NCBI GenBank assembly: GCA_910574345.1
Contig: CAJSZV010000005.1
Coordinates: 62,001-126,000, forward strand
Reading direction: 5' to 3'
DNA length: 64,000 nucleotides
Source: Clostridiaceae bacterium
Lineage (GTDB): Bacteria > Bacillota > Clostridia > Lachnospirales > Lachnospiraceae
Shown: piece by piece, positions 1-64,000 of the stretch
How the letters are laid out: every line of letters begins with the position of its first letter
How positions within the stretch are numbered: the first letter of the stretch is position 1
Translations under genes and position numbers: made by a program
Notes under the pieces: generated by a model
Told to the model about the DNA's origin: nothing
Databases searched by the model: none
The model's input: only the letters and a program-made list of their open reading frames with translations

Positions 1-13
1 AAGGAGTAAAAAG

Positions 14-265
14 ATGGGACACAAGAATTTTTGGATTTTGTTATTGCTTTTATTGTCAGGAATTGTGCTGGGCAGCTTTATCGGAGACCTGGCCCAGACC
101 ATACCGGGGCTGTCGTGGCTTAGTTTTGGACAGTCTTTTGGACTTGATTCACCTTTGATTATTAATCTTGGTGTAATCGTTATTACATTTGGACTGACAA
201 TTCGGATAACCATGGCCAGTATTATAGGCGTAGTGCTTGCATTGGTTATTTATAGGATTATTTAG
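14..265 (+). CDS. DUF4321-type small membrane protein
   Basis: This 83-residue protein has two strongly hydrophobic stretches, roughly residues 7-25 and 48-80, joined by a short polar loop containing PGLSWL, so it should sit in the cytoplasmic membrane with two or three helices. An AAGGAG ribosome site at 1-6 fixes the ATG at 14. The length and the G-x-x-L-G start followed by a PGLSWLSFG-type loop resemble the DUF4321 family of Clostridia, whose role is not known. Its upstream neighbours lie outside the window. The recombinase downstream starts 105 bp later and need not share a transcript. The family assignment rests on recalled similarity only. Confidence 0.72.
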   Translation: MGHKNFWILLLLLLSGIVLGSFIGDLAQTIPGLSWLSFGQSFGLDSPLIINLGVIVITFGLTIRITMASIIGVVLALVIYRII

Positions 266-369
266 GGGTTGGGTTAAAAGGATATATTGATCAAGTGGGA
301 TGTGCGGTAAATGGCATTGGAGGGGAGATATACTGCAGGATAATTAACGTTTTCTAAGGAGGCTATGTT

Positions 370-1215
370 ATGAACAGTTACATACTGACACGAACCCACA
401 TCACTGCCTATGCCAAGTTCCTTAAAAGTGAAGAGAAGTCTGACACTACCATTGAAAAATATTCGCAGACTTTGCATGCGTTTGACTTATGGCTGGCTGG
501 AAGAGCTGTAACGAAAGAGGCTGTGGCTCAGTGGAAAGCATATTTGCTGGAGGAAGGCAAGTCCCCGGCTACGATCAATGCAAAGCTTTCTGCAGCCAAC
601 GGTCTCTTTCATTATCTTGGATGGGATGACTGTAAGGTGAGATTTTTGAAGCTGCAGAAAAAAGTATTTCGGGATTCTTCTAAAGATTTGAGCCGGGATG
701 AGTATCATCGTCTGCTGAGTGCTGCCAAAGCTCTGCATCTGGAATGGCTGGCGCTTCTTATGGAGACCATATGCGCTACAGGAATCCGTGTCTCTGAGGT
801 GAGATATATTACAGTGGAAGCTGTGGCAGCGGGACGGGCTCAGGTAGTGCTTAAGGGTAAAATCCGCATGATACTTATACCAGGCAAGTTATGTCGGAAA
901 TTACGAAAATACGCGAAAAAGAAAAAAATCGCCTCCGGTGAAATCTTTCGCAGGGAAGGCGGTGAGAGCTTGTCACGATATCAGATATGGAAGGCTATGA
1001 AAGCGCTCTGCAAAGGAGCAGGAGTGGAACAATCGAAAGTATTCCCTCATAATCTGCGTCATCTCTTTGCTGCCACTTTCTATCAGGTAACCCAGGATAT
1101 CGTAAAATTGGCGGATGTACTGGGACACAGCAGTGTCGAAACTACACGCATCTATCTTATCACTACAGGCACAGAACATGCACGGCAGCTGGAGCAGCTG
1201 GGATTGGTCAGTTGA
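370..1215 (+). CDS. tyrosine recombinase (XerC/D-like site-specific integrase)
   Basis: The protein has 281 residues, with an N-terminal SAM-like core-binding domain (about 5-85) and a C-terminal catalytic domain (about 105-275). All catalytic positions of tyrosine recombinases are visible: Arg140 in TGIRVSE, Lys164 in LKGK, His227 and Arg230 in HNLRH, His253 in LGHSS and the nucleophile Tyr262 in RIYL. AAGGAGG at 356-362 precedes the ATG. The stop codon is followed after 3 bp by one arm of a perfect 20-bp inverted repeat whose partner lies at 1547-1566, so the likely substrate is this adjacent invertible segment rather than dif or a phage att site. The size fits stand-alone invertases that control phase-variable surface loci. 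Being the general XerC/D of the cell is less likely given this context. Confidence 0.9.
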   Translation: MNSYILTRTHITAYAKFLKSEEKSDTTIEKYSQTLHAFDLWLAGRAVTKEAVAQWKAYLLEEGKSPATINAKLSAANGLFHYLGWDDCKVRFLKLQKKVFRDSSKDLSRDEYHRLLSAAKALHLEWLALLMETICATGIRVSEVRYITVEAVAAGRAQVVLKGKIRMILIPGKLCRKLRKYAKKKKIASGEIFRREGGESLSRYQIWKAMKALCKGAGVEQSKVFPHNLRHLFAATFYQVTQDIVKLADVLGHSSVETTRIYLITTGTEHARQLEQLGLVS

Positions 1216-1274
1216 CTGCAACAGAATCCGTATTCTGTTTTTAATCAGAGAAAAATCTGTATAATTCAACAGAC

Positions 1275-1304
1275 ATTATAGCATATTTTAAGGCTGGATT
1301 GCAA
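1275..1304 (-). promoter_or_regulatory. sigma-A promoter inside the invertible segment, facing left
   Basis: On the minus strand there is a -35 TTGCAA (1299-1304), an 18-bp spacer and a perfect -10 TATAAT (1275-1280). In the present orientation the transcript would start near 1268 and run antisense into the recombinase gene. After inversion about the midpoint of the repeats it would start near 1517 and read rightward into the ORFs from 1600. Confidence 0.72.
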
Positions 1305-1471
1305 TAGCCAGTTAGAAATTCGGCATGATAAATACAGGTCACAAAGATGATTTTTTGTGGCCCTTGGCTTTATATGGCATTAAAACATCGGTCGCGGTGC
1401 GGCAGGTGTTTTTTTATGCACACAGGCACTTCAAGGAAGAGTGTCAGACAAGCCGGCAAGTGCCTGGCGCG

Positions 1472-1511
1472 CAGGCAGAGGAAGGCGGATCTTCCCTGCC
1501 TGATTGTTTTT
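1472..1511 (+). terminator. rho-independent terminator inside the invertible segment
   Basis: CAGGCAG (1472-1478), a bulged A and GGAAG (1480-1484) pair with CTTCC and CTGCCTG (1491-1502) around a 6-nt loop, and ATTGTTTTT follows. It stops rightward transcription in the present orientation and would face left after inversion. Confidence 0.75.
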
Positions 1512-1599
1512 GGGATATTTTTAAGAAAAATGTCCCCTGATATTTCACAGAATACGGATTCTGTTGAGAGAAGAGATATCAAGGGAGAGGAAAAGGGCA

Positions 1600-1740
1600 A
1601 TGAGACATTCCACGAAAAAGCTGAACCTGGCCGGTGAGCGGTATGGAAAGCTGACGGTGTTAAGGCCGGCGGAGAATATTAGCGGTCGGACCGCATGGCT
1701 CTGCAGATGTGACTGCGGAAAAATGTCAGAAGACTGCTGA
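1600..1740 (+). pseudogene. truncated zinc-ribbon ORF (GKLTVL...W.C.CDCG type)
   Basis: The 46-residue ORF contains ERYGKLTVLRPAE and then AWLCRCDCG. This is the N-terminal pattern of a small zinc-ribbon module found in phage and mobile proteins, which normally continues to a second Cys pair (SCGC). Here the reading frame ends right after CDCGK, so the second metal-binding half is missing. The frame runs into the start of the next ORF: a -1 change near the A-run at 1719-1723 would join the two. GAGAGG at 1585-1590 is a possible ribosome site. It is the first ORF beyond the invertible segment and would be the first gene read in the ON orientation. Confidence 0.5.
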
Positions 1741-2404
1741 AATGCCTGCTGGCCGTACTGACACTGGCAGGAGGAATCGGGTATGGAATTACGGCAAAGG
1801 CGCCTGTCAGGGAGAATAAGGGCGGCATCATGGCTGAGGGGCAGGCAGAAACCGATGAGGGCAGTGGAGAAATTGCCGAAAATAGTGCAAAGCATCAAGA
1901 ACTTAAAAAGGAAGACAACATGGCAGACGGAATGGACTCTGTAGAAGAGACGGAAGAAAAAAACCAACAGGGAAATCAAAGCAGCAGGAGAGTAAGACAG
2001 CTGATCCCATAACAGAGCCTATAATGTTTGAATATACCGATTACAAAAGGGCCGTGCCCCGGCTGGCGGTCGGTGTGGAGGCACAGATCGAACGAATCAA
2101 TCAAGGGGAAATCCTGGCGGACATCATAGAGCTGGAGGAATTGGATCATTTTTATGCGCTCATAGCTCTTAACGGGATTGTGGCCAGGAATCAGGAGACG
2201 GGAGAAGAGACAGAGGGAGGCGGGCAGGTTACCGTGTACGTGCCGAACCTTATAGATGGTTTGGAGGAGGTGTCCGCTCTGTTTTATGGAAAGGAATCGG
2301 AACAATGGGAGGTCATACCGGCAGAAGGGACAGATTCCCATAAGAAAACGGTCACCATGGTATTGCCGGGATCGGGGATATTGACCGTGATTTACAAAAG
2401 ATAA
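1713..2404 (+). pseudogene. frameshifted secreted/surface protein behind the invertible promoter
   Basis: In one frame (1713-1963) there is a basic start and a hydrophobic signal-like segment (RLLKCLLAVLTLAGG), then a Glu/Gln/Lys-rich linker. This frame stops at 2010. At a run of seven A (1957-1963) the -1 frame opens and continues through KPTGKSKQQES and TADPITEP into a 126-residue domain (ATG at 2024) ending in LPGSGILTVIYKR. Joined, the two make a coherent exported protein: signal, flexible linker, folded C-terminal domain. No ATG was found for the first part; the frame opens at a CTG at 1713 after a stop at 1710. The A-AAA-AAC heptamer is also a classic -1 slippery site, so decay, homopolymer phase variation and programmed frameshifting all remain possible. 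The function is not recognised. Confidence 0.5.
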
Positions 2405-2439
2405 GATGATGGCGATCTGACAAGAGGGACGGCAGGGGG

Positions 2440-2601
2440 ATGAAGGGATTGTTCCGTGGAGAAAGACGAAGAAGGAAATCGCTGATTATTGTAACCGAGG
2501 AAACCGTGGCAGACATGGTGATAGAGAATGTGAGACACAGCAATTACGGTAATCAATGCATACTGAGTTTCAAAAGAGTTTGTTCCCTTCTTTTTTGGTA
2601 A
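2440..2601 (+). pseudogene. fragment of an initiating sugar transferase
   Basis: The ORF encodes 53 residues. After a basic start (RGERRRRKS) it reads LIIVTEETVADMVIEN and then NYGN, which matches the pattern around the central nucleotide-binding-like domain of polyprenyl-phosphate glycosyl-1-phosphate transferases (VLIVT...; ...NYG). The membrane helices normally before it and the catalytic domain normally after it are absent. The similarity stops near 2560, where the sequence changes into flippase-like coding in another frame. I read this as a deletion scar in a former exopolysaccharide operon. The match is short and made from memory, so the call is tentative. Confidence 0.38.
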
Positions 2602-3097
2602 AGGGTATGAGCCCATAGTAAGGTTAATGCAGGTAGACAGTGTCTTATTTGCAATATTAAGCTTAGGGGAGCTGTTAGGCTGCTTTTTGATTGCCATGAA
2701 TTATGAGAAGAAATATACGATTGCAGTGACATCCGCCGCGGTTATCAATGTGATCCTGAATTTTGTGCTGATCCGCAGTTTTAACTTAGGAGCCATAGGA
2801 GCTGTCATTGCCTCAATTATTGCTGAGTGTGTTTGTACAGGAAGACAATTGTATTCTGTTGAAATTTTTCATGGATACAGACCGATTATTAAGGCTGCTG
2901 TCAGATATATTTTGCCGACAAGCTTTATGGCCGCAGGCATAATACTAATACAATGGCTGTTCAGCGGAGTGATTTCTTTGATATTAAGTGTCGTGATAGG
3001 CATGATAATATATGGGACTTCTTTAATAATAGGTAAAGATGAAATCGCAGTACATATATTAAAGAAGGCAAGAATAAAGATATGTAACCTTTTTTAA
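2567..3097 (+). pseudogene. C-terminal fragment of a Wzx-like polysaccharide flippase
   Basis: From 2567 an open frame reads EFVPFFFGKGYEPIV, then several membrane helices with NYEKKYTIAVTSAAVINV and FNLGAIGAVIASIIAE. This is the pattern of the last third of MOP-superfamily O-antigen/teichoic-acid flippases (Polysacc_synt_C region). The first in-frame ATG is at 2627, and no ribosome site precedes it. About 300 N-terminal residues expected of a full flippase are missing, so it cannot be a working transporter. Its 5' edge abuts the sugar-transferase scrap, consistent with one large internal deletion that removed the middle of the polysaccharide cluster. Confidence 0.72.
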
Positions 3098-3189
3098 TAG
3101 GTTACCCTTGAAAGGAAAGATGCAGAGTTCGTGGTGATGCTGTGGTTTTCACGTAAAACAAGCTTTTTTATCTGTAACCTTATTTTCGC

Positions 3190-3218
3190 TTGTAACAATC
3201 CTTTTATTGTGATAAACT
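3190..3218 (+). promoter_or_regulatory. candidate promoter before a short terminated transcript
   Basis: TTGTAA (3190-3195), a 17-bp spacer and TAAACT (3213-3218). The only thing downstream before the terminator at 3259-3297 is about 70 nt without an ORF. The 305-bp gap between the flippase remnant and spo0A therefore holds this promoter, the terminator, a GTAACC/GGTTAC dyad (3084-3105) and the spo0A promoter. Confidence 0.4.
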
Positions 3219-3258
3219 AAATACAGAAAGAAAAGCAGATAATATTCAGATACTCCGG

Positions 3259-3297
3259 GGGGTGTGCCTGCAAGACTGACGCAGGCGCCCCTTTTTT
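3259..3297 (+). terminator. rho-independent terminator upstream of spo0A
   Basis: A GGGG-t-G-t-GCCTGC arm (3259-3271) pairs with GCAGGC..CCCC (3281-3291), and a run of six T follows. It ends either leftover transcription of the decayed locus or a roughly 70-nt RNA begun at about 3225. Confidence 0.8.
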
Positions 3298-3318
3298 ATT
3301 TTTCAGGACAGAATATAG

Positions 3319-3373
3319 TGTCGAAACTTGCGGCAGAATCCCGTTGCCAGCAGGGAAAACGAAAGACTATAAT
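3319..3373 (+). promoter_or_regulatory. spo0A promoter with 0A box
   Basis: TGTCGAA at 3319-3325 matches the Spo0A binding box (TGNCGAA). It lies 19 bp before a promoter with TTGCCA (3344-3349), an 18-bp spacer and TATAAT (3368-3373). The transcript would begin near 3380, and AAAGGAGG (3388-3395) leads to the ATG at 3403. Autoregulation by Spo0A is inferred from the box. Confidence 0.7.
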
Positions 3374-3402
3374 CATGTTACCAATGAAAAGGAGGACAGG
3401 AA

Positions 3403-4215
3403 ATGACAGCATTAAGTGTTGCAATTGCAGAGGATAACCCGAAAACCATGGAATTATTGAATGATATGTTGGAAAATGAAGATGGAATTCAGGTGGTGGG
3501 AAAGGCCAGAACCGGGGAAGAGGCATATAAGATGATTGTCAGTTCCAAACCGGATGTGGTGCTCATGGATGTGATTATGCCGGAAATGGATGGCGTGGAA
3601 GTGATAGAAAAAGTAAAGTCGGAGGAATGTCTGGAAAAATATCCGGGATTTATTATGGTATCGGCGGCGGGAAGCGACGACGTGACTGCAGATGCTTTTA
3701 ATCTGGGTGTCAATTATTTTATTATGAAGCCTTTTCGAAAAGAGGTAGTGATTGATAAGATCCGGCGTGTGGGAAACTGCGGAGTGAAGCCAAGAGGGTT
3801 AGGCGGCCTGGCGGGCAGCAGGAAGATTAAGCCCTATGAGAATCAGCTGGAGTACATGGAACAGAATCTGGAAAATGATGTGACTCAGATTCTTCACGAG
3901 ATCGGGGTGCCTGCTCATATCAAAGGGTATCAGTACTTAAGGGATGCCATCTCCGAATCGGTGACGGATCAGGAGATGCTGGCTTCTGTCACCAAGGTTC
4001 TTTATCCCAATATCGCTAAGAAACACCAGACCACGCCAAGCCGGGTGGAGAGAGCCATCCGCCATGCCATTGAGGTGGCATGGAACCGGGGGAAGATGGA
4101 GACGATCAATGAGATATTCGGATATACGGTCAGCAATGGGAAGGGGAAGCCGACGAACTCAGAGTTTATCGCCCTTTTATCCGATAAGATCCGTTTGGAT
4201 TATAAAAGACTGTAA
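3403..4215 (+). CDS. spo0A: Spo0A, sporulation master response regulator
   Basis: The protein has 270 residues. The receiver domain (1-125) shows the acidic pair Glu10/Asp11, phospho-acceptor Asp56 in [12 protein letters not shown], Ser87 and Lys109 in MKPF. A Gly/Arg/Lys-rich hinge leads to the Spo0A-specific DNA-binding domain, with the family signatures [38 protein letters not shown] and [13 protein letters not shown]. It acts as a phosphorylated dimer on 0A boxes to start sporulation. In many clostridia spoIVB lies directly upstream. Here that place is taken by the decayed polysaccharide locus, so spo0A is transcribed from its own promoter. Confidence 0.97.
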
Positions 4216-4331
4216 AATTTTAGGTACTGAGCGCTGAAATATGTAATAATGTACTTCCTAAAATCTGAAAAATGTTGTATACTACTTCTACTAGGGGTTG
4301 CAAGCATTACTTAAATCAGGAGGTTTTTCAG

Positions 4332-5777
4332 ATGAAGAAAATATTATTTGTAGCTTCAGAGGCAGTGCCTTTTATTAAAACCGGGGGACTTGCTGATGTG
4401 GTGGGGTCTCTGCCAAAGTGTTTTAATAAGGAGTATTATGATGTCAGGGTGATGATTCCAAAGTATCTGTGCATTAAGCAGGAATGGCGGGACAAGATGG
4501 AATATGTCAGCCATTTTTACATGGATTATATGGGACAAAGCCGCTATGTAGGTATTCTGCAGTATGAGTATGAGGGGATCCCGTTCTATTTTATTGACAA
4601 TGAAGGGTACTTCAGCGGTCCCAAGCCTTATGGGGACTGGCTGTATGACCTGGAGAAGTTTTCCTTTTTCTGTAATGCGGCTCTTTCCGCTCTTCCGGTA
4701 ATCGGATTCCAGCCGGATGTGGTTCACTGCCATGACTGGCAGACCGGCCTGATTCCTGTGTACTTAAAAGACCGTTTCCATGACGGAGAGTTTTTCTGCA
4801 ATATGAAATCTGTGTTTACCATTCACAACTTAAAGTTCCAGGGTGTGTGGGATGTAAAGACGATTCAGAGATTCTCAGGGCTTTCTGACTACTATTTTGC
4901 GCCGGATAAGCTGGAAGCATACAAGGACGGCAACCTGCTTAAGGGCGGCGTGGTATATGCCGATGCCATCACCACGGTAAGCGATACTTATGCGGAAGAG
5001 ATTAAGATGCCTTTTTATGGCGAGGGCTTAGATGGTCTGATGAGGGCCAGAAGCAACAGCCTGCGGGGTATTGTCAACGGTATTGACTATGATGATTTCA
5101 ATCCGGCTACGGATACCATGATTGCTCAGCCTTATGATGCGAAGAATTTCCGCAAGGAGAAGATTAAGAATAAAAAGGCTCTTCAAAGAGAACTGGGACT
5201 GGAAGAGGATGAAGGCAAGATGATGATCGGCGTGGTATCCAGGCTCACCGATCAGAAGGGATTTGATCTGATTCAGTATGTTATGGAAGATCTGTGCAGC
5301 GATAATATCCAGCTTGTTGTTCTCGGAACAGGAGAAGAGCGGTATGAGAACATGTTCCGCCATTTTGACTGGAAGTATCACAATAAGGTGTCCGCCCAGA
5401 TCTATTACTCAGAGCCTATGTCTCACAAGATCTATGCGGCATCGGATGCCTTCCTTATGCCCTCTCTGTTTGAACCCTGCGGTTTAAGCCAGCTGATGGC
5501 GCTGCGTTATGGTACTCTTCCTATCGTTCGTGAGACCGGAGGATTAAAGGACACGGTAGAGCCATATAATGAATTTGAGGGAACCGGAACGGGATTCTCA
5601 TTTACCAATTACAACGCTCATGAGATGCTTAATTCCATCCGATATGCAGAGAGAATCTACTATGACAAAAAGCGTGAGTGGAATAAGATGATTGATCGGG
5701 CCATGGCAAAGGATTTTTCCTGGAATGCTTCGGCTCTCAAGTATCAGGAGCTGTATGATTGGCTGATTGGATATTAA
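4332..5777 (+). CDS. glgA: glycogen synthase (ADP-glucose type)
   Basis: The GT5 starch/glycogen synthase has 481 residues and transfers glucose from ADP-glucose to alpha-1,4-glucan ends in the cytoplasm. The ADP-glucose-binding KTGGLADV motif is at residues 16-23. HCHDWQTGL and the C-terminal SLFEPCGLSQLMALRYG donor-binding motif are intact, followed by RETGGLKDTVEP. The ATG at 4332 is chosen because CAGGAGG (4317-4323) precedes it; an in-frame ATG at 4272 has no ribosome site. No other glycogen genes (glgC, D, B, P) are near, so it is a solitary copy here. Confidence 0.95.
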   Translation: MKKILFVASEAVPFIKTGGLADVVGSLPKCFNKEYYDVRVMIPKYLCIKQEWRDKMEYVSHFYMDYMGQSRYVGILQYEYEGIPFYFIDNEGYFSGPKPYGDWLYDLEKFSFFCNAALSALPVIGFQPDVVHCHDWQTGLIPVYLKDRFHDGEFFCNMKSVFTIHNLKFQGVWDVKTIQRFSGLSDYYFAPDKLEAYKDGNLLKGGVVYADAITTVSDTYAEEIKMPFYGEGLDGLMRARSNSLRGIVNGIDYDDFNPATDTMIAQPYDAKNFRKEKIKNKKALQRELGLEEDEGKMMIGVVSRLTDQKGFDLIQYVMEDLCSDNIQLVVLGTGEERYENMFRHFDWKYHNKVSAQIYYSEPMSHKIYAASDAFLMPSLFEPCGLSQLMALRYGTLPIVRETGGLKDTVEPYNEFEGTGTGFSFTNYNAHEMLNSIRYAERIYYDKKREWNKMIDRAMAKDFSWNASALKYQELYDWLIGY

Positions 5778-5829
5778 AAAGCAACCGCCGGGCAGAGTGC
5801 TGTCCGGCGTGATTTGAGAGAAGGAACCC

Positions 5830-6429
5830 TTGCGAAATATATGTTTGCAGAGGGAACAGGTTCCGATTTATAAAAAAAGAAGGCAGGGAAAAGCAGGAGT
5901 GAGGAAGGAAGAAAAGGAAGAGCTGCTGGAGCAAAGCACGAAATGGGCCCAGGACCGGGAATATCTTGACTGTGTTCAGGATATCTTAGATAACAAAGTG
6001 TTCCAGTCCATGGATCAGTTTATTCAACACGGACATACTACCTGTAAGGCACATTGCATTCAGGTTTCTTATATTGCATTTGAGATATGCAGAAGGAGGG
6101 GGTGGGACAGCCGTTCTGCGGCCAGAGCCGGCCTGCTCCATGACCTGTTTCTTTATGACTGGCATACCCACGCAAAAGAGACAGGAGAATATTTTCATGG
6201 ATTTACCCATCCGCGGGTGGCTATGGACAATGCCGTCCGGTACTTTCAGATACCGGAAAAAGAACAGAACATGATACTCAGGCATATGTGGCCATTGACG
6301 CCGGTGCCCCCAAAGTATAAAGAGGGCTACACCATACTGTATGCCGATAAGCTGTGCGGTCTGACGGAATTCTGCGGACATGTAAAGGATATGCTGCTTA
6401 TGACTGTCTGGCCCAAGCAGATGGGATAG
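5830..6429 (+). CDS. HD-domain hydrolase
   Basis: This is a small HD-superfamily protein. The metal-binding pattern is visible as His in HGHTTCKHC-like context (CKAHCIQVSY), the HD doublet in AGLLHDLFLYDWH, and later a conserved Asp in ILYADKLCG. HD proteins are mostly metal-dependent phosphohydrolases; the substrate cannot be inferred. The open frame begins with TTG at 5830, with AAGGA just before it. A GTG at 5899, directly before RKEEKEELLEQ, is an equally plausible start and would remove a basic 23-residue leader, so the N-terminus is uncertain. It stands between glgA and a DUF212 gene, with 52 and 105 bp gaps. Confidence 0.8.
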   Translation: MRNICLQREQVPIYKKRRQGKAGVRKEEKEELLEQSTKWAQDREYLDCVQDILDNKVFQSMDQFIQHGHTTCKAHCIQVSYIAFEICRRRGWDSRSAARAGLLHDLFLYDWHTHAKETGEYFHGFTHPRVAMDNAVRYFQIPEKEQNMILRHMWPLTPVPPKYKEGYTILYADKLCGLTEFCGHVKDMLLMTVWPKQMG

Positions 6430-6534
6430 GGCTGCAGCTGCATATAAGAGAGGGCAGCTGCCTTTCGTGGACAGGGGGATCCGTCCGTTTGTCCGCGAAG
6501 GCCGCCAATACATAAGAATGAACGGGAGAGTACG

Positions 6535-6993
6535 ATGAATATATGGCAGGAGATGCTGGGGAATCAGATATTGATGAGTTCGGTAACCGGCTGGGTGGTG
6601 GCTCAGCTGTTAAAGACCATGATCGACTGTGCCCTGAATCATGGATTTTCAGCGGAACGGCTTGTGGGTTCAGGAGGGATGCCCAGTTCCCATTCTTCTA
6701 CGGTATGCGCGCTGGTGGTCTCCAGCGGAATCTGCTGCGGAGTATCCTCATCGGAATTTGCAGTGAGTTTTGTGCTGGCGGCAGTGGTGATGTATGACGC
6801 CATCGGCGTGCGTCAGGAGACCGGCAAACAGGCAAGGCTTCTCAACATGATCCTGGAGCAGGATTTTTTTAAGCTGAATAATCAGGAATTCCAGAAGAAA
6901 TTAAAAGAGTTCGTGGGACATACTCCGCTGCAGGTTTTTGTGGGAGCGATTCTGGGAATCGTCATTGCTTTGTTGGTGAATTTGGCCTATTAG
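6535..6993 (+). CDS. divergent PAP2 / DUF212 family membrane protein (YuiD-like)
   Basis: A 152-residue membrane protein carrying the family hallmarks GGMPSSHSS (about 46-54) and YDAIGVRQETGKQA (about 84-97), plus a final hydrophobic segment (about 134-152). The SSH and R-containing motifs correspond to the phosphatase motifs of PAP2 enzymes, so a lipid-phosphate phosphatase activity is possible but unproven for this subfamily. The start is supported by GGGAG shortly before the ATG. The length is typical of the family. Confidence 0.88.
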   Translation: MNIWQEMLGNQILMSSVTGWVVAQLLKTMIDCALNHGFSAERLVGSGGMPSSHSSTVCALVVSSGICCGVSSSEFAVSFVLAAVVMYDAIGVRQETGKQARLLNMILEQDFFKLNNQEFQKKLKEFVGHTPLQVFVGAILGIVIALLVNLAY

Positions 6994-7100
6994 ATTTAAA
7001 GATTGGTTAAAAAAACGTTAAGATTTCATACTTGTTTTCTTTCGGTGTATAAGATATACTTTTGGTTGAATAAAGAGGAAAGTGAGTATTGGAGGCAGTT

Positions 7101-7658
7101 ATGGGTATTTATTTTATGATCAACTGGTTCTTTCTCTGCAGTCTGTTGGGATACCTTCTGGAATGTGTTGTTTTGACTTGTGAGAATCGTACGCCGGTTT
7201 TCAACCGGGGTTTTGGCCATGGGCCGTTTTGCATTATCTATGGGTTTGGCGCTGTCGGGGCGAATTTCCTTCTGGGACCCCTGGCAGGACATACGGTGAG
7301 ACTGTATTTTGCAGCCATGACTATGGCTACCCTTATGGAACTGGTGACGGCCAGGGCTATGATCCGCCTGTTTGGCAGCTTTTGGTGGGACTACAGCAAG
7401 AAAAAGTTTAATTATAAGGGAATTATCTGTCTGGAGAGCAGTCTTGGATGGGGTCTTTTGGGAATTGTCTATTTTCGGTTTTTGAACGGCTTTCTCATCC
7501 ATCTCACAGGTTATGTGCCTCAAAGATTTGAAAAGAGAATGGCAGTGGCGTTGGTGCTGTTTTATGTGACGGATTTTCTCTATTGTCTGCGTACGCAGTT
7601 GCGGAACAAGGGGGAAGAACAGGAACCGATGATAGGAAGATTGAGCGTTCGTTCATAA
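7101..7658 (+). CDS. CmpB/ABC-type IV-like membrane protein (DUF1113 type)
   Basis: A 185-residue polytopic protein with about four to five helices. The N-terminal pattern INWFFLCSLLGYLLECV and the following FNRGFGHGPFCIIYGFG are diagnostic for the putative ABC transporter permease (CmpB) family of Firmicutes. The loop DYSKKKFNYKGIICLESSLGWG is also typical. The ATG at 7101 follows TGGAGG (7090-7095); the in-frame TTG at 7089 overlaps that ribosome site and is rejected. The molecular role of the family is unknown. A GCGTTCG..CGAACGC stem spans its stop codon (about 7643-7676). Confidence 0.82.
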   Translation: MGIYFMINWFFLCSLLGYLLECVVLTCENRTPVFNRGFGHGPFCIIYGFGAVGANFLLGPLAGHTVRLYFAAMTMATLMELVTARAMIRLFGSFWWDYSKKKFNYKGIICLESSLGWGLLGIVYFRFLNGFLIHLTGYVPQRFEKRMAVALVLFYVTDFLYCLRTQLRNKGEEQEPMIGRLSVRS

Positions 7659-7730
7659 GTGAGAGCTTTGAGCGAACGCTTTTATAAAATGAGTATGAAG
7701 AGGGCGAAAGACAGCGAAGGAGACAGGGCG

Positions 7731-8342
7731 ATGAAGAGAATGCAAAATATGACAGTGATATTGGCTTCGGGGTCGCCTAGAAGGCGGGAGTTGCTGGAAC
7801 AGATCGGGATACAGCCTATAGTGAGGCCAAGCGGAATTGAGGAGAAGGTGGCGTCTTCGGTGCCGGAGGAAGTGGTTATGGAGTTATCGCTCCAGAAAGC
7901 GGAGGATGTGGCAGTTCAGGCGCCGGAGCATACCTTGATTCTTGGGGCGGATACGGTAGTGGCTGTAGGCAGAGAGATTTTGGGGAAGCCTGAAAGTCAT
8001 GAGGATGCCGCAGAGATGATCAGAAAGATTGGGGGGCGGAGCCACCAGGTGTACACGGGAGTGACCTTGATCTATAAGGGAGAGAAGGAGAGCAGAGGGG
8101 TTACTTTTGCGGAGAAGACGGAAGTCCAGGTGTATCCTTTGACCGAGGAGGAGATTACGGGTTATGTTAGGACGGAAGAACCTATGGACAAGGCGGGGGC
8201 CTATGGAATCCAGGGGGCTTTTGCGGCTTACATCGAGGGGATTCACGGAGACTATACGAATGTGGTAGGTCTTCCCGTGGGAAGAGTATACCAGGAATGG
8301 AAGAAGCTTATGGAAGAGATGGAGGACGAAGAGAGTGATTAA
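7731..8342 (+). CDS. maf: Maf-like nucleoside triphosphate pyrophosphatase
   Basis: The 203-residue house-cleaning pyrophosphatase removes dTTP/UTP or modified nucleotides. The N-terminal ILASGSPRRRELLEQIG motif, ILGADTVVAV, LGKP and the QVYTGVTL region are all present, and DKAGAYGIQGAFAAYI marks the C-terminal half. GAAGGAG (7716-7722) sets the start at the ATG 7731; the longer GTG frame from 7659 would overlap the hairpin after the previous gene. It overlaps the next gene by 8 bp, which points to a common operon with the HAD phosphatase. Confidence 0.93.
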   Translation: MKRMQNMTVILASGSPRRRELLEQIGIQPIVRPSGIEEKVASSVPEEVVMELSLQKAEDVAVQAPEHTLILGADTVVAVGREILGKPESHEDAAEMIRKIGGRSHQVYTGVTLIYKGEKESRGVTFAEKTEVQVYPLTEEEITGYVRTEEPMDKAGAYGIQGAFAAYIEGIHGDYTNVVGLPVGRVYQEWKKLMEEMEDEESD

Positions 8343-9120
8343 ATTAATTGCCAGCGATATAGACGGAACCCTTGTGAAAGACGGAGAGCATCATTTGAAT
8401 CCGGAATATTTTGATGTGATCCTGAAACTCAGAAAGAAGGGGATTCAGTTTGCGGCAGCCAGCGGAAGACAGTGGGCCAGTATTGAGGCGGTGTTTGAGC
8501 CCATTAAAGAAAAGATATTCTATTTGTCAGATAACGGCTCTTATCTGGGATGCCATGGGCGGAACTTGTTTTTAAACCCCATTGAGAGAGACACTGCCCA
8601 GGAACTGATAAAGGCGATCCGGCAGACACCGGACCTGGATATTCTGGTAGGCGGGCCTGATGTGGCCTATATCGAGAGCAGGAACCAGGAATATATCAAT
8701 CTTCTGATTCATGGATACCAGTTTAAAGTGGTTCAGGTGGAAGATATTTCCCAGGTTGCGGATCAGATTATTAAGATATCTGCGTACAAGCCGTGCAGAA
8801 TCCAGGAAGCTACAGAAGGGCTTATGGCGCAGTTCGGCGGGAAACTTAAGATGGCTATAGCGGGAGATATGTGGCTGGATTCCATGGCCCCTGGTGTGTG
8901 CAAGGGGCATGCCATAAAAACCCTGCAGGAAAATCTGGATATAAAACCGGAAGAGACCATGGCTTTTGGGGATCAGATGAATGATATGGAGATGTTTGAA
9001 AGAGCTTATTACAGTTTTGCGGTGGCCAACGCCAGAGACGAGGTAAAGAAAGCTGCCAGATTCCAGGCGGACAGCAATGAACATGATGGAGTTCTCAAGG
9101 TTTTGAAGCAGCTTTTATAG
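8335..9120 (+). CDS. Cof-type HAD-IIB phosphatase
   Basis: A HAD-superfamily hydrolase of 261 residues. Motif I is DIDGTLV (Asp nucleophile near residue 8), motif II is AAASGR, and motif IV reads FGDQMNDMEM. The large C2 cap between residues about 85 and 190 is typical of Cof/YbjI sugar-phosphate or FMN phosphatases. The usual motif Ser/Thr after DNG (DNGSYLG) is present. The GTG start at 8335 overlaps the end of maf and follows GGAGG (8321-8325), so translation is probably coupled. The substrate is unknown. Confidence 0.9.
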   Translation: MIKLIASDIDGTLVKDGEHHLNPEYFDVILKLRKKGIQFAAASGRQWASIEAVFEPIKEKIFYLSDNGSYLGCHGRNLFLNPIERDTAQELIKAIRQTPDLDILVGGPDVAYIESRNQEYINLLIHGYQFKVVQVEDISQVADQIIKISAYKPCRIQEATEGLMAQFGGKLKMAIAGDMWLDSMAPGVCKGHAIKTLQENLDIKPEETMAFGDQMNDMEMFERAYYSFAVANARDEVKKAARFQADSNEHDGVLKVLKQLL

Positions 9121-9136
9121 GAAAGGAACCTTTTGA

Positions 9137-10102
9137 ATGGAAAGAAAAAGCAGATGGAAGGGATTGCTTGGGGCGGCGGCGGCCGTGGTATTGTCCGTGG
9201 CAGGGTGTTCCAAAGGAGTTCCCAGCGCCATAGAGCCCCAGGAACCAGTGATGTATACGAAACCTCAGATCATGGTCATTGCAACCACAGAGAGAAACCG
9301 CTATGAGCAGGTCTATACAGATGAGATATGGAATGCAGTCACGGAGGAAGGGAATACCTTTGAAGAATATCTCCTTAACCAGGTGCGCATTTTTTTGGAA
9401 AATATGAAGACTATGGTCTTGCTTGCCCAGGACAGGGAAATCACTTTAAGCAGCGGGGAGATGGACCGGATCAAACGTCTTGCCCGGAAGTATTATTCGG
9501 ATCTGTCAAGGGCAGCTATTGAATACATGGAAATCTCCGAGGAAGATGTGGTCGTCCTGTACCAGGATTATTATGTCGCCAACAAGGTAGTGGAAAAACT
9601 GACGGAGGGCCTGGATCTGGAGGTCAGCGACAGCGAGGCCAAGGTGATCACCATCCGCCAGATAAAGCTCAGTGACAGGACCACTGCAGAGAGTGTCTAT
9701 AGCCGCCTTCAGGAGGAGGGAAGCGACTTTGCAGTCATAGGCAGAGAAGTGACAGGAACTACTCCGGAGATCCGCAGCATAGGGCGGGGAGAGGAGAAAG
9801 AAGCCATTGAGGCGGCTGCGTTTGACCTGATTACGGGACAGGTGAGCCCCGTTATAGAACTGGAGGACGGATTTTATTTGATTCAATGTGTCAGTGACTA
9901 TGAGCCCGATGCCACCAGGGAGAGGAAGGCGCAGATTTACAAGGAACGGAAAAACTGGGCTTTTCAGCAGATATACAGTCAGTTTCAGTCTGAGCATAAG
10001 GCGGTTATTTCTGATGAAGAGTGGTCCGCCATCAGTTTTGAGGGCGGAGAAGATGTGGATACGGCGGATTTCTTTTTACTATATCAGGAGGAATTTGAAT
10101 GA
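9137..10102 (+). CDS. PrsA/SurA-like foldase lipoprotein
   Basis: A 321-residue exported lipoprotein: basic start, hydrophobic segment and lipobox SVAGC with the lipidated Cys at about residue 24. The middle part is helical, like the chaperone domain of PrsA/SurA (LLNQVRIFLENMKTMVLLAQ). A parvulin-like domain follows (about 165-265), including a KVITIRQIKL start and GQVSPVIELEDGFYLIQC, the usual end of a PPIC domain. It probably helps exported proteins fold outside the membrane. The stop overlaps the next start by 4 bp (ATGA), so the two are co-translated. Confidence 0.82.
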   Translation: MERKSRWKGLLGAAAAVVLSVAGCSKGVPSAIEPQEPVMYTKPQIMVIATTERNRYEQVYTDEIWNAVTEEGNTFEEYLLNQVRIFLENMKTMVLLAQDREITLSSGEMDRIKRLARKYYSDLSRAAIEYMEISEEDVVVLYQDYYVANKVVEKLTEGLDLEVSDSEAKVITIRQIKLSDRTTAESVYSRLQEEGSDFAVIGREVTGTTPEIRSIGRGEEKEAIEAAAFDLITGQVSPVIELEDGFYLIQCVSDYEPDATRERKAQIYKERKNWAFQQIYSQFQSEHKAVISDEEWSAISFEGGEDVDTADFFLLYQEEFE

Positions 10103-10596
10103 CGGCATTGAAGGTGGAGGATATCCGGCGGTTTACCTCCAGTTTGTTCATCGGGACTGTGTTTGACCCCTTTCTCGTAAGGGAAGCGGAGATTGTGACC
10201 TTTAATACTTTTCACATTGACGGAAAGGTGAGAAAAGAATATTATACGGACCAGGAGATAGAGGACGGCGGGATAGGAGAATTCTCAGAGTGGGGCGCAG
10301 TAAAGCCGGTGTGCTTTTCCCTGATTAAAGGGAAGAAGCTTCCGGGGAGTTTTCGTATCGTCCTTCAGCTGGGGCAGGAACAGACAGATGCTTTTCTGGC
10401 GGACAGGCGTCTTTCTTTCCGGGCGGAGCAGATCAGCGGCCTCTATATGAATATACGGTATGAGGACGGGGAATTATTCTGTGTTACGGGAACTTCCGTA
10501 AATTTCTTTACCCTGGACAAGTCTCTTGAGACGGAATGGGACGAAGCGGTGAAAGGATTCTTAAAAGAGCATCAGATCCCTTACCTGTGTGACTGA
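10099..10596 (+). CDS. DUF5721-like cytoplasmic protein
   Basis: A 165-residue soluble protein with no membrane segments or signal, starting MTALKVEDIRRFTSSLFIGTVFDPFLVREAEI. This opening, and the later TFHIDGKVRKEY and WGAVKPVCFSLIKGKKLP, are shared by a protein of unknown function common in Lachnospiraceae (DUF5721 as I recall it). It is coupled by ATGA overlap to the foldase lipoprotein gene, which suggests a joint operon but not a function. Confidence 0.7.
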   Translation: MTALKVEDIRRFTSSLFIGTVFDPFLVREAEIVTFNTFHIDGKVRKEYYTDQEIEDGGIGEFSEWGAVKPVCFSLIKGKKLPGSFRIVLQLGQEQTDAFLADRRLSFRAEQISGLYMNIRYEDGELFCVTGTSVNFFTLDKSLETEWDEAVKGFLKEHQIPYLCD

Positions 10597-10653
10597 TCAG
10601 GGCGCATAAAAAAGTATGGATACGGAGTGCTCTGCAAACAAATGGAGGAAATT

Positions 10654-11235
10654 ATGGCAAAATTGTATTTCAGATATGGGGCCATGGGCAGTTCCAAGAC
10701 AGCCAACGCCCTGATGGTGGAGTATAACTATATGGAGCGGGGAAAGAAGGCCCTTTTGGTAAAACCCCGCCTGGATTCTCGTGACGGGGATTATACCATT
10801 CGTTCCAGAATGGGGCTTGAGAAGAAGGGAATCCTTCTGGAGCAGCTGGTGAGCATGAAAGATGATGAGATCAGGGAATATGACTGCATTATTGTGGATG
10901 AGGCTCAGTTTGCCAATAAGTCCCAGGTGGAGTTTATGGTGCATATTGTGGACGACCTGGAAGTTCCGGTCATTTGCTATGGGCTGAGGACGGATTTCCG
11001 CAGAGAGTTTTTTGAGGGCAGTCTGTGGCTTATGGCCTGGGCTGACAAGATCGAGGAGATCAAGACAGTGTGCTGGTGCGGGAAGGCGGCTACCTGCAAT
11101 GCCAGAATCGGCGAGGACGGGCAGATGGTCCGGGCCGGCAAGCAGATTGTTATGGGAGGGAATGATAGGTACACGGCTCTTTGCCGCAGGCATTTCAGGG
11201 AAGGGAACTTAGGGCCCAGGATGCAGGCGGAATAA
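10654..11235 (+). CDS. tdk: thymidine kinase
   Basis: A type II thymidine kinase of 193 residues that salvages thymidine to dTMP with ATP. The P-loop is GAMGSSKT, the Walker B/lid motif is VDEAQF, and the zinc-binding half-sites CWCG and CRRHF are visible, with CNAR between. GSSKT replaces the more usual GSGKT, which still fits a P-loop. TGGAGGAA (10643-10650) precedes the ATG 10654. An AAGG-poor upstream stretch argues against the longer frames from 10627 or 10642. Confidence 0.93.
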   Translation: MAKLYFRYGAMGSSKTANALMVEYNYMERGKKALLVKPRLDSRDGDYTIRSRMGLEKKGILLEQLVSMKDDEIREYDCIIVDEAQFANKSQVEFMVHIVDDLEVPVICYGLRTDFRREFFEGSLWLMAWADKIEEIKTVCWCGKAATCNARIGEDGQMVRAGKQIVMGGNDRYTALCRRHFREGNLGPRMQAE

Positions 11236-11266
11236 GGCGGCGCCAAGCAGGAATACGGGAGAAAGA

Positions 11267-12223
11267 ATGGATAAAGATATTGATTATGTGGTGGCTGTGG
11301 CAGAATGCAGAAGTATTTCAAAGGCGGCGGACATCCTGTTTATCAGCCAGCCTTCTTTAAGCCGCTATATTTCTAAATTGGAGCAGGATCTGGGGCTTAA
11401 GCTGTTTTCCAGAACCGGTTCAGGCGTAAGCCTTACAGAAGCAGGCCAGGTGTATGTGTCCTATGCAAAGGAGATTAAAGGGCTTCAGGCGACTATGGCC
11501 AGAAAGCTTCACCAGATGAAGCTGGAGGAGCGCTCCAGGCAGATCAGCGTCTGTATGACCCTGAATACGGGGACGCTTTTGACCGGCCAGATCTCGGAAG
11601 CATTTGCCAGAAAATATCCTGATGTGAGGTTGGAATTTATTAATGCGATGTCCAAGGATATCCAAAGGCTTTTAGAGGAAAAGAAATGTGATTTTGCCAT
11701 AGGGCCCGACGTGTGTGACCGAAATGCTTTTTCCTATGATCTGCTGACAAAAGAGCATTTTATTCTGGCTGTGCCAATCAGGTATGATCTGGAAGCTCTG
11801 TCCGAGGAAAAAGACGGGTTTAAATTCCCATGGATTGACATTGCATGTCTTCCCGAAGTGGATTACATCTTTCAAGACGACTCCTGTAATGTGAGGAAGG
11901 ATATTGACAGGATTTTGAAAAGATGTGGTGTCAGAATCCGCCCCGTTATGGAGGTTACGAATTCCATACTGACTATTCAGGCCGTGGAGAGACAGCTGGG
12001 CTGCGCTTTTTTGTCGGAATCCTTTCTGCCGTATATTATTAACAGAGAATCTTTGCGCTGCTATTGCATAGGAGAGCCGGGCGATGCCTCAACCAGCGGC
12101 GCAATTTATGATAGGGATAAACAGCTGACGGCCCAGGAGAGGTACTGTATTTCCTGCATTGGCGAAGGGCTGGTAAAAAGTATGGACGATATAAGAAAGG
12201 AATTCTTGAAGGGTAGGGTATAG
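11267..12223 (+). CDS. LysR-family transcriptional regulator
   Basis: The 318-residue regulator has a winged HTH in residues 1-60 (SISKAADILFISQPSLSRYISKLEQDLGLKLFSR) and a periplasmic-binding-protein-like effector domain after about 90 (RQISVCMTLNTGTL...). It lies directly upstream of an SLC13-type permease and a serine hydrolase with their own promoter, and is separated from them by a terminator that overlaps its stop codon. LysR proteins usually control the neighbouring genes, so an organic anion brought in by the permease is the likely inducer; this is inference. Confidence 0.92.
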   Translation: MDKDIDYVVAVAECRSISKAADILFISQPSLSRYISKLEQDLGLKLFSRTGSGVSLTEAGQVYVSYAKEIKGLQATMARKLHQMKLEERSRQISVCMTLNTGTLLTGQISEAFARKYPDVRLEFINAMSKDIQRLLEEKKCDFAIGPDVCDRNAFSYDLLTKEHFILAVPIRYDLEALSEEKDGFKFPWIDIACLPEVDYIFQDDSCNVRKDIDRILKRCGVRIRPVMEVTNSILTIQAVERQLGCAFLSESFLPYIINRESLRCYCIGEPGDASTSGAIYDRDKQLTAQERYCISCIGEGLVKSMDDIRKEFLKGRV

Positions 12224-12250
12224 CCTGGCGGTTATACCCTATGTTTTTTT
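12215..12250 (+). terminator. rho-independent terminator after the LysR gene
   Basis: An 11-bp stem AGGGTATAGCC/GGTTATACCCT (12215-12225 with 12230-12240, one G-U pair) has a 4-nt loop and is followed by ATGTTTTTTT. The stem contains the stop codon of the LysR gene. Confidence 0.88.
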
Positions 12251-12255
12251 GATAT

Positions 12256-12284
12256 TTGTTAGAGCGGGAAGATCATAATATAAT
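12256..12284 (+). promoter_or_regulatory. promoter of the SLC13 permease operon
   Basis: TTGTTA (12256-12261), a 17-bp spacer and TATAAT (12279-12284). The weak -35 and the adjacent LysR gene suit an activator-dependent promoter. The untranslated leader to the ATG at 12349 is about 58 nt. Confidence 0.72.
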
Positions 12285-12348
12285 AAAAATAACTTAAGTG
12301 ATGCCGGCGTGACCAAAGAATATAAGGTTTTTCTAAGGAGGAAATGAT

Positions 12349-13641
12349 ATGGGTTCCACAATGCTTTGGGCATTTATAACATTGATTATTTTTATTGTAA
12401 TACTGGCGCTTCCAAAGATTCCCAACTGGATGACATTCTTATGCATGGCTCCCGTAGTGGTCTTTTCAGGGGTTATGTCGTCTTCCGATGTGTATGGGGT
12501 TTTGAACAGTTCAGGACTGCATCTGATGATTATTATCTGTATGTTTTCCGGCATGATTGCGGCCACAGGCCTTGATATTGTCATGGGTAATGCCATAGAC
12601 AAAATGACAGGCAATGTGAAGGGGGAAAAGAAAGAGATGATGATCCTGGCCATTATCTATGTTGTGTCAGGTCTGGTTTCTTTTGTACTTCAAAACAGCT
12701 ATGTGGCAATGGCATTTCTTCCTGTGCTTTTCAGTATTTCAAAAAGAAATAAAATCAGTCATTCCAAACTGATTCTGTTTGTGATTTATTCCACAACATT
12801 AGGGGGCGCCTGCACCCTGATCGGTACGCCTACCAATGTGTATGCCAACACGGCTCTCGAGGAGGCAGGCCTGGAATTGTTCAGCATGCTGGATTTTGCC
12901 TGGGTAGGATTTCCTATCTTCGTTATCGGCGGCCTTTATATGATTTTTATGAACAGATGGTGTCCGTCCTATGAGGAGACGGTTCCTACAGGAGTAGGGA
13001 TGGAACTGAAAGAGATCACGCCTGAGCAGAAGAAAAAGCAGAAGATTGTCGGCCTCTGTTTCGCGGGTTTTGTTATTGCCATGGTAGCCGAGTCTTTCTT
13101 TAAGATTAAGTGCAATCCTAACTATATTGGCTACGGCCTGATCGCCGTGTCTGTACTGACTACCATTGTCACTCCTAAAGAAGTGATGTCTTCCCTGAAT
13201 GCGGAGCTGATTCTTTTCTGTGCCGGCATTAACCTTCTGATTGCGGTTATGAAGATCAGCGGCCTTGGAGATGTGTTCGGAGGCGCGGTTTTGTCCATTC
13301 TGGGAGATAACAGGAATCTGTATTTTATTACGGCAGTGCTGTTTATCGGTTCCGCCGTTATGACCTCTTTCATGAACAATATGGCAACGGCAGGAGTTCT
13401 TGCACCTATCGGCATCTCCATAGCCAGCGCTTTGGGCGCCAATCCCCAGGCCATCGTATTGGCAATTGCCATCGGATCGGGCTGTTCCTATCTGACACCC
13501 ATTGCTTCAGGGACAAACCAGAACATGATTATTTTCTCAAACCTGAAGTTTACGGATTTTGCTAAATTTGGCTGGCCCCTGGTGATTATCAGCCTGGTAT
13601 GCTGTGTGGGCATATTGCCTTTGGTGTTCCCGTTCTTTTAA
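12349..13641 (+). CDS. SLC13/DASS-type anion permease
   Basis: A 430-residue protein with about 11 membrane helices. The duplicated signature of Na+-coupled dicarboxylate/sulfate carriers is seen as GGACTLIGTPTNVYAN and, in the second half, SFMNNMATAGVLAPIG and CSYLTPIASGTNQN (SNT-type ion/substrate loops). It should import a small organic or inorganic anion at the cytoplasmic membrane. AAGGAGG (12335-12341) precedes the ATG. A serine hydrolase follows 38 bp downstream, and the LysR regulator precedes it; together they look like a catabolic unit for one substrate. Confidence 0.88.
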   Translation: MGSTMLWAFITLIIFIVILALPKIPNWMTFLCMAPVVVFSGVMSSSDVYGVLNSSGLHLMIIICMFSGMIAATGLDIVMGNAIDKMTGNVKGEKKEMMILAIIYVVSGLVSFVLQNSYVAMAFLPVLFSISKRNKISHSKLILFVIYSTTLGGACTLIGTPTNVYANTALEEAGLELFSMLDFAWVGFPIFVIGGLYMIFMNRWCPSYEETVPTGVGMELKEITPEQKKKQKIVGLCFAGFVIAMVAESFFKIKCNPNYIGYGLIAVSVLTTIVTPKEVMSSLNAELILFCAGINLLIAVMKISGLGDVFGGAVLSILGDNRNLYFITAVLFIGSAVMTSFMNNMATAGVLAPIGISIASALGANPQAIVLAIAIGSGCSYLTPIASGTNQNMIIFSNLKFTDFAKFGWPLVIISLVCCVGILPLVFPFF

Positions 13642-13679
13642 GAGCATGACATAACATCCATAAGGAGGAAATAAAGGAG

Positions 13680-15110
13680 ATGAAAAAGAAACTTGAATAT
13701 TCATACCCGGAAAAGGAGGGTGTAGATTCTCTGGCCATTATGGATTTTCTGAATGAGGCAGAAAAGACAGGAAAAGAGATTCACGGTATTATGATTATAA
13801 GGCATAAGAAGGTAATATTTGAGGCTTATAATGAGCCTTACAGGGCAGAGATTCCTCATATCATGCATTCTTTTACCAAGTGCCTGACCAACACCGCAGT
13901 AGGGCTTGCATTCAGCCAGGGGCTTTTAAAACTGGACGACCCCATACTGAAGTTTTTGCCGGAGTATGAGAAGGGCAGTACAAAATATTTAAAAAAGGCT
14001 ACCATTGGGAATCTGATCACCATGAGGAGCGGACAGGAGAGGGGAATCGGGGGCAATGAGTGGCGCCCCCTGAAAGGCAGCTGGCTTGAGGCTTATTTTA
14101 AGGTTCCCTTCGTAAAGGAGCCGGGAAGTGAATTTATGTATTCCAGCGGAAACAGTTACATACTTTCTGCCATTGTCCAGCGGCTTACAGGAAAAACCTG
14201 CCACGAATATTTGAGGGAGCATATATTGGAAAAAATAGGAATCGGCGGATTTGACTGGATGTTAAGCCCTGAGGGGATATGTTCAGGGGGCAACGGGGTC
14301 AGCCTTACTGTGGAGGATATGGCAAGAATCGGCCTTCTGTATCTGAACAGAGGAAACTGGGAGGGGGAGCAGCTTCTTTCCGGGGAATGGGTGGAATATG
14401 CCATGGGCTTAAAAGACAGGATTCCCGCTCCAAAAGGGGGAAAGGAGTATAATTTCCATTGGGAGCATGAGGGAGATATCTGGGAGGCGAAAGGAATGTT
14501 CGGCCAGACCTGTGCTCTGATTCCAAAGCTTGATATGGTGGTTGCCTATACGGCGGCGGACGACAAATATCTGTTCTCTCGGATTCTCCAGAAGGAACTG
14601 GTGGATCAGGTAAAAGAAGGAGGGACGCTGGATGAGAAAAACAGGCTGATTCTGAGAGATAAAGGACTCCGCATGACTTTGGAGAATAAGAACCGTTCCG
14701 TAAAAGATCACTATAGGCCAAAGAAAGCAGAATACCGGTTTATCCTGGACGGAAAGGTGGACCATATTACAGAGATCTGCCTGACACTGGGTGAAAAAGA
14801 GGTAACTTACGGAATCAGAGATCACAGGGGATTTCACCAGGTAACTGCCGGGATGGAGCATTGGATTCACGGAACTACCAGTATGACAGGAGGTTATCTG
14901 CATCATCAATATGAGGTGGAGGAGGCAAAAATTTCTGCCTGCGCCTACTGGAGCAGCAAAAATACCCTGATGATGGAGTGGAGATATCCGGAGATGGCAT
15001 TCTTTGACCATGTGTCTGTGACATGGGAAGAGGGAAGAATACGGATTAACCGTTGGGTTAACATGAATTCCGAGGCTTTTGAGAGACCGGAGATTGAAGC
15101 AGAATATTGA
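13680..15110 (+). CDS. serine hydrolase, class C beta-lactamase fold
   Basis: The protein has 476 residues and no signal peptide, so it is cytoplasmic. The active-site tetrad SFTK (SxxK) lies at about residues 61-64 and the Tyr motif reads YSSGNS (YxN/YxS type) at about 157. LDDPILKFLPEY and GNLITMRSGQ are typical of the family. A C-terminal extension after about residue 345 (IHGTTSMTGGYLHH, SACAYWSSKNTLMMEWRYPE) is beta-rich and may be a lid or substrate domain. It is likely an esterase/amidase rather than an antibiotic beta-lactamase because it is not exported. AAGGAGG (13662-13668) precedes the ATG, and the gene shares the operon with the SLC13 permease. Confidence 0.85.
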   Translation: MKKKLEYSYPEKEGVDSLAIMDFLNEAEKTGKEIHGIMIIRHKKVIFEAYNEPYRAEIPHIMHSFTKCLTNTAVGLAFSQGLLKLDDPILKFLPEYEKGSTKYLKKATIGNLITMRSGQERGIGGNEWRPLKGSWLEAYFKVPFVKEPGSEFMYSSGNSYILSAIVQRLTGKTCHEYLREHILEKIGIGGFDWMLSPEGICSGGNGVSLTVEDMARIGLLYLNRGNWEGEQLLSGEWVEYAMGLKDRIPAPKGGKEYNFHWEHEGDIWEAKGMFGQTCALIPKLDMVVAYTAADDKYLFSRILQKELVDQVKEGGTLDEKNRLILRDKGLRMTLENKNRSVKDHYRPKKAEYRFILDGKVDHITEICLTLGEKEVTYGIRDHRGFHQVTAGMEHWIHGTTSMTGGYLHHQYEVEEAKISACAYWSSKNTLMMEWRYPEMAFFDHVSVTWEEGRIRINRWVNMNSEAFERPEIEAEY

Positions 15111-15116
15111 TGATTG

Positions 15117-15143
15117 TTAGCACTCATTTCAAATGAGTGCTAA
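15117..15143. promoter_or_regulatory. CIRCE element (HrcA operator)
   Basis: TTAGCACTC-N9-GAGTGCTAA is a perfect match to the CIRCE consensus. It ends 7 bp before the -35 box of the htpG promoter, so HrcA would bind just upstream of or against RNA polymerase. CIRCE usually serves groESL and hrcA-dnaK; here it is at htpG. Confidence 0.95.
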
Positions 15144-15150
15144 ATTTATG

Positions 15151-15179
15151 TTGACATTTTTCAATTATGGTACTAAAAT
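15151..15179 (+). promoter_or_regulatory. htpG promoter
   Basis: Consensus TTGACA (15151-15156), a 17-bp spacer and TAAAAT (15174-15179). It gives a start near 15186 and a leader of about 490 nt before htpG. Confidence 0.82.
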
Positions 15180-15223
15180 GTACTATGAAAGTGCTGCACC
15201 GCAGCCATGGTGAATGCATGCTT

Positions 15224-15627
15224 GCATGCAATGAACCATGGATATGGGGCAGCCAAGCCGGTATGAGCAAGCAGGCCGGCAGGCCGGATTGGGAATACCG
15301 GCGGCGATTGCGTGAGGGCAAAGCCCGGAGCAATCGACTTTCATAGGGCGGCTGGAGCAGCGAGAAAGGCATGCATGCAATGAACCATGGATATGGGGCA
15401 GCCAAGCCGGTATGAGCAAGCAGGCCGGCAGGCCGGATTGGGAATACAGGCGGCGATTGCGTGAGGGCAAAGCCCGGAGCAATCGACTTTCATAGGGCGG
15501 CCGGAACAGCGAGAAAGGCATGCATGCAATGAACCATGGATATGGGGCAGCCAAGCCGGTATGAGCAAGCAGGCCGGCAGGCCGGATTGGGAATACAGGC
15601 GGCGATTGCGTGAGGGCAAAGCCCGGA
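15224..15627. repeat. 149-bp tandem direct repeat, 2.7 copies, in the htpG leader
   Basis: Units start at 15224, 15373 and 15522, each with GCATGCAATGAACCATGG. The period is 149 bp, and the third copy stops after 106 bp in GCCCGGA. Copies differ at only a few positions (for example ATACCGG or ATACAGG; GGCTGGAGC or GGCCGGAAC). Each full unit can fold a stem CGATTGC/GCAATCG with an inner GGGC-AAA-GCCC hairpin (first copy 15305-15336), and carries GCCGG/CCGGC pairs. 149 is not a multiple of three, so no reading frame is kept from copy to copy, and the element is most likely RNA or DNA structure rather than coding. The rest of the 15111-15674 gap is CIRCE, promoter and the htpG ribosome site. Confidence 0.9.
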
Positions 15628-15674
15628 CAACATTGAATGAAATAAAACAATAATATAAAGAAGGAGTGTTTCAT

Positions 15675-17681
15675 ATGGCAACGAAGACAGGCAGTTTATC
15701 CATAAGCAGTGACAACATATTTCCGGTAATCAAGAAGTGGCTCTATTCCGATCACGACATTTTCTACCGTGAACTGGTATCCAACGGCTGTGACGCCATT
15801 ACCAAGTTAAAGAAGCTGGAGCTCATGGGAGAGTTCGAGAAACCGGAAGATGTGGAGTATCAGATTCATGTGACGGTAAATCCCACGGACAAGACCATCA
15901 CCGTTTCGGATAACGGTCTTGGCATGACAGAGGAAGAAGTAGAGGAGTACATTAACCAGATCGCGTTTTCCGGCGCCCAGGATTTCCTGAACAAATATAA
16001 GGACAAGGCCAACGAGGATCAGATTATCGGACACTTTGGTCTGGGTTTCTACTCCGCATTCATGGTGGCGGACAAGGTAACCATCGACACCTTATCTTAT
16101 AAGTCAGACGCAAAGCCCGTTCACTGGGAATCAGAAGGCGGGACGGAATTCGAGATGGGAGACGGAGAGAGGGAGACATTTGGTACGACCATTACGCTGT
16201 ATCTCAATGAAGACAGTGTGGAGTTCTCCAATGAATACCGTGCAAGGGAAGTCCTTGAGAAATACTGCGGATTTATGCCTGTGCCCATTTATCTGGACAA
16301 TGCCACAGCGGAACCTCAGTATGAGACCATTGAGAAAGACGAACTGACCGATAAGGATACCATTGTTGAGACTATTCTGGAGGAGGCCAAGACCGAGGAG
16401 AAGGAGAACGAAAACGGCGAGAAAGAAGTGGTGGAAGTATCCCCGGCCAAAGAGAAGTACAAGATCTTAAAGAGACCGGTAGCGGTCAATGACGTGAATC
16501 CTCTCTGGAATAAGCATCCCAACGAGTGCACTGAGGAAGAGTACAAGTCCTTCTACAGAAAGGTCTTCATGGATTACAAGGAGCCTCTGTTCTGGATTCA
16601 TTTGAATATGGATTATCCCTTTAACTTAAAAGGAATCCTCTACTTCCCCAAGATCAACACGGAGTATGACAGCCTGGAGGGAACCATCAAGCTGTACAAC
16701 AACCAGGTATTTATCGCTGATAACATTAAGGAAGTAATCCCGGAATTCCTCATGCTGTTAAAGGGCGCCATCGACTGTCCCGATCTTCCTCTGAATGTAT
16801 CCAGAAGCGCTCTTCAGAATGACGGATTTGTGAAGAAGATATCTGACTACATTACCAAGAAGGTGGCGGACAAGCTGACCGGCATGTGCAAGACCGACAG
16901 AGAGTCCTATGAGAAGTATTGGGATGATATCAGTCCCTTTATCAAGTTCGGATGCTTAAAGGATGATAAGTTCGAGGAGAAGATGAAGGAGTATATCCTG
17001 TTCAAAGATCTGAACAAGAAATACCTGACTCTTCAGGACTGCTTAGACGATGCCAAGGAAAAGCACGAGAATGTGATCTATTATGTGACTGACGAAAAGG
17101 AGCAGAGCCAGTACATTAATATGTTCAAAGAAGAGGGTCTTAATGCGGTTCTTATGGGACATAATATTGACAGTCCCTTTATCAACCAGCTGGAGCAGAA
17201 AAAGGAAGGGCTTAAGTTTTTGCGCATTGATGCCGATGTGACGGATACCTTCAAGGAGACGGTGAAGGAGGAAGACGCAGAAGGGTTCAAGGCGGATACG
17301 GAGAAACTGACGGATACCTTTAAGAAGGCCCTGAATAACGATAAGCTGGAGATTAAGGTTGAGAAGTTAAAGAATGACCAGGTTGCTTCTATGATCATCG
17401 TATCCGAGGAAAGCAGAAGAATGCAGGATATGATGAAGATGTACAATATGTACGGCATGGATCCGTCCATGTTTGGCGGGGAGAGCGGGACACTGGTGCT
17501 CAATGCCAACCATAAGCTGGTTCAGTATGTGCTGGATAATCCGGAGGGCGAACTGACCGGCAAGATCTGTGAGCAGCTTTATGATATGGCGTCTCTGACC
17601 CATGGAAGTTTGTCGCCGGAGCGTATGACTAAGTTTGTGTCCAGAAGCAATGAGATCATGATGATGATGACTGAGAAGTAA
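15675..17681 (+). CDS. htpG: HtpG, Hsp90-family chaperone
   Basis: The 668-residue cytosolic Hsp90 has the N-terminal ATP-binding GHKL domain, visible as YRELVSNGCDAITK, SDNGLGMTEEE and IGHFGLGFYSAFMVAD. The middle domain has DLPLNVSRSALQND with the catalytic Arg, and the C-terminal dimerisation domain follows. It is somewhat longer than E. coli HtpG because of a charged Glu/Lys insert around residues 225-262 (EEAKTEEKENENGEKE). AAGGAG (15661-15666) precedes the ATG 15675. The CIRCE operator indicates heat induction through HrcA, unlike the HrcA-independent htpG of Bacillus subtilis. Confidence 0.97.
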   Translation: MATKTGSLSISSDNIFPVIKKWLYSDHDIFYRELVSNGCDAITKLKKLELMGEFEKPEDVEYQIHVTVNPTDKTITVSDNGLGMTEEEVEEYINQIAFSGAQDFLNKYKDKANEDQIIGHFGLGFYSAFMVADKVTIDTLSYKSDAKPVHWESEGGTEFEMGDGERETFGTTITLYLNEDSVEFSNEYRAREVLEKYCGFMPVPIYLDNATAEPQYETIEKDELTDKDTIVETILEEAKTEEKENENGEKEVVEVSPAKEKYKILKRPVAVNDVNPLWNKHPNECTEEEYKSFYRKVFMDYKEPLFWIHLNMDYPFNLKGILYFPKINTEYDSLEGTIKLYNNQVFIADNIKEVIPEFLMLLKGAIDCPDLPLNVSRSALQNDGFVKKISDYITKKVADKLTGMCKTDRESYEKYWDDISPFIKFGCLKDDKFEEKMKEYILFKDLNKKYLTLQDCLDDAKEKHENVIYYVTDEKEQSQYINMFKEEGLNAVLMGHNIDSPFINQLEQKKEGLKFLRIDADVTDTFKETVKEEDAEGFKADTEKLTDTFKKALNNDKLEIKVEKLKNDQVASMIIVSEESRRMQDMMKMYNMYGMDPSMFGGESGTLVLNANHKLVQYVLDNPEGELTGKICEQLYDMASLTHGSLSPERMTKFVSRSNEIMMMMTEK

Positions 17682-17696
17682 AGAGATGAAAACTAT

Positions 17697-17750
17697 AATC
17701 CGAAAGTTTTGGGGAGACGGTTCTCCAAAGCTTTCGGATTTTTATTTTTA
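17697..17750 (+). terminator. terminator of htpG
   Basis: AATCCGAAAG..CTTTCGGATT with an inner GGAGA/TCTCC stem is followed by TTTATTTTTA. A second dyad, GATAACACAGG/CCTGTGTTATC (17751-17784), lies just after it without a T-run. Confidence 0.9.
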
Positions 17751-17830
17751 GATAACACAGGATGTTTCCAACCTGTGTTATCTTATCCTATCATGCAGGC
17801 GGCATAGGAAGACAAGATGGTCACAGGGTA

Positions 17831-17858
17831 TTGAAATCTGAAAAATATATGCTATAAT
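17831..17858 (+). promoter_or_regulatory. promoter of the degV-family gene
   Basis: TTGAAA (17831-17836), a 16-bp spacer and TATAAT (17853-17858). Confidence 0.72.
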
Positions 17859-17909
17859 ATGTAGTAATGAAAACTATGTGATGTAGTGAATGATTTCAGG
17901 AGGAACAAT

Positions 17910-18746
17910 ATGAGCTATAAGATTATTGGCGACAGCTGCCTGGATCTGACAGAAGAGATGAAAAAGGATCCCCGCTTTCAGATGATCCCTCTGACGCTCC
18001 AGGTAGGCGATGTACAGGTGATAGATGATGAGACATTTGACCAGAAGCGTTTTTTGGAGTTGGTGAAGGCATGCCCGGAGTGTCCCAAGACAGCCTGTCC
18101 TTCCCCGGAGACATTTAAGGAAGCTTATGAGTGTGAGGCGGAGGATATCTATGTGATTACCTTGTCCAGCCATTTGAGCGGTACTTACAACAGTGCCGTT
18201 CTGGGTAAGGAACTGTATGAGGAAGAACATGGGCCTAAGAATATCAAGATCATTGATTCCTGGTCCGCCTCTGCGGGAGAGCTGAATATTGCCCTGTATA
18301 TAGCAGGTCTCTGCGAGTCTGGTATGGACTTTGAGGAGGTGTGCGGGAAGGCGGAGGAGTTTAAAAAGGATATGAAGACATATTTTGTCCTGGAATCCTT
18401 AGATGCCCTGCGAAAGAATGGGAGGCTTACGGGACTTCAGGCCTTTTTTGCCACAACTCTCAACATTAAACCGGTCATGGGAGCCATAGAAGGTGTGATC
18501 ATCAAGGAAGATCAGGCCAGGGGAGTCAATAAGGCTCTGGCAAAGATGTGTGACTATGCCAAGAAGAATGTTAAGAATCCGGAAGAGAAGACGGCAGTGG
18601 TGGCTCACTGCAATAATCGGGAGAGAGCGGAGTATGTGAAGGAGGAACTGCTGAAGCGGGTGCCCTTTAAGGATGTGGTGATTACGGAGACCGCAGGAGT
18701 GGCCACGGTGTATGCCAGCGACGGAGGCGTGGTTCTGGCATGTTAG
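17910..18746 (+). CDS. DegV-family fatty-acid-binding protein
   Basis: A 278-residue protein of the DegV/FakB fold. The N-terminal IIGDSCLDLTEEM and the TLSSHLSGTYNSA loop (lipid carboxylate binding) are typical, as is VLESLDALRKNGRLTG (about 150-166) and INIKPVMG-like TLNIKPVMGAIEG. FakB proteins present fatty acids to the kinase FakA for incorporation into phospholipid; whether this paralogue does so is inference. CAGGAGG (17897-17903) sets the ATG 17910. The gene has its own promoter and terminator and appears monocistronic. Confidence 0.93.
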   Translation: MSYKIIGDSCLDLTEEMKKDPRFQMIPLTLQVGDVQVIDDETFDQKRFLELVKACPECPKTACPSPETFKEAYECEAEDIYVITLSSHLSGTYNSAVLGKELYEEEHGPKNIKIIDSWSASAGELNIALYIAGLCESGMDFEEVCGKAEEFKKDMKTYFVLESLDALRKNGRLTGLQAFFATTLNIKPVMGAIEGVIIKEDQARGVNKALAKMCDYAKKNVKNPEEKTAVVAHCNNRERAEYVKEELLKRVPFKDVVITETAGVATVYASDGGVVLAC

Positions 18747-18755
18747 GATAGACAA

Positions 18756-18796
18756 AAGACTGTTTTGCATGTAAAATTGTAGAACAGTCTTTTTTA
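18756..18796 (+). terminator. terminator of the degV-family gene
   Basis: Stem AAGACTGTT (18756-18764)/AACAGTCTT (18783-18791) with an 18-nt loop, followed by TTTTT. Confidence 0.85.
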
Positions 18797-18800
18797 TTCT

Positions 18801-18954
18801 CGCGAAAGCAACGAGCCAAGGTCAAGCTGGCTTGACTTTGGCGACTGCCCGCGGGGTCAGCACCCCCGCTGCTTGCAGCGGGGATGTTGACTTACAGGGA
18901 ATTGCGAAAGGTGGAGCTGTCGGGAATATTCGGCAAAGTTTTGTGTTTCGCAAT
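18801..18954. repeat. structured intergenic element with three hairpins
   Basis: Three successive dyads: CCAAGGTCAAGC/GCTTGACTTTGG (18816-18841), CCCCGCTGC/GCAGCGGGG (18864-18883) extended by GTCAGCA/TGTTGAC, and ATTGCGAAA/TTTCGCAAT (18901-18954). It lies between the degV terminator and capA. A reading frame passes through it in phase with capA, but there is no ribosome site, so I place capA's start after it. It could be a leader RNA of capA or an interspersed repeat. Confidence 0.6.
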
Positions 18955-18990
18955 GGTCTGTTAAATTTTATAAGAAGGGAGAGGAAAGCT

Positions 18991-20181
18991 ATGGGGAAGC
19001 GGGGAAGGAATATGATCCTGCTGGCGGCAGCCGGGGTTATACTCCTTAGCAGCGCAGGCGCCGGGTTTGCCCTGCAGAAAGGCGGGGCAAGGGCGGGAAG
19101 GGAATATATAGAGGAAACAGAATACATAGAGGAAACGGGAGTAGGGCAAGGGGAGACGGACGTATCCGCTGGGGGTGAGATCATGCCGGAGCCGGCAAAA
19201 GCTCAAGAACCGGGGGATGAGGGGCTGACCATACAGGCGGAGAAAGTTGCTGCTTCCGGGCAGACGGAGTCTGCCTTGGGGCCGGGAGAAACCCGGTTTC
19301 AGGAGGATACAGAGGAGGAGAGGGACAGGGCTTCATCGGATATTGTCATGCTGTTTGCCGGGGATGTGTATTTCTCCGATCATGTGCTGGGTGCCTATGA
19401 TCAGGCAGAAGGGATAGCCGGGGTTCTGGATGAGGGGATCCGGGCGGAGATTGAGGCTGCGGACATCTTTATGGTGAACCAGGAGTTTCCTTTTACGGGG
19501 AGGGGTACTGCCGCGGCGGATAAGCAGTTTACATTCCGGGTGCCTGAAAGCCGCATGCATATCATGCAGGAAATGGGTGTGGATATAGTGACTTTGGCCA
19601 ACAACCATATTTTGGATTTTGGGACAGAGGGGCTTTTGGACAGCTGCAGGGCTTTGGATGAGGCCGGGATTCTTTATGTGGGCGGCGGGGAGGATTTTAA
19701 CCGGGCCAGTGCTCTTAAGACCATAGTAATCGGAGATAAGATCATAGGATTTTTGGGGACATCAAGGGTTTATATGGATGCTTCCTGGGCTGCGGGGAAT
19801 TCTCATCCCGGTGTGTTTTCCACTTATGATACCACACTGCCTTTAAAGGCTATTGAAGAGGCCAGGTCTCAGTGTGATTATCTTGTGGTGTATGTCCACT
19901 GGGGTGTGGAGCGGGAGGAGACGCCCAAAGAGTATCAGATCAATATGGGGCGGGCCTATATTGATGCCGGGGCGGATCTGGTGGTGGGAAGCCATCCTCA
20001 TGTGCTGCAGCCTGTGGAGGAATATAAGGGGAAAACCATTGTATACAGTCTGGGGAATTTCGTGTTCGGCAGCAGTATTCCCAGGACGGCTCTTTTGAAA
20101 GTGGTGTGGGGGCAGGATGGGGCCGAGGCGTCTCTGATTCCCTGTACATCTTCAGGAGGGTACACCAGGCTGGCGGAGTAA
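18991..20181 (+). CDS. CapA-family (poly-gamma-glutamate synthesis type) metallophosphatase
   Basis: A 396-residue protein starting with a basic stretch and a signal-anchor helix (MILLAAAGVILLSSAGAGFA), then an acidic, low-complexity linker to about residue 110, including two YIEET repeats. The CapA domain follows: MLFAGDVYFSD, NQEFPFTGRG, TLANNHILDFG, VHWGVE and VGSHPHVLQPVEEYKGKTIVYSLGNF are the expected metal-binding motifs of the calcineurin-like fold. It acts outside the membrane. No capB/capC neighbours exist, so poly-glutamate synthesis is unlikely; stand-alone CapA proteins are common in clostridia. GAGAGG (18980-18985) precedes the ATG. Confidence 0.88.
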   Translation: MGKRGRNMILLAAAGVILLSSAGAGFALQKGGARAGREYIEETEYIEETGVGQGETDVSAGGEIMPEPAKAQEPGDEGLTIQAEKVAASGQTESALGPGETRFQEDTEEERDRASSDIVMLFAGDVYFSDHVLGAYDQAEGIAGVLDEGIRAEIEAADIFMVNQEFPFTGRGTAAADKQFTFRVPESRMHIMQEMGVDIVTLANNHILDFGTEGLLDSCRALDEAGILYVGGGEDFNRASALKTIVIGDKIIGFLGTSRVYMDASWAAGNSHPGVFSTYDTTLPLKAIEEARSQCDYLVVYVHWGVEREETPKEYQINMGRAYIDAGADLVVGSHPHVLQPVEEYKGKTIVYSLGNFVFGSSIPRTALLKVVWGQDGAEASLIPCTSSGGYTRLAE

Positions 20182-20318
20182 GGAAAGGTAAAAATTAAAA
20201 CTATTTCACACAAAAATATATGTTGGATTGGGGAAAAGTCTGATATACTGGAAGGGACAAGAAGAGTGGCTGGTTCACAGAGCCATAAAAATAGAAAAGG
20301 GAAAGGACAAAGACGCTT

Positions 20319-21605
20319 ATGAAGACGGACGCTTTAAAACTCCTGGAATCCCAGGGGGCCGGAAGGCTTATGGGGAAATTATACGGGGAGGGCAGTGCAG
20401 AGCAGCAGACAGCCTGCTATAAGGAGCTGGTGGAGAAGTTTGAGAAGGAATTCGGGGATAAGGACATGATGATGTTCAGCTCTCCCGGACGGACGGAGAT
20501 CAGCGGCAACCACACGGACCACAATTACGGCAAGGTGCTGGCAGGAAGCATTAATCTGGACTGCAAAGCCGCGGCAGCGAAAAACGGCACAAGAAAAGTC
20601 AATATTGTCAGCGAGACATTTAACCAGAAGTTTTCTATCGATTTGGATGATCTGGCACCAAGCCCCAAGATGGCGGGAACCGTGGATCTGGTAAAAGGTC
20701 TGTTTAAGGGTTTTGAGGAGATGGGCTATGAGGTAGGCGGTTTTGACGCTTATGTGACAAGCAATGTGATCAGTTCCGCCGGAGTCAGCTCTTCCGCGTC
20801 TTTTGAGATGCTGATCTGCTCCATGGTCAATGAGTTTTTCAATGATAATAAGATTGACGTGGTAACCTATGCCCATGTCGGGCAGTATTCGGAGAATCAC
20901 TACTGGAACAAGTCTTCAGGGCTTTTGGATCAGATGGCCTGTGCGGTAGGCGGCCTGATTACCATTGATTTTCATAATCCGAAGGAGCCGGAGGTGGAGA
21001 AAATCCCCTTTGATTTCGGTTCCCATAACCACAGCCTGATCATTGTCAATACAGGAAAAGGCCATGCTGATCTGAGCGAGGATTATTCTTCCGTGCCCCA
21101 TGAGATGAAGAAGGTGGCGGAGTATTTTGGAAAAGAAGTCTGCGCGCAGATAAGGGAAGAAGACGTTCTTAAGAATCTGGCCAAGGTGAGGGAATATGCG
21201 GGAGACCGCTCTGTGCTGAGAGCCCTTCATTTCTTTGAGGAGAATAAGCGGGTTGAGGCGGAAGTGGCTGCTCTTAAGGAGGACCGCTTTGATGATTTCC
21301 TGGCAGGAATCACGGCTTCTGGCAATTCTTCCTGGAAATGGCTGCAGAACTGCTACACCAACGCCAACGTCCAGGAGCAGGGGATCTGCATTGCCCTGGC
21401 ATTGACGGAGATGTTTATTGCAGAGAAAAAGAGAGGGGCATGCAGAATCCACGGCGGCGGCTTTGCCGGGGTGATTATGGCTATGCTTCCCAATGATTTG
21501 GTAGATGAGTATGTGGAGTATATGGAAAACGCACTGGGCAAAGGCAATGCGTACAAGATGAGCATCCGCCCTTACGGAGCCATCTGCATTGACCGGGAAC
21601 TGTAG
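20319..21605 (+). CDS. galK: galactokinase-like GHMP kinase
   Basis: A 428-residue GHMP-superfamily sugar kinase. The galactokinase signature appears as PGRTEISGNHTDHNYG (usual form GRVNLIGEHTDYNGG), the ATP-binding motif as SSAGVSSSASFEM, and the C-terminal motif as CRIHGGGFAGVIMAML. It should phosphorylate galactose or a related sugar for the Leloir pathway. The sequence is a divergent branch (NHTDHN rather than EHTDYN), so another sugar is possible. GGGAAAGGA precedes the ATG, and a possible -10 TATACT lies at 20244-20249. No galT or galE is adjacent. Confidence 0.82.
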   Translation: MKTDALKLLESQGAGRLMGKLYGEGSAEQQTACYKELVEKFEKEFGDKDMMMFSSPGRTEISGNHTDHNYGKVLAGSINLDCKAAAAKNGTRKVNIVSETFNQKFSIDLDDLAPSPKMAGTVDLVKGLFKGFEEMGYEVGGFDAYVTSNVISSAGVSSSASFEMLICSMVNEFFNDNKIDVVTYAHVGQYSENHYWNKSSGLLDQMACAVGGLITIDFHNPKEPEVEKIPFDFGSHNHSLIIVNTGKGHADLSEDYSSVPHEMKKVAEYFGKEVCAQIREEDVLKNLAKVREYAGDRSVLRALHFFEENKRVEAEVAALKEDRFDDFLAGITASGNSSWKWLQNCYTNANVQEQGICIALALTEMFIAEKKRGACRIHGGGFAGVIMAMLPNDLVDEYVEYMENALGKGNAYKMSIRPYGAICIDREL

Positions 21606-21624
21606 GAGAACGGAAGTTTAACTT

Positions 21625-21940
21625 ATGAAGACAAAGACAAAAGGACATATGGCAGCACTGTTCTGCGCTTTTGTCTGGGAACTACCTTTATATCCACAAA
21701 GGTGCTGTTGGAAAAAATGGGGCCGGTAGAGATACTTTTCTACCGGTTTCTTCATGGCTCTTCTGGGAGTAGTTCTCGTTACCTTTAACGGAAAGGCGGT
21801 TCTTAAGGTGAATCCTGTGGGGGATCTGCTGGCCTTTGGGGCGGCTTTTATGTGGGCAGCTTACTCCGTGATTGTGCGGAAGATAAGTGCATTCGGGTAT
21901 CCGGTAGTCATTGCGGGGCTGGTGGTGTCTTCCAGGCAGC
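21625..21940 (+). pseudogene. remnant of an EamA/DMT-family transporter
   Basis: [19 protein letters not shown] starts like a DMT exporter, but the normal WGTTF is broken by a 1-base loss near 21681. The continuation in another frame ([17 protein letters not shown]) matches helix 1-2. The sequence then jumps to [13 protein letters not shown] and KVNPVGDLLAFGAAFMWAAYSVIVRK, which belong to helices 4-6, so the middle is deleted. The second half of the transporter is missing altogether, and the 3' end abuts the convergent methyltransferase gene. It cannot encode a working protein. Confidence 0.82.
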
Positions 21941-21990
21941 GGCTGATCAGAGGCGCAGGTGCCCGAAGCGGGAGAACGGAAGGCGCTACT

Positions 21991-23154
21991 TTAGTCTGTC
22001 GGTCGCTCCCCCGCAAGGAGCCCATAGAGAGTAGGGGACAGGCGGTACTCGTCAATCACCACTTTGGCCTCTTTTAATGCCTTCTGTCTGCTCTTCTCCG
22101 GTTTGCCCGGACTTTTTATAGCCCGGATCAGGATATTCTTGGGTGTGTGTTCAAAATCCACAAATTCCAGAAGCTGAGTACTGTAGCCGGAGTACTCCAA
22201 AAGATTGGCCCGTATGGCATCAGTCATGAGAGCGCAGAAGCGCTCGGAGATGATACCGTACCTGGTAAAGAGGGAGAAGGTATCCGTGGAGATCTGTTTA
22301 TTCAGTTCATGCTGGCAGCAGGGAACGGAAAAGATCATCCTGGCATTCCAGGAGACGGCATTGTAAAGGGCGTAGTCTGTGGCTGTGTCGCAGGCGTGAA
22401 GACTGATCACCATGTCCACGTCAAAGGGACAGGAAAAACCCTTAATGTCCCCCAGCTCAAATCTCAGGTTATCATAGCCGTATTTTAACGCGGCGGCATT
22501 GCATTTGCCAATGACATCCGCTTTTAAGTCAAGGCCGATCATATTGACGGAAATCTTCCGGATCACCGTCAGATAGTGATAGAGAATAAAAGTCAGATAA
22601 GATTTGCCGCACCCAAAATCAATAATATTCAGATGTTCGCAATTCTGCTTTTTCACCACATCATCAATGAGTTCGATAAAGCGGTTGATCTGTCTATACT
22701 TGTCGTACATGGATTTTACAACCTTCCCCTCCCTGGTAAAGATCCCCATATCCACCAGGGGCAGGATAACCTGTCCTTCCTCCAGGATATACCGCTTTGT
22801 CAGGTTGTGGGCAGGGTTCCAGGGAATGGGTTCAGATGAAGCGTTCTTCGCGGCATGGAAAAGAATCTTTCTTTTCTTGGACAGGGACAGGGAATATTCC
22901 TGATCTCCCGTCCAGGCGTTGAGCTTAAGGTGAGAGTGCTCTAAGAACTCTAAACATCTGGCAGGAAGGTTATCTTCCTTTATATTCTCGTGGAAGACCT
23001 GTTTGTCCGTATATTTTGCCAGCTGATAGTAGCCGTCCTTTTGGTCAATCACAATTTTTTTGTAAGCTTCCGTCTTGCCAACAGGTTTGCTGATAACTAT
23101 TTTGTAAGGATGATCAGTGAAAATCCGGGTTATATAATCTTTTAAGGAATCCAT
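21991..23154 (-). CDS. class I SAM-dependent methyltransferase
   Basis: A 387-residue protein with a helical N-terminal region and a Rossmann methyltransferase domain from about residue 160. Motif I is NIIDFGCGKSYLTF, an acidic motif II is MIGLDLKADV, and the region SLHACDTATDYAL followed by VPCCQHEL is characteristic of the METTL25/RRNAD1-like Methyltransf_32 group. The target is unknown; related proteins act on RNA. The ATG is preceded by GAGAGG. It converges on the dead EamA gene. Confidence 0.85.
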   Translation of the reverse strand: MDSLKDYITRIFTDHPYKIVISKPVGKTEAYKKIVIDQKDGYYQLAKYTDKQVFHENIKEDNLPARCLEFLEHSHLKLNAWTGDQEYSLSLSKKRKILFHAAKNASSEPIPWNPAHNLTKRYILEEGQVILPLVDMGIFTREGKVVKSMYDKYRQINRFIELIDDVVKKQNCEHLNIIDFGCGKSYLTFILYHYLTVIRKISVNMIGLDLKADVIGKCNAAALKYGYDNLRFELGDIKGFSCPFDVDMVISLHACDTATDYALYNAVSWNARMIFSVPCCQHELNKQISTDTFSLFTRYGIISERFCALMTDAIRANLLEYSGYSTQLLEFVDFEHTPKNILIRAIKSPGKPEKSRQKALKEAKVVIDEYRLSPTLYGLLAGERPTD

Positions 23155-23186
23155 ATGTTTTACCTCTCCACAGAAATTTGACAGTA

Positions 23187-24554
23187 TTACCGGGTGATAT
23201 GTGTGGTGCCGGCCTTTTTTTTCTCAGACCGGATAAAATATAAAATACAGACTATGATCTGGACCACTGTAGACAGGGGGATAGCCAGGCCTACCTGGAA
23301 CAGCGAGACGCCGGGTCTGCGGCTCATTAAGTAGGATACGGGGATCCGGACGCAGAATGCACCCATGATTCCCTCAAGCATGACAAAGGTGGTTCTTCCA
23401 CATCCGTTAAAGTATCCGGTAAAACAGAAGAGGAAGGATACCAGCAGGGTATCTATGGCATAGGCTCTCAGATAGTCTGCGGCGGCGAGAATAATGGCCT
23501 CTTCCTGGGCAAAGATTCCTGTAAGCAGGGTTCCGTGGAAGAAGGATACATAGGAGAGGAGCAGCCCAAATCCAAAGGACACGGCCATGCCGTAGACCAT
23601 TCCCCGCTTTGCCCGGTCCATTTTTCCTGCCCCGTAGTTCTGCGCCACAAAGGCGGACATGGACTGGCTGAACGCGGAAGGCATCATAAGAATAAAGGTA
23701 CATAATTTTTCAGCCACCCCCACGCCGGCGGAGGCTATGACGCCCAGGCCGTTGATGATGGCGATGATGGCCAGGAAGGAGACGCTGACCAGAAAGTCCT
23801 GCAGGGCAATGGGGAATCCGAGAGAGAGGATTTTGCCCACAAGCTGTCTGTGGAAACGGATATTGGTTCGTCCGAATGTAAAAGGGAGCTCTTTCTTTCG
23901 AATGATGACCAGGGAAAGAACGACACTGATCCCCTGGGCCAGAACCGTGGCAAGGGCGGCTCCGGCAGCGGCCATGTGAAACACAGCCACGAAAAGAAGG
24001 TCTCCTAATATATTGAAGACACAGGCGATAAATACGGCAAGGAGAGGGGTTTTGGAATCGCCGATTCCCCGAAAGATGCTGCCCAGGACATTGTAAGCGA
24101 TAATAAAAACGGAGCCGGCGGAGCAGATACGAATATAAAGGGTGGTGCTGTCAAATGCCGGGGCAGGTGCGTGCATGATCCGGGCCAGACTGCCGGCGCC
24201 TCCTGCCATAGCTGCAGTTACGAGAACAGCCACAACGGCAAACATGCAGATACTGCTTCCGATGACATCTCCGGCTTCGGATTCTCTCTTCTGTCCGATC
24301 TTCTGCCCCAAAAGAATGGTGGCTCCCATAGCCAGGCCTGTGATGACAGAGGTGACGGAATGCATGACCTGACTGCCTGTGGAGACGGCGGATACCTCCC
24401 CGGCGGAGGAAAACTGCCCCACGATGAGAAGATCCGTGCCTCCGTACATGGCCTGGAGAAGCAGGGCCAGAAGGACGGGAAGAGCGAATTGAAGCAGGGG
24501 ACTTAATATGGGTCCTTCTGTAAACAGAAGATTTTTGTGTTTTTTATGCTCCAT
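23187..24554 (-). CDS. MATE-family efflux transporter (1)
   Basis: A 455-residue protein with 12 predicted helices in two pseudo-repeats. GPILSPLLQFALPVLLALLLQAMYGGTDLLIVG is the usual MATE start, and FRGIGDSKTPLLAV and NGCGRTTFVMLEG are the matching central and C-terminal loops. It exports cationic drugs or metabolites using an ion gradient. GGAGGAAATGCC lies at the start. The transcript begins far upstream (promoter 24673-24701) and passes through a terminator-like hairpin at 24585-24626, so expression is probably controlled by attenuation. Confidence 0.92.
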   Translation of the reverse strand: MEHKKHKNLLFTEGPILSPLLQFALPVLLALLLQAMYGGTDLLIVGQFSSAGEVSAVSTGSQVMHSVTSVITGLAMGATILLGQKIGQKRESEAGDVIGSSICMFAVVAVLVTAAMAGGAGSLARIMHAPAPAFDSTTLYIRICSAGSVFIIAYNVLGSIFRGIGDSKTPLLAVFIACVFNILGDLLFVAVFHMAAAGAALATVLAQGISVVLSLVIIRKKELPFTFGRTNIRFHRQLVGKILSLGFPIALQDFLVSVSFLAIIAIINGLGVIASAGVGVAEKLCTFILMMPSAFSQSMSAFVAQNYGAGKMDRAKRGMVYGMAVSFGFGLLLSYVSFFHGTLLTGIFAQEEAIILAAADYLRAYAIDTLLVSFLFCFTGYFNGCGRTTFVMLEGIMGAFCVRIPVSYLMSRRPGVSLFQVGLAIPLSTVVQIIVCILYFIRSEKKKAGTTHITR

Positions 24555-24584
24555 GGCATTTCCTCCTTTATGGACCTATGATAT

Positions 24585-24626
24585 AAAAAAGGATAAGGCA
24601 GCAGGCCTGGACCTGCCATCTTATCC
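24585..24626 (-). promoter_or_regulatory. leader terminator/attenuator before the MATE gene
   Basis: On the minus strand GGATAAG pairs with CTTATCC (24591-24626), with GGCAGG/CCTGC inside and six T directly after (24585-24590). It lies in the leader between the promoter and the start codon, 30 nt before the ATG. A competing pairing TGCC/GGCA that uses the left arm could act as antiterminator. An ATACT/AGTAT hairpin lies upstream (24633-24650). I recognise no known riboswitch class. Confidence 0.6.
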
Positions 24627-24672
24627 GGCAAAATACTTCTTAAAGAGTATGTTCCCTCCGATGAACGAGGAA

Positions 24673-26198
<1,526 letters not shown>

Positions 26199-26227
26199 CA
26201 TAATAACGAAAAGAATCGAGTAAACCT

Positions 26228-27592
26228 ATGAAACGGGAATTTGGAATAGCAAAAAATATTGATATGATTCAGGGGCCGATTTTTCGGTCCCTGGTGCTGT
26301 TTGCCCTTCCGCTGCTGGGTTCCAATATTTTCCAGCAGTTTTACAACACCATGGATACCATGATTGTGGGCAATTATCTGGGGGATGTGTCCCTGGCAGC
26401 CATCGGTGTGTGCACGCCCATCTATGATCTGCTGGTGGGTTTCGGGCTTGGAATCGGCAACGGGCTGGCTATTGTGACGGCCAGAAGCTTTGGATCGGGG
26501 GATATGGATCAGCTTAAAAAGTCTGTGGCCAGCTCCATGGTTATCGGAGTATTCGCCTCTTTGGTGATCACGCTGATTGCCCAGCTGAGCTTGTATCCCC
26601 TTCTCCGGGTGCTGAACACGCCGGAAGAGATTATTGATGAGGCTTATGGGTATATTTCTACTGTAACCCTGTTTATTATCGTTATGTTTGCCTATAATTT
26701 ATGTGCAGGGCTTATGCGGGCCATTGGCAACAGCTTTATGCCCTTGGTGTTTTTGGTGATTTCCTCATGTTTTAATATTGTTCTGGATATTTTGTTCATT
26801 ACCAGATTCAATATGGGAGTGAAAGGGGCTGCAGTGGCTACCGTGATCTCCCAGGGTATTTCAGTGGTGTTCTGTATCCTCTATATTCTGCAGAAAACCA
26901 GGATTCTGGTGCCTGAAAAAGCACATTTTGCAGTGGACAAGGATATGTATAAAGAACTTCTGGGACAGGGGTTTTCCATGGGTTTCATGAGCAGTATTGT
27001 ATCTGCCGGCTCCGTAATTCTCCAGTACGGCATCAACGGCCTGGGATACCTGATTATAGCGGCCCATACGGCTGCCAGAAAACTGTATATGTTTTCCATG
27101 ATGCCCATCTCGGCCATGGGTATGGCATTCAGTACCTTTGTATCCCAGAATAAAGGGGCCAATCAGGGATTGAGGATCCGCAGGGCCATTAAAGACGTAT
27201 ATCTCTATGACGCGGCGGTGACCGTGGTGATTACGGTGGTCATGTGGTTTTTGGCCCCTTCCCTGGTAAGATGGATATCCGGTTCCGGCGAGGCCGTAGT
27301 CCTGGAAAACGGAGCCAGATACTTAAGGGTGGTGGCACCTTTTTATGTGGTTCTGGGTATGCTTTTGGCTACCAGATTTGCCCTTCAGGGTTTGGGGCAA
27401 AAGCTCTTACCCCTGGTGTCCAGCATTATTGAATTTTTTGGAAAGATCTTGTTTGTGGCTGTGTTCATTCCCAGGTTCGCATACATGGCGGTTATTTTCT
27501 GCGAACCGGTGATCTGGTGTGTCATGACGGTTCAGCTGATGTACACTTTCTATACCAATGATTATATAAAGTCTTTTAAGGGGAGCAAATGA
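26228..27592 (+). CDS. MATE-family efflux transporter (2)
   Basis: A 454-residue, 12-helix MATE protein: MIQGPIFRSLVLFALPLLGSNIFQQFYNTMDTMIVGNYLG at the N-terminus, AGLMRAIGNSFMPLVF in the middle and FALQGLGQKLLPLVSS in the second repeat. It differs clearly from the exporter at 23187, so it is not a recent duplicate. It follows the GH1 gene closely and precedes a patatin gene by 19 bp, so the three may be co-transcribed. Confidence 0.92.
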   Translation: MKREFGIAKNIDMIQGPIFRSLVLFALPLLGSNIFQQFYNTMDTMIVGNYLGDVSLAAIGVCTPIYDLLVGFGLGIGNGLAIVTARSFGSGDMDQLKKSVASSMVIGVFASLVITLIAQLSLYPLLRVLNTPEEIIDEAYGYISTVTLFIIVMFAYNLCAGLMRAIGNSFMPLVFLVISSCFNIVLDILFITRFNMGVKGAAVATVISQGISVVFCILYILQKTRILVPEKAHFAVDKDMYKELLGQGFSMGFMSSIVSAGSVILQYGINGLGYLIIAAHTAARKLYMFSMMPISAMGMAFSTFVSQNKGANQGLRIRRAIKDVYLYDAAVTVVITVVMWFLAPSLVRWISGSGEAVVLENGARYLRVVAPFYVVLGMLLATRFALQGLGQKLLPLVSSIIEFFGKILFVAVFIPRFAYMAVIFCEPVIWCVMTVQLMYTFYTNDYIKSFKGSK

Positions 27593-27611
27593 AAGGAAAG
27601 GAGGCCTGAAG

Positions 27612-28499
27612 ATGGAAGAGAGGAGTCTGACCAAGCAGACGAAGGCAGGGCAAAGAACCGGACTTGTGTTGGAAGGCGGAGGGATGCGGGGCATCTATAC
27701 TGCCGGAGTTCTGGATGTGTTCCTGGAGCATGGGATCTCCTTTGACGGGGTAATCGGCGTGTCAGCCGGGGCCATACACGGCTGTTCTTTTGTGTCCGGG
27801 CAGACGGGGCGAAGCATCCGCTATTATAAAAAGTACTGTAAAGACAAACGGTTTATGAGTTTTCGCAATATGCTGCGGACAGGGGATATGGTGGACGAGC
27901 AGTTCTGCTACCATGAACTGCCGGAGGTTTTGGATCCTTATGACTATGAGGCCTTTAATCGGTCAAAAACAGCATTTTATGTGACTTGCAGCAATGTGGA
28001 GACGGGAAAGGCGGAGTACTTAAGAATCACGGATATGAAGAAACAGGTAGACTTAATGAGGGCTTCGGCCACCCTTCCCTATGTATCCAGAATTGTGGAA
28101 TATGAGGGGATGAAGCTTATGGACGGCGGGTGTACGGACAGTATTCCGGTCAATGCTTTTATGAAAATGGGGTACGGGAAAAATGTGGTGGTATTGACCC
28201 GCCAAAGAAGCTACGTGAAAGAACCGGAGTATAAAACCCTGGCAAAACTGTGGTACAGAAAATATCCGGAATTTGCAGGGGCAATGAAAAACCGGCATAA
28301 GGCCTACAATAATTCAAGGAAATTCATCCGCCGTTTGGAGGAAGAAGGGAAGGCACTGGTGATCTGTCCTGCAGAAGCGCTGGGTATCGGACGGACCTGC
28401 AGCGATCCGGACTTGTTGGAGCAGGTGTATGATATGGGAAGAAAGGATGCAGTGAGGCAGCTGGGGAATCTGGAGGTGTTTTTGGAGAGAGAAAATTAA
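27612..28499 (+). CDS. patatin-like phospholipase
   Basis: A 295-residue patatin-fold hydrolase with the oxyanion motif GGGMRG (about 22-27), the nucleophile elbow GVSAG (about 51-55) and the catalytic Asp in DGGCTDSIPV (about 174). There is no signal peptide, so it acts in the cytoplasm, likely as a lipid acyl hydrolase. AAAGGAGG before the ATG sets the start. A strong 12-bp hairpin AGCCGGAGAAGG/CCTTCTCCGGCT (28520-28558) follows and may serve both this gene and the convergent DUF362 gene. Confidence 0.9.
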   Translation: MEERSLTKQTKAGQRTGLVLEGGGMRGIYTAGVLDVFLEHGISFDGVIGVSAGAIHGCSFVSGQTGRSIRYYKKYCKDKRFMSFRNMLRTGDMVDEQFCYHELPEVLDPYDYEAFNRSKTAFYVTCSNVETGKAEYLRITDMKKQVDLMRASATLPYVSRIVEYEGMKLMDGGCTDSIPVNAFMKMGYGKNVVVLTRQRSYVKEPEYKTLAKLWYRKYPEFAGAMKNRHKAYNNSRKFIRRLEEEGKALVICPAEALGIGRTCSDPDLLEQVYDMGRKDAVRQLGNLEVFLEREN

Positions 28500-28519
28500 G
28501 ACTGCCGGGGATGAAAACA

Positions 28520-28558
28520 GCCGGAGAAGGTCCGCCCCCGCGGGCCTTCTCCGGCTTC
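28520..28558. terminator. hairpin between convergent patatin and DUF362 genes
   Basis: 12-bp perfect stem AGCCGGAGAAGG/CCTTCTCCGGCT with a GC-rich loop. A short T-run (GTTTTC) exists only on the minus side. It is a probable shared terminator. Confidence 0.55.
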
Positions 28559-28580
28559 ATGACCATTATCTTAAAACTTT

Positions 28581-29444
28581 TTATAACGTAATCAGTTCGT
28601 ATTCCCGTGAGCCGAAGGAGAGTGCAGCGGCGGCATCCACCGTGTGTACGCCGTTGCGGGATTCGATGCGCTCGATGAGATCGGCCTTGCCCGGATCATC
28701 GGAGGAATATACCAGATCTAAACATGCCTGGTCAAGTGCGATGGGGTCTAAGGAAGCCAGGATGCCGATGTCCCCGATCTTAGGATCTTCTGCTACGGCA
28801 CAGCAGTCGCAGTCTACGGACATGTTGGCCATGATGTTGATAAAGGCCATCTTTCCGTCGAAATGAGTGACAACGGACTTAGCGGCATCAGCCATGGACT
28901 CTAAGAAAGAATCGTGATCGGAAGTCCAGATTTCTTCCGGCACGCCTGCGCCGTGAATATAGGCTTTGCCGTAAGCGGAGGCGATGCCGATGGAAATGTT
29001 CTTGAGAGCGCCGCCGAAACCGCCCATGGGATGTCCTTTAAAATGGGAGAGGACAAGCATGGAATCATATCTGGACAGATGATCTCCCACAAAGTTTTTC
29101 TGAATCTGCTTTCCGTCTTCTACGGCCAGGGTTAGATCCCCTTCTTCATCCATGATGTCAACAGGGGCGATATCGGTCCATCCATGGAGTTTCATGGTAT
29201 CCCAGTGATCTTTGGTGGTATTGCGCTTTCCGCTGTAGGCAGTGTTGCACTCTACGATGGTTCCTTTTACAAGGTCAATAACGGGTTTAAAAAAGGCCGG
29301 GCGGATAAAATTCTGGTTGCCTACCTCGCCGGAATGGAGCTTAACCGCCACTTTGCCGGGCAGGCTGACTCCCAGGGCCTCATACATGCGCACTACTGCT
29401 TCGCCGGTCAGTTCTTTTGTGAAATAAACGTTAGATTTTGCCAT
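28581..29444 (-). CDS. DUF362 domain protein
   Basis: A 287-residue protein with the DUF362 pattern: VAVKLHSGEVGNQNFIRPAF, ECNTAYSGKRNTTKDH, LSHFKGHPMGGFGGALKNISIG and DIGILASLDPIALDQA. Many relatives carry a ferredoxin domain with two Fe-S clusters; here only a DCDCC motif (about residue 212-216) is seen and no CxxCxxC ferredoxin set, so it belongs to the short form. The biochemical role is unknown. Divergent promoters with the NSS gene lie in 29463-29556. Confidence 0.85.
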   Translation of the reverse strand: MAKSNVYFTKELTGEAVVRMYEALGVSLPGKVAVKLHSGEVGNQNFIRPAFFKPVIDLVKGTIVECNTAYSGKRNTTKDHWDTMKLHGWTDIAPVDIMDEEGDLTLAVEDGKQIQKNFVGDHLSRYDSMLVLSHFKGHPMGGFGGALKNISIGIASAYGKAYIHGAGVPEEIWTSDHDSFLESMADAAKSVVTHFDGKMAFINIMANMSVDCDCCAVAEDPKIGDIGILASLDPIALDQACLDLVYSSDDPGKADLIERIESRNGVHTVDAAAALSFGSREYELITL

Positions 29445-29527
29445 GTGTCTCTTCTCCTGTTCTTATAGATTTCGATAACCATAGTATAAACGATAAAGTG
29501 AGGTTTAGGTCAAGAAAAAAATATAGT

Positions 29528-29556
29528 TTTACAAAGATATGCACATAGTGTATAGT
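29528..29556 (+). promoter_or_regulatory. promoter of the NSS transporter gene
   Basis: TTTACA (29528-29533), a 17-bp spacer and TATAGT (29551-29556). Confidence 0.6.
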
Positions 29557-29596
29557 AGAGGGGCAACCGATTAAATTTAGCGAAAGGATTTTATGT

Positions 29597-30961
29597 ATGA
29601 ATATGAAGAAGAACGGCGGGGCTTTCGGGAAGCCTGCCGACAAAGGGAGTCACAAAAACGGCGGGTTTCAGAATTCTCTGGGATTCATCCTGGCCTGTGT
29701 GGGTTCCGCCGTAGGCATGGGCAATATCTGGCTTTTTCCTTACCGTCTGGGGCAGTACGGAGGCGCGGCATTTCTTATTCCCTATTTTATCTTTGTAGGG
29801 CTCTTCGGCCTTGTAGGCCTTTCGGCGGAATTTGCCATCGGCAGAAGAGCCGGAACAGGAACACTTGGTTCCTATGAATATTGCTGGGAAAGGAGAGGGA
29901 AGGGAAAGCTGGGGTATGCTCTGGGCTGGATTCCTCTTTTGGGTTCTCTGGGGATCGCCATCGGTTATTCGGTGATCTTAGGCTGGGTGCTGCGGACCTT
30001 GGGGGCAGGACTGGCAGGAACGCTGTTTTCTGTGGAACCGGCAGCCTTTTTTGCGGAGATGTCCTCGTCTTTCGGCAATATTTTTTGTCACGGGGCCGTG
30101 GTGGCAATGGCCTGCGCCCTTTTGATTGCAGGGGCCACAAAGGGAATCGAGAAGGTCAACAAAATACTGATGCCCTCTTTTTTCATCCTGTTTGTAGTGC
30201 TGGCAGTCAGGGTATTTTTCCTGGAGGGTTCCGATGCAGGATACAGGTTTCTCTTCATCCCCAAATGGGAATATCTGCTTAAGGCAGATACCTGGGTTAT
30301 GGCTATGGGACAGGCCTTTTTCTCCCTGTCCATTACGGGTTCCGGTATGATTGTCTATGGTTCTTACCTGGGGAAAGGAGAGGATATCCCTAAGGCTTCC
30401 GTGAATACGGCGGTGTTTGACACCATAGCCGCCATGCTTGCGGGGCTGGCCATTATGCCGGCCGTGTTTGCCTTTGGCATCGAGCCTGCCAGCGGACCGC
30501 CTCTTATGTTTATCACTCTGCCTCAGGTATTTGCCCAGATGCCTTTGGGCAATGTGTTTGCCGTGTTCTTCTTTATCTCCGTGGCATTTGCCGGCATTAC
30601 AAGTCTGATCAATATGTTTGAGGCTGTGTGCGAGTCATGGCAGACTCGTTTCGGGATGTCCCATTCCCTTATGGCCGCCCTGTGCGGATTGGTGGCTTTC
30701 GGTGTGGGCGTATTTATCGAAGACGGCAATATGGTGGGGATGTGGATGGACTTTATCACCATTCTGGTTGTGCCTTTCGGCGCTCTCCTGGGAGCTTTTT
30801 CCATCTATTATGTGCTGGGATGGAAGGAGATCGGGGAGGAACTATCTATAGGGAGAAAGAACCCCCTGGGCTCATGGTTTGGAATGGTGGGAAAATATGT
30901 GTATGTGCCTTTGGCGCTGTTTGTGTTTATTCTGGGAATCGTGTATGGAGGGATAGGGTGA
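29597..30961 (+). CDS. NSS-family sodium-dependent transporter
   Basis: A 454-residue membrane protein of the neurotransmitter:sodium symporter fold with about 11 helices. The helix-1 signature GSAVGMGNIWLFPYRLGQYGG is present, but the external-gate Arg of LeuT-type proteins (GN.xRFP) is replaced by Leu. SLSITGSGMIVYGSYL (helix 6) and FAGITSLINMFEA (helix 8, Na+ site) are intact. It likely imports an amino acid. AAAGGA (29583-29588) gives the ATG 29597; a slightly earlier ATG at 29593 is out of frame. Confidence 0.9.
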   Translation: MNMKKNGGAFGKPADKGSHKNGGFQNSLGFILACVGSAVGMGNIWLFPYRLGQYGGAAFLIPYFIFVGLFGLVGLSAEFAIGRRAGTGTLGSYEYCWERRGKGKLGYALGWIPLLGSLGIAIGYSVILGWVLRTLGAGLAGTLFSVEPAAFFAEMSSSFGNIFCHGAVVAMACALLIAGATKGIEKVNKILMPSFFILFVVLAVRVFFLEGSDAGYRFLFIPKWEYLLKADTWVMAMGQAFFSLSITGSGMIVYGSYLGKGEDIPKASVNTAVFDTIAAMLAGLAIMPAVFAFGIEPASGPPLMFITLPQVFAQMPLGNVFAVFFFISVAFAGITSLINMFEAVCESWQTRFGMSHSLMAALCGLVAFGVGVFIEDGNMVGMWMDFITILVVPFGALLGAFSIYYVLGWKEIGEELSIGRKNPLGSWFGMVGKYVYVPLALFVFILGIVYGGIG

Positions 30962-31046
30962 ATCACGGCCCTGTCCCGGTCATGGGAAACGGTCAAAATG
31001 GCAGGAAACATAATGTAATAAAGCAAGACAGGAGTTGAGCTGTGCA

Positions 31047-31661
31047 ATGAATAAATTGAGACAGGCTAAAGTACGCAACAGAGCAATAGATATAACGGAT
31101 ATCGCAATAAATAAAGTACGTAAGATAAGCTTCAAGGGTTTTTCTGATAAAGAGAATGAAATAATACAATCTCTCCATAAGAGTTTGTTAAGAATAGTAC
31201 AGGAAAAGTGTAAGAATAATAAATATAATGATTATGAGTATGCTATAGCTGTAGATATTCATAATTGGAAGAGTGTGGTAATTGAGGGAGAAAGAGGTAT
31301 CGTTTATATTAACCACAATACACAAGCAAAAAGTATGATAAGAAACGGATATAAAAATTCCATATTATATATGCATAATCATCCAAGTACAGGTACATTT
31401 TCAGCTGATGATGTAAAGACGTTTCTGTTAAATGAATCCATATTTATTATGACAGCAGTAGGCCATGATGGTTCGGTATATGTACTGCAGAAAACACCTA
31501 AACTGAATACCGAAAGATTTTTGGAGGATTATGGTTCATTGGCCAAAGATTATAAACAAAAAGGAAACGTTGCTAACAATGGTACATTGGCAATTAATGA
31601 TATGTTAAAGAAAGCTCATGAATATGGTTTGATTTATGAGAAAGGAGTGATCAATAGATGA
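31047..31661 (+). CDS. putative JAMM/MPN-type metalloprotein of an AT-rich cassette
   Basis: The 204-residue protein is Lys/Asn/Ile-rich and clearly more AT-rich than its neighbours. The core reads SVVIEGERG, then YMHNHPSTGTFSADDV: Glu, His-x-His, Ser and Asp in the order of the JAB1/MPN (JAMM) zinc peptidase motif, with six residues between the second His and the Ser (RadC proteins have seven). A helical N-terminal region (1-85) and a C-terminal tail (LEDYGSLAKDYKQKG) flank it. Similar short HNHP proteins occur in mobile and toxin contexts. The ATG at 31047 has AGGAG 12 bp upstream. The next ORF overlaps by 4 bp. Confidence 0.72.
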   Translation: MNKLRQAKVRNRAIDITDIAINKVRKISFKGFSDKENEIIQSLHKSLLRIVQEKCKNNKYNDYEYAIAVDIHNWKSVVIEGERGIVYINHNTQAKSMIRNGYKNSILYMHNHPSTGTFSADDVKTFLLNESIFIMTAVGHDGSVYVLQKTPKLNTERFLEDYGSLAKDYKQKGNVANNGTLAINDMLKKAHEYGLIYEKGVINR

Positions 31662-31966
31662 CATTCATTGAAAAGGAACTGCGGGAAATAGAAGAGACAA
31701 CAAAGCAATTGCCAACAAGACCGATTCAAAGCTGTAATATACGTACCCCAGAGGAAATAGAACATGAAGAGCATATCCATCAGGAGGCACTGAAACTAGG
31801 TATAAATTTAGATATGACAAATGATGCGGCAGAAGCGGAAGATTCTGATAAGTTGCAGGCATTAATTTACTTAATGAAGGGGAAACAAGTGCCGGAAGAA
31901 TTAAGAACAAGAATTTTAGATAAGAAAAACACTGAGGAGCATAAGGGGTATATGGATGAAAAATGA
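31658..31966 (+). CDS. hypothetical partner protein of the JAMM cassette
   Basis: A 102-residue acidic protein without membrane segments, starting MTFIEKELREIEETTKQLP, with EEIEHEEHIHQEALKLGI in the middle. I recognise no family. Its ATG overlaps the previous stop (ATGA), so it is co-translated with the JAMM protein, and it shares the low GC content. The arrangement resembles a toxin-antitoxin or effector-immunity pair, but this is only architecture. Its 3' end overlaps the lgt start by 11 bp. Confidence 0.62.
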   Translation: MTFIEKELREIEETTKQLPTRPIQSCNIRTPEEIEHEEHIHQEALKLGINLDMTNDAAEAEDSDKLQALIYLMKGKQVPEELRTRILDKKNTEEHKGYMDEK

Positions 31967-32777
31967 TCTGTTTTCTATAGGAAGATTTACGATCCACGGC
32001 TATGGGCTCATGATCGGCATCGGGTTTTTGTCAGCTTATCTGCTGTCGGATTACAGGGCGAAGAAAAAGGGTCTGGATCCGGACCATGTATTCGGTCTGG
32101 CGGGGTGGGCCATAGCAATCGGCCTGGTAAGTGCAAAACTTTTGTATTACATGACCACCATTGATGAGATTATGGCAAATCCCAGGCTGCTTCTTGATGT
32201 GGCTAACGGGTTTGTGGTCTATGGAGGGATTATAGGCGGAATCATAGGAGGTTATGTATACTGCCGAAGGCATAAGCTGGAATTTTTAAAATATGTGGAT
32301 TTGATTATGCCCACAGTGGCTTTGGCCCAGGGATTCGGGCGGATAGGATGCTTTCTGGCGGGCTGCTGCTACGGAAGGGAGACAGAGGGAGCCTTTGCCA
32401 TTGTCTTTCAGAATTCCGCCTATGCGCCTAACGGAATTCCCCTGATTCCCACCCAGCTCATATGCAGCGCATTCAACTTTGCCCACTTTTTTGTATTGAC
32501 ATGGCTGGGGGGCAAGGTGAAAAAGGACGGTCAGGTGGGAGCAATGTATCTGATTATTTACAGTATGGGCAGGTTTGTGATCGAATTTTACCGAGGCGAT
32601 CTGATCAGAGGCAATGTGGGCGCCCTTTCTACCTCCCAGTTTATTTCCCTCTTTGCGGCTGGGGCGGGAATCCTGCTTTTTATGGTGAGCAGGAAGAGAG
32701 AAACTTTAGAAAAGGGGGAAGCGGCCCCCCAAGAGACGCCAAAGACCGATGCCGGTCAGCAGCAGGATACAGACTGA
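31956..32777 (+). CDS. lgt: prolipoprotein diacylglyceryl transferase
   Basis: A 273-residue, seven-helix enzyme that adds diacylglycerol to the lipobox Cys of lipoproteins. The start IHGYGLMIGIGFLSAY, the loop VVYGGIIGGIIGGY and the Lgt signature GFGRIGCFLAGCCYGRE are all present, as is the late MYLIIYSMGRFVIEFYRGD. GC content returns to the local norm here. AAGGGG lies 10 bp before the ATG. It should process the lipoproteins encoded at 9137 and 53241. Confidence 0.95.
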   Translation: MKNDLFSIGRFTIHGYGLMIGIGFLSAYLLSDYRAKKKGLDPDHVFGLAGWAIAIGLVSAKLLYYMTTIDEIMANPRLLLDVANGFVVYGGIIGGIIGGYVYCRRHKLEFLKYVDLIMPTVALAQGFGRIGCFLAGCCYGRETEGAFAIVFQNSAYAPNGIPLIPTQLICSAFNFAHFFVLTWLGGKVKKDGQVGAMYLIIYSMGRFVIEFYRGDLIRGNVGALSTSQFISLFAAGAGILLFMVSRKRETLEKGEAAPQETPKTDAGQQQDTD

Positions 32778-32782
32778 GGGCG

Positions 32783-33343
32783 TCAGGGAGAGAGCAGGGG
32801 ATAATGGTTATACAATCTCTGCACCAGAATCGTGGTGGCGATAATGAAAAAGATTTCCAGTGCGCTGCTGATGATTCCCGCTATGACAAGGAGAATGCCG
32901 CTGACTGCTATGATCATGACCATGGATACCCGGTAAGGGCGCAGAAACCGCCTGGATGCCTGGGAGAGAGCGGACAAGTGCCGCAGGATGAGACAGAGGC
33001 AGAGGGCAAGGAGCATGGATGAGGTGAAAGCAAAGGCCACATGAAGAAAGGACTGGAACGGCACAGCATGGGGCAGGTAGGGAGTCAGGATTGCAAGAAT
33101 GAGCAAAAAGAAGGCAGTGTAGAGAAGCCCTGTCTCCAGATTGCGGTGGGGAAGACAGGAGAGAAGTCTTCTTAACACAATCAGATAGTAGAGCCCGATG
33201 GTGATTCCCAGGAAGAGGAAGGCAGCACGGCGGTCGGGAAAACTGCCGATGACGGATAAGTTGGATGTGAACCAGTTAGTGCCGCTGACGAACATGATGG
33301 TGTAAAGGGGAATGACGGCGTAGGCTGTGAGGGATAAGAGCAT
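32783..33343 (-). CDS. DUF998-like integral membrane protein
   Basis: A 186-residue protein with about six helices and few charged residues. The segment FVSGTNWFTSNLSVIGSFPDRR between helices 1 and 2 and GITIGLYYLIVLRRLL resemble the DUF998 group. AGGAGG just before the ATG (minus strand, start at 33343) is convincing; a longer frame lacks a ribosome site. A GTGTTCAGG/CCTGAACAC dyad (33370-33404) lies in its leader. It converges on lgt with 5 bp between stops. The function is unknown. Confidence 0.68.
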   Translation of the reverse strand: MLLSLTAYAVIPLYTIMFVSGTNWFTSNLSVIGSFPDRRAAFLFLGITIGLYYLIVLRRLLSCLPHRNLETGLLYTAFFLLILAILTPYLPHAVPFQSFLHVAFAFTSSMLLALCLCLILRHLSALSQASRRFLRPYRVSMVMIIAVSGILLVIAGIISSALEIFFIIATTILVQRLYNHYPLLSP

Positions 33344-33525
33344 GGGGGACCTCCTGTTAATGGGGGTGTTCAGGGCTGCGATCCTGGCAGGCCTGAACAC
33401 TTGTATGATTAGTGATACGGCAGTTGCTGTTCATGGGTGAGGCATCTTCTTGCTTGACGCCTGTTTTTTCAGCCCTGCGAACTGTAACTATGGTATTATA
33501 CAGTATGGCTGATTTGAAAAAAATC

Positions 33526-33554
33526 TTGCAGATATTTTGGGTTAGGTATATAAT
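33526..33554 (+). promoter_or_regulatory. promoter of the AEC permease gene
   Basis: TTGCAG (33526-33531), a 17-bp spacer and TATAAT (33549-33554). The start codon follows after 33 nt. Confidence 0.75.
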
Positions 33555-33587
33555 GGCACGGAAAAATAGGTACAGGGAGAAAAGAGA

Positions 33588-34511
33588 ATGGAACTGCAGG
33601 GGCTTGTTAATCTACAGCTTATGATGTTTATCGAAATAGGGATTGGGTGGTATTTGCGGAAGAAAGGGCTGATTACGGAGGAGGGAAAGAAGGTTTTGAC
33701 GGATCTGGTCATTGATCTGATTCTTCCATGTAATATTATTCAGTCTTTTATGATAGATATGGACAAGGAGATTTTGAAGAAGGGACTGCAGATTCTGGTG
33801 ATCTCCATGATTCTTCAGGCATTCTGCACATGGATCAGCGCCACCTGTTATAATCGGATAGAGAAGGAGAAGAAGAATGTGCTCCAGTATGCCACCGTGT
33901 GTTCCAATGCGGGGTTTTTAGGCAATCCTGTAGCAGAGGGGCTGTTTGGGTCACTGGGACTTTTGTATGCCTCCATTTATCTGATTCCCCAGAGAATCGT
34001 TATGTGGTCTGCCGGAGTCTCCTATTTCACGGAGAGCCCCAGCAAAAAGGAGGTAGTGAAGAAGGTTTTAAGACATCCATGTATTATCGCGGTGGAGATC
34101 GGACTGGTGCTTATGATGACTCAGATCAGACTGCCCGGATTTTTGAGCAGGACCCTTGCCAGTTTCAGCGGCAGCACCACACCTGTGACCATGCTTCTCA
34201 TCGGCTCCATTATGGCCGGAGCTGATTTGAAAACCATGGTGACAAAGATTACGGTTGTCTTTTCGGTGATCAGGCTCGTTCTCATTCCCCTTGCGGTGCT
34301 TGCGGCATGCGTGCTGTGCCGTGTTGACGGGGTAGTGGCCGGAGTGTCTGTGATTTTGGCAGCCATGCCTGCCGGAAGTACCACGGCGATTCTGGCAGCC
34401 AAGTATCACAGGGATGAGGAATTTGCCAGCAAATGTGTGGTATTAACCACTGTGCTGTCCATGGCTGCCATACCGGCGTGGAGCATGGTGATTATGGCTG
34501 TGCTGGGGTGA
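33588..34511 (+). CDS. AEC-family transporter
   Basis: A 307-residue protein with about ten helices. MFIEIGIGWYLRKKGLI at the start, CSNAGFLGNPVAEGLFG in helix 4-5 and AAMPAGSTTAILAAKYHRDEEFASKCVVLTT near the end are characteristic of the auxin-efflux-carrier/malonate-type (Mem_trans) family. It likely moves a small carboxylate. GGGAG about 17 bp and AGAGA 8 bp upstream are weak ribosome sites. It converges on the polysaccharide deacetylase with only 3 bp between the stops. Confidence 0.9.
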   Translation: MELQGLVNLQLMMFIEIGIGWYLRKKGLITEEGKKVLTDLVIDLILPCNIIQSFMIDMDKEILKKGLQILVISMILQAFCTWISATCYNRIEKEKKNVLQYATVCSNAGFLGNPVAEGLFGSLGLLYASIYLIPQRIVMWSAGVSYFTESPSKKEVVKKVLRHPCIIAVEIGLVLMMTQIRLPGFLSRTLASFSGSTTPVTMLLIGSIMAGADLKTMVTKITVVFSVIRLVLIPLAVLAACVLCRVDGVVAGVSVILAAMPAGSTTAILAAKYHRDEEFASKCVVLTTVLSMAAIPAWSMVIMAVLG

Positions 34512-34514
34512 GGG

Positions 34515-35333
34515 TTACTGTGCTGCCAGTTCGTCAAGGGAGGCGAAGCGGTATCCCATGTCCTCCCATTTGGTGAGAAGTTCGTCAAGAATTTCCCCGT
34601 TGGTTTTTGAGGTGCTGTGGAGGAGAACCACGGCGCCTGGATGGATGCGGCCAAGAAGTTTATTGAAGGCTTCTTCCTTCGAAGGTTGTTTGCCTTCATA
34701 CCAGTCTACATAGGCCAGGCTCCAGAAGAATGTGTGATATCCAAGGTCCTTTGCCATCTGTAAATTGGATTCACTGTATTTGCCCTGGGGCGGCCGATAA
34801 TATTTTTTCATAGTCTGTCCTGTTACCTGCTGGTACAGGGTTTCTAAGTCTCCAAGTTCTTTGGAAAAGGATTCCTTTGTGGAAATTTTAGACATATCTG
34901 GGTGATGGAAGGTGTGGTTTCCCACAGTGTGTCCCTCAGACACCATCCTCTTTACCAGGTCCGGGCTGGTCTCTAAGTAGTTGCCTACAAGAAAAAAGCA
35001 GGCAGGCGCGTTGTGTTTTTTTAAGGCGTCCAGAATGGCTTCTGTGTTGCCGTTTTCATATCCGGCGTCAAAGGTGAGATAGATCACTTTTTCCTGGGTG
35101 TCGGCGGCGTAGTGGGCGTTGAACTGCTTTAAGTATTCGGCGGAGGCATTGGCCACGGGGGGTTTGCCTTCCTGCTGGAAACTTAAGCCCCAGCTGCCGT
35201 CGGCGGAGGCGGAGACGGTGACAAAGGGATAGCGTTCCCCGATCCTTGCGGCGCTGTCTCCAAGGCAGAAACAAAGGGCGGCAAGGAAGATCAGCTCCGC
35301 AGTCTTTTTTATATAAAAGGACAAAGTTTTCAT
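34515..35333 (-). CDS. polysaccharide deacetylase, PdaA-like
   Basis: A 272-residue exported NodB-fold protein: basic start, one hydrophobic signal or anchor helix (LIFLAALCFCLG), then the catalytic domain. Motif 1 TFDAGYEN has the Asp pair position, motif 2 HTFHHPD supplies two metal-binding His, motif 3 RPPQGKYSESN the Arg, and motif 5 LLHSTSKTNGEIL the catalytic His. PdaA-type enzymes deacetylate MurNAc in spore cortex or wall peptidoglycan, which would fit a spore former. The ATG at 35333 is preceded by GGAG; the long upstream frame (to 35528) crosses the divergent promoter region and is rejected. Confidence 0.92.
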   Translation of the reverse strand: MKTLSFYIKKTAELIFLAALCFCLGDSAARIGERYPFVTVSASADGSWGLSFQQEGKPPVANASAEYLKQFNAHYAADTQEKVIYLTFDAGYENGNTEAILDALKKHNAPACFFLVGNYLETSPDLVKRMVSEGHTVGNHTFHHPDMSKISTKESFSKELGDLETLYQQVTGQTMKKYYRPPQGKYSESNLQMAKDLGYHTFFWSLAYVDWYEGKQPSKEEAFNKLLGRIHPGAVVLLHSTSKTNGEILDELLTKWEDMGYRFASLDELAAQ

Positions 35334-35377
35334 GAAAAACTCCCAAAAACATTTTGTAAAACTATATGACTTTCTAC

Positions 35378-35405
35378 TTGCAAAAATACCCGGATGTGAT
35401 AAACT
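35378..35405 (+). promoter_or_regulatory. promoter of MATE gene 3
   Basis: TTGCAA (35378-35383), a 16-bp spacer and TAAACT (35400-35405). Confidence 0.55.
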
Positions 35406-35454
35406 AAGAAACTTGAAACAGTTACATATATCTGCACTTGAGGGAGGAATATTT

Positions 35455-36891
35455 ATGGCAGACAAGGCAATGAGAGACATGACAAAAGGGTCGCCTATGA
35501 AACTGATCCTGGGATTTTTGATTCCCATGCTGTTCGGACTGCTTTTTCAGCAGTTTTACAGCATGATGGATACCATCATCGTGGGGAAATATCTTGGGGT
35601 TCAGGCTCTGGCGTCTGTAGGTGCGACAGGTTCTGTCAATTTTATGATTATCGGTTTCTGCATGGGTATCTGCAGCGGTTTTGCCATTCCCGTGGCCCAG
35701 AAGTTCGGGGAGAAGAACGAAGTGATGCTGCGCAGATATGTGGCCAACGGAGCATGGCTGGCAGCAGGCTTTGCGGCTGCCATGACCATTGTCGTGTGTA
35801 TTCTGTGCCGTCAGATTCTGGTGTGGATGAGAACGCCGGGTGATATCATTGACGGGGCTTATGCCTATATTTTTGTAATTTTCCTGGGAATACCGGCCAC
35901 ATTTTTGTACAATATGCTGTCAGGCATTATCCGCTCACTGGGAGACAGCACGACCCCTCTTTATTTTCTTCTGATCTCATCTGTGATGAACATTATTTTG
36001 GATTTGTTTACCATTATTGTGCTTCATATGGGTGTGGCGGGAGCTGCATGGGCGACGGTGATTTCTCAGGCAGTGTCAGGAGCGCTGTGTTTTCTGTATA
36101 TGAGAAGGAAATTTACCATTCTAAGGATGCACAAAGGGGAGTGGAAGCCTGACGGGGCATCTATGAGGACCCTCTGTTCCATGGGAATTCCCATGGGGCT
36201 TCAGTATTCCATTACGGCCATCGGAAGCGTGGTGCTTCAGACGGCGGTCAATACTCTGGGGTCAGTGGCAGTGGCTTCCGTCACTGCGGGAAGCAAGGTC
36301 AGCATGCTGTTCTGCTGTCCCTTTGAGGCTATGGGTTCCACTATGGCTACTTACGGCGGACAGAATGTGGGAGCCAGAAGGCTTGACAGGATTGGGGAAG
36401 GCATGAAAGCCTGTGTGACCCTGGGAGCCATATATGCGGCTATGGCATTCGTTGCCCTGTACTTTTTCAGTGATACCATTGCCCTCCTTTTCGTGGATGC
36501 ATCGGAGACGGAGATTCTTACCAATGCAAGAAGGTTTCTGTTGGTGAACTCAGCCATGTATTTTCCTCTGGCTCTGGTGAATATCGTGAGATTCATGATT
36601 CAGGGGCTGGGATTTTCCAGGCTGGCTATTCTGGCCGGTGTCTGCGAGATGGCGGCCAGGTCATTGGTGGGATTCTGCTTAGTGCCAATATTTGGATATG
36701 CAGGAGCATGTCTGTCGAACCCGTCGGCCTGGATTGCGGCGGATCTGTTCCTGATTCCGGCTTATATCCATGTGATGAAGCATCTGAGGAGGACGGTTCC
36801 CCAGGCGGATGTGCAGGGTACGGAGGAAGAGACTGCAGGGAAGAAGGCGGAAGGTTACAGAAAGAAGAGGCTTCTTCGTGCTCTGGGGTGA
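35455..36891 (+). CDS. MATE-family efflux transporter (3)
   Basis: A 478-residue, 12-helix exporter. KGSPMKLILGFLIPMLFGLLFQQFYSMMDTIIVG, SGIIRSLGDSTTPLYF and IQGLGFSRLAILAG are the expected MATE segments. A hydrophilic tail rich in Glu/Lys/Arg follows the last helix. GAGGGAGG (35440-35447) precedes the ATG. The next gene starts inside its 3' end (14 bp overlap), indicating co-transcription. It is closer in pattern to the exporter at 26228 than to that at 23187. Confidence 0.92.
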   Translation: MADKAMRDMTKGSPMKLILGFLIPMLFGLLFQQFYSMMDTIIVGKYLGVQALASVGATGSVNFMIIGFCMGICSGFAIPVAQKFGEKNEVMLRRYVANGAWLAAGFAAAMTIVVCILCRQILVWMRTPGDIIDGAYAYIFVIFLGIPATFLYNMLSGIIRSLGDSTTPLYFLLISSVMNIILDLFTIIVLHMGVAGAAWATVISQAVSGALCFLYMRRKFTILRMHKGEWKPDGASMRTLCSMGIPMGLQYSITAIGSVVLQTAVNTLGSVAVASVTAGSKVSMLFCCPFEAMGSTMATYGGQNVGARRLDRIGEGMKACVTLGAIYAAMAFVALYFFSDTIALLFVDASETEILTNARRFLLVNSAMYFPLALVNIVRFMIQGLGFSRLAILAGVCEMAARSLVGFCLVPIFGYAGACLSNPSAWIAADLFLIPAYIHVMKHLRRTVPQADVQGTEEETAGKKAEGYRKKRLLRALG

Positions 36892-37846
36892 TAAGCCTTA
36901 CCACAGTCTTGACTATGAACTGAAAAAACAGTTCGGAAGAAAGGTCTACAAGCTGGCATTGGACGGCGGCATGACCTGCCCTAACCGGGACGGAAAGCTG
37001 GGAAGGGGCGGATGCATCTTCTGCAGCAGCGGAGGCTCAGGAGATTTTGCCGTTCCCATAGGGTCGCACTATGAAGACGTATGGAAGCAGATTGAATCGG
37101 CCAGGGAAACGGTATCCCGCAAGATTTCCAAAGAGGGGCCGTTTATTGCATATTTTCAGTCCTATACGAATACATATGGACCTGTAAGCTATCTAGAGCC
37201 TTTGTTTTCCAGGACCATAGATCATCCGCTGGTGGCCGGGCTCTCCATAGGCACCAGACCGGACTGCCTGGGTGAAGATGTGGTGGAGCTTTTGAGAAAT
37301 TTAAACAAGAGAAAGCCGGTGTGGGTGGAATTGGGCCTTCAGACCATTCATGAGAGTACAGCCCGTCTGATCCGGCGGGGGTATGAGCTGCCAGTGTTCG
37401 AAGATGCTTTTAGACGGCTGAAAGAGGCGGGGCTCACAGTTGTGGTTCATGTGATTTTAGGGCTTCCGGGAGAGACCAGGGAGATGATGCTCGATACGGT
37501 GAAATATCTTGGGCAGATGCAGACAGATGGAATAAAACTGCAGCTGCTTCATATATTAAAAGGAACTGTACTGGCTGATATATATGAAAAAGAACCCTTT
37601 CCCTGTCTTTCTCTGGACGAATATGCGGATCTGATCGTAGAGAGCATCGGCGGTCTTCCGCAGTCGGTGGTGATTCACAGGATCAGCGGAGACGGTCCTA
37701 AGAAGCTGCTGATTGAGCCTAAGTGGAGCGGCAACAAGCGTATGGTACTGAATGAAATCGCCAAAAGGTTTCGTGAAAATAGTGTATATCAAGGGAAATT
37801 CCAGGAGAAAACCGTGCAAAACGGCGTATTTTACCAGATTAGTTGA
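36878..37846 (+). CDS. TIGR01212-type radical SAM protein (YhcC-like)
   Basis: A 322-residue radical SAM protein. It begins VLWGDKPYHSLDYELKKQFGRKVYKLALDGGMTCPNRDG, the standard YhcC start, with the cluster cysteines in CPNRDGKLGRGGCIFCSS. YTNTYGP, GTRPDCL and ELGLQTIHESTARLIRRGY follow as in the family. The GTG at 36878 is chosen because family members start two residues before WGDK; it overlaps the MATE gene by 14 bp. YhcC relatives are thought to modify tRNA or cofactors, but the reaction here is not inferred. The -35 of the next promoter overlaps its stop codon. Confidence 0.9.
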   Translation: MLWGDKPYHSLDYELKKQFGRKVYKLALDGGMTCPNRDGKLGRGGCIFCSSGGSGDFAVPIGSHYEDVWKQIESARETVSRKISKEGPFIAYFQSYTNTYGPVSYLEPLFSRTIDHPLVAGLSIGTRPDCLGEDVVELLRNLNKRKPVWVELGLQTIHESTARLIRRGYELPVFEDAFRRLKEAGLTVVVHVILGLPGETREMMLDTVKYLGQMQTDGIKLQLLHILKGTVLADIYEKEPFPCLSLDEYADLIVESIGGLPQSVVIHRISGDGPKKLLIEPKWSGNKRMVLNEIAKRFRENSVYQGKFQEKTVQNGVFYQIS

Positions 37847-37871
37847 CAAAATGGAAAAAATGATATATACT
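37843..37871 (+). promoter_or_regulatory. strong promoter of the DUF6465 gene
   Basis: Consensus TTGACA (37843-37848), a 17-bp spacer and TATACT (37866-37871). The leader of about 85 nt ends in AAGGAGG at 37947-37953. Confidence 0.85.
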
Positions 37872-37961
37872 TCAAGCCGTTACAAAGATTGACTACTACT
37901 AATGGTTGAAGGCTAAAAATATATTGAAAGTCAAAGCAGTGATTTTAAGGAGGATTAAGGA

Positions 37962-38363
37962 ATGGCAGCAAAGAATGAAGCGGTTAAGACAGAGGCAGTT
38001 GTCGATACACCGGCAGCAGAGGAGAAGACAGCCCCTAAGAAAGATGCTGGAAAGAAAGCTCCTGCAAAGAAGCCTGCAGCAAAGAAGACAGAAATCGTAA
38101 CTGAGAAGGAGGAAGCTCCCAAGAAGGCGCCGGCAAAGAAGACAGTGAAAAATGATGTTCAGCCGGACACAACGGTTACCGTTCAGTTCCAGGGAAAAGA
38201 CATTGTCACAGCACAGGTAGTGGAAGCAGCCAAGAAGGCATTTGCCGAGGCGAATCCTGATGTTGAGATCAAGACCATTGATGTCTATGTAAAGCCTGAT
38301 GAGAATGTGGCTTACTATGCGGTGAATGGCGAAGGATCCGGTGATTATAAGGTTGAGTTATAA
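37962..38363 (+). CDS. Lys/Ala-rich nucleoid-like protein, DUF6465 type
   Basis: A 133-residue protein. The first 65 residues consist of Ala, Lys, Pro and Glu with repeated KKAPAKK-type units, like histone H1 tails. The last 70 form a small domain (TVTVQFQGKDIVTAQVVEAAKKAFAEANP ... IDVYVKPDENVAYYAVNG) found in Clostridia as DUF6465. A consensus promoter, a good ribosome site and a strong terminator suggest high expression of a single gene. DNA or RNA binding through the basic tail is plausible but not shown. Confidence 0.85.
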   Translation: MAAKNEAVKTEAVVDTPAAEEKTAPKKDAGKKAPAKKPAAKKTEIVTEKEEAPKKAPAKKTVKNDVQPDTTVTVQFQGKDIVTAQVVEAAKKAFAEANPDVEIKTIDVYVKPDENVAYYAVNGEGSGDYKVEL

Positions 38364-38371
38364 GAATCATA

Positions 38372-38404
38372 TGCCCCGAAAGGTTTTCACAGCCTTTCGG
38401 GGCA
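38372..38404. terminator. terminator between convergent DUF6465 and HerA-like genes
   Basis: 12-bp stem TGCCCCGAAAGG/CCTTTCGGGGCA with a 9-nt loop, followed by TTCTTG on the plus side. It is probably bidirectional. Confidence 0.75.
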
Positions 38405-38430
38405 TTCTTGCGTATTTTCTGTGTATCGGC

Positions 38431-40095
38431 TTACTTTCCAAAGAACGTTCCAAGAAGCCCTCTTCCTAAGCTGGCTCCGATGTTGCCGCCTAAGCGTTTG
38501 CCGAAGCTTCCGCCTACATTTTTGCCGATCTCATTGCCGACTTCCCGCCCGATGGTTCCGGCGGCGGTTTTGGCTACATTGGTCACAGCTCGTTTTTTGG
38601 CCCGCTTGGCTGCCTCTTTTTCCCTGGCCTTTGCTTTCTCCTGCTGTTCGAGAGCCTTTGCTTCTTCCCTGGCTTTCCGCTGGGCTTCTTTAGCGGCAGC
38701 CTTCTCCTGGCGCTGGGCTTCCCTGGCGGCCTCTTTGGCAGCCTGTTCCTCCTCTTTCTGTCTGGCTTCTGATTCCTGCCTCTGTCTGATTTCCAACTCG
38801 TCTTGTTTTAGTTTTCTCTGGAAGAACTCATAAGCGGAATCCCGGTCAATCATGGTTCCGTATTTGGAATAGAGAACCTGGTTCTGGATCTCTGACCTGC
38901 GGTCAGAATCAGGAATGGGCCCCATAAGACTTTGGGGAGGAAGGATTCTGGCCCGTCTTACCATGTCGGGAATCCCGTTGTCATCAAGGAAAGATATCAG
39001 GGCTTCTCCGATTCCCAGCTGTCCCAAAGCCTCCCTGGTGTCAAAGGCAGGATTGACGCGGAAGGAGTCAGCCGCTGCTTTGACTGCCTTCTGTTCGGAA
39101 GGAGTATATGCATGAAGTGCATGCTGAATCTTGTTGCCCAGCTGTGCCAGAACCCCGTCGGGAATGTCTCTTGGACTCTGGGTGACAAAATAGATTCCCA
39201 CTCCCTTGGAGCGCACCAGTTTAATCACCTGTTCCAGCTTCTGCATCAGAGCCTTAGGTGCATCGTCAAACAAAAGGTGGGCTTCATCGAAGAAGAATAC
39301 CATCTTAGGCCTGTCACAGTCCCCGGCTTCCGGCATGATCTCAAATAGTTCGGACAGCATCCACAGCATAAAGGTTGAATACATCATAGGATTGTTGATT
39401 AAGCTTTCGCTGTGAAGAATATTGATCATGCCTTTTCCCTGGTAATCCGTACGGAACCAGTCATGGATATCCAAAGCCGGTTCTCCGAAAAACCGGTCCG
39501 CGCCCTGTTCTTCCAAAGCCGACAGATTTCTCAGGATACTGTTGATGCTCTGTTTGGGAAGATTGCCGTACATGGCAGCATATTCCTTGTTGTTGTCAGA
39601 CACATAATTCAGCATGGACCGCAGATCCTTGGTGTCCAGAACAAGGAGGCCTTCTTCATCGGCGATGCGGAATACGATGGAGAGCACATCCGTCTGGGTC
39701 TCGGTCAAACCCATGAGACGGGCCAGAAGGGTAGGCCCCATCTCGGAAATGGTGGTTCTTAAGGGCAGGCCTTTCTCTGCAAAGATATCCCAGAAACATA
39801 CGGGATAAGCCTGATAGGAAAAAACGGCCTCGGAAAGCCCGAAATCATGCAGGCGTCTCTCTAAGCCATCCGTACTTTGCCCTGGGCGGCACATTCCTGC
39901 CAAGTCTCCCTTTACATCTGCAAGAAAGACAGGCACCCCGGCAGCGCTGAAAGATTCAGCCATTACTTTTAAGGTGACAGTCTTACCGGTTCCTGTAGCT
40001 CCTGCAATCAAACCATGGCGGTTAGCCATCCTGAGGCGGATGGAGAGTTTTTCTCCATGGTCGTCCGCCATCCATATTGTACCATTGTAAAACAT
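38431..40095 (-). CDS. HerA-like/DUF853 P-loop ATPase
   Basis: A 554-residue protein with the YjgR/DUF853 layout: MANRHGLIAGATGTGKTVTLK is the Walker A region, MVFFFDEAHLLFDDAP the Walker B, and IYFVTQSPRDIP the sensor-like motif. A charged Glu/Arg/Ala-rich coiled coil (about 435-515) precedes a Gly-rich tail (GGSFGKRLGGNIGASLG), which resembles a membrane-associating glycine zipper. It is related to HerA DNA translocases, but YjgR-type proteins have no settled function. CAGGAGG before the ATG at 40095 fixes the start; the frame upstream to 40122 has none. Confidence 0.9.
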   Translation of the reverse strand: MFYNGTIWMADDHGEKLSIRLRMANRHGLIAGATGTGKTVTLKVMAESFSAAGVPVFLADVKGDLAGMCRPGQSTDGLERRLHDFGLSEAVFSYQAYPVCFWDIFAEKGLPLRTTISEMGPTLLARLMGLTETQTDVLSIVFRIADEEGLLVLDTKDLRSMLNYVSDNNKEYAAMYGNLPKQSINSILRNLSALEEQGADRFFGEPALDIHDWFRTDYQGKGMINILHSESLINNPMMYSTFMLWMLSELFEIMPEAGDCDRPKMVFFFDEAHLLFDDAPKALMQKLEQVIKLVRSKGVGIYFVTQSPRDIPDGVLAQLGNKIQHALHAYTPSEQKAVKAAADSFRVNPAFDTREALGQLGIGEALISFLDDNGIPDMVRRARILPPQSLMGPIPDSDRRSEIQNQVLYSKYGTMIDRDSAYEFFQRKLKQDELEIRQRQESEARQKEEEQAAKEAAREAQRQEKAAAKEAQRKAREEAKALEQQEKAKAREKEAAKRAKKRAVTNVAKTAAGTIGREVGNEIGKNVGGSFGKRLGGNIGASLGRGLLGTFFGK

Positions 40096-40170
40096 AGGTT
40101 GTCCTCCTGTGTAATAAGGCAATATTTTTTTCTATTGTATCAAATTCTCAGATTCATAGCCAGAGAAAGA

Positions 40171-41610
40171 TTATTTTTGTCCGGAAGAGATATTGCCGAT
40201 TAAGGTGATCATATCCTGCATATTCATTGTCAGGTCTTTGATCTCATCTCTGGCATGAGGAATATAATGTTCCAGTATAGGAAGAAGAATCAGGGCAGTG
40301 ATGCCAGTGGTAAATCCGCCGTTGTACAGCATGAGACCTCCATGGAGGGCGCTTGTGGAGGTGCACATGGAAGCGCACATAAAGCCTGCCATAACTCCGG
40401 CCCGGACACCGTAGCGCCCTACGATGGGGCAGAGACCGGTTGCAAAAGCCACTCCGTTAATGTATCCCTGGGTGGAAAGGGACCAGGGAAGATCAAAGTT
40501 TCCCGCAGTACAGACCGTATATACCAAAACATAGAGAAGCTGATAACCCAGAATAATAGGCCATACATTCCGCGGATGCTGTCCCATGGCAGAAAAGGTC
40601 AGGGAGGCCAGGATGACGCCTACTGTAGGGCCTGTAAACCCTGCCCCCTCCGTAAAGTGGATGGACAGATTCAGATACAGAAGAAACAGACTTCCGTGAC
40701 AGGCGATATTGATGAGACAGAGAGGCATGCCGTACTTGTCCGCGAAATCGCTGGAGTACCCGGTGTCCTTCACCAGATGGCGGAATCCCCTAAAGCTTCG
40801 GTCATTTAAGAACCATCCGGTAATCAGGCAGGTCAGAAAGACTGCCAGAAAGAACAGATTGGCATAGACGCCGTAGGAGTGGCGGAAACCGGCATAGATG
40901 GCATTTTCTCTGGTCACACTGCCATGGCTGTGAAATCCCATGGTGCGGTACAGAAAATTAAAAAGAAAGAAGGAGAGAAGTCCGAAGGCCAAACCGCCGT
41001 TATAAAGGTTATATCCTCTGTGCCAGGCCTGAGCGCCGGGCAAAACAGCAGGAATCATGAATCCCAGCATCAGACTGAAAGCTACGGTCAGAAGCAGGCT
41101 CTCCGGCGTCAGCTGAAACTGTCCGAGAACATAGTCCCCTTGCGTGTACCGGAAAAGGAGTTCGCTGACAAAAGGCCCGAAACTGGTGGCAAACATACAG
41201 ACATGGAGATTCCTTTTAAAATTCAGCTTTTTTAACCGCAGATACAGCATGGTGGAGAAAAAACAGGGCCACATATTGAGAAAATTCAGGCCGTAAAAAC
41301 AGTGGGCCACCACCAGAAAATAACCGGCCAGAGTGTTGGCTCTGGACTGGCCTTTTAAACATACCATAAACAAAAAGCAGGCCATGCCGCACACACCGGC
41401 GTTGAGCATGGCGGAGGACAGCCCTCCCAGGGCAAAATAATCCGTTACCAGAGGACAGGGGGAAATGAGTATCAGATACCAGTCATAAAAGACTTCTCCC
41501 CATTCTCCCGTATAAACCGCCGCAGCCAGGGCGGATATCAAAAAGGCCAAAGAAAACCCAAATGCAATTCCATTAATAATCTGACTGTTGCTTGCCGTAT
41601 ATTTTTTCAT
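40171..41610 (-). CDS. DUF1576 polytopic membrane protein
   Basis: A 479-residue protein with about 12 helices. The sequence DYFALGGLSSAMLNAG, later FVSELLFRYTQGDY, and CTSTSALHGGLMLYNGGFTTGITALILLPILE at the end are typical of DUF1576, a clostridial membrane family of unknown role with an internal duplication. The ATG at 41610 is preceded by AAAGGGAG. It is transcribed from a clear promoter (41663-41691), which also sits back to back with that of the RNA methyltransferase. Confidence 0.82.
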   Translation of the reverse strand: MKKYTASNSQIINGIAFGFSLAFLISALAAAVYTGEWGEVFYDWYLILISPCPLVTDYFALGGLSSAMLNAGVCGMACFLFMVCLKGQSRANTLAGYFLVVAHCFYGLNFLNMWPCFFSTMLYLRLKKLNFKRNLHVCMFATSFGPFVSELLFRYTQGDYVLGQFQLTPESLLLTVAFSLMLGFMIPAVLPGAQAWHRGYNLYNGGLAFGLLSFFLFNFLYRTMGFHSHGSVTRENAIYAGFRHSYGVYANLFFLAVFLTCLITGWFLNDRSFRGFRHLVKDTGYSSDFADKYGMPLCLINIACHGSLFLLYLNLSIHFTEGAGFTGPTVGVILASLTFSAMGQHPRNVWPIILGYQLLYVLVYTVCTAGNFDLPWSLSTQGYINGVAFATGLCPIVGRYGVRAGVMAGFMCASMCTSTSALHGGLMLYNGGFTTGITALILLPILEHYIPHARDEIKDLTMNMQDMITLIGNISSGQK

Positions 41611-41662
41611 ACTCCCTTTACTCCCTGCCGTATCATATATCTTACTTTTCATCATCTTCCTT

Positions 41663-41691
41663 ATCATAGCATAACCGCTTTTTCGGTTCAA
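41663..41691 (-). promoter_or_regulatory. promoter of the DUF1576 gene
   Basis: Minus strand TTGAAC (41686-41691), a 17-bp spacer and TATGAT (41663-41668). Confidence 0.72.
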
Positions 41692-41722
41692 TAAGTTTAG
41701 GAAGGTCTTTTTGGTCCTGCGG

Positions 41723-41751
41723 TTGACGAACCTTTCGGAATCTGCTACTCT
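41723..41751 (+). promoter_or_regulatory. promoter of the RNA methyltransferase gene
   Basis: TTGACG (41723-41728), a 17-bp spacer and TACTCT (41746-41751), divergent from the DUF1576 promoter. Confidence 0.6.
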
Positions 41752-41782
41752 AACTTAAGAATCAATAAACGAGGTGACCGAT

Positions 41783-43228
41783 ATGCCGCAGCAGTCAGCC
41801 GGACAGAGGCTTCCAAAACAGTTTCTTATTAAAATGAAATCTCTTCTGGGAGAAGAATATGATTCCTTTTTGCAGAGTTACCATGCAGAAAGGGCCAGGG
41901 GGATTCGGCTCAACCCCTTAAAGGTGTTTCATGAGGAAGAGAAAAAAGAATTAACTGCCCGATTCGGCCTGAGAAAGGTGCCGTGGGCAGAAGAAGGATA
42001 TTACTATGACATGGAGACCAGACCGGGAAACCATAGTTTTCACGAGGCCGGCGTGTTTTACATCCAGGAACCCAGCGCCATGGCAGTGGCGGAGCTTTTA
42101 AAGCCTGAGCCGGGGGAGAGAGTTCTTGATCTGTGCGCCGCGCCGGGAGGCAAGACCACACAGATCGGCGGGAAGCTTCTGGGGCAGGGATTTCTCCTGA
42201 GCAATGAGATTCATCCCGCAAGAGCAAAGATTCTCTCTCAGAATGTGGAACGAATGGGAATCGTCAATACTGTGGTGACCAACGAGGATCCGGAAACTCT
42301 GGCTCTGCGTTTCCCCTGTTTTTTCCATAAAATTGTGGTGGATGCCCCGTGTTCGGGGGAGGGAATGTTTCGAAAAGAGGAGGAGGCCTCAAAGCAGTGG
42401 AGTCCAGAGAATGTGGCCATGTGCGCCCGGCGTCAGGCGGAGATTCTTGACCAGGCGGCCATTATGCTGAAACCGGGGGGAAGGATGATATACTCTACCT
42501 GTACCTTTTCGCCGGAGGAGAATGAGAGGAACATAGAGAAATTTCTGGAAAGAAACCGGGATTTTTCCATAGAACACGGAGCGCGTCCAGAAGGACTAAG
42601 CTGTGGGAGGGCGGAATGGTCAGAGACCGGCCTTAAAGCTCTGACAGACACCTTCCGTATCTGGCCCCATGTGGCGGAGGGGGAAGGTCATTATCTGGCA
42701 GTACTGAAAAAGGATGGAGATGCGAAAGACTTCAGCCTGAAAAAGTCTTCCAGGCCGGCTTATGTAAAAGACCGGCAGGTAAAAGAAGCCTGGAGAACAT
42801 TTGCTGAGGAAACATTTACAAGAGAGGGACACAGGGCTTTCGGGGAGGATGCTTTGAACCACATGGTGCTGTTTGGCGATCAGCTGTATCTGATTCCAAA
42901 GGAAATGCCTGATTTAAAAGGCTTAAAAGTCCTTCGGCCGGGACTTCACCTTGGAACCCTGAAAAAGAATCGGTTTGAGCCGTCCCATGCACTGGCGCTC
43001 TGTCTGAACAGGGAGCAGGTAAAGGGTGTAAAGGCCATGGAAGAAGAAGGCCCGGAGATTAAGGCCTATCTCAGAGGCGAGGTACTGAGGTCGGATACAG
43101 GGGAAAAACCATATGGAGACAAAGGCTGGGTACTGATGCTTGCAGGTTCCTATTCCATAGGCTGGTCCAGACAGGTGGGAGATACATTTAAAAATTGTTA
43201 TCCCAAGGGTCTGCGCCGAAGAAGCTGA
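41783..43228 (+). CDS. rRNA/tRNA cytosine-C5 methyltransferase (RsmB/RsmF, NOL1/NOP2/Sun family)
   Basis: A 481-residue enzyme. The SAM-binding motif VLDLCAAPGGKTTQIG, the acidic DAPCSGEGMFRK with one catalytic Cys, and MIYSTCTFSPEENE with the TC catalytic Cys place it in the m5C RNA methyltransferases. The C-terminal third (after about 310) resembles the RsmF extension with a PUA-like end (RGEVLRSDTGEKPYGDKGWVLM). It probably methylates 16S rRNA. GAGGTG just before sets the ATG at 41783. Confidence 0.92.
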   Translation: MPQQSAGQRLPKQFLIKMKSLLGEEYDSFLQSYHAERARGIRLNPLKVFHEEEKKELTARFGLRKVPWAEEGYYYDMETRPGNHSFHEAGVFYIQEPSAMAVAELLKPEPGERVLDLCAAPGGKTTQIGGKLLGQGFLLSNEIHPARAKILSQNVERMGIVNTVVTNEDPETLALRFPCFFHKIVVDAPCSGEGMFRKEEEASKQWSPENVAMCARRQAEILDQAAIMLKPGGRMIYSTCTFSPEENERNIEKFLERNRDFSIEHGARPEGLSCGRAEWSETGLKALTDTFRIWPHVAEGEGHYLAVLKKDGDAKDFSLKKSSRPAYVKDRQVKEAWRTFAEETFTREGHRAFGEDALNHMVLFGDQLYLIPKEMPDLKGLKVLRPGLHLGTLKKNRFEPSHALALCLNREQVKGVKAMEEEGPEIKAYLRGEVLRSDTGEKPYGDKGWVLMLAGSYSIGWSRQVGDTFKNCYPKGLRRRS

Positions 43229-43277
43229 GATGGAACCATATTTTTGTCAGATATAAATGTTAAGACGGGTCAGGACA

Positions 43278-43306
43278 TTGACAAGAGGCAGGGAGTTTTA
43301 TAAAAT
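43278..43306 (+). promoter_or_regulatory. promoter of the J/TPR-Hsp70 operon
   Basis: Consensus TTGACA (43278-43283), a 17-bp spacer and TAAAAT (43301-43306). No CIRCE or other heat-shock operator is visible around it. Confidence 0.82.
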
Positions 43307-43340
43307 GGTATATTAGAGTGTTGTACGCGGAGGAAAAATC

Positions 43341-46300
43341 ATGGAAAGACAGCTGGTGTTTCATGTGCTGGGCATAGATGAAACGAAAGATGAACAGGAG
43401 ATAAAGAATGCATACCGGTCACTTTTAAAGACTGCCAACCCGGAAGACGATCCGGAGGGGTTTAAGAGACTGCGGGAGGCTTATGAGGAGGCCCTTCGTC
43501 TGGCAAAGCAGCCTGAGGAGGAAGAAGAGAAGGAGAAGACGGAGATTGATCTGTGGGTGGACCAGGTAGATGAAGTTTACCGGAATGTGATAAACAGGTG
43601 TCAGGAGGAAGAATGGGAGCAGGTGTTCTCGGACCCTCTCTGCGAAGGACTGGACACATCTCTGCAGATTCGGGAGGCTCTTTTAGTCTACCTTATGGAT
43701 CATATTTATCTTCCGTTTAAGATATGGAAGCTGATTGACAGACAGTTTCAGATCGTGGAGGATCAGGAAAACCTGCTTCAACTGTTTCCCAAGGATTTTA
43801 TTGATTATATTATCTACTATATGGAGCATGATTCCTTTATTGACTATGAGCTGTTTCGCATAACAGACCATGAGAAGGCGGACGGAGACGGATATATCCG
43901 GGGTTATCTGGATATCAAGCGCCAGATAGACCAGGGACAGTCAGAAGGACTGCTGGAAAAACTGGATGATCTGGCAGCCTTCGGTGTATGGCATCCTTAT
44001 GTGGATACGGAGCGGGTCAGACTTTTGGCTGGGTACGGAGAATCCTGGAGGGCGGACAAAGACGGGAAAGAGGAAGAAAAACACCAGGCGCCTCAGGTTG
44101 CAAAGGCCCAGGAACTGGCTGACAGTCTTTTGACAGATTATGACAATGACCCCTACGTCCTTCTCTATTGCGGTGAAGCCAGGTGGGCAGCCGGGCGATA
44201 TGAAGATGCCTATGAGATCTGGCAGCGGATTCTTGAGAAGAATCCAAGCCATTACACGGCTAAATACGGCGCGGCACGCTATCTTATGGGCAGAAAGGAT
44301 TACCAGCAGGCCAAAGAACTGTTGATGGATCTTCTCAATGTTGACGGCCGCGACCCGGCAGTGCTGGAGGATATGAGGAAGACTAATGAGGCTCTGATCC
44401 TGGAGTATAAAGAGGCCATTGCCGATCCGGACAAAGACGAGAAGCAGAAGAATAAGGATACTGTAGAGCTTGGCTGGTGTCTGTTTCAGAATGAATACAT
44501 GGATGAGGCCCTGGAACTGATGAGGAGTTTTGCTCCTGTTGAGGAAGAAACCTATTCCTATGAGAATCTGTACGGCCGTCTTTTATATAAAGCCGAACAG
44601 TATGAAGAAGCTCTTCCCCATCTTAAGAAATGGCTGAAACTGATTCAGGAGACACCGGACGACAAAAGCGGTGAGAATGAGAAGCGCCGTTCCAGGGAAT
44701 TCAGGGCCTGCCACATTTTAAGCGGATGCTGTTATGAACTGGGGCAGCAAAAACAGGCCATTGAATATGTGGATATGGCCATTGAGAAGTCGGAGCAGTT
44801 CCAGGATAAGCAGGCCTGCATGCAGTATAAGGCATATCTGCTGTTCGAGGATGGGAACTACAAAGACTGTGTGGATGTATGTGATCAGATCCTTAAGGAG
44901 GACGAGGGATACTTTCCGGCGGTGCTGCAGCGTCAGGAGGCGGCCTATGAGCTGAAGAACGGGCAGCAGGTGGTGGACGATTATTACCGGGCCATCCGGA
45001 TCTACGCAGGCTATTATAAACCCTATATGCTGGCGGCTCAGGCATTTTTCTACAGCAATCAGTTTTCCGATGCCCTGGGCGTGCTGGACAGAGCCAGGGA
45101 GAATGAAGTGGTATTCAGTCCCAACATGCGGCTGTATGAGGTCAAGATCTTAAGGAACCTGGCGGAGAAGAGGGAGGACAGAGAGAAACCCTTTGCCATC
45201 GCAGGGGAACTTTTGGATATAGTGAAAGAAAAAGGATCTGACCCGGACATGGACATTGAGGATGTGTCGGAAGTGGAGTATGAGATCGCCCTGCTTCACT
45301 GGGATAACAACAACCTGTATGAGGCATTGGAGCATCTGGAAACGGCTGTGGGCCAGAATCCGGAGCGGATGCAGTACCGCATGATCAGGGGGCATGTCTA
45401 TCTGGATAAAAAGGAGTATAAGAGCGCTCTGAAAGAGTACTCTGAGGCGGCCCAGGTCTATGGCGAGGCCCCGGCCCTTCATTATAATACGGGTTTGTGC
45501 TATGAAGCCCTTGGAATGAAAGTCATGGCCATGGAAGCCTTTGACAGGGCGTTAAAATGCCAGGAAGGCTACCGGGATGCCAATGAAAAGCTGGCGGATT
45601 ATTATAAAGATAAGTACACAAGCACTTATAATATGGCTGATTTTGAGAAAGCCATGGGATACCTGGAGAGGCAGTTAAACTATCGGGAAAGCTGCTACTA
45701 TCTGGTGGAGAAGGGCAGGCTTTACATGAGCGCTTACCGCCTGGAGGAGGCAGTGGAGGCATTTAAAAAGGCCCTTGACTATGAGCCGGAAGACTGGGCA
45801 TCCTACAACAATATGGGATGCTGCTACAAGTACATGGGCGATTTTGAGAAAGCCATTGAGTGTCTTGCCAAAGCGGCGGAGTGCATGAAGGACAGCAAAA
45901 GCGTACTGCCTTACAGCAATATGGCCGACTGTTATGAGGCCCTGGGCGATTACAAAAAGGCCATCTGGTGTTATGAGAAAGATCTGGAGATGTTTCCGGA
46001 TCGGAAGGCGTTCCGCAAGGAGATCGGACTTTTATACCAGTATCTGGAGGATTATGATAATGCGCTGAAATATTTTAACATGGAGCCGGAGCTTGATGAT
46101 TACTATGATAATGTGGCCTGCGTCTATTTCCTTCAGGGAAAGGTAAAAGAGGCGGTAAAGACTTATGTAAAGGGAATCAACAAGGCTTCCAAGGAAAAAA
46201 AGGCGGACAGAATGAGCGACCTGGCCTATTTTTATAAAGAATTCCTGGATGATAACAGAAAGGCGGAAGGGTACTATAAGAAGGCCCTTGCTGTGGCCGG

Positions 46301-46727
46301 CACAGAGGACGATCTCCATGAGATCGAATGGAAACTGGCAGCCCTGTGTTTCAGACAGGGAAAAAAGGCCGATGCCAGGATTCATGCCAGGAAGGCATTG
46401 GAACATTTTGAGAAGGCGGAGAGGGGGACGGAAGCCGATTATCTCAACTACATGTCCTACCGTCCCGCAAGACTGATGCGGTTCGGGTGGATCTATATCT
46501 GCCTGGGAGAGACGGAGAAAGGCCTTGAGATGTTCAGACAGATGACGGAGTGCAGAAGATGCCGGCAGTGCCGTCATAAGGGGTGCTTTGAAAGTTATCA
46601 ATATCTGGGCATGTATTATGAAGCAGCAGGAGATCACAGGAAGGCTTATGAAAACTACAAAAAAGCCTTTGAATTAAATCAGCATGGAATTGCTGTAAGA
46701 ATTGCATGGAAGAGGATACAAAAATGA
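43341..46727 (+). CDS. J-like domain protein with long TPR array
   Basis: A 1128-residue cytosolic protein. The first 55 residues form a J domain ([24 protein letters not shown] ... [15 protein letters not shown]), but the HPD that stimulates Hsp70 is replaced by NPE ([11 protein letters not shown]). An acidic linker follows, then from about 290 to the end at least a dozen TPR-like helical hairpins (for example [29 protein letters not shown] and [26 protein letters not shown]). Near the C-terminus [12 protein letters not shown] is a Cys cluster that could bind zinc. Its stop overlaps the Hsp70 start (ATGA), so the two are translationally coupled and likely interact. GGAGG precedes the ATG. 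Confidence 0.9.
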
Positions 46728-48412
46728 TAATTGGAATTGACTTGGGAACGACAAACAGCCTGGTGGCATATTACACCGGGGAGGGACCGAAAATCATACC
46801 CAACCGGCTTGGAAAGAACCTGACGCCTTCAGTGGTCAGCATTGACGAAGAGGGACAGGTGTATGTGGGTGAATCGGCGGCAGAAAGGATGCTTCTGTAT
46901 CCTGACAGCGCTGCCAGTGTATTTAAACGGGATATGGGGAGCAAGAAGCAGTTTAAACTGCTTGATAAAACATTTCTGGCGGAAGAGCTTTCCTCTCTGG
47001 TACTGCGTGTTCTGAAAGAGGACGCAGAGGATTACCTTGGAGAAGAGGTGGAGGAGGCGGTCATCAGCGTCCCCGCCTATTTTGACGATGCCAGAAGAAG
47101 GGCAACGAAGAGGGCGGGGGAGCTGGCCGGCCTGAAGGTAGAGAGAATCATCAGCGAGCCCACGGCAGCTGCCATTGCCTACGGGCTGTACCAGAGCCAG
47201 AATCAGGCAAGATTTCTGGTATTTGACCTGGGCGGGGGAACCTTCGACGTGTCGATTCTGGAACTGTATGACACGATCCTGGAAGTCCGCGCTGTGGCAG
47301 GAGACAACTTCTTAGGCGGAGAAGATTTTACGGCTGTGCTGGAAAATATGTTCTTTGACAAATACTATAAACTGGACCGTTTGTCATTGGATGAAAAAAC
47401 TCTGCGCCATATCCATAAGCAGGCGGACCTTTGCAAACTGGGATTCAGCGATAAGCGGGTTTCCAGGATGAGCTGCAAAATCGGAGAGGAGTTATATGAG
47501 CTGGAGGTGGAACTGCCTAAGTATGAGGAGGCCTGCACAGAGCTTTTGGACCGGATCCGCCGGCCTGTGAAGCGAAGTCTGGCGGATGCCCACATTCGCC
47601 TGTCGGATATCGACAAGGTAGTGCTGGTGGGAGGCGCTACCAAGAGTCCGGTAATCCGCCGTTTTGTCAGTAAGTTATTCAAGATGATTCCTGACACCAA
47701 CATTAACCCTGATGAGGCGGTGGCTTTGGGCGCTGCCATCCAGGGGGCCATGAAGGAGAGGAAGGACTCCATCAAGGAGGTGATCCTTACAGATGTGTGT
47801 CCCTTTACTCTGGGAACCGAGGTGGTTCGGGAGTGGGAAAACCATCAGTATGAGAATGGTGTGTTCTGCCCCATTATTGACAGAAACACCGTGATCCCTG
47901 CCAGCCGGACGGAACGGCTCTACACGGTCCGGGACAATCAGAACAAGATAAGGGTCAATGTTCTTCAGGGAGAAAGCCGTTTTGCAGCCAACAACCTGTC
48001 CCTGGGTGAGCTGCTAATTGATATTCCGGCTTCCAAAGCAGGGGACGAAGCGGTAGATGTAACCTACACTTATGATATCAACTCGATTTTGGAAGTAGAG
48101 GTTAAGGTTATATCCACAGGTGAAGTACAGAAGAAGGTCTTTCTGGGAAGAGATGTGGATATGACGGAGGAGGAGATTGAGGAAAGACTGAAAACTCTGT
48201 CTTATTTAAAGATCCATCCCAGAGACAGGGAGGAGAACAAGTACCTGCTTCTTCGGGGGGAACGGGTCTATGAGGAGAGCTTAGGGGATGACCGGCTCTT
48301 TGTGGAGCGTGCCATCAGAAAGTTTGAGAAGGCTCTGAATACTTACGATCAGGGGATCATTGAGGAGGCAAAAGAGGAGTTTAAGAAGTTCCTGGAGATG
48401 ATGGAGGAATAG
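46724..48412 (+). CDS. Hsp70-family protein with shortened C-terminus
   Basis: A 562-residue Hsp70 relative. The ATPase domain is intact: [15 protein letters not shown] (phosphate 1), [12 protein letters not shown] (phosphate 2), [11 protein letters not shown] (connect) and [14 protein letters not shown] (adenosine). The substrate-binding beta domain follows (about 380-490), but the helical lid is short and ends FLEMMEE without the EEVD-like or Gly-rich tail of DnaK. It is thus a paralogue, not the housekeeping DnaK. AGAGGA (46710-46715) precedes the ATG at 46724, inside the 3' end of the J/TPR gene. A 91-residue acidic protein follows after 3 bp. Confidence 0.93.
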
Positions 48413-48415
48413 TCT

Positions 48416-48691
48416 ATGTTAAATGAAGAACTTTATGAGGAACTGGAACATGAGTTTATGAAGTGCCGGGTGGACGAAGACGTGGATGATGTGCTTATGG
48501 AACTGGCGGAGGCTATTCAGGACCTGGGAATCATAGGACGGGAAGTATCGGTGAAAGAACAGGCGGGCCATGGGAAACTGGAGGCCTATGGAATATGCGA
48601 AGAGGGAGAAGATGGGGAAGAGCCCTCGGTGTATATGAAGACCCTTCTGATCAACGGAAAAGAGTTTGAGATCGAAGATTATCTGCTGTGA
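48416..48691 (+). CDS. small acidic protein of the Hsp70 operon
   Basis: A 91-residue, very acidic protein (MLNEELYEELEHEFMKCRVDEDV ...), with two short beta-like stretches at the end (VYMKTLLINGKEFEIEDYLL). I do not recognise a family. It begins 3 bp after the Hsp70 stop, so it is the third gene of the operon, a possible cofactor, nucleotide-exchange or substrate-adaptor protein. Its last 41 bp overlap the 3' end of dinB on the other strand. Confidence 0.7.
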   Translation: MLNEELYEELEHEFMKCRVDEDVDDVLMELAEAIQDLGIIGREVSVKEQAGHGKLEAYGICEEGEDGEEPSVYMKTLLINGKEFEIEDYLL

Positions 48692-49889
48692 CGGCTAGGC
48701 TGGCCCGCTTAACGCTGTCGATGCCGTACTTACTTCGTATGGCGTCGATGGCTTTTTCCATGTTTTCTAATTTCTGCTTTCTTGCAGTGTCAAACAGGCT
48801 TAACTGGGCAAATTCCTCATCGGATATTTTGGTAGTGCGCAGGCCTATAAGGCGCACCGGAGTCAGATCCCAGAATTCCGTCAGCAGTTTGCAGGCATTC
48901 TCATAAAGTACGGTGGAAGAGTCGGTAGGTGCATCCAGCATGGCCTGGTGGGAATGACTGTGAAAATTCCAGTCCTTTAATTCCACACAGATGCAGCCAC
49001 ACATGACATGATCGCGGCGGAGTCTGGTGCCTACTGTCTCGCACAGGGAGAGAAGCACCTGAAAAGCCGTGTCATAATCATCCACGTCATGGGACAAGGT
49101 GGTGCTGTTGCCGTAGCCCTTGTTGATGGGTTCCTTCTCAGCCACGGGCTCATTATCTATACCGTTGGCATAAAGATGAATCTGATCCGCATATTTTACT
49201 CCCAGGTGAGATCTCAGCACTTTGAGGTCGCAGTGAGCCAGGTCATAGATTGTGCGGATCCCCAAAGACTGCATCTTCTTCTCCGCGGAACCTCCTACAA
49301 AGAACAGATCGCGAACCGGAAGTGGCCATAGTTTTTTCGGAATCTCATGTTCCCAAAGAGTGTGGCACATATCCGGTTTTTGAAAATCCGATGCCATCTT
49401 TGCCAGAAGCTTGTTGGGCGCGATTCCCACATTCACCGTGAATCCCAACTCCTTTTTCACCCGTTCACGAATTTGAGCAGCCACTTTCTCCGGGGGCCCA
49501 AAGAGATGAATGGTCTCCGTCATATCCAGAAACGCTTCGTCAATGCTGAACTGCTCCATATCCGGCGTGTATTCCTCCAAAAGGTGTATGAGGCGGTCCG
49601 AAAAATCATGGTACACCGAGAAACGGGAGGGGACACAGATAAGCCCGGGACATTTTTTTAATGCCTGGGCCACAGGTTCTCCGGTGGTGATGCCGTAAGT
49701 TTTGGCAGGCGTGGATTTGGCCAGAACGACTCCGTGCCGTGTCTTTTGGTCCCCTCCCACGATGGAGGGGATCGTGCGCAGATCCAGGGTATGGGGATCT
49801 TTCTTAAGCCGGTATACGGATTCCCAGCTTAAGAAAGCGGAGTTGACGTCAATATGGAAAATGATTCTTTTTGGGGATTGAGAAGTCAT
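48651..49889 (-). CDS. dinB: DNA polymerase IV (Y family)
   Basis: A 412-residue translesion polymerase. The catalytic motifs are IIFHIDVNSAFLSWE (first Asp; NSA replaces the common DxDcFfa form), YTPDMEQFSIDEAFLDMT (second carboxylates) and GIAPNKLLAKMASDFQKPD. A helix-hairpin-helix region (LPVRDLFFVGGSAEKKMQSLGI) and the little-finger domain follow; QLSLFD near the end (AQLSLFDTA) matches the beta-clamp-binding peptide. AAAGGAGG before the ATG at 49889 fixes the start. A LexA-type promoter lies about 310 bp upstream (50193-50221). Confidence 0.95.
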   Translation of the reverse strand: MTSQSPKRIIFHIDVNSAFLSWESVYRLKKDPHTLDLRTIPSIVGGDQKTRHGVVLAKSTPAKTYGITTGEPVAQALKKCPGLICVPSRFSVYHDFSDRLIHLLEEYTPDMEQFSIDEAFLDMTETIHLFGPPEKVAAQIRERVKKELGFTVNVGIAPNKLLAKMASDFQKPDMCHTLWEHEIPKKLWPLPVRDLFFVGGSAEKKMQSLGIRTIYDLAHCDLKVLRSHLGVKYADQIHLYANGIDNEPVAEKEPINKGYGNSTTLSHDVDDYDTAFQVLLSLCETVGTRLRRDHVMCGCICVELKDWNFHSHSHQAMLDAPTDSSTVLYENACKLLTEFWDLTPVRLIGLRTTKISDEEFAQLSLFDTARKQKLENMEKAIDAIRSKYGIDSVKRASLAVTADNLRSQTLFR

Positions 49890-49942
49890 GGCGGTCCTCC
49901 TTTTGAAGGGATAATCCAATGTACAGCTTTATCTGATCCCTT

Positions 49943-50059
49943 TCAGCTTAGCATAAGGGAAATCCCTTTCAGTACCCTGGTTTCATTTGGACTTAATAAT
50001 ACAGATGGAACATCATTTGCAGCATCAGATTCTTTTACAGCACCAATCTGATAATTCAT
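49943..50059 (-). CDS. possible 38-residue protein in the dinB leader
   Basis: The ORF starts MNYQIGAVKESDAAND and ends KGISLMLS. Composition is protein-like, but there is no ribosome site and no recognised family. It lies on the SOS transcript between the LexA promoter and dinB. Two copies of ATCCCTTTCAG flank its 3' end (49937-49947 and 49962-49972). It may be a remnant or chance. Confidence 0.25.
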   Translation of the reverse strand: MNYQIGAVKESDAANDVPSVLLSPNETRVLKGISLMLS

Positions 50060-50092
50060 GGCATGGCTGGAGGCAGAAAAAGCATTGTTTTG

Positions 50093-50164
50093 TCAATGGC
50101 AATGCCTCGTCTGCCATACATTCGCCTGTTCTTTGGCAGAGAGGAGTGCAGATATGTATGTCAT
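50093..50164 (-). CDS. possible 23-residue leader peptide upstream of dinB
   Basis: ATG at 50164 is preceded by GGAAGGGGG with good spacing. The peptide reads MTYISALLSAKEQANVWQTR and ends in HCH. It is the first ORF after the LexA-type promoter. It could be a small SOS peptide, a leader peptide, or the broken start of a lost gene. With the ORF at 49943-50059, the promoter at 50193-50221 and the promoter of the next gene, it accounts for the 403-bp gap 49890-50292. Confidence 0.35.
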   Translation of the reverse strand: MTYISALLSAKEQANVWQTRHCH

Positions 50165-50192
50165 AAGGTTCCCCCTTCCGAAATATACAGTC

Positions 50193-50221
50193 AGTATATC
50201 AGAATATGTGTTCGCATGCAA
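50193..50221 (-). promoter_or_regulatory. SOS (LexA-type) promoter for the dinB transcript
   Basis: Minus strand TTGCAT (50216-50221), a 17-bp spacer and TATACT (50193-50198). The spacer contains CGAAC-ACAT-ATTCT, one mismatch from the Gram-positive LexA core GAAC-N4-GTTC. A repressor site exactly between -35 and -10 is the expected layout. Confidence 0.68.
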
Positions 50222-50230
50222 CAGTCTGTT

Positions 50231-50260
50231 TTGCCAGAATAATTTATTTCCCGCTGTAAT
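50231..50260 (+). promoter_or_regulatory. candidate promoter of the D,D-carboxypeptidase gene
   Basis: TTGCCA (50231-50236), an 18-bp spacer and TGTAAT (50255-50260). Confidence 0.5.
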
Positions 50261-50292
50261 AGGATAGATAATAATACCAGGAGTTCTTCCAA

Positions 50293-51600
50293 ATGACCAA
50301 TCAACATTACATCTGTAAATATATCCCGGCAGTGCTATGTGCCGCGGCAGTCTGTTTTCTTGGATATCCCATAATCGGCAGTCATCGCTTTTTTCCGGAA
50401 TCCCCGTCCCTTCGGGAAGTTTCCCGTCCGTCTGCTTTGGCACCGGCCAAAGAGGACGATTCCCCGCAATTAAAACTCAACTCTCAGTCAGCGGTTCTCA
50501 TAGACGGGGAGACAGGCCGTGTGCTTTTCGGAAAAGGAGAGGAGATCGTCCGTCCCATGGCAAGCACTACCAAGATCATGACTTGTATTCTGGCCCTTGA
50601 AAACGGAGATCCCGACGACGAGGTGGAAGTGTCTTCCTACGCGGCAGGGCAGCCCAAAGTCCACTTGGGAGCGCCGTCCGGGCGGAAATTCCTCATGAAA
50701 GATCTTCTGTATTCCCTGATGCTGGAATCTCATAATGACACCGCGGTTATGCTGGCCGAATATGTGGCAGGAGATGTGAAGAATTTTGCGTCTATGATGA
50801 ATGAGAAAGCCAGGGAAATCGGCTGTGAGAATACCTGGTTTATCACTCCCAACGGCTTAGACGCCAGGGAGACCGATGAGAAAGGAGAGGAAAAGTTCCA
50901 CAGCACCACAGCAAAAGATTTAGCCGGCATTATGCGTTACTGTACCTGGAAATCCCCTAAAAGCCGGGAGTTTCTCACAATCACGGAGACTCAGAATCAT
51001 TCTTTCACAGACCTTGACAAAAAAGGCAGTTATTCCTGCGTTAACCACAATGCCCTTCTTACCATGATGGACGGAGTTCTCTCAGGCAAAACCGGGTTTA
51101 CAGGCGGAGCCGGATATTCCTATGTGGCTTCCCTGGAAGACAACGGAAGAAAATATGTGATTGCTCTTTTAGGATGCGGCTGGCCTCCTCACAAGACTTA
51201 CAAGTGGAGCGACGCACGGCTGCTGTTTCGCTATGGGCTGGAAGAATATCACAGGGAACATCTTCCGGCTTCTCCTCAGATGAATCCCGTTCCTGTCCAA
51301 AACGGAATTCCCGGAGATAACAGCATAGGCCATGAGGCTGCAGTCAGGGTCGCTGCGGCAGGGAGGACCGATGGAGAATCAAGCCAGGTTTTGATGAAAG
51401 AAGGGGAACAGGTGGAGATAAGGGTGGAACTTCCTTCTGCACTGACGGCCCCGGTGCAAAAAGGTGAAACAGTTGGACGGATCCGATATTTGCTGGGAGG
51501 AATGGAGATTTATCAGGAGCCGGTTTGCGCGGTGCAGACCATAGAGGCCATAAACTATCCATGGTGTTTCAGACAGATATTATCTTTTTATCTGCAGTAG
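50293..51600 (+). CDS. D-alanyl-D-alanine carboxypeptidase (DacF/PBP5-like)
   Basis: A 435-residue exported penicillin-binding protein. An N-terminal hydrophobic segment (YIPAVLCAAAVCFLGYPIIG) serves as signal peptide. The peptidase S11 motifs are MASTTKIMT (SxxK, catalytic Ser), SHNDTAVMLAEY (SxN) and SGKTGFTGGAG (KTG). A beta-rich C-terminal domain follows, but the final amphipathic anchor is not obvious (ends INYPWCFRQILSFYLQ). It trims stem peptides in cell-wall or cortex peptidoglycan. CAGGAG lies 8 bp before the ATG. Confidence 0.92.
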   Translation: MTNQHYICKYIPAVLCAAAVCFLGYPIIGSHRFFPESPSLREVSRPSALAPAKEDDSPQLKLNSQSAVLIDGETGRVLFGKGEEIVRPMASTTKIMTCILALENGDPDDEVEVSSYAAGQPKVHLGAPSGRKFLMKDLLYSLMLESHNDTAVMLAEYVAGDVKNFASMMNEKAREIGCENTWFITPNGLDARETDEKGEEKFHSTTAKDLAGIMRYCTWKSPKSREFLTITETQNHSFTDLDKKGSYSCVNHNALLTMMDGVLSGKTGFTGGAGYSYVASLEDNGRKYVIALLGCGWPPHKTYKWSDARLLFRYGLEEYHREHLPASPQMNPVPVQNGIPGDNSIGHEAAVRVAAAGRTDGESSQVLMKEGEQVEIRVELPSALTAPVQKGETVGRIRYLLGGMEIYQEPVCAVQTIEAINYPWCFRQILSFYLQ

Positions 51601-51649
51601 AAAGGCAGGATTTTTAACTCTTTGTTTACAAAAACCTCCAAAAATACCC

Positions 51650-51678
51650 TTGTCAATCCCGGTTTTTTGTAATACAAT
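51650..51678 (+). promoter_or_regulatory. promoter of the decarboxylase operon
   Basis: TTGTCA (51650-51655), a 17-bp spacer and TACAAT (51673-51678), with an overlapping TATAAT just downstream (51678-51683). The leader is about 85 nt. Confidence 0.65.
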
Positions 51679-51767
51679 ATAATCGGCAGAAATTTGGATT
51701 TACCAGACGGTTTTTGTTAAATTCCTAACAATAACCGCCAAAATATTATTTTATGGAGGACAGCAAA

Positions 51768-53222
51768 ATGAGTAATTCAGCTCAGACATCAGCAAGCAGC
51801 CGTATCCATATGCTGCTTGATGAAAACAGTTTTGTTGAAGTCGGCGCTTATGTGACTGCAAGAAGCACAGACTTTAACATGACAAACAAGGAAACACCTG
51901 CTGATGGTGTTGTGACCGGATATGGTACCATTGAAGGCTGCCTTGTGTATGTGTACAGCCAGGATGCGGGTGTTTTAGGCGGTTCCATGGGTGAGATGCA
52001 TGCAAAGAAAATCTCAAATATCTATGCGATGGCCATGAAGATGGGCGCTCCGGTAATCGGGCTGGTTGACTGTGCAGGCTTAAGACTTCAGGAGGCTACA
52101 GACGCGCTCCATGGATTCGGAGAATTGTACTATAATCAAACCATGGCTTCTGGTGTAATCCCACAGATTTCAGCTGTATTCGGCACCTGCGGCGGAGGCA
52201 TGGCCGTGTCTTCTGCAATAGCGGATTTTACGTTCATGGAAAAGAAGAATGCCAAATTATTCGTAAACGCGCCTAATGCCATTGACAACAATTACGCAGG
52301 AAAGTGCGATACGTCGTCCGCCTCCTATCAGAGCGAGATGGCGGGCACGGTTGACTTTACCGGCGGCGAGGAAGAGATTCTTTCTCGGATTCGTACCCTG
52401 ATAAGTATTCTTCCTGCCAATAATGAGGATGATATGTCCTACGACGAGTGTGACGATGATCTGAACAGAGTGTGTGAAGGCCTGGCTAACTGTGCAGAAG
52501 ACACAGGCATCGCCCTGGCAACCATCTCTGATGACAATTTCTTTATGGAGATGAAGAAGGATTATGCTCCTTCTATGGTAACCGCCTTTATCCGGCTTAA
52601 CGGAACCACTGTGGGCTGTGTGGCGAACCGCTGTGCAGTGTACGGTGATGACGGGGAGAAGACTGCGGAGTATGCTCCGGTTCTCAACGCGAAAGGCTGC
52701 AGGAAAGCCGCAGAGTTTGTGAATTTCTGTGACGCATTTAATATCCCTCTTCTGACTCTGGTGAATGTGACCGGCTACAAGGCGGATCAGTGCAATGAAA
52801 AGACTATGGCAAAGTCAGCGGCAAAGCTCACCTACGCATTTGCCAACGCAAGCGTTCCCAAGGTGACAGTGATTGTGGGACAGGCATACGGTACTGCTTA
52901 CCTGACTATGGCAAGCAAATCCATCGGTGCGGATATGGTCTACGCATGGCCAACTGCGACTGTCGGCATGATGGATGCCACAGCAGCGGCAAAGATTATG
53001 TATGCAGATGAGATCAGGGAATCTGATAATGCCGTGGCCCTGATCAACGAGAAGGCGGCCCAGTACAGGCAGCTGCAGTCCAGCGCCGTAGCGGCGGCAA
53101 AGAGGGGATATGTGGATGATATCATTGAGGCCTGTGATACCAGAAAACGTGTGATTGCAGCATTTGAGATGTTATTCACAAAGAGAGAGGATCGTCCATC
53201 AAAGAAGCATGGTGCGGTTTAA
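51768..53222 (+). CDS. acyl-CoA carboxyltransferase subunit (MmdA/12S-like)
   Basis: A 484-residue crotonase-fold carboxyltransferase with N- and C-terminal halves. GVLGGSMGEMHAKKISNIYAMAMKMGAPVIGLVDCAGLRLQEA and FGTCGGGMAVSSAIADFTFM in the first half, and TLVNVTGYKADQCNE and VIVGQAYGTAYLTMASKSIGADMVYAWPTATVGMM in the second, match PccB/MmdA. It would take CO2 from an acyl-CoA such as methylmalonyl-CoA and pass it to the biotin carrier encoded at 54027. GGAGG (51755-51759) fixes the ATG 51768. It differs from the larger glutaconyl-CoA decarboxylase alpha subunit; the exact acyl-CoA cannot be told. Confidence 0.88.
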   Translation: MSNSAQTSASSRIHMLLDENSFVEVGAYVTARSTDFNMTNKETPADGVVTGYGTIEGCLVYVYSQDAGVLGGSMGEMHAKKISNIYAMAMKMGAPVIGLVDCAGLRLQEATDALHGFGELYYNQTMASGVIPQISAVFGTCGGGMAVSSAIADFTFMEKKNAKLFVNAPNAIDNNYAGKCDTSSASYQSEMAGTVDFTGGEEEILSRIRTLISILPANNEDDMSYDECDDDLNRVCEGLANCAEDTGIALATISDDNFFMEMKKDYAPSMVTAFIRLNGTTVGCVANRCAVYGDDGEKTAEYAPVLNAKGCRKAAEFVNFCDAFNIPLLTLVNVTGYKADQCNEKTMAKSAAKLTYAFANASVPKVTVIVGQAYGTAYLTMASKSIGADMVYAWPTATVGMMDATAAAKIMYADEIRESDNAVALINEKAAQYRQLQSSAVAAAKRGYVDDIIEACDTRKRVIAAFEMLFTKREDRPSKKHGAV

Positions 53223-53240
53223 TGAAGAGGTGACAGGCAT

Positions 53241-54005
53241 ATGAAACAATTAAAAAAACAGGTATTATTGGCGCTGTGTATGGTAATGTGCCTTTTTGCC
53301 CTGACCGCTTGTACAACAAAGGCAAAGGAAGATCCTTCTCTCAGCGAGATGGAATCCGTTTCCCTGCAGGAAAGTACCAAGATGGTCTTGGAACAGGTTG
53401 TGGCCATTGAAGATGCCAGTATAGAGAGAGCCATCGAACAGTACCGGGACAATGAGATGGAAGCTCTGGCATCGGGCATGGAGAGTTACGGGGGAGTGAA
53501 GCAGGATCTGGGCGCCTATAAGTCTGTGACCGGCGGATCGGCCGAGAAGACGGAGGACGGATACAGCATCACTCTGAATGTGGAGTTTGAGCAGAGAATG
53601 TGTGAGTTTAACATCACTCTGGATAAGAAGATGACCGCCATTACATCCATGTCATTCAACCCTGTTTATACCACAGGGGAGAATATGACAAAGGCGGCCC
53701 TTAACACTCTCATGGGCATGGGAACCGTATTTATCGTATTGATCTTTATCAGCTGGCTCATCAGCTGCTTTAGGTATGTTAACAAATATGAAGATAAGAT
53801 GAAGCAGAAGAAAACTCCGGCGGCTCCGATTGCAGTTAAGACCGCTCCGGCAGCGGTTTCCGTACAGGAAGAAAACCTGTCAGATGATCTGGAGCTGGTG
53901 GCGGTTATCACGGCAGCGATCGCAGCATCCACAGGCGCTTCGGCAGACGGTCTTGTAGTCCGCTCCATCAGACGGGCTTCAGGCAGTAAATGGAAAAGAG
54001 CATAA
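53241..54005 (+). CDS. OadG-like gamma subunit with lipoprotein-type extracellular domain
   Basis: A 254-residue protein. Residues 1-24 form a signal with lipobox-like LTAC. A roughly 115-residue outer domain follows (ESTKMVLEQVVAIED ... ITLDKKMTAITSMSFNP). A single helix (GMGTVFIVLIFISWLISCF) and the tail ending DDLELVAVITAAIAASTGASADGLVVRSIRR belong to the OadG family, which holds the pump subunits together. Ordinary OadG proteins are about 80-120 residues, so the exported domain is an addition typical of some clostridia. Gaps of 18 and 21 bp to its neighbours show an operon. Confidence 0.85.
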   Translation: MKQLKKQVLLALCMVMCLFALTACTTKAKEDPSLSEMESVSLQESTKMVLEQVVAIEDASIERAIEQYRDNEMEALASGMESYGGVKQDLGAYKSVTGGSAEKTEDGYSITLNVEFEQRMCEFNITLDKKMTAITSMSFNPVYTTGENMTKAALNTLMGMGTVFIVLIFISWLISCFRYVNKYEDKMKQKKTPAAPIAVKTAPAAVSVQEENLSDDLELVAVITAAIAASTGASADGLVVRSIRRASGSKWKRA

Positions 54006-54026
54006 TCAATCAGGAGGATTATCAAA

Positions 54027-54395
54027 ATGAAAAATTATACAATTACAGTAAATGGTAATGTTTATGAAGTAACCGTAGAAGAAGGCCCTTCCACAGGCGC
54101 AGCAGCACCGAGAGCAGCCGCACCGGCGCCTAAGGCGGCTCCGGCAGCACCTAAGGCAGCAGCACCTGCAGGGGCGGCAGGCTCTGTGGCGGTGACGGCT
54201 CCTATGCCGGGCAAGATTCTGGGAATCAAGGGAGAAGCAGGTCAGGCAGTGAAGAAAGGCGATGCCATCATCATTCTGGAAGCCATGAAGATGGAGAATG
54301 AGATCGTGGCTCCATCCGACGGAACCATCGCTAGTATTAATGTGGCAGTAGGTGATTCTGTAGAAGCAGGTGCAACTCTGGCTACTTTAAACTAG
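54027..54395 (+). CDS. biotin carboxyl carrier protein of the pump
   Basis: A 122-residue protein: short N-terminal strand region (YTITVNGNVYEVTVEEG), an Ala/Pro-rich flexible linker (about 22-55), then a biotinyl domain with the lysine-carrying motif EAMKMEN. It shuttles CO2 between the carboxyltransferases (51768 and/or 55612) and the membrane beta subunit. AGGAGG lies 8 bp before the ATG. Confidence 0.95.
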   Translation: MKNYTITVNGNVYEVTVEEGPSTGAAAPRAAAPAPKAAPAAPKAAAPAGAAGSVAVTAPMPGKILGIKGEAGQAVKKGDAIIILEAMKMENEIVAPSDGTIASINVAVGDSVEAGATLATLN

Positions 54396-54436
54396 GGATT
54401 CTGTGAAAGACACAGATTCCGGATGGAGGGATTGAC

Positions 54437-55564
54437 ATGGAATATATAACAAGTACATTGGGTAATCTTCTTCAGCAGACAGCATTCCTGAACCTGACCG
54501 GCGGTAATCTGATTATGATCGGCGTGGCCTGTGTGTTTTTGTATCTGGCCATCAAGAAAGGATTTGAACCGCTTTTGCTGGTTCCCATCGCTTTTGGTAT
54601 GCTGCTTGTGAATATCTACCCGGATATTATGGAAGACGGAGGACTTCTCCACTATTTCTTCCTGTTAGATGAGTGGAGCATTCTGCCGTCCCTGATCTTC
54701 ATGGGTGTAGGTGCCATGACGGATTTTGGACCGCTGATCGCCAACCCCAAGAGCTTTCTCTTAGGCGCGGCAGCTCAGTTCGGTATTTACACCGCCTATT
54801 TTATGGCTATTTTCATGGGATTCAATGACAGGGCAGCGGCGGCCATCTCCATTATCGGCGGCGCTGACGGACCGACTTCCATCTTCCTTGCGGGAAAGCT
54901 GGGACAGACAGGACTCATGGGTCCCATCGCCGTAGCCGCCTATTCCTATATGGCCCTGGTGCCCATTATCCAGCCGCCTATTATGAAGATAATGACCACG
55001 GAGGAAGAGCGCAGAATCAAGATGGAGCAGCTTCGTCCCGTTTCCAAGCTGGAGAGAATCCTCTTCCCCATTATCGTTACCATCGTGGTATGTCTGATCC
55101 TGCCTTCCACGGCTCCTTTGGTGGGTATGCTGATGTTGGGCAACCTGTTTAAAGAGTCCGGCGTTGTGGGACAGCTGGCCGAGACCGCTTCCAACGCCAT
55201 GATGTATATCGTAGTAATCCTTTTGGGTACTTCCGTAGGAGCAACCACAAGCGCCGAGGCTTTTCTCAACTGGGATACCATTAAAATCGTAGTTCTCGGA
55301 CTGATCGCATTTGCAGTGGGAACGGCGGCAGGCGTGTTCTTCGGCAAGATTATGTGCAAGATGACAGGAGGAAAGGTGAATCCCCTTATCGGTTCCGCCG
55401 GCGTATCGGCGGTTCCCATGGCAGCCCGCGTGTCACAGAAGGTAGGCTCCGAGGCAGACCCCACCAATTTCCTTCTGATGCATGCCATGGGTCCCAATGT
55501 GGCAGGCGTTATCGGTACGGCAGTGGCCGCCGGTACATTTATGGCCATCTTTGGCGTGAAGTAA
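54437..55564 (+). CDS. oadB: Na+-translocating decarboxylase beta subunit
   Basis: A 375-residue membrane protein with about nine helices. IIGGADGPTSIFLAGKL and the later NPLIGSAGVSAVPMAARVSQKVGSEADPTNFLLMHAMGPNVAGVIGTAVAAG are the conserved OadB/MmdB/GcdB regions, including the Asp of the GGADGPT loop needed for Na+ pumping. It decarboxylates carboxybiotin and exports Na+. The 41-bp gap to the carrier gene contains a GGAGG-type ribosome site before ATG 54437. Confidence 0.96.
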   Translation: MEYITSTLGNLLQQTAFLNLTGGNLIMIGVACVFLYLAIKKGFEPLLLVPIAFGMLLVNIYPDIMEDGGLLHYFFLLDEWSILPSLIFMGVGAMTDFGPLIANPKSFLLGAAAQFGIYTAYFMAIFMGFNDRAAAAISIIGGADGPTSIFLAGKLGQTGLMGPIAVAAYSYMALVPIIQPPIMKIMTTEEERRIKMEQLRPVSKLERILFPIIVTIVVCLILPSTAPLVGMLMLGNLFKESGVVGQLAETASNAMMYIVVILLGTSVGATTSAEAFLNWDTIKIVVLGLIAFAVGTAAGVFFGKIMCKMTGGKVNPLIGSAGVSAVPMAARVSQKVGSEADPTNFLLMHAMGPNVAGVIGTAVAAGTFMAIFGVK

Positions 55565-55611
55565 CAGAATATCCATTTGCGATTAAATGAAAATATCCAG
55601 GAGGTAATACA

Positions 55612-57024
55612 ATGGCAGTGACAGAGAAGAAACCGGTTAAGATTGTGGAGACAGTCCTCCGTGACGCCCACCAGTCTTTGATCGCCACCAGAATGAGCAC
55701 GGACCAGATGCTGCCCATCATCGATAAGATGGATCAGATCGGCTATTATGCAGTGGAATGCTGGGGCGGCGCAACCTTTGACGCTTCCCTTCGTTTCCTG
55801 AAAGAGGATCCGTGGGAGAGACTGAGAAAATTAAAAGACGGCTTTAAGAACACCAAGCTGCAGATGCTGTTCCGCGGACAGAACATTCTGGGATACAACC
55901 ACTATGCAGATGATGTGGTAGAATATTTTGTTGAGAAATCCGTGGCCAACGGCATTGATATCATCCGTATTTTTGACTGTTTAAATGACCTGCGCAATTT
56001 ACAGACCGCCGTTAAGGCATGCAACCGGGAGAAGGGCCATGCCCAGATCGCCCTGTGCTATACCTTAGGCGACGCCTATACCATGGACTACTGGAAAGAT
56101 ATTGCCAAGAAGATCGAGGATATGGGCGCGGACTCTATCTGTATCAAAGATATGGCCGGCCTCCTCACTCCTTACGCGGCTGAGGAGCTGGTAACGGCTT
56201 TAAAGAGCTCCACCAATCTTCCCATTGACCTGCATACTCACTATACTTCCGGCGTAGCTTCCATGACCTACTTAAAGGCAGTGGAATCCGGCTGTGACAT
56301 CATCGACACAGCCATGTCGCCTCTGGCCCTGGGAACAAGCCAGCCTGCTACGGAAGTGATGGTGGAGACTTTCCGCGGCACTCCTTTTGACACGGGTCTT
56401 GACCAGGTGAAACTGGCGGAGATCGCCGATTACTTTGGGCCTCTTCGGGAGGAAGCCTTAAAGAGCGGTCTCTTAAATCCCAAGGTGCTGGGCGTCAACA
56501 TCAAGACTCTTCAGTACCAGGTGCCCGGCGGTATGCTTTCCAATCTGGTATCCCAGTTAAAGGAAGCCGGACAGGAAGACAAGTACCGGGAAGTGCTGGA
56601 GGAGATCCCCAGAGTAAGAAAAGATTTCGGCGAACCGCCTCTTGTAACGCCCTCTTCCCAGATCGTGGGAACCCAGGCCGTTATGAATGTCATCGGCGGC
56701 GAGCGCTACAAGATGGTTCCAAAGGAATCCAAGAAGATCATGTTAGGCGAGTTCGGCCAGACTGTTAAACCTTTCAATCCTGAGGTACAGAAGAAGATCA
56801 TCGGCGACGAGACCCCTATTACCTGCCGTCCCGCAGACCTGATTCCTCCCCAGCTTCCTCAGTTTGAGAAAGAGTGCGCCCAGTGGAAACAGCAGGATGA
56901 GGATGTCCTCTCCTACGCCCTGTTCCCCAAGGTTGCAGAAGAATTCTTCAAATACAGAGAAGCCCAGCAGACGAAGGTAGACCCGGCAGCCGCCGACACC
57001 GCCAATAAGGCTTATCCGGTGTAA
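55612..57024 (+). CDS. oadA: oxaloacetate decarboxylase/5S-type carboxyltransferase subunit
   Basis: A 470-residue TIM-barrel carboxyltransferase. VETVLRDAHQSLIATRM carries the metal-binding Asp, LMFRGQN-like QMLFRGQNILGY follows, CIKDMAGLLTP has the carboxylated Lys, and DLHTHYTSG the His pair. The C-terminal conserved region (TPSSQIVGTQAVMNV ... RPADLIPP) is present, but the biotinyl domain of full OadA is missing; the separate carrier at 54027 supplies it. The substrate is probably oxaloacetate/pyruvate. AGGAGG lies just before the ATG. Confidence 0.93.
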   Translation: MAVTEKKPVKIVETVLRDAHQSLIATRMSTDQMLPIIDKMDQIGYYAVECWGGATFDASLRFLKEDPWERLRKLKDGFKNTKLQMLFRGQNILGYNHYADDVVEYFVEKSVANGIDIIRIFDCLNDLRNLQTAVKACNREKGHAQIALCYTLGDAYTMDYWKDIAKKIEDMGADSICIKDMAGLLTPYAAEELVTALKSSTNLPIDLHTHYTSGVASMTYLKAVESGCDIIDTAMSPLALGTSQPATEVMVETFRGTPFDTGLDQVKLAEIADYFGPLREEALKSGLLNPKVLGVNIKTLQYQVPGGMLSNLVSQLKEAGQEDKYREVLEEIPRVRKDFGEPPLVTPSSQIVGTQAVMNVIGGERYKMVPKESKKIMLGEFGQTVKPFNPEVQKKIIGDETPITCRPADLIPPQLPQFEKECAQWKQQDEDVLSYALFPKVAEEFFKYREAQQTKVDPAAADTANKAYPV

Positions 57025-57065
57025 GAGCATAGTGGTTGCTGGCAAAGGTTGTTGGCGAGGGTTAC

Positions 57066-57209
57066 GCACAGACAGGCCCCATATTCCCCCATTCGGACAC
57101 GCTTCCGCTCAGGTTATCCTAGCAGCGGTACTAAGGGCGCACAACACGCGCCCTAAGGACCGGCTAGGATAAATGGTCCTCATCGGGGGAATATGGGGTC
57201 TGTCTGTGC
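57066..57209. repeat. structured palindromic element A
   Basis: Outer arms of 25 bp (57066-57090 and 57185-57209) pair with one mismatch. Inside, TTATCCTAGC pairs with GCTAGGATAA, and CGGTACTAAGGGCGC with GCGCCCTAAGGACCG around ACAACAC. The conserved core CGGTACTAAG...CTAAGGACCGG, the flanking ATTCGG..CGCTT.CGCT.AGGTT and the CCTCATCGGG stretch are shared with element B in the opposite orientation. The stems differ in sequence but keep pairing. No ORF was found. Confidence 0.85.
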
Positions 57210-57343
57210 TGTTAGCTGGCACAATCAACTGGAACAGCAGCCCGAGGCAGCTCTTACAGGTGAGGAACGATAGTAAAAACAGAACAGCAGAATGCAGACA
57301 AGGCTCCTTCCAAAAATCCTTGGGGGCAGGGTTCATTACCTGT

Positions 57344-57367
57344 GCCAATTATTTGGCGATTTTTTTC
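57344..57367 (+). terminator. candidate terminator of the decarboxylase operon
   Basis: Short stem GCCAA/TTGGC (57344-57357) followed by GATTTTTTT. The stem is weak, but the T-run is good. Confidence 0.5.
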
Positions 57368-57385
57368 TGAGCCTGGGAAAGTGCA

Positions 57386-57524
57386 GTCCGGGGATGGGCG
57401 GATTCCCGATGAGGGGGTATTTGACCCGCCGGTCCTTAGTTCGCGTCTTTTGCGAACTTAGTACCGCTGCAGGGTCAACCTAAGCGAAAGCGGCCCCCGA
57501 ATGGGAATCCGCCCATCCCCGGAC
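57386..57524. repeat. structured palindromic element B (inverted relative of A)
   Basis: Perfect 22-bp outer arms (57386-57407 and 57503-57524). Inside are TTGACCC/GGGTCAA and GGTCCTTAGTTCGC/GCGAACTTAGTACC. Read on the minus strand it has the same order of conserved blocks as element A (AGCGGTACTAAG, hairpin, CTAAGGACCGG, CCTCATCGGG), with different but compensating stem bases. With element A and the small terminator it fills most of the 641-bp gap 57025-57665; the 176 bp between the two show nothing recognisable apart from that terminator. Confidence 0.85.
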
Positions 57525-57665
57525 GTTCCCTCCGCCATCTCCCCCAAAAATCCCCAAACAATTAAACTTTCCTTTAAAATTCTGTGAACTTAGTTGACAT
57601 ATGACCTGCAATATCCTTATAATGGCATTGATGTGTCCATCTAAGGAAAAATTGGAGAGTAACGA

Positions 57666-59858
57666 ATGAAAAAAAGAAAGATCAAACAAGGTCTGGCCGT
57701 TGTGGCGGCCCTGTTTATGACCATAAATTACACCAGCAGTTACATGGGAAGAACCCCTGCGGTCAGTCTGGCTGATACATCAGCGACAGTAAGCGCGACA
57801 AGCCTGAATGTGAGAAGCGGTCCGGGAACTACTTATTCGGCTGTTGGAAAACTGGCGTACGGTTCCTCTGTCAGCATAGCGGGGCAGACTACAGGCAGTG
57901 ACGGAAAGGTCTGGTATCAGATTCGATTTACGAAAAACGGGTCTCAGGCCACAGGCTATATCAGGTCTGACTATGTGAAATTTCCTGCCACTTATCAATC
58001 TGACGGAAATTTTGAACAGTATCTGTCCAATCAGGGATTTCCCGAAAGCTATAAACCTGGTCTGCGCCAGCTTCATGCGGATCATCCCAACTGGGTATTT
58101 ACGGCACAGCATACGAATCTGGATTGGAACGATGTGATCAATAACGAAAGTGTGGTCGGCAGGAATCTGGTTCCGGGAAGCAGTCCTTCTTCCTGGAAGT
58201 CGACGGACAGCGGAGCGTATAATTGGGAGACCGGCACATGGCCCTCTTTTGACAGCGGTTCCTGGGTGGCGGCTTCCAGAGGGATTGTCAGCTACTATAT
58301 GGATCCCAGGAATTTCCTCAATGAAAAGTATGTGTTTCAATTTTTAAAACATAGATATAACAGCAGTATCCATACCATAGATGGAGTAAGAAATATGATG
58401 GAAGGCACATTTCTTGACAACTCCGTGGATGTCAGCGGGAGCCAGTCTTCTGTAGGGGCAGGAGTAGGACCGGGAATGTCGTCAGGAAATACGAATAACG
58501 GTTCAGGCACTGTATCCGGTGGGCCGGGAGTGTCAGGAGGAGCTTCCCCCGGCGGCACAGGTCCGGGCGGCACAACATCGGGGGCAACAGGAGATACGGG
58601 AGGTCCCGGTGTGTCAGGCGGTATCAGTTCCGGCGGCAGCGTCACAGTGCAGCCGGGGGTAAGTCCGTCATCCAATCATTCCGGTACATCCTCAGGCGCG
58701 CCTGTGGGGAGCGGCAGCTCAGGTGTAAGCCTTCAGTCTCCCAGTGCATCCATAAGCAAAAAAGGGACATACCGGGTGGGGACAGCCATAGGACCGGGAG
58801 CCACGGCAGGTCCCGGCGTATCAGGCGGATCTTCCGGGGGCGGTTCTTATTCGGCTCCCATTGCATCCTATGCGGAGATTATCATGAACGCGGCTGCCAG
58901 ATCCGGAGTCAACCCATATGTTTTGACGGCAATGATTCTTCAGGAGCAGGGAACCCAGGGAAGCAGAGGCATATCAGGTACGGTCTCCGGCTATGAAGGA
59001 TATTATAATTTCTTTAATATTGAAGCCTATCAGTCAGGCTCCATGAGCGCCATTGAGAGAGGGCTTTGGTTTGCGTCCCAGTCGGGGAGCTATGAGCGTC
59101 CATGGAACAGTGTAGATAAGGCCATTCTGGGCGGGGCCATATACTACGGCACCAATTATGTGGATGCGGGACAGGATACCTTTTACCTGAAAAAATTTAA
59201 TGTTCAGGGCAGCAATCTGTATAAGCATCAGTATATGACCAACATTCAGGCCGCGGCTTCGGAGGGCGCCAAGCTGGAAGAAGCCTACAGCAGCCAGTTA
59301 AAACAGCTGGCTCTGGAATTCAAGATTCCGGTTTACAAAAATATGCCGGGCAGCGCCTGTGAGATACCAAACAGCGACGGAAGTCCCAACAATAAGCTTT
59401 CCAGCCTGAGCATAGACGGATTCAGCCTGACGCCTACGTTCAGCAGAGATGTCACCACTTACAATGTAATTGTCAGCCCGTCAGTTAATACTGTAAATGT
59501 AAGGGCGACTGCTTTGGACTCCAGAGCCGTGGTCACAGGGGTCGGCAATATTCAGCTTCAAAATGGCAATAATGATATTACCGTCCAGGTAAAAGCGCAG
59601 AACGGTACGATTACTCAGTACCTGATCCATATTGTACGCCAGGATAACAGTACCATTCCAGGCGGCGGTCCCGGCTCCGCTCAGATCCAGGGGGCGGGAA
59701 GCGGTCCGGGAACGGCAGGTTCGGGCGGTCAGACCCAGAGCCCGTCCAGCGATATCTCTATACAGATTATAACCGGAGGACCGGGCGAGAGCAGCAATGC
59801 CGGAACCAGCAGCGGACATACAGGTCCGGGCGGCAGTAATGTGACCATTATTCAATAA
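57666..59858 (+). CDS. exported SH3b / glucosaminidase-like wall hydrolase with Gly-rich insert
   Basis: A 730-residue exported protein. Domains in order: signal peptide (1-37), SH3b (about 41-107: TSLNVRSGPGTTYSAVGKL ... GYIRSDYV), a helical part of the hydrolase (112-250: PGLRQLHADHPNWVF, YYMDPRNFLNE), a low-complexity Gly/Ser/Pro insert (252-397) with three GPGVSGG repeats, the glucosaminidase core (398-540: SGVNPYVLTAMILQEQG, YYNFFNIEAYQ), a cadherin-like beta-sandwich (about 570-655) and a second GPG-rich tail. It should cleave peptidoglycan at the surface. GGAGAG precedes the ATG. The next gene begins 21 bp after its stop. Confidence 0.88.
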   Translation: MKKRKIKQGLAVVAALFMTINYTSSYMGRTPAVSLADTSATVSATSLNVRSGPGTTYSAVGKLAYGSSVSIAGQTTGSDGKVWYQIRFTKNGSQATGYIRSDYVKFPATYQSDGNFEQYLSNQGFPESYKPGLRQLHADHPNWVFTAQHTNLDWNDVINNESVVGRNLVPGSSPSSWKSTDSGAYNWETGTWPSFDSGSWVAASRGIVSYYMDPRNFLNEKYVFQFLKHRYNSSIHTIDGVRNMMEGTFLDNSVDVSGSQSSVGAGVGPGMSSGNTNNGSGTVSGGPGVSGGASPGGTGPGGTTSGATGDTGGPGVSGGISSGGSVTVQPGVSPSSNHSGTSSGAPVGSGSSGVSLQSPSASISKKGTYRVGTAIGPGATAGPGVSGGSSGGGSYSAPIASYAEIIMNAAARSGVNPYVLTAMILQEQGTQGSRGISGTVSGYEGYYNFFNIEAYQSGSMSAIERGLWFASQSGSYERPWNSVDKAILGGAIYYGTNYVDAGQDTFYLKKFNVQGSNLYKHQYMTNIQAAASEGAKLEEAYSSQLKQLALEFKIPVYKNMPGSACEIPNSDGSPNNKLSSLSIDGFSLTPTFSRDVTTYNVIVSPSVNTVNVRATALDSRAVVTGVGNIQLQNGNNDITVQVKAQNGTITQYLIHIVRQDNSTIPGGGPGSAQIQGAGSGPGTAGSGGQTQSPSSDISIQIITGGPGESSNAGTSSGHTGPGGSNVTIIQ

Positions 59859-59878
59859 TGGAGGAACAGGAGACAGGA

Positions 59879-61555
59879 ATGAACAATTTGAAAAAAATCT
59901 TAACAGGAGCGGCGGCGGCAGTCATCCTTGCCGCAGCCATGTCCTTTCCGGCTTTCGCGGCCAGGATCGCGTTTTCCGATCCCAGCGCGGAGGCAGGTAA
60001 TGAAGTTACAGTAAACATGAAAATTACAGCCGGGGAAAATGAAACCATCAACAGTTCAAAAGTAATGCTGTCCTATGACCCCCAGTCTCTGCAGTTTATA
60101 TCGGGAACCGGCGCCACCGGAGATGCAGGTTCCATTCAGGTGGTGGGGGAAGGTCAGAGCAATTCGAAAGAACTGGTATTTACCTTGACATTCCGGGCAT
60201 TGAAGCCGGGAACGGCTACGATTGCCGTCAGCACCCAGGAGGTCTATAACAAAGACGGACAGCTTGTCAATATAGGTCAGACCGGAAGTTCCTCGGTGAC
60301 GATCACAGGGGAGGCAAGCGTAGCTGCAAATGCGGATCTGGCGGATTTACAGATATCTCCGGGTACGCTGACACCGGCATTTTCACCGGATGTGGAGAGC
60401 TATGGAGCTGTAGTCGGCGGTGATGTGGATATGGTGACGGTCAGCGCCACAGCGGCGGATGGAAGTGCCAATGTGGCCGTGTCCGGCAATGAAGGTCTGC
60501 AGGTTGGAGACAATGAGATCACATGCGTGGTGACAGGTGCAGACGGGCAGACTATCAAAACCTACCGCATTATGGTGACCAAGGTGGAAGGGGAAGCAGG
60601 GGACAGCGTTCCCATGGCTGACCAGGTGGCTTTGAGAACCTATGACAGGACGGTAACGGTTCTGTCGGCGGAAGAAGGAATGGAAGTTCCGGAAGGATTT
60701 GTCCAGTGCTCCGTCAATATCGACGGGCAGGCTGTGCGCGGGTGGATTCCAAAAGATGAGGCGGAACCGGAATACTGTATTTTCTATGCCGTAAACGAGG
60801 AAGGGGCCAAAGGCTTCTATCGCTATGATCTGACGGAAAAGACTATACAGCGGTATTTTGAGGATTCCGCAGCCGGACTTGAGGATCAATACAATGCCAC
60901 AGCTGATGAGTATAATTCTCTGCTTCATGATTATGAGATTCGCTTCTGGATTATTATGGGATTGATCGCTTTGTCTGTGATTCTCTTGATTGTCATTATT
61001 TTCCTTGTGGCAGGGAGAGGACAGCGAGACGATTTTATGGAGAGAAGAGAATCCGACGATGAGTGGGAGGCCGAGAAGAGGTCCAAACGGCAGAAACTCA
61101 GCAAAGAGGAACAGTATCTCAGGGATCTTGAGGAAGAGGAGGAAGAGGCAGAGCGGGAAGACGATCTTGCATTTATCCGGCGGGTGCAGGCGAGAGGCCA
61201 GGTATCTTCGTCAGGAGCAGGTCCCAGGCCGGGAACCCAGACCAATATAGGAGGCCGGGGAACTTTTCAGGGAACCATGCCCAAAGGAGCAGGCCCCGGC
61301 AATAAGGCCGTCAGAGGCGGCCAGACAGGAACCATAACGGGAACCAGAAATGTACAGGGTTCCGGGGGGAGGCCGGGAAGCCGTCCCGCAGGCCAGCCGG
61401 CGGCCAGAGGCGGCGCTCCGTCAGAAAATGTGACAGGGAATACAAGAGGTGTTCCGGTACGAAACAACAGGCCCCCGCAAGCCAGAGGGAATGCAGAACC
61501 TGCAGGAAAGAGCGCTCAGGCGGACGATGATTTTGAAGTAATTGATTTGGAATAA
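59879..61555 (+). CDS. cohesin-like/cadherin-like membrane-anchored surface protein
   Basis: A 558-residue protein. Signal peptide 1-28 (AAAVILAAAMSFPAFA), a cohesin-type domain (about 29-146: VTVNMKITAGENETINSSKVMLSYDP ... FRALKPGTATIAV), a cadherin-like beta-sandwich (about 153-236) similar to that at the end of the preceding protein, one membrane helix (356-378), and a cytoplasmic tail of 180 residues. That tail is first charged, then very rich in Gly, Arg, Pro and Gln (PGSRPAGQPAARGG). The cohesin domain could dock a partner outside, possibly the hydrolase encoded just upstream. AGGAG 8 bp before ATG 59879 sets the start. Confidence 0.82.
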   Translation: MNNLKKILTGAAAAVILAAAMSFPAFAARIAFSDPSAEAGNEVTVNMKITAGENETINSSKVMLSYDPQSLQFISGTGATGDAGSIQVVGEGQSNSKELVFTLTFRALKPGTATIAVSTQEVYNKDGQLVNIGQTGSSSVTITGEASVAANADLADLQISPGTLTPAFSPDVESYGAVVGGDVDMVTVSATAADGSANVAVSGNEGLQVGDNEITCVVTGADGQTIKTYRIMVTKVEGEAGDSVPMADQVALRTYDRTVTVLSAEEGMEVPEGFVQCSVNIDGQAVRGWIPKDEAEPEYCIFYAVNEEGAKGFYRYDLTEKTIQRYFEDSAAGLEDQYNATADEYNSLLHDYEIRFWIIMGLIALSVILLIVIIFLVAGRGQRDDFMERRESDDEWEAEKRSKRQKLSKEEQYLRDLEEEEEEAEREDDLAFIRRVQARGQVSSSGAGPRPGTQTNIGGRGTFQGTMPKGAGPGNKAVRGGQTGTITGTRNVQGSGGRPGSRPAGQPAARGGAPSENVTGNTRGVPVRNNRPPQARGNAEPAGKSAQADDDFEVIDLE

Positions 61556-61606
61556 GGGCGGCTGAGAAAGTGCCGGGCAGCCTGAACTGTTGCAGTATAT
61601 AAAAAA

Positions 61607-61628
61607 GGGGTGGTCAAAAGACTGCCCC
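61607..61628. terminator. hairpin after the surface-protein operon
   Basis: GGGGTGGTC (61607-61615)/GACTGCCCC (61620-61628) with an AAAA loop and two G-U pairs. The T-run (six A on the plus strand before it) suits minus-strand termination better, although no minus gene is near. It may simply end the + strand operon. Confidence 0.4.
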
Positions 61629-61657
61629 TGTACTTTGTGGCTGGTAAAGATTCCATC

Positions 61658-61686
61658 TTGACGAATGGAAGAGATTGTTATAAGAT
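61658..61686 (+). promoter_or_regulatory. promoter/operator of the GntR-mcsA-mcsB-clpC operon
   Basis: TTGACG (61658-61663), a 17-bp spacer and TAAGAT (61681-61686). A dyad GTTAT-N9-ATAAC (61677-61695) covers the -10 and is a likely autoregulatory GntR operator. No tandem CtsR heptads are present. Confidence 0.68.
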
Positions 61687-61725
61687 ACATATAACAGTTA
61701 TAACGAAAGATGGTGGAAAGAATAT

Positions 61726-62112
61726 ATGATTTTAAGCATTGATTTTAACAGTGATGAGGCTCTCTATATCCAGCTTCGCAATCAGATTATCATCGGAATT
61801 GCAACAGGAAGAATCAGGGAAGGAGATTCGCTCCCATCCGTGCGTCAGTTGGCGGATAATATCAGTATCAACATGCATACAGTAAATAAGGCCTATTCCG
61901 TACTGAGGCAGGAGGGGTTCGTGAAGCTTGACCGGAGGAAAGGCGCCGTCATATGTCTGGAAGCGGATAAGAATCAGATTCTGCAGGAGATGAAAGAAGA
62001 GATCGCTGTTGTCATGGCGAAGGGAATCTGCAGAGGCGTCAGACGGGAGGAGGTTCACCAGCTGGTAGACGAGATGTATGAATTGTTTGCCAACTGGGAG
62101 GAATCTGTGTAA
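61726..62112 (+). CDS. GntR-family regulator (YtrA-like)
   Basis: A 128-residue regulator: N-terminal winged HTH (LYIQLRNQIIIGIATGRIREGDSLPSVRQLADNISINMHTVNKAYSVLRQEGF) and a short helical tail of about 45 residues, the size of the YtrA subgroup, without an effector domain. It holds the place where ctsR stands in most Firmicutes, directly before mcsA-mcsB-clpC, and the dyad at its promoter suggests self-control. The gap to mcsA (101 bp) contains a perfect dyad GTTCACAG-N5-CTGTGAAC at 62131-62151. Confidence 0.9.
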   Translation: MILSIDFNSDEALYIQLRNQIIIGIATGRIREGDSLPSVRQLADNISINMHTVNKAYSVLRQEGFVKLDRRKGAVICLEADKNQILQEMKEEIAVVMAKGICRGVRREEVHQLVDEMYELFANWEESV

Positions 62113-62130
62113 CAGCACAGTTGGGGTTAC

Positions 62131-62151
62131 GTTCACAGAGTGGCTGTGAAC
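62131..62151. repeat. perfect inverted repeat between the GntR gene and mcsA
   Basis: GTTCACAG-agtgg-CTGTGAAC. It could be an internal operator or an mRNA processing hairpin. No T-run follows, so it is not a terminator. Confidence 0.5.
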
Positions 62152-62213
62152 AGCTGCAGTTTCAGCGCGGCGCCCGGAAGAGAGAATCTGTTGAAGAGAG
62201 ATGGAGGATTGTC

Positions 62214-62786
62214 ATGCTATGTGAGAGATGTAAGATCCGTGAAGCGAATATACAATATACGGAAGTGATCAACGGAGTGAGGACGGAGCATAATTTCTGT
62301 GCTCAGTGCGCAAAAGAGATGGATTTCGGGCAGTATTCGGCTATATTTGACGGGGAATTCCCTTTGGCGCAGCTCTTATCAGGGCTTTTAGGCGGTGAGA
62401 TGCCGACTCAGAAGAAGGGCAGGTTACAGCAGGTTACATGTCCGACCTGCGGTACTACCTATGAGGAATTTGTAAATAACAGCTGTTTTGGATGCACTGA
62501 CTGCTATGGAGTCTTTGATCTGCTGATTCATGATAACATCAAGCAGCTTCAGGGCAGTGACTGCCATAAAGGCAAGCGTCCCGTTTATCAGGGGAATCAG
62601 GGCGGAGAGGTGCTGCAGGAACATGCTGAGAGGGAGACAGAGGCGGGAAAGGATAACCGGGAAGAGCAGATACGCGCCTGGAACCGGAAACTGAAAGAGG
62701 CTCTCAGGATGGAAGAGTATGAGACGGCTGCAGTGTGCCGGGATAAGATACGGGAACTGAAAGAAGGGAAGGAAGCCGATGCTTAA
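62214..62786 (+). CDS. mcsA: McsA, activator of protein arginine kinase
   Basis: A 190-residue protein with zinc-binding pairs CERC, CAQC, CPTC and CFGCTDC, followed by a Glu/Arg-rich linker and a C-terminal UVR motif (RKLKEALRMEEYETAAVCRDKIRELK). McsA binds and activates McsB, linking protein-arginine phosphorylation to ClpCP proteolysis. TGGAGGA (62202-62208) sets the ATG 62214. The stop lies 8 bp inside mcsB, so the two are translationally coupled. Confidence 0.92.
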   Translation: MLCERCKIREANIQYTEVINGVRTEHNFCAQCAKEMDFGQYSAIFDGEFPLAQLLSGLLGGEMPTQKKGRLQQVTCPTCGTTYEEFVNNSCFGCTDCYGVFDLLIHDNIKQLQGSDCHKGKRPVYQGNQGGEVLQEHAERETEAGKDNREEQIRAWNRKLKEALRMEEYETAAVCRDKIRELKEGKEADA

Positions 62787-63813
62787 GTGGTTTGAACAGG
62801 TGGAACAGGAAAATACCAACATTATATGCAGCAAGGTTCGTCTGGCCCGCAACTGGGCGGAGTATGTGTTTCCGTCAAAGCTTTCTATAGATGAGAGCAG
62901 GGAGATGCTTGCCAGGCTTAATGAAGGCCTTAAGGATCTGGGGGAACTGGATGGCCGGGATTACGAATCTGCTTATCTGGATGATCTGACCGATTTGGAC
63001 CGCCGTGCCTTAAAGGAAAGAAGGATACTCAATTCATCTATTCTGGCAAGAAAAGCGCCTGTGTCCATTCTTCTCACCAGGGAGGAAGACATCAGCCTGG
63101 TTCTCAACGGAACGGACCATATTCGGATTCAGGTATTGTCGCCGGGGCTCCATGTAGAGGAAGCCTTAAAGACAGCCAATCAGATCGACGATTATGTCAA
63201 TGCCAGATTTTCCTACGCATTTGACGAGAAGTACGGATATCTCACTTCATTTCCCACCAATATGGGAACGGGACTGAGGGCCACGGCTATTGTGCATCTG
63301 CCCACTCTTTCCATGGGAAAGAAGTTTCCCTCCATGCTTAATGATATGGGAAGGTTCGGCGTATGCATCCGCGGAGTGTATGGAGAAGGCCGGGAGAATT
63401 ACGGCTCTCTCTATGAGATATCCAATCAGAAGACCATGGGGCGCACGGAAGAGGAACTGACCGCTCTGGTGACAAAGGTAGCGCTTCAGCTGAACGACCA
63501 GGAGAATCAGATCAGAGAGATGAGTCTTAAGGGACACCGTCTGGAGAGAGAGGATGAAGTCTATAAGTCCTACGGCGTGTTAAAATATGCCAGAAGGCTG
63601 ACTATGAAAGATGCTATGACATTCTTATCCCAGCTTATGATGGGAGTTTCTGACGGATTTATAAAAACTCAGGAACCATGCCCGGTGTTCCGGCTGATGC
63701 TGGGAATCCAGACAGCGAATCTTCAGAAGCTGTCAGAACGTCCCTTGGATAAAGGAGAACTGGATGTGGCCAGGGCCGCATATCTCAGAAGCGAGCTTCC
63801 GGAATTAAGATAA
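62779..63813 (+). CDS. mcsB: McsB, protein arginine kinase
   Basis: A 344-residue phosphagen-kinase-fold enzyme. CSKVRLARNWAEYVFPSKLS, LNGTDHIRIQ, YGYLTSFPTNMGTGLRATAIVHLP (with the guanidino-kinase T-N-x-GTG motif) and GVYGEGRENYGSLYEISNQ are all conserved. It phosphorylates arginines to mark proteins for ClpC. The gene overlaps mcsA and precedes clpC by 33 bp. Confidence 0.96.
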   Translation: MLKWFEQVEQENTNIICSKVRLARNWAEYVFPSKLSIDESREMLARLNEGLKDLGELDGRDYESAYLDDLTDLDRRALKERRILNSSILARKAPVSILLTREEDISLVLNGTDHIRIQVLSPGLHVEEALKTANQIDDYVNARFSYAFDEKYGYLTSFPTNMGTGLRATAIVHLPTLSMGKKFPSMLNDMGRFGVCIRGVYGEGRENYGSLYEISNQKTMGRTEEELTALVTKVALQLNDQENQIREMSLKGHRLEREDEVYKSYGVLKYARRLTMKDAMTFLSQLMMGVSDGFIKTQEPCPVFRLMLGIQTANLQKLSERPLDKGELDVARAAYLRSELPELR

Positions 63814-63846
63814 AACAAAGCTGCTTTCATTACAAGGAGGAAAAGT

Positions 63847-64000
63847 ATGATAGATCGTTTTACTGCAAAAGCCAGAGAGGCCATTGGCCTGGCGGTAGAT
63901 GCGGCGGAGACTTTGGGCCATACCTATGTGGGAACCGAACACTTGCTTATCGGTCTTTTGCAGGAAGGAACAGGAGTTGCCGCCAGAGTGCTGGATGAAT
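63847..64000 (+). CDS. clpC: ClpC-type AAA+ ATPase (5' end only)
   Basis: Cut by the window edge after 51 codons. The visible part, starting MIDRFTAKAREAIGLAVDAA and continuing GHTYVGTEHLLIGLLQEGTGVAARVL, is the Clp N-domain. Order and the AAGGAGG ribosome site (63834-63840) support the last gene of the GntR-mcsA-mcsB-clpC operon. Confidence 0.93.
   Translation, partial: MIDRFTAKAREAIGLAVDAAETLGHTYVGTEHLLIGLLQEGTGVAARVLDE

Follow-up and report, generated by a model that had tools for sequence, protein, structure and literature searches.

A probable recombinase-flipped promoter inverton at the head of a decayed capsule-type operon in a Lachnospiraceae genome

Positions 1219-1566 of the stretch of DNA analysed here (the window, 64,000 nt) are very probably a promoter inverton that is flipped by the adjacent tyrosine recombinase, and that came as the head of a capsule/exopolysaccharide operon between DUF4321 and spo0A, the middle of the operon having since been lost. 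The window is G000:C5:62001-126000, part of a 5.6-Mb draft genome of 106 contigs (G000). Below, we describe the sites, the recombinase and the segment between the sites, and then the related loci, the remnants downstream and a gene that recurrently accompanies such switches.

Results

A tyrosine recombinase gene followed by paired inverted sites

The window contains a perfect 20-nt inverted repeat (1219-1238 and 1547-1566) that begins 3 nt 3' of the recombinase stop codon and has a spacing of 308 nt (Table 1). The earlier note on this DNA had described such a repeat behind a complete tyrosine recombinase, with a left-facing promoter and a right-facing terminator between the arms; we reproduced the coordinates of both arms, and likewise the left-facing promoter-like site and the right-facing terminator-like hairpins within the 308 bp. 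When we searched the 64-kb window for perfect 20-mers whose arms are separated by more than 60 nt and start less than 1000 nt from each other, the only other place that qualified was a palindromic repeat near 57.4 kb, and none of the ORFs adjoining it is a recombinase by eye. Two large imperfect palindromes are found in that part of the window (57077-57210 and 57386-57526), between ORFs 55612-57024 and 57666-59858.

Table 1 Features of the switch and of the region downstream (window positions)
Feature	Position	Strand	Basis or remark
Tyrosine recombinase (probable invertase), 281 aa, frame intact	370..1215	+	PF00589 1.2e-22, PF02899 3e-9
Left recombination site (inverted-repeat arm)	1219..1238	+	Internal dyad ACAGAAT-CCGT-ATTCTGT
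Predicted invertible segment, 308 bp	1239..1546		Between both arms
Promoter-like site TTGCAA-18-TATAAT with TG	1275..1304	-	Faces recombinase as assembled
First terminator-like hairpin, right-facing, weak T tract	1337..1362	+	Terminator scan, folding
Second terminator-like hairpin, right-facing, T run present	1384..1415	+	Terminator scan, folding
Extra repeat element within segment	1408..1515		Repeat copies elsewhere
Right recombination site	1547..1566	-	Exact inverted copy of left arm
Remnant of AP2-like gene, first 41 of 155 aa	1600..1722	+	tblastn, 76% to intact L007:3333-3800
Remnant of secreted protein, start lost, frame broken	1722..2404	+	1913-2401 = residues 63-226 of 227 in G004
Remnant of bacterial sugar transferase, N-terminal part (residues 14-64 of 370)	2413..2565	+	tblastn 43%; full-length homologue PF02397
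Remnant of polysaccharide flippase, C-terminal part	2627..3097	+	52% to G004:C49:30827-31231; full-length homologue PF01943

The protein encoded next to the repeat belongs to the PF00589 tyrosine recombinases both by its domain match and by the residues R140, K164, H227/R230, H253 and Y262, which are invariant across a seven-row alignment (two rows being the same protein) and which we take to be the catalytic set (R-K-HxxR-H-Y) of these enzymes. Its nearest solved chain by sequence is 4a8e (E 1.9e-21), and its best-matching named loci are Hungatella MAGs. It missed the cut-offs of the NCBIfam models NF007370 and NF007371, presumably those of FimB/FimE, by a wide margin (21.3 and 19.7 bits vs 221 and 222), and also those of XerA (138.7 vs 220), XerD (121.9 vs 329.6) and XerC (104.9 vs 335.15). 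This recombinase presumably acts on the two window sites. Elsewhere in the same genome, two adjacent tyrosine recombinases (L009:3998-5702, C13) are 28-30% identical to that of the window, with no adjoining inverted repeat among the repeats listed.

The arms were compared across 60 loci having such a repeat. Left and right arms agree in 95-100% at -4 to +7 of the site and drop towards background beyond ~10 nt, an identity that is partly built in near the site centre because the loci were selected by matching arms. The dyad within an arm, by contrast, does not come from that selection: its mean score was 3.77, compared with 0.90 for shuffled sites with the same centring; dyad positions such as -7, -4, +4, +5 and +8 match in 88-93% (control, 54-57%), and the centre (-1 to +2) in 17-32%. 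Since 9.7% of the shuffled sites, taken singly, score as high as the observed mean, we base the dyad argument on the whole set and not on one site. The arms look like what would be expected of two inverted half-sites flanking an asymmetric crossover region, and paired inverted repeats with the anatomy of recombinase sites, by which a promoter inverton can be recognized, were found here. Across the own genome, arm-like sites with up to three mismatches gave 27 rows vs 3 for the reversed pattern, the site being near-palindromic and some sites counted twice. One pair of sites, on C8, was considered as a further switch and rejected; we took it as chance because its sites lie 7.1 kb apart within ORFs and C8 has no recombinase match.

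Contents of the segment and proposed inversion

The promoter-like site by itself is within chance expectation (12 such sites in 6 kb vs 10.6 expected), and its value comes from its conservation among the sister loci. Of the 14 genus loci, 11, the window counted, have a left-facing TTGYAW-18-TATAAT box with TG (10 left-facing and 1 right-facing among the sister loci). In L071 the box is right-facing, the match in L081 is left-facing and weaker, and L080 has no clear promoter direction. The promoter is presumably a working one. Folding of 1330-1415, which spans both terminator-like hairpins, gave a z of -4.30 on the plus strand vs -0.69 on the minus strand. The extra repeat element consists of two hairpins directly 3' of the terminator T-run, and its copies elsewhere in the own genome (C13:20896, 83%; C1:74797, 72%) both follow T-runs as well, with a further match in G001:C40. 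An Rfam search of L001 at E up to 5 returned matches that were all sub-threshold, none of them within the invertible segment.

From this arrangement, the recombinase would act at both sites and invert the 308 bp that they enclose. In the assembled orientation, the promoter would aim back at the recombinase gene, and the terminators would end the recombinase transcript within the segment (OFF). Inversion maps position x to 2785-x by simple arithmetic, which would place the promoter at 1481-1510 on the plus strand with a start near 1517, reading rightward across the right site, and the terminators behind it and facing left (ON); in the flipped form, the recombinase transcript could run on. Inversion had been proposed to act doubly, aiming the promoter at the ORFs from 1600 and removing the terminator from their path. 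This stands in so far as the promoter now faces away and inversion would clear the terminators from the path, but the target ORFs proved to be remnants, as described below.

Conservation of the layout in the genus and the class

As judged from the sequences compared, the switch layout is conserved beyond the window locus. Two further loci of the own genome carry an inverted repeat behind a recombinase that is 66-68% identical to that of the window. At one of them (L007), the switch is followed in turn by an AP2-like gene, a tandem c-di-GMP-I riboswitch and a serine-rich protein of 1599 aa, without a Pfam match, that by eye resembles a surface protein; at the other, it precedes a GtrII-type membrane protein. 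The two riboswitch units of L007 (within L007:3333-8910, C1) score 53.9 and 45.1 bits. In L078, from another species, a single c-di-GMP-I riboswitch separates the AP2-like gene from a long putative surface protein; L078 is the only one of 25 loci with this riboswitch in a scan at the gathering threshold.

In the genus, we found 16 such recombinases (E at most 1e-70) in 10 of 26 genomes, G000 among them. The repeat was present at 14 of the 16 loci, beginning 6-16 nt beyond the end of the recombinase match; of the other two, L079 lacks a repeat and L082 is truncated by a contig end. For the class, we took the best 80 loci of a GTDB scan, of which 7 (L086-L092) were contigs already in the genus set, leaving 73, and set aside 12 with less than 350 nt after the recombinase. 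Among the matches listed, a repeat closely follows the recombinase at 46 of the 61 testable loci and is absent at 15, compared with a repeat at 22 of 1220 random positions, a control that is conservative because positions near true repeats were kept in. One repeat-less locus appears in both sets, as L149 is apparently L079, and L148 and L162, with equal repeat and segment length, are possible near duplicates.

Both orientations at related loci

Inversion in sister genomes had been suggested as a check on the switch, and opposite orientations were indeed found in Hungatella, between L071 (G004:C8) and L007 (G000:C1, the same locus as L083), though at a paralogous switch and not at the window locus. 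First, the left flanks of the two, from the recombinase to the left arm, align in plus orientation (77% over 951 nt). Second, the right flanks, comprising the right arm and the AP2-like gene, also align in plus orientation (78% over 501 nt). Third, the inner end, arm included, aligns in minus orientation (79% over 87 nt, E 5e-14), and the L071 segment scores 49 against L083 when flipped, from the first base of the segment, and 24 as found. L071 and L007 share only ~80 nt 5' of the recombinase; therefore, we treat them as homologous cassettes and not as proven orthologues. Chance as the source of the window repeat is ruled out by the perfect arms, the class-wide recurrence compared with random positions, the arm anatomy and this pair.

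Strict promoter calls on the 60 segments gave 30 facing left (OFF), 6 facing right (ON) and 24 unclear. Among the OFF calls, the best terminator is right-facing in 15 segments and left-facing in 5, and none was found in 10; the corresponding numbers are 2, 1 and 3 for the ON calls, and 13, 7 and 4 for the unclear ones. Agreement in direction between terminator and promoter is loose overall, and is lacking in the few ON calls. We also compared the segments in pairs, using 32 OFF segments, i.e., the strict 30 plus L083 and L093, which are unclear by the strict rule. For the six ON-called segments, flipping improves the match to the OFF segments in 23, 23, 13, 24, 22 and 19 of 32 comparisons; among themselves, the OFF segments match better unflipped in only 14-24 of 31 comparisons. 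This pairwise similarity backs most, not all, of the six ON calls; the test is weak, and the ON call of L105 gains no support from it for that reason. Both orientations are thus seen in nature in one homologous pair and in the promoter calls, at loci other than the window.

The excess of OFF calls and the conserved box, which points towards the recombinase gene in 11 of 14 genus loci, would fit a further proposal of the earlier note, in which a putative antisense RNA made over the recombinase gene in the OFF state keeps the switch OFF. We find this doubtful. Both observations are consequences of the layout or of growth conditions, and any switch so laid out would be expected to send transcripts leftward into the recombinase gene. 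Moreover, the analogous effect on fimE in E. coli is attributed in the relevant passages of PMC5386303 to a Rho-dependent terminator and not to antisense RNA, and those of PMC8777976 treat antisense RNA as a laboratory tool only.

In the own draft assembly, we found no copy of the window segment in the second orientation. This, together with the wrecked target, could also be explained by a switch whose sites and recombinase look intact and whose segment no longer flips, for example with the recombinase unexpressed. We consider such freezing unlikely, since decay would erode the arms, the recombinase frame and its conserved residues, yet the arms are still identical and the frame and residues intact. 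The window segment presumably flips in this strain.

Remnants of a capsule-type operon between DUF4321 and spo0A

The ORFs from 1600 had been taken as the working target of the switch; tblastn revealed them to be fragments of a deleted operon. By comparison with G004:C49, where a homologous switch is followed by an AP2-like gene, a secreted protein, a sugar transferase, CpsB, Wzz, a glycosyl transferase and a flippase, they are the end pieces of a capsule-type operon with large deletions. The AP2-like frame at 1600 stops after 46 codons, the earlier part of the secreted-protein remnant is in another frame by eye, and a Pfam search at E 0.1 gave no match for the residual 126-aa ORF at 2024-2404. 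The flippase match lies ~13.6 kb past the right repeat in G004:C49 and 1.06 kb past it in the window, so that ~12.5 kb is missing by this comparison. An artefact of the draft assembly is possible in principle, but the several separate breaks make it unlikely. The ATG at 1600 and, by eye, a Shine-Dalgarno-like stretch correspond to the start of the intact sister AP2-like gene, as they would if the switch worked and these ORFs were its functional target; the shortened AP2-like frame, the fragmentary transferase and flippase and the lack of a Pfam match for the 126-aa ORF make that reading very improbable. Because the middle of the operon is lost, flipping today would mainly transcribe remnants.

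The family-level search with the upstream gene gave matches in 9 of 60 genomes. We inspected five relatives, the five best of 14 other genomes matching this gene, and in all five DUF4321, spo0A and glgA are consecutive, without a recombinase match and with ~0.14-0.35 kb between DUF4321 and spo0A, compared with 3.1 kb in the window (spo0A identified by PF08769). The absence of the block from all five relatives would also suit an integrated element, of which the repeats would be attachment-site remnants and the recombinase the integrase. However, the repeats flank 308 bp and not the block, they are in inverted order, and the same layout stands before different payloads, so that this explanation is largely refuted and hardly credible. 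The simplest reading is that the recombinase, the switch and the operon were inserted together and then decayed.

A recurrent AP2-like gene behind the switch

A homologue of the L083 AP2-like protein is encoded 3' of the right repeat in 20 of the 60 loci among the matches listed, a count that includes the locus of the query itself and the truncated copy in the window; 9 of these are among the 14 genus loci and 11 among the 46 others. The match begins 18-45 nt beyond the repeat in 17 of the 20 loci. The gene precedes a capsule operon in L076 and, by eye, surface proteins in L083 and L078. Its position suggests that it may belong to the switch rather than to the payload. The Pfam AP2 model scores the protein below its cut-off (21.5 vs 33.3 bits), and the predicted model (mean pLDDT 83.9, pTM 0.50) has AP2 domains among its first PDB matches, with no match at E 0.001 in that search; given the sub-cut-off score and the non-significant PDB matches, the name AP2-like is a lead. 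The AP2-like proteins of L096 (from 7149) and L101 have an N-terminal cysteine-rich unit that is tandemly repeated.

It is tempting to speculate, at a level we would call improbable, that the switch is a three-part module, in which an AP2-like DNA-binding protein would be made first in the ON state, bind near the sites and exert feedback on flipping, be it as a directionality factor or as an ON-state memory, whatever the payload. If so, this feedback would have been lost in the window, where the AP2-like gene retains 41 aa. Our literature search found no paper joining an AP2 domain, invertible DNA and a tyrosine recombinase.

Discussion

In the fimS switch of E. coli, a recombinase gene lies directly upstream of an invertible promoter of ~0.3 kb, and the recombinases are FimB and FimE. 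The window resembles fimS/FimE in its adjoining upstream recombinase gene, and the orientation-dependent end proposed for its recombinase transcript would by analogy resemble that of fimE, whose mRNA, according to passages of PMC5386303, meets a Rho-dependent terminator formed in the OFF orientation of fimS. Unlike FimB and FimE, the window protein lies far below the NF007370/NF007371 cut-offs, and there is one adjacent recombinase. The RecV-dependent switches of C. difficile are likewise clostridial and tied to surface functions: PMC5386303 describes a flagellar switch with 21-bp inverted repeats and a cwpV switch (see also PMC2784873) with an intrinsic terminator that forms in OFF. Both are reported in PMC5386303 to lack a promoter and to act after initiation, whereas the window segment holds a promoter-like site.

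A further comparison is inverton group 139 of PMC11892184, for which the pertinent sections give 33 invertons, 32 of them from Clostridia, linked to the tyrosine-type invertase group 35, as well as read-based orientation shifts for its members in Clostridium sp. D5 and Intestinimonas. The window shares with this group, so far as those sections go, the clostridial host, the short segment between inverted repeats and the nearby tyrosine-type recombinase, and differs in its wrecked payload; very likely, it is a switch of the same kind as group 139/35. Our literature search found no paper linking Hungatella with invertons, and none joining an invertible promoter, a tyrosine recombinase and Lachnospiraceae.

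As a switch, the window locus is an ordinary example of the already known promoter invertons with their own recombinase. Its unusual points are the decayed target and the recurring AP2-like gene. The recombinase-inverton cassette is widespread, and in Hungatella and other Clostridia it is tied to operons for capsules and adhesins; the AP2-like gene, as a recurrent first gene, is a concrete and testable candidate for feedback on such switches. The window itself looks like a clostridial phase switch that has apparently outlived the genes it controlled.
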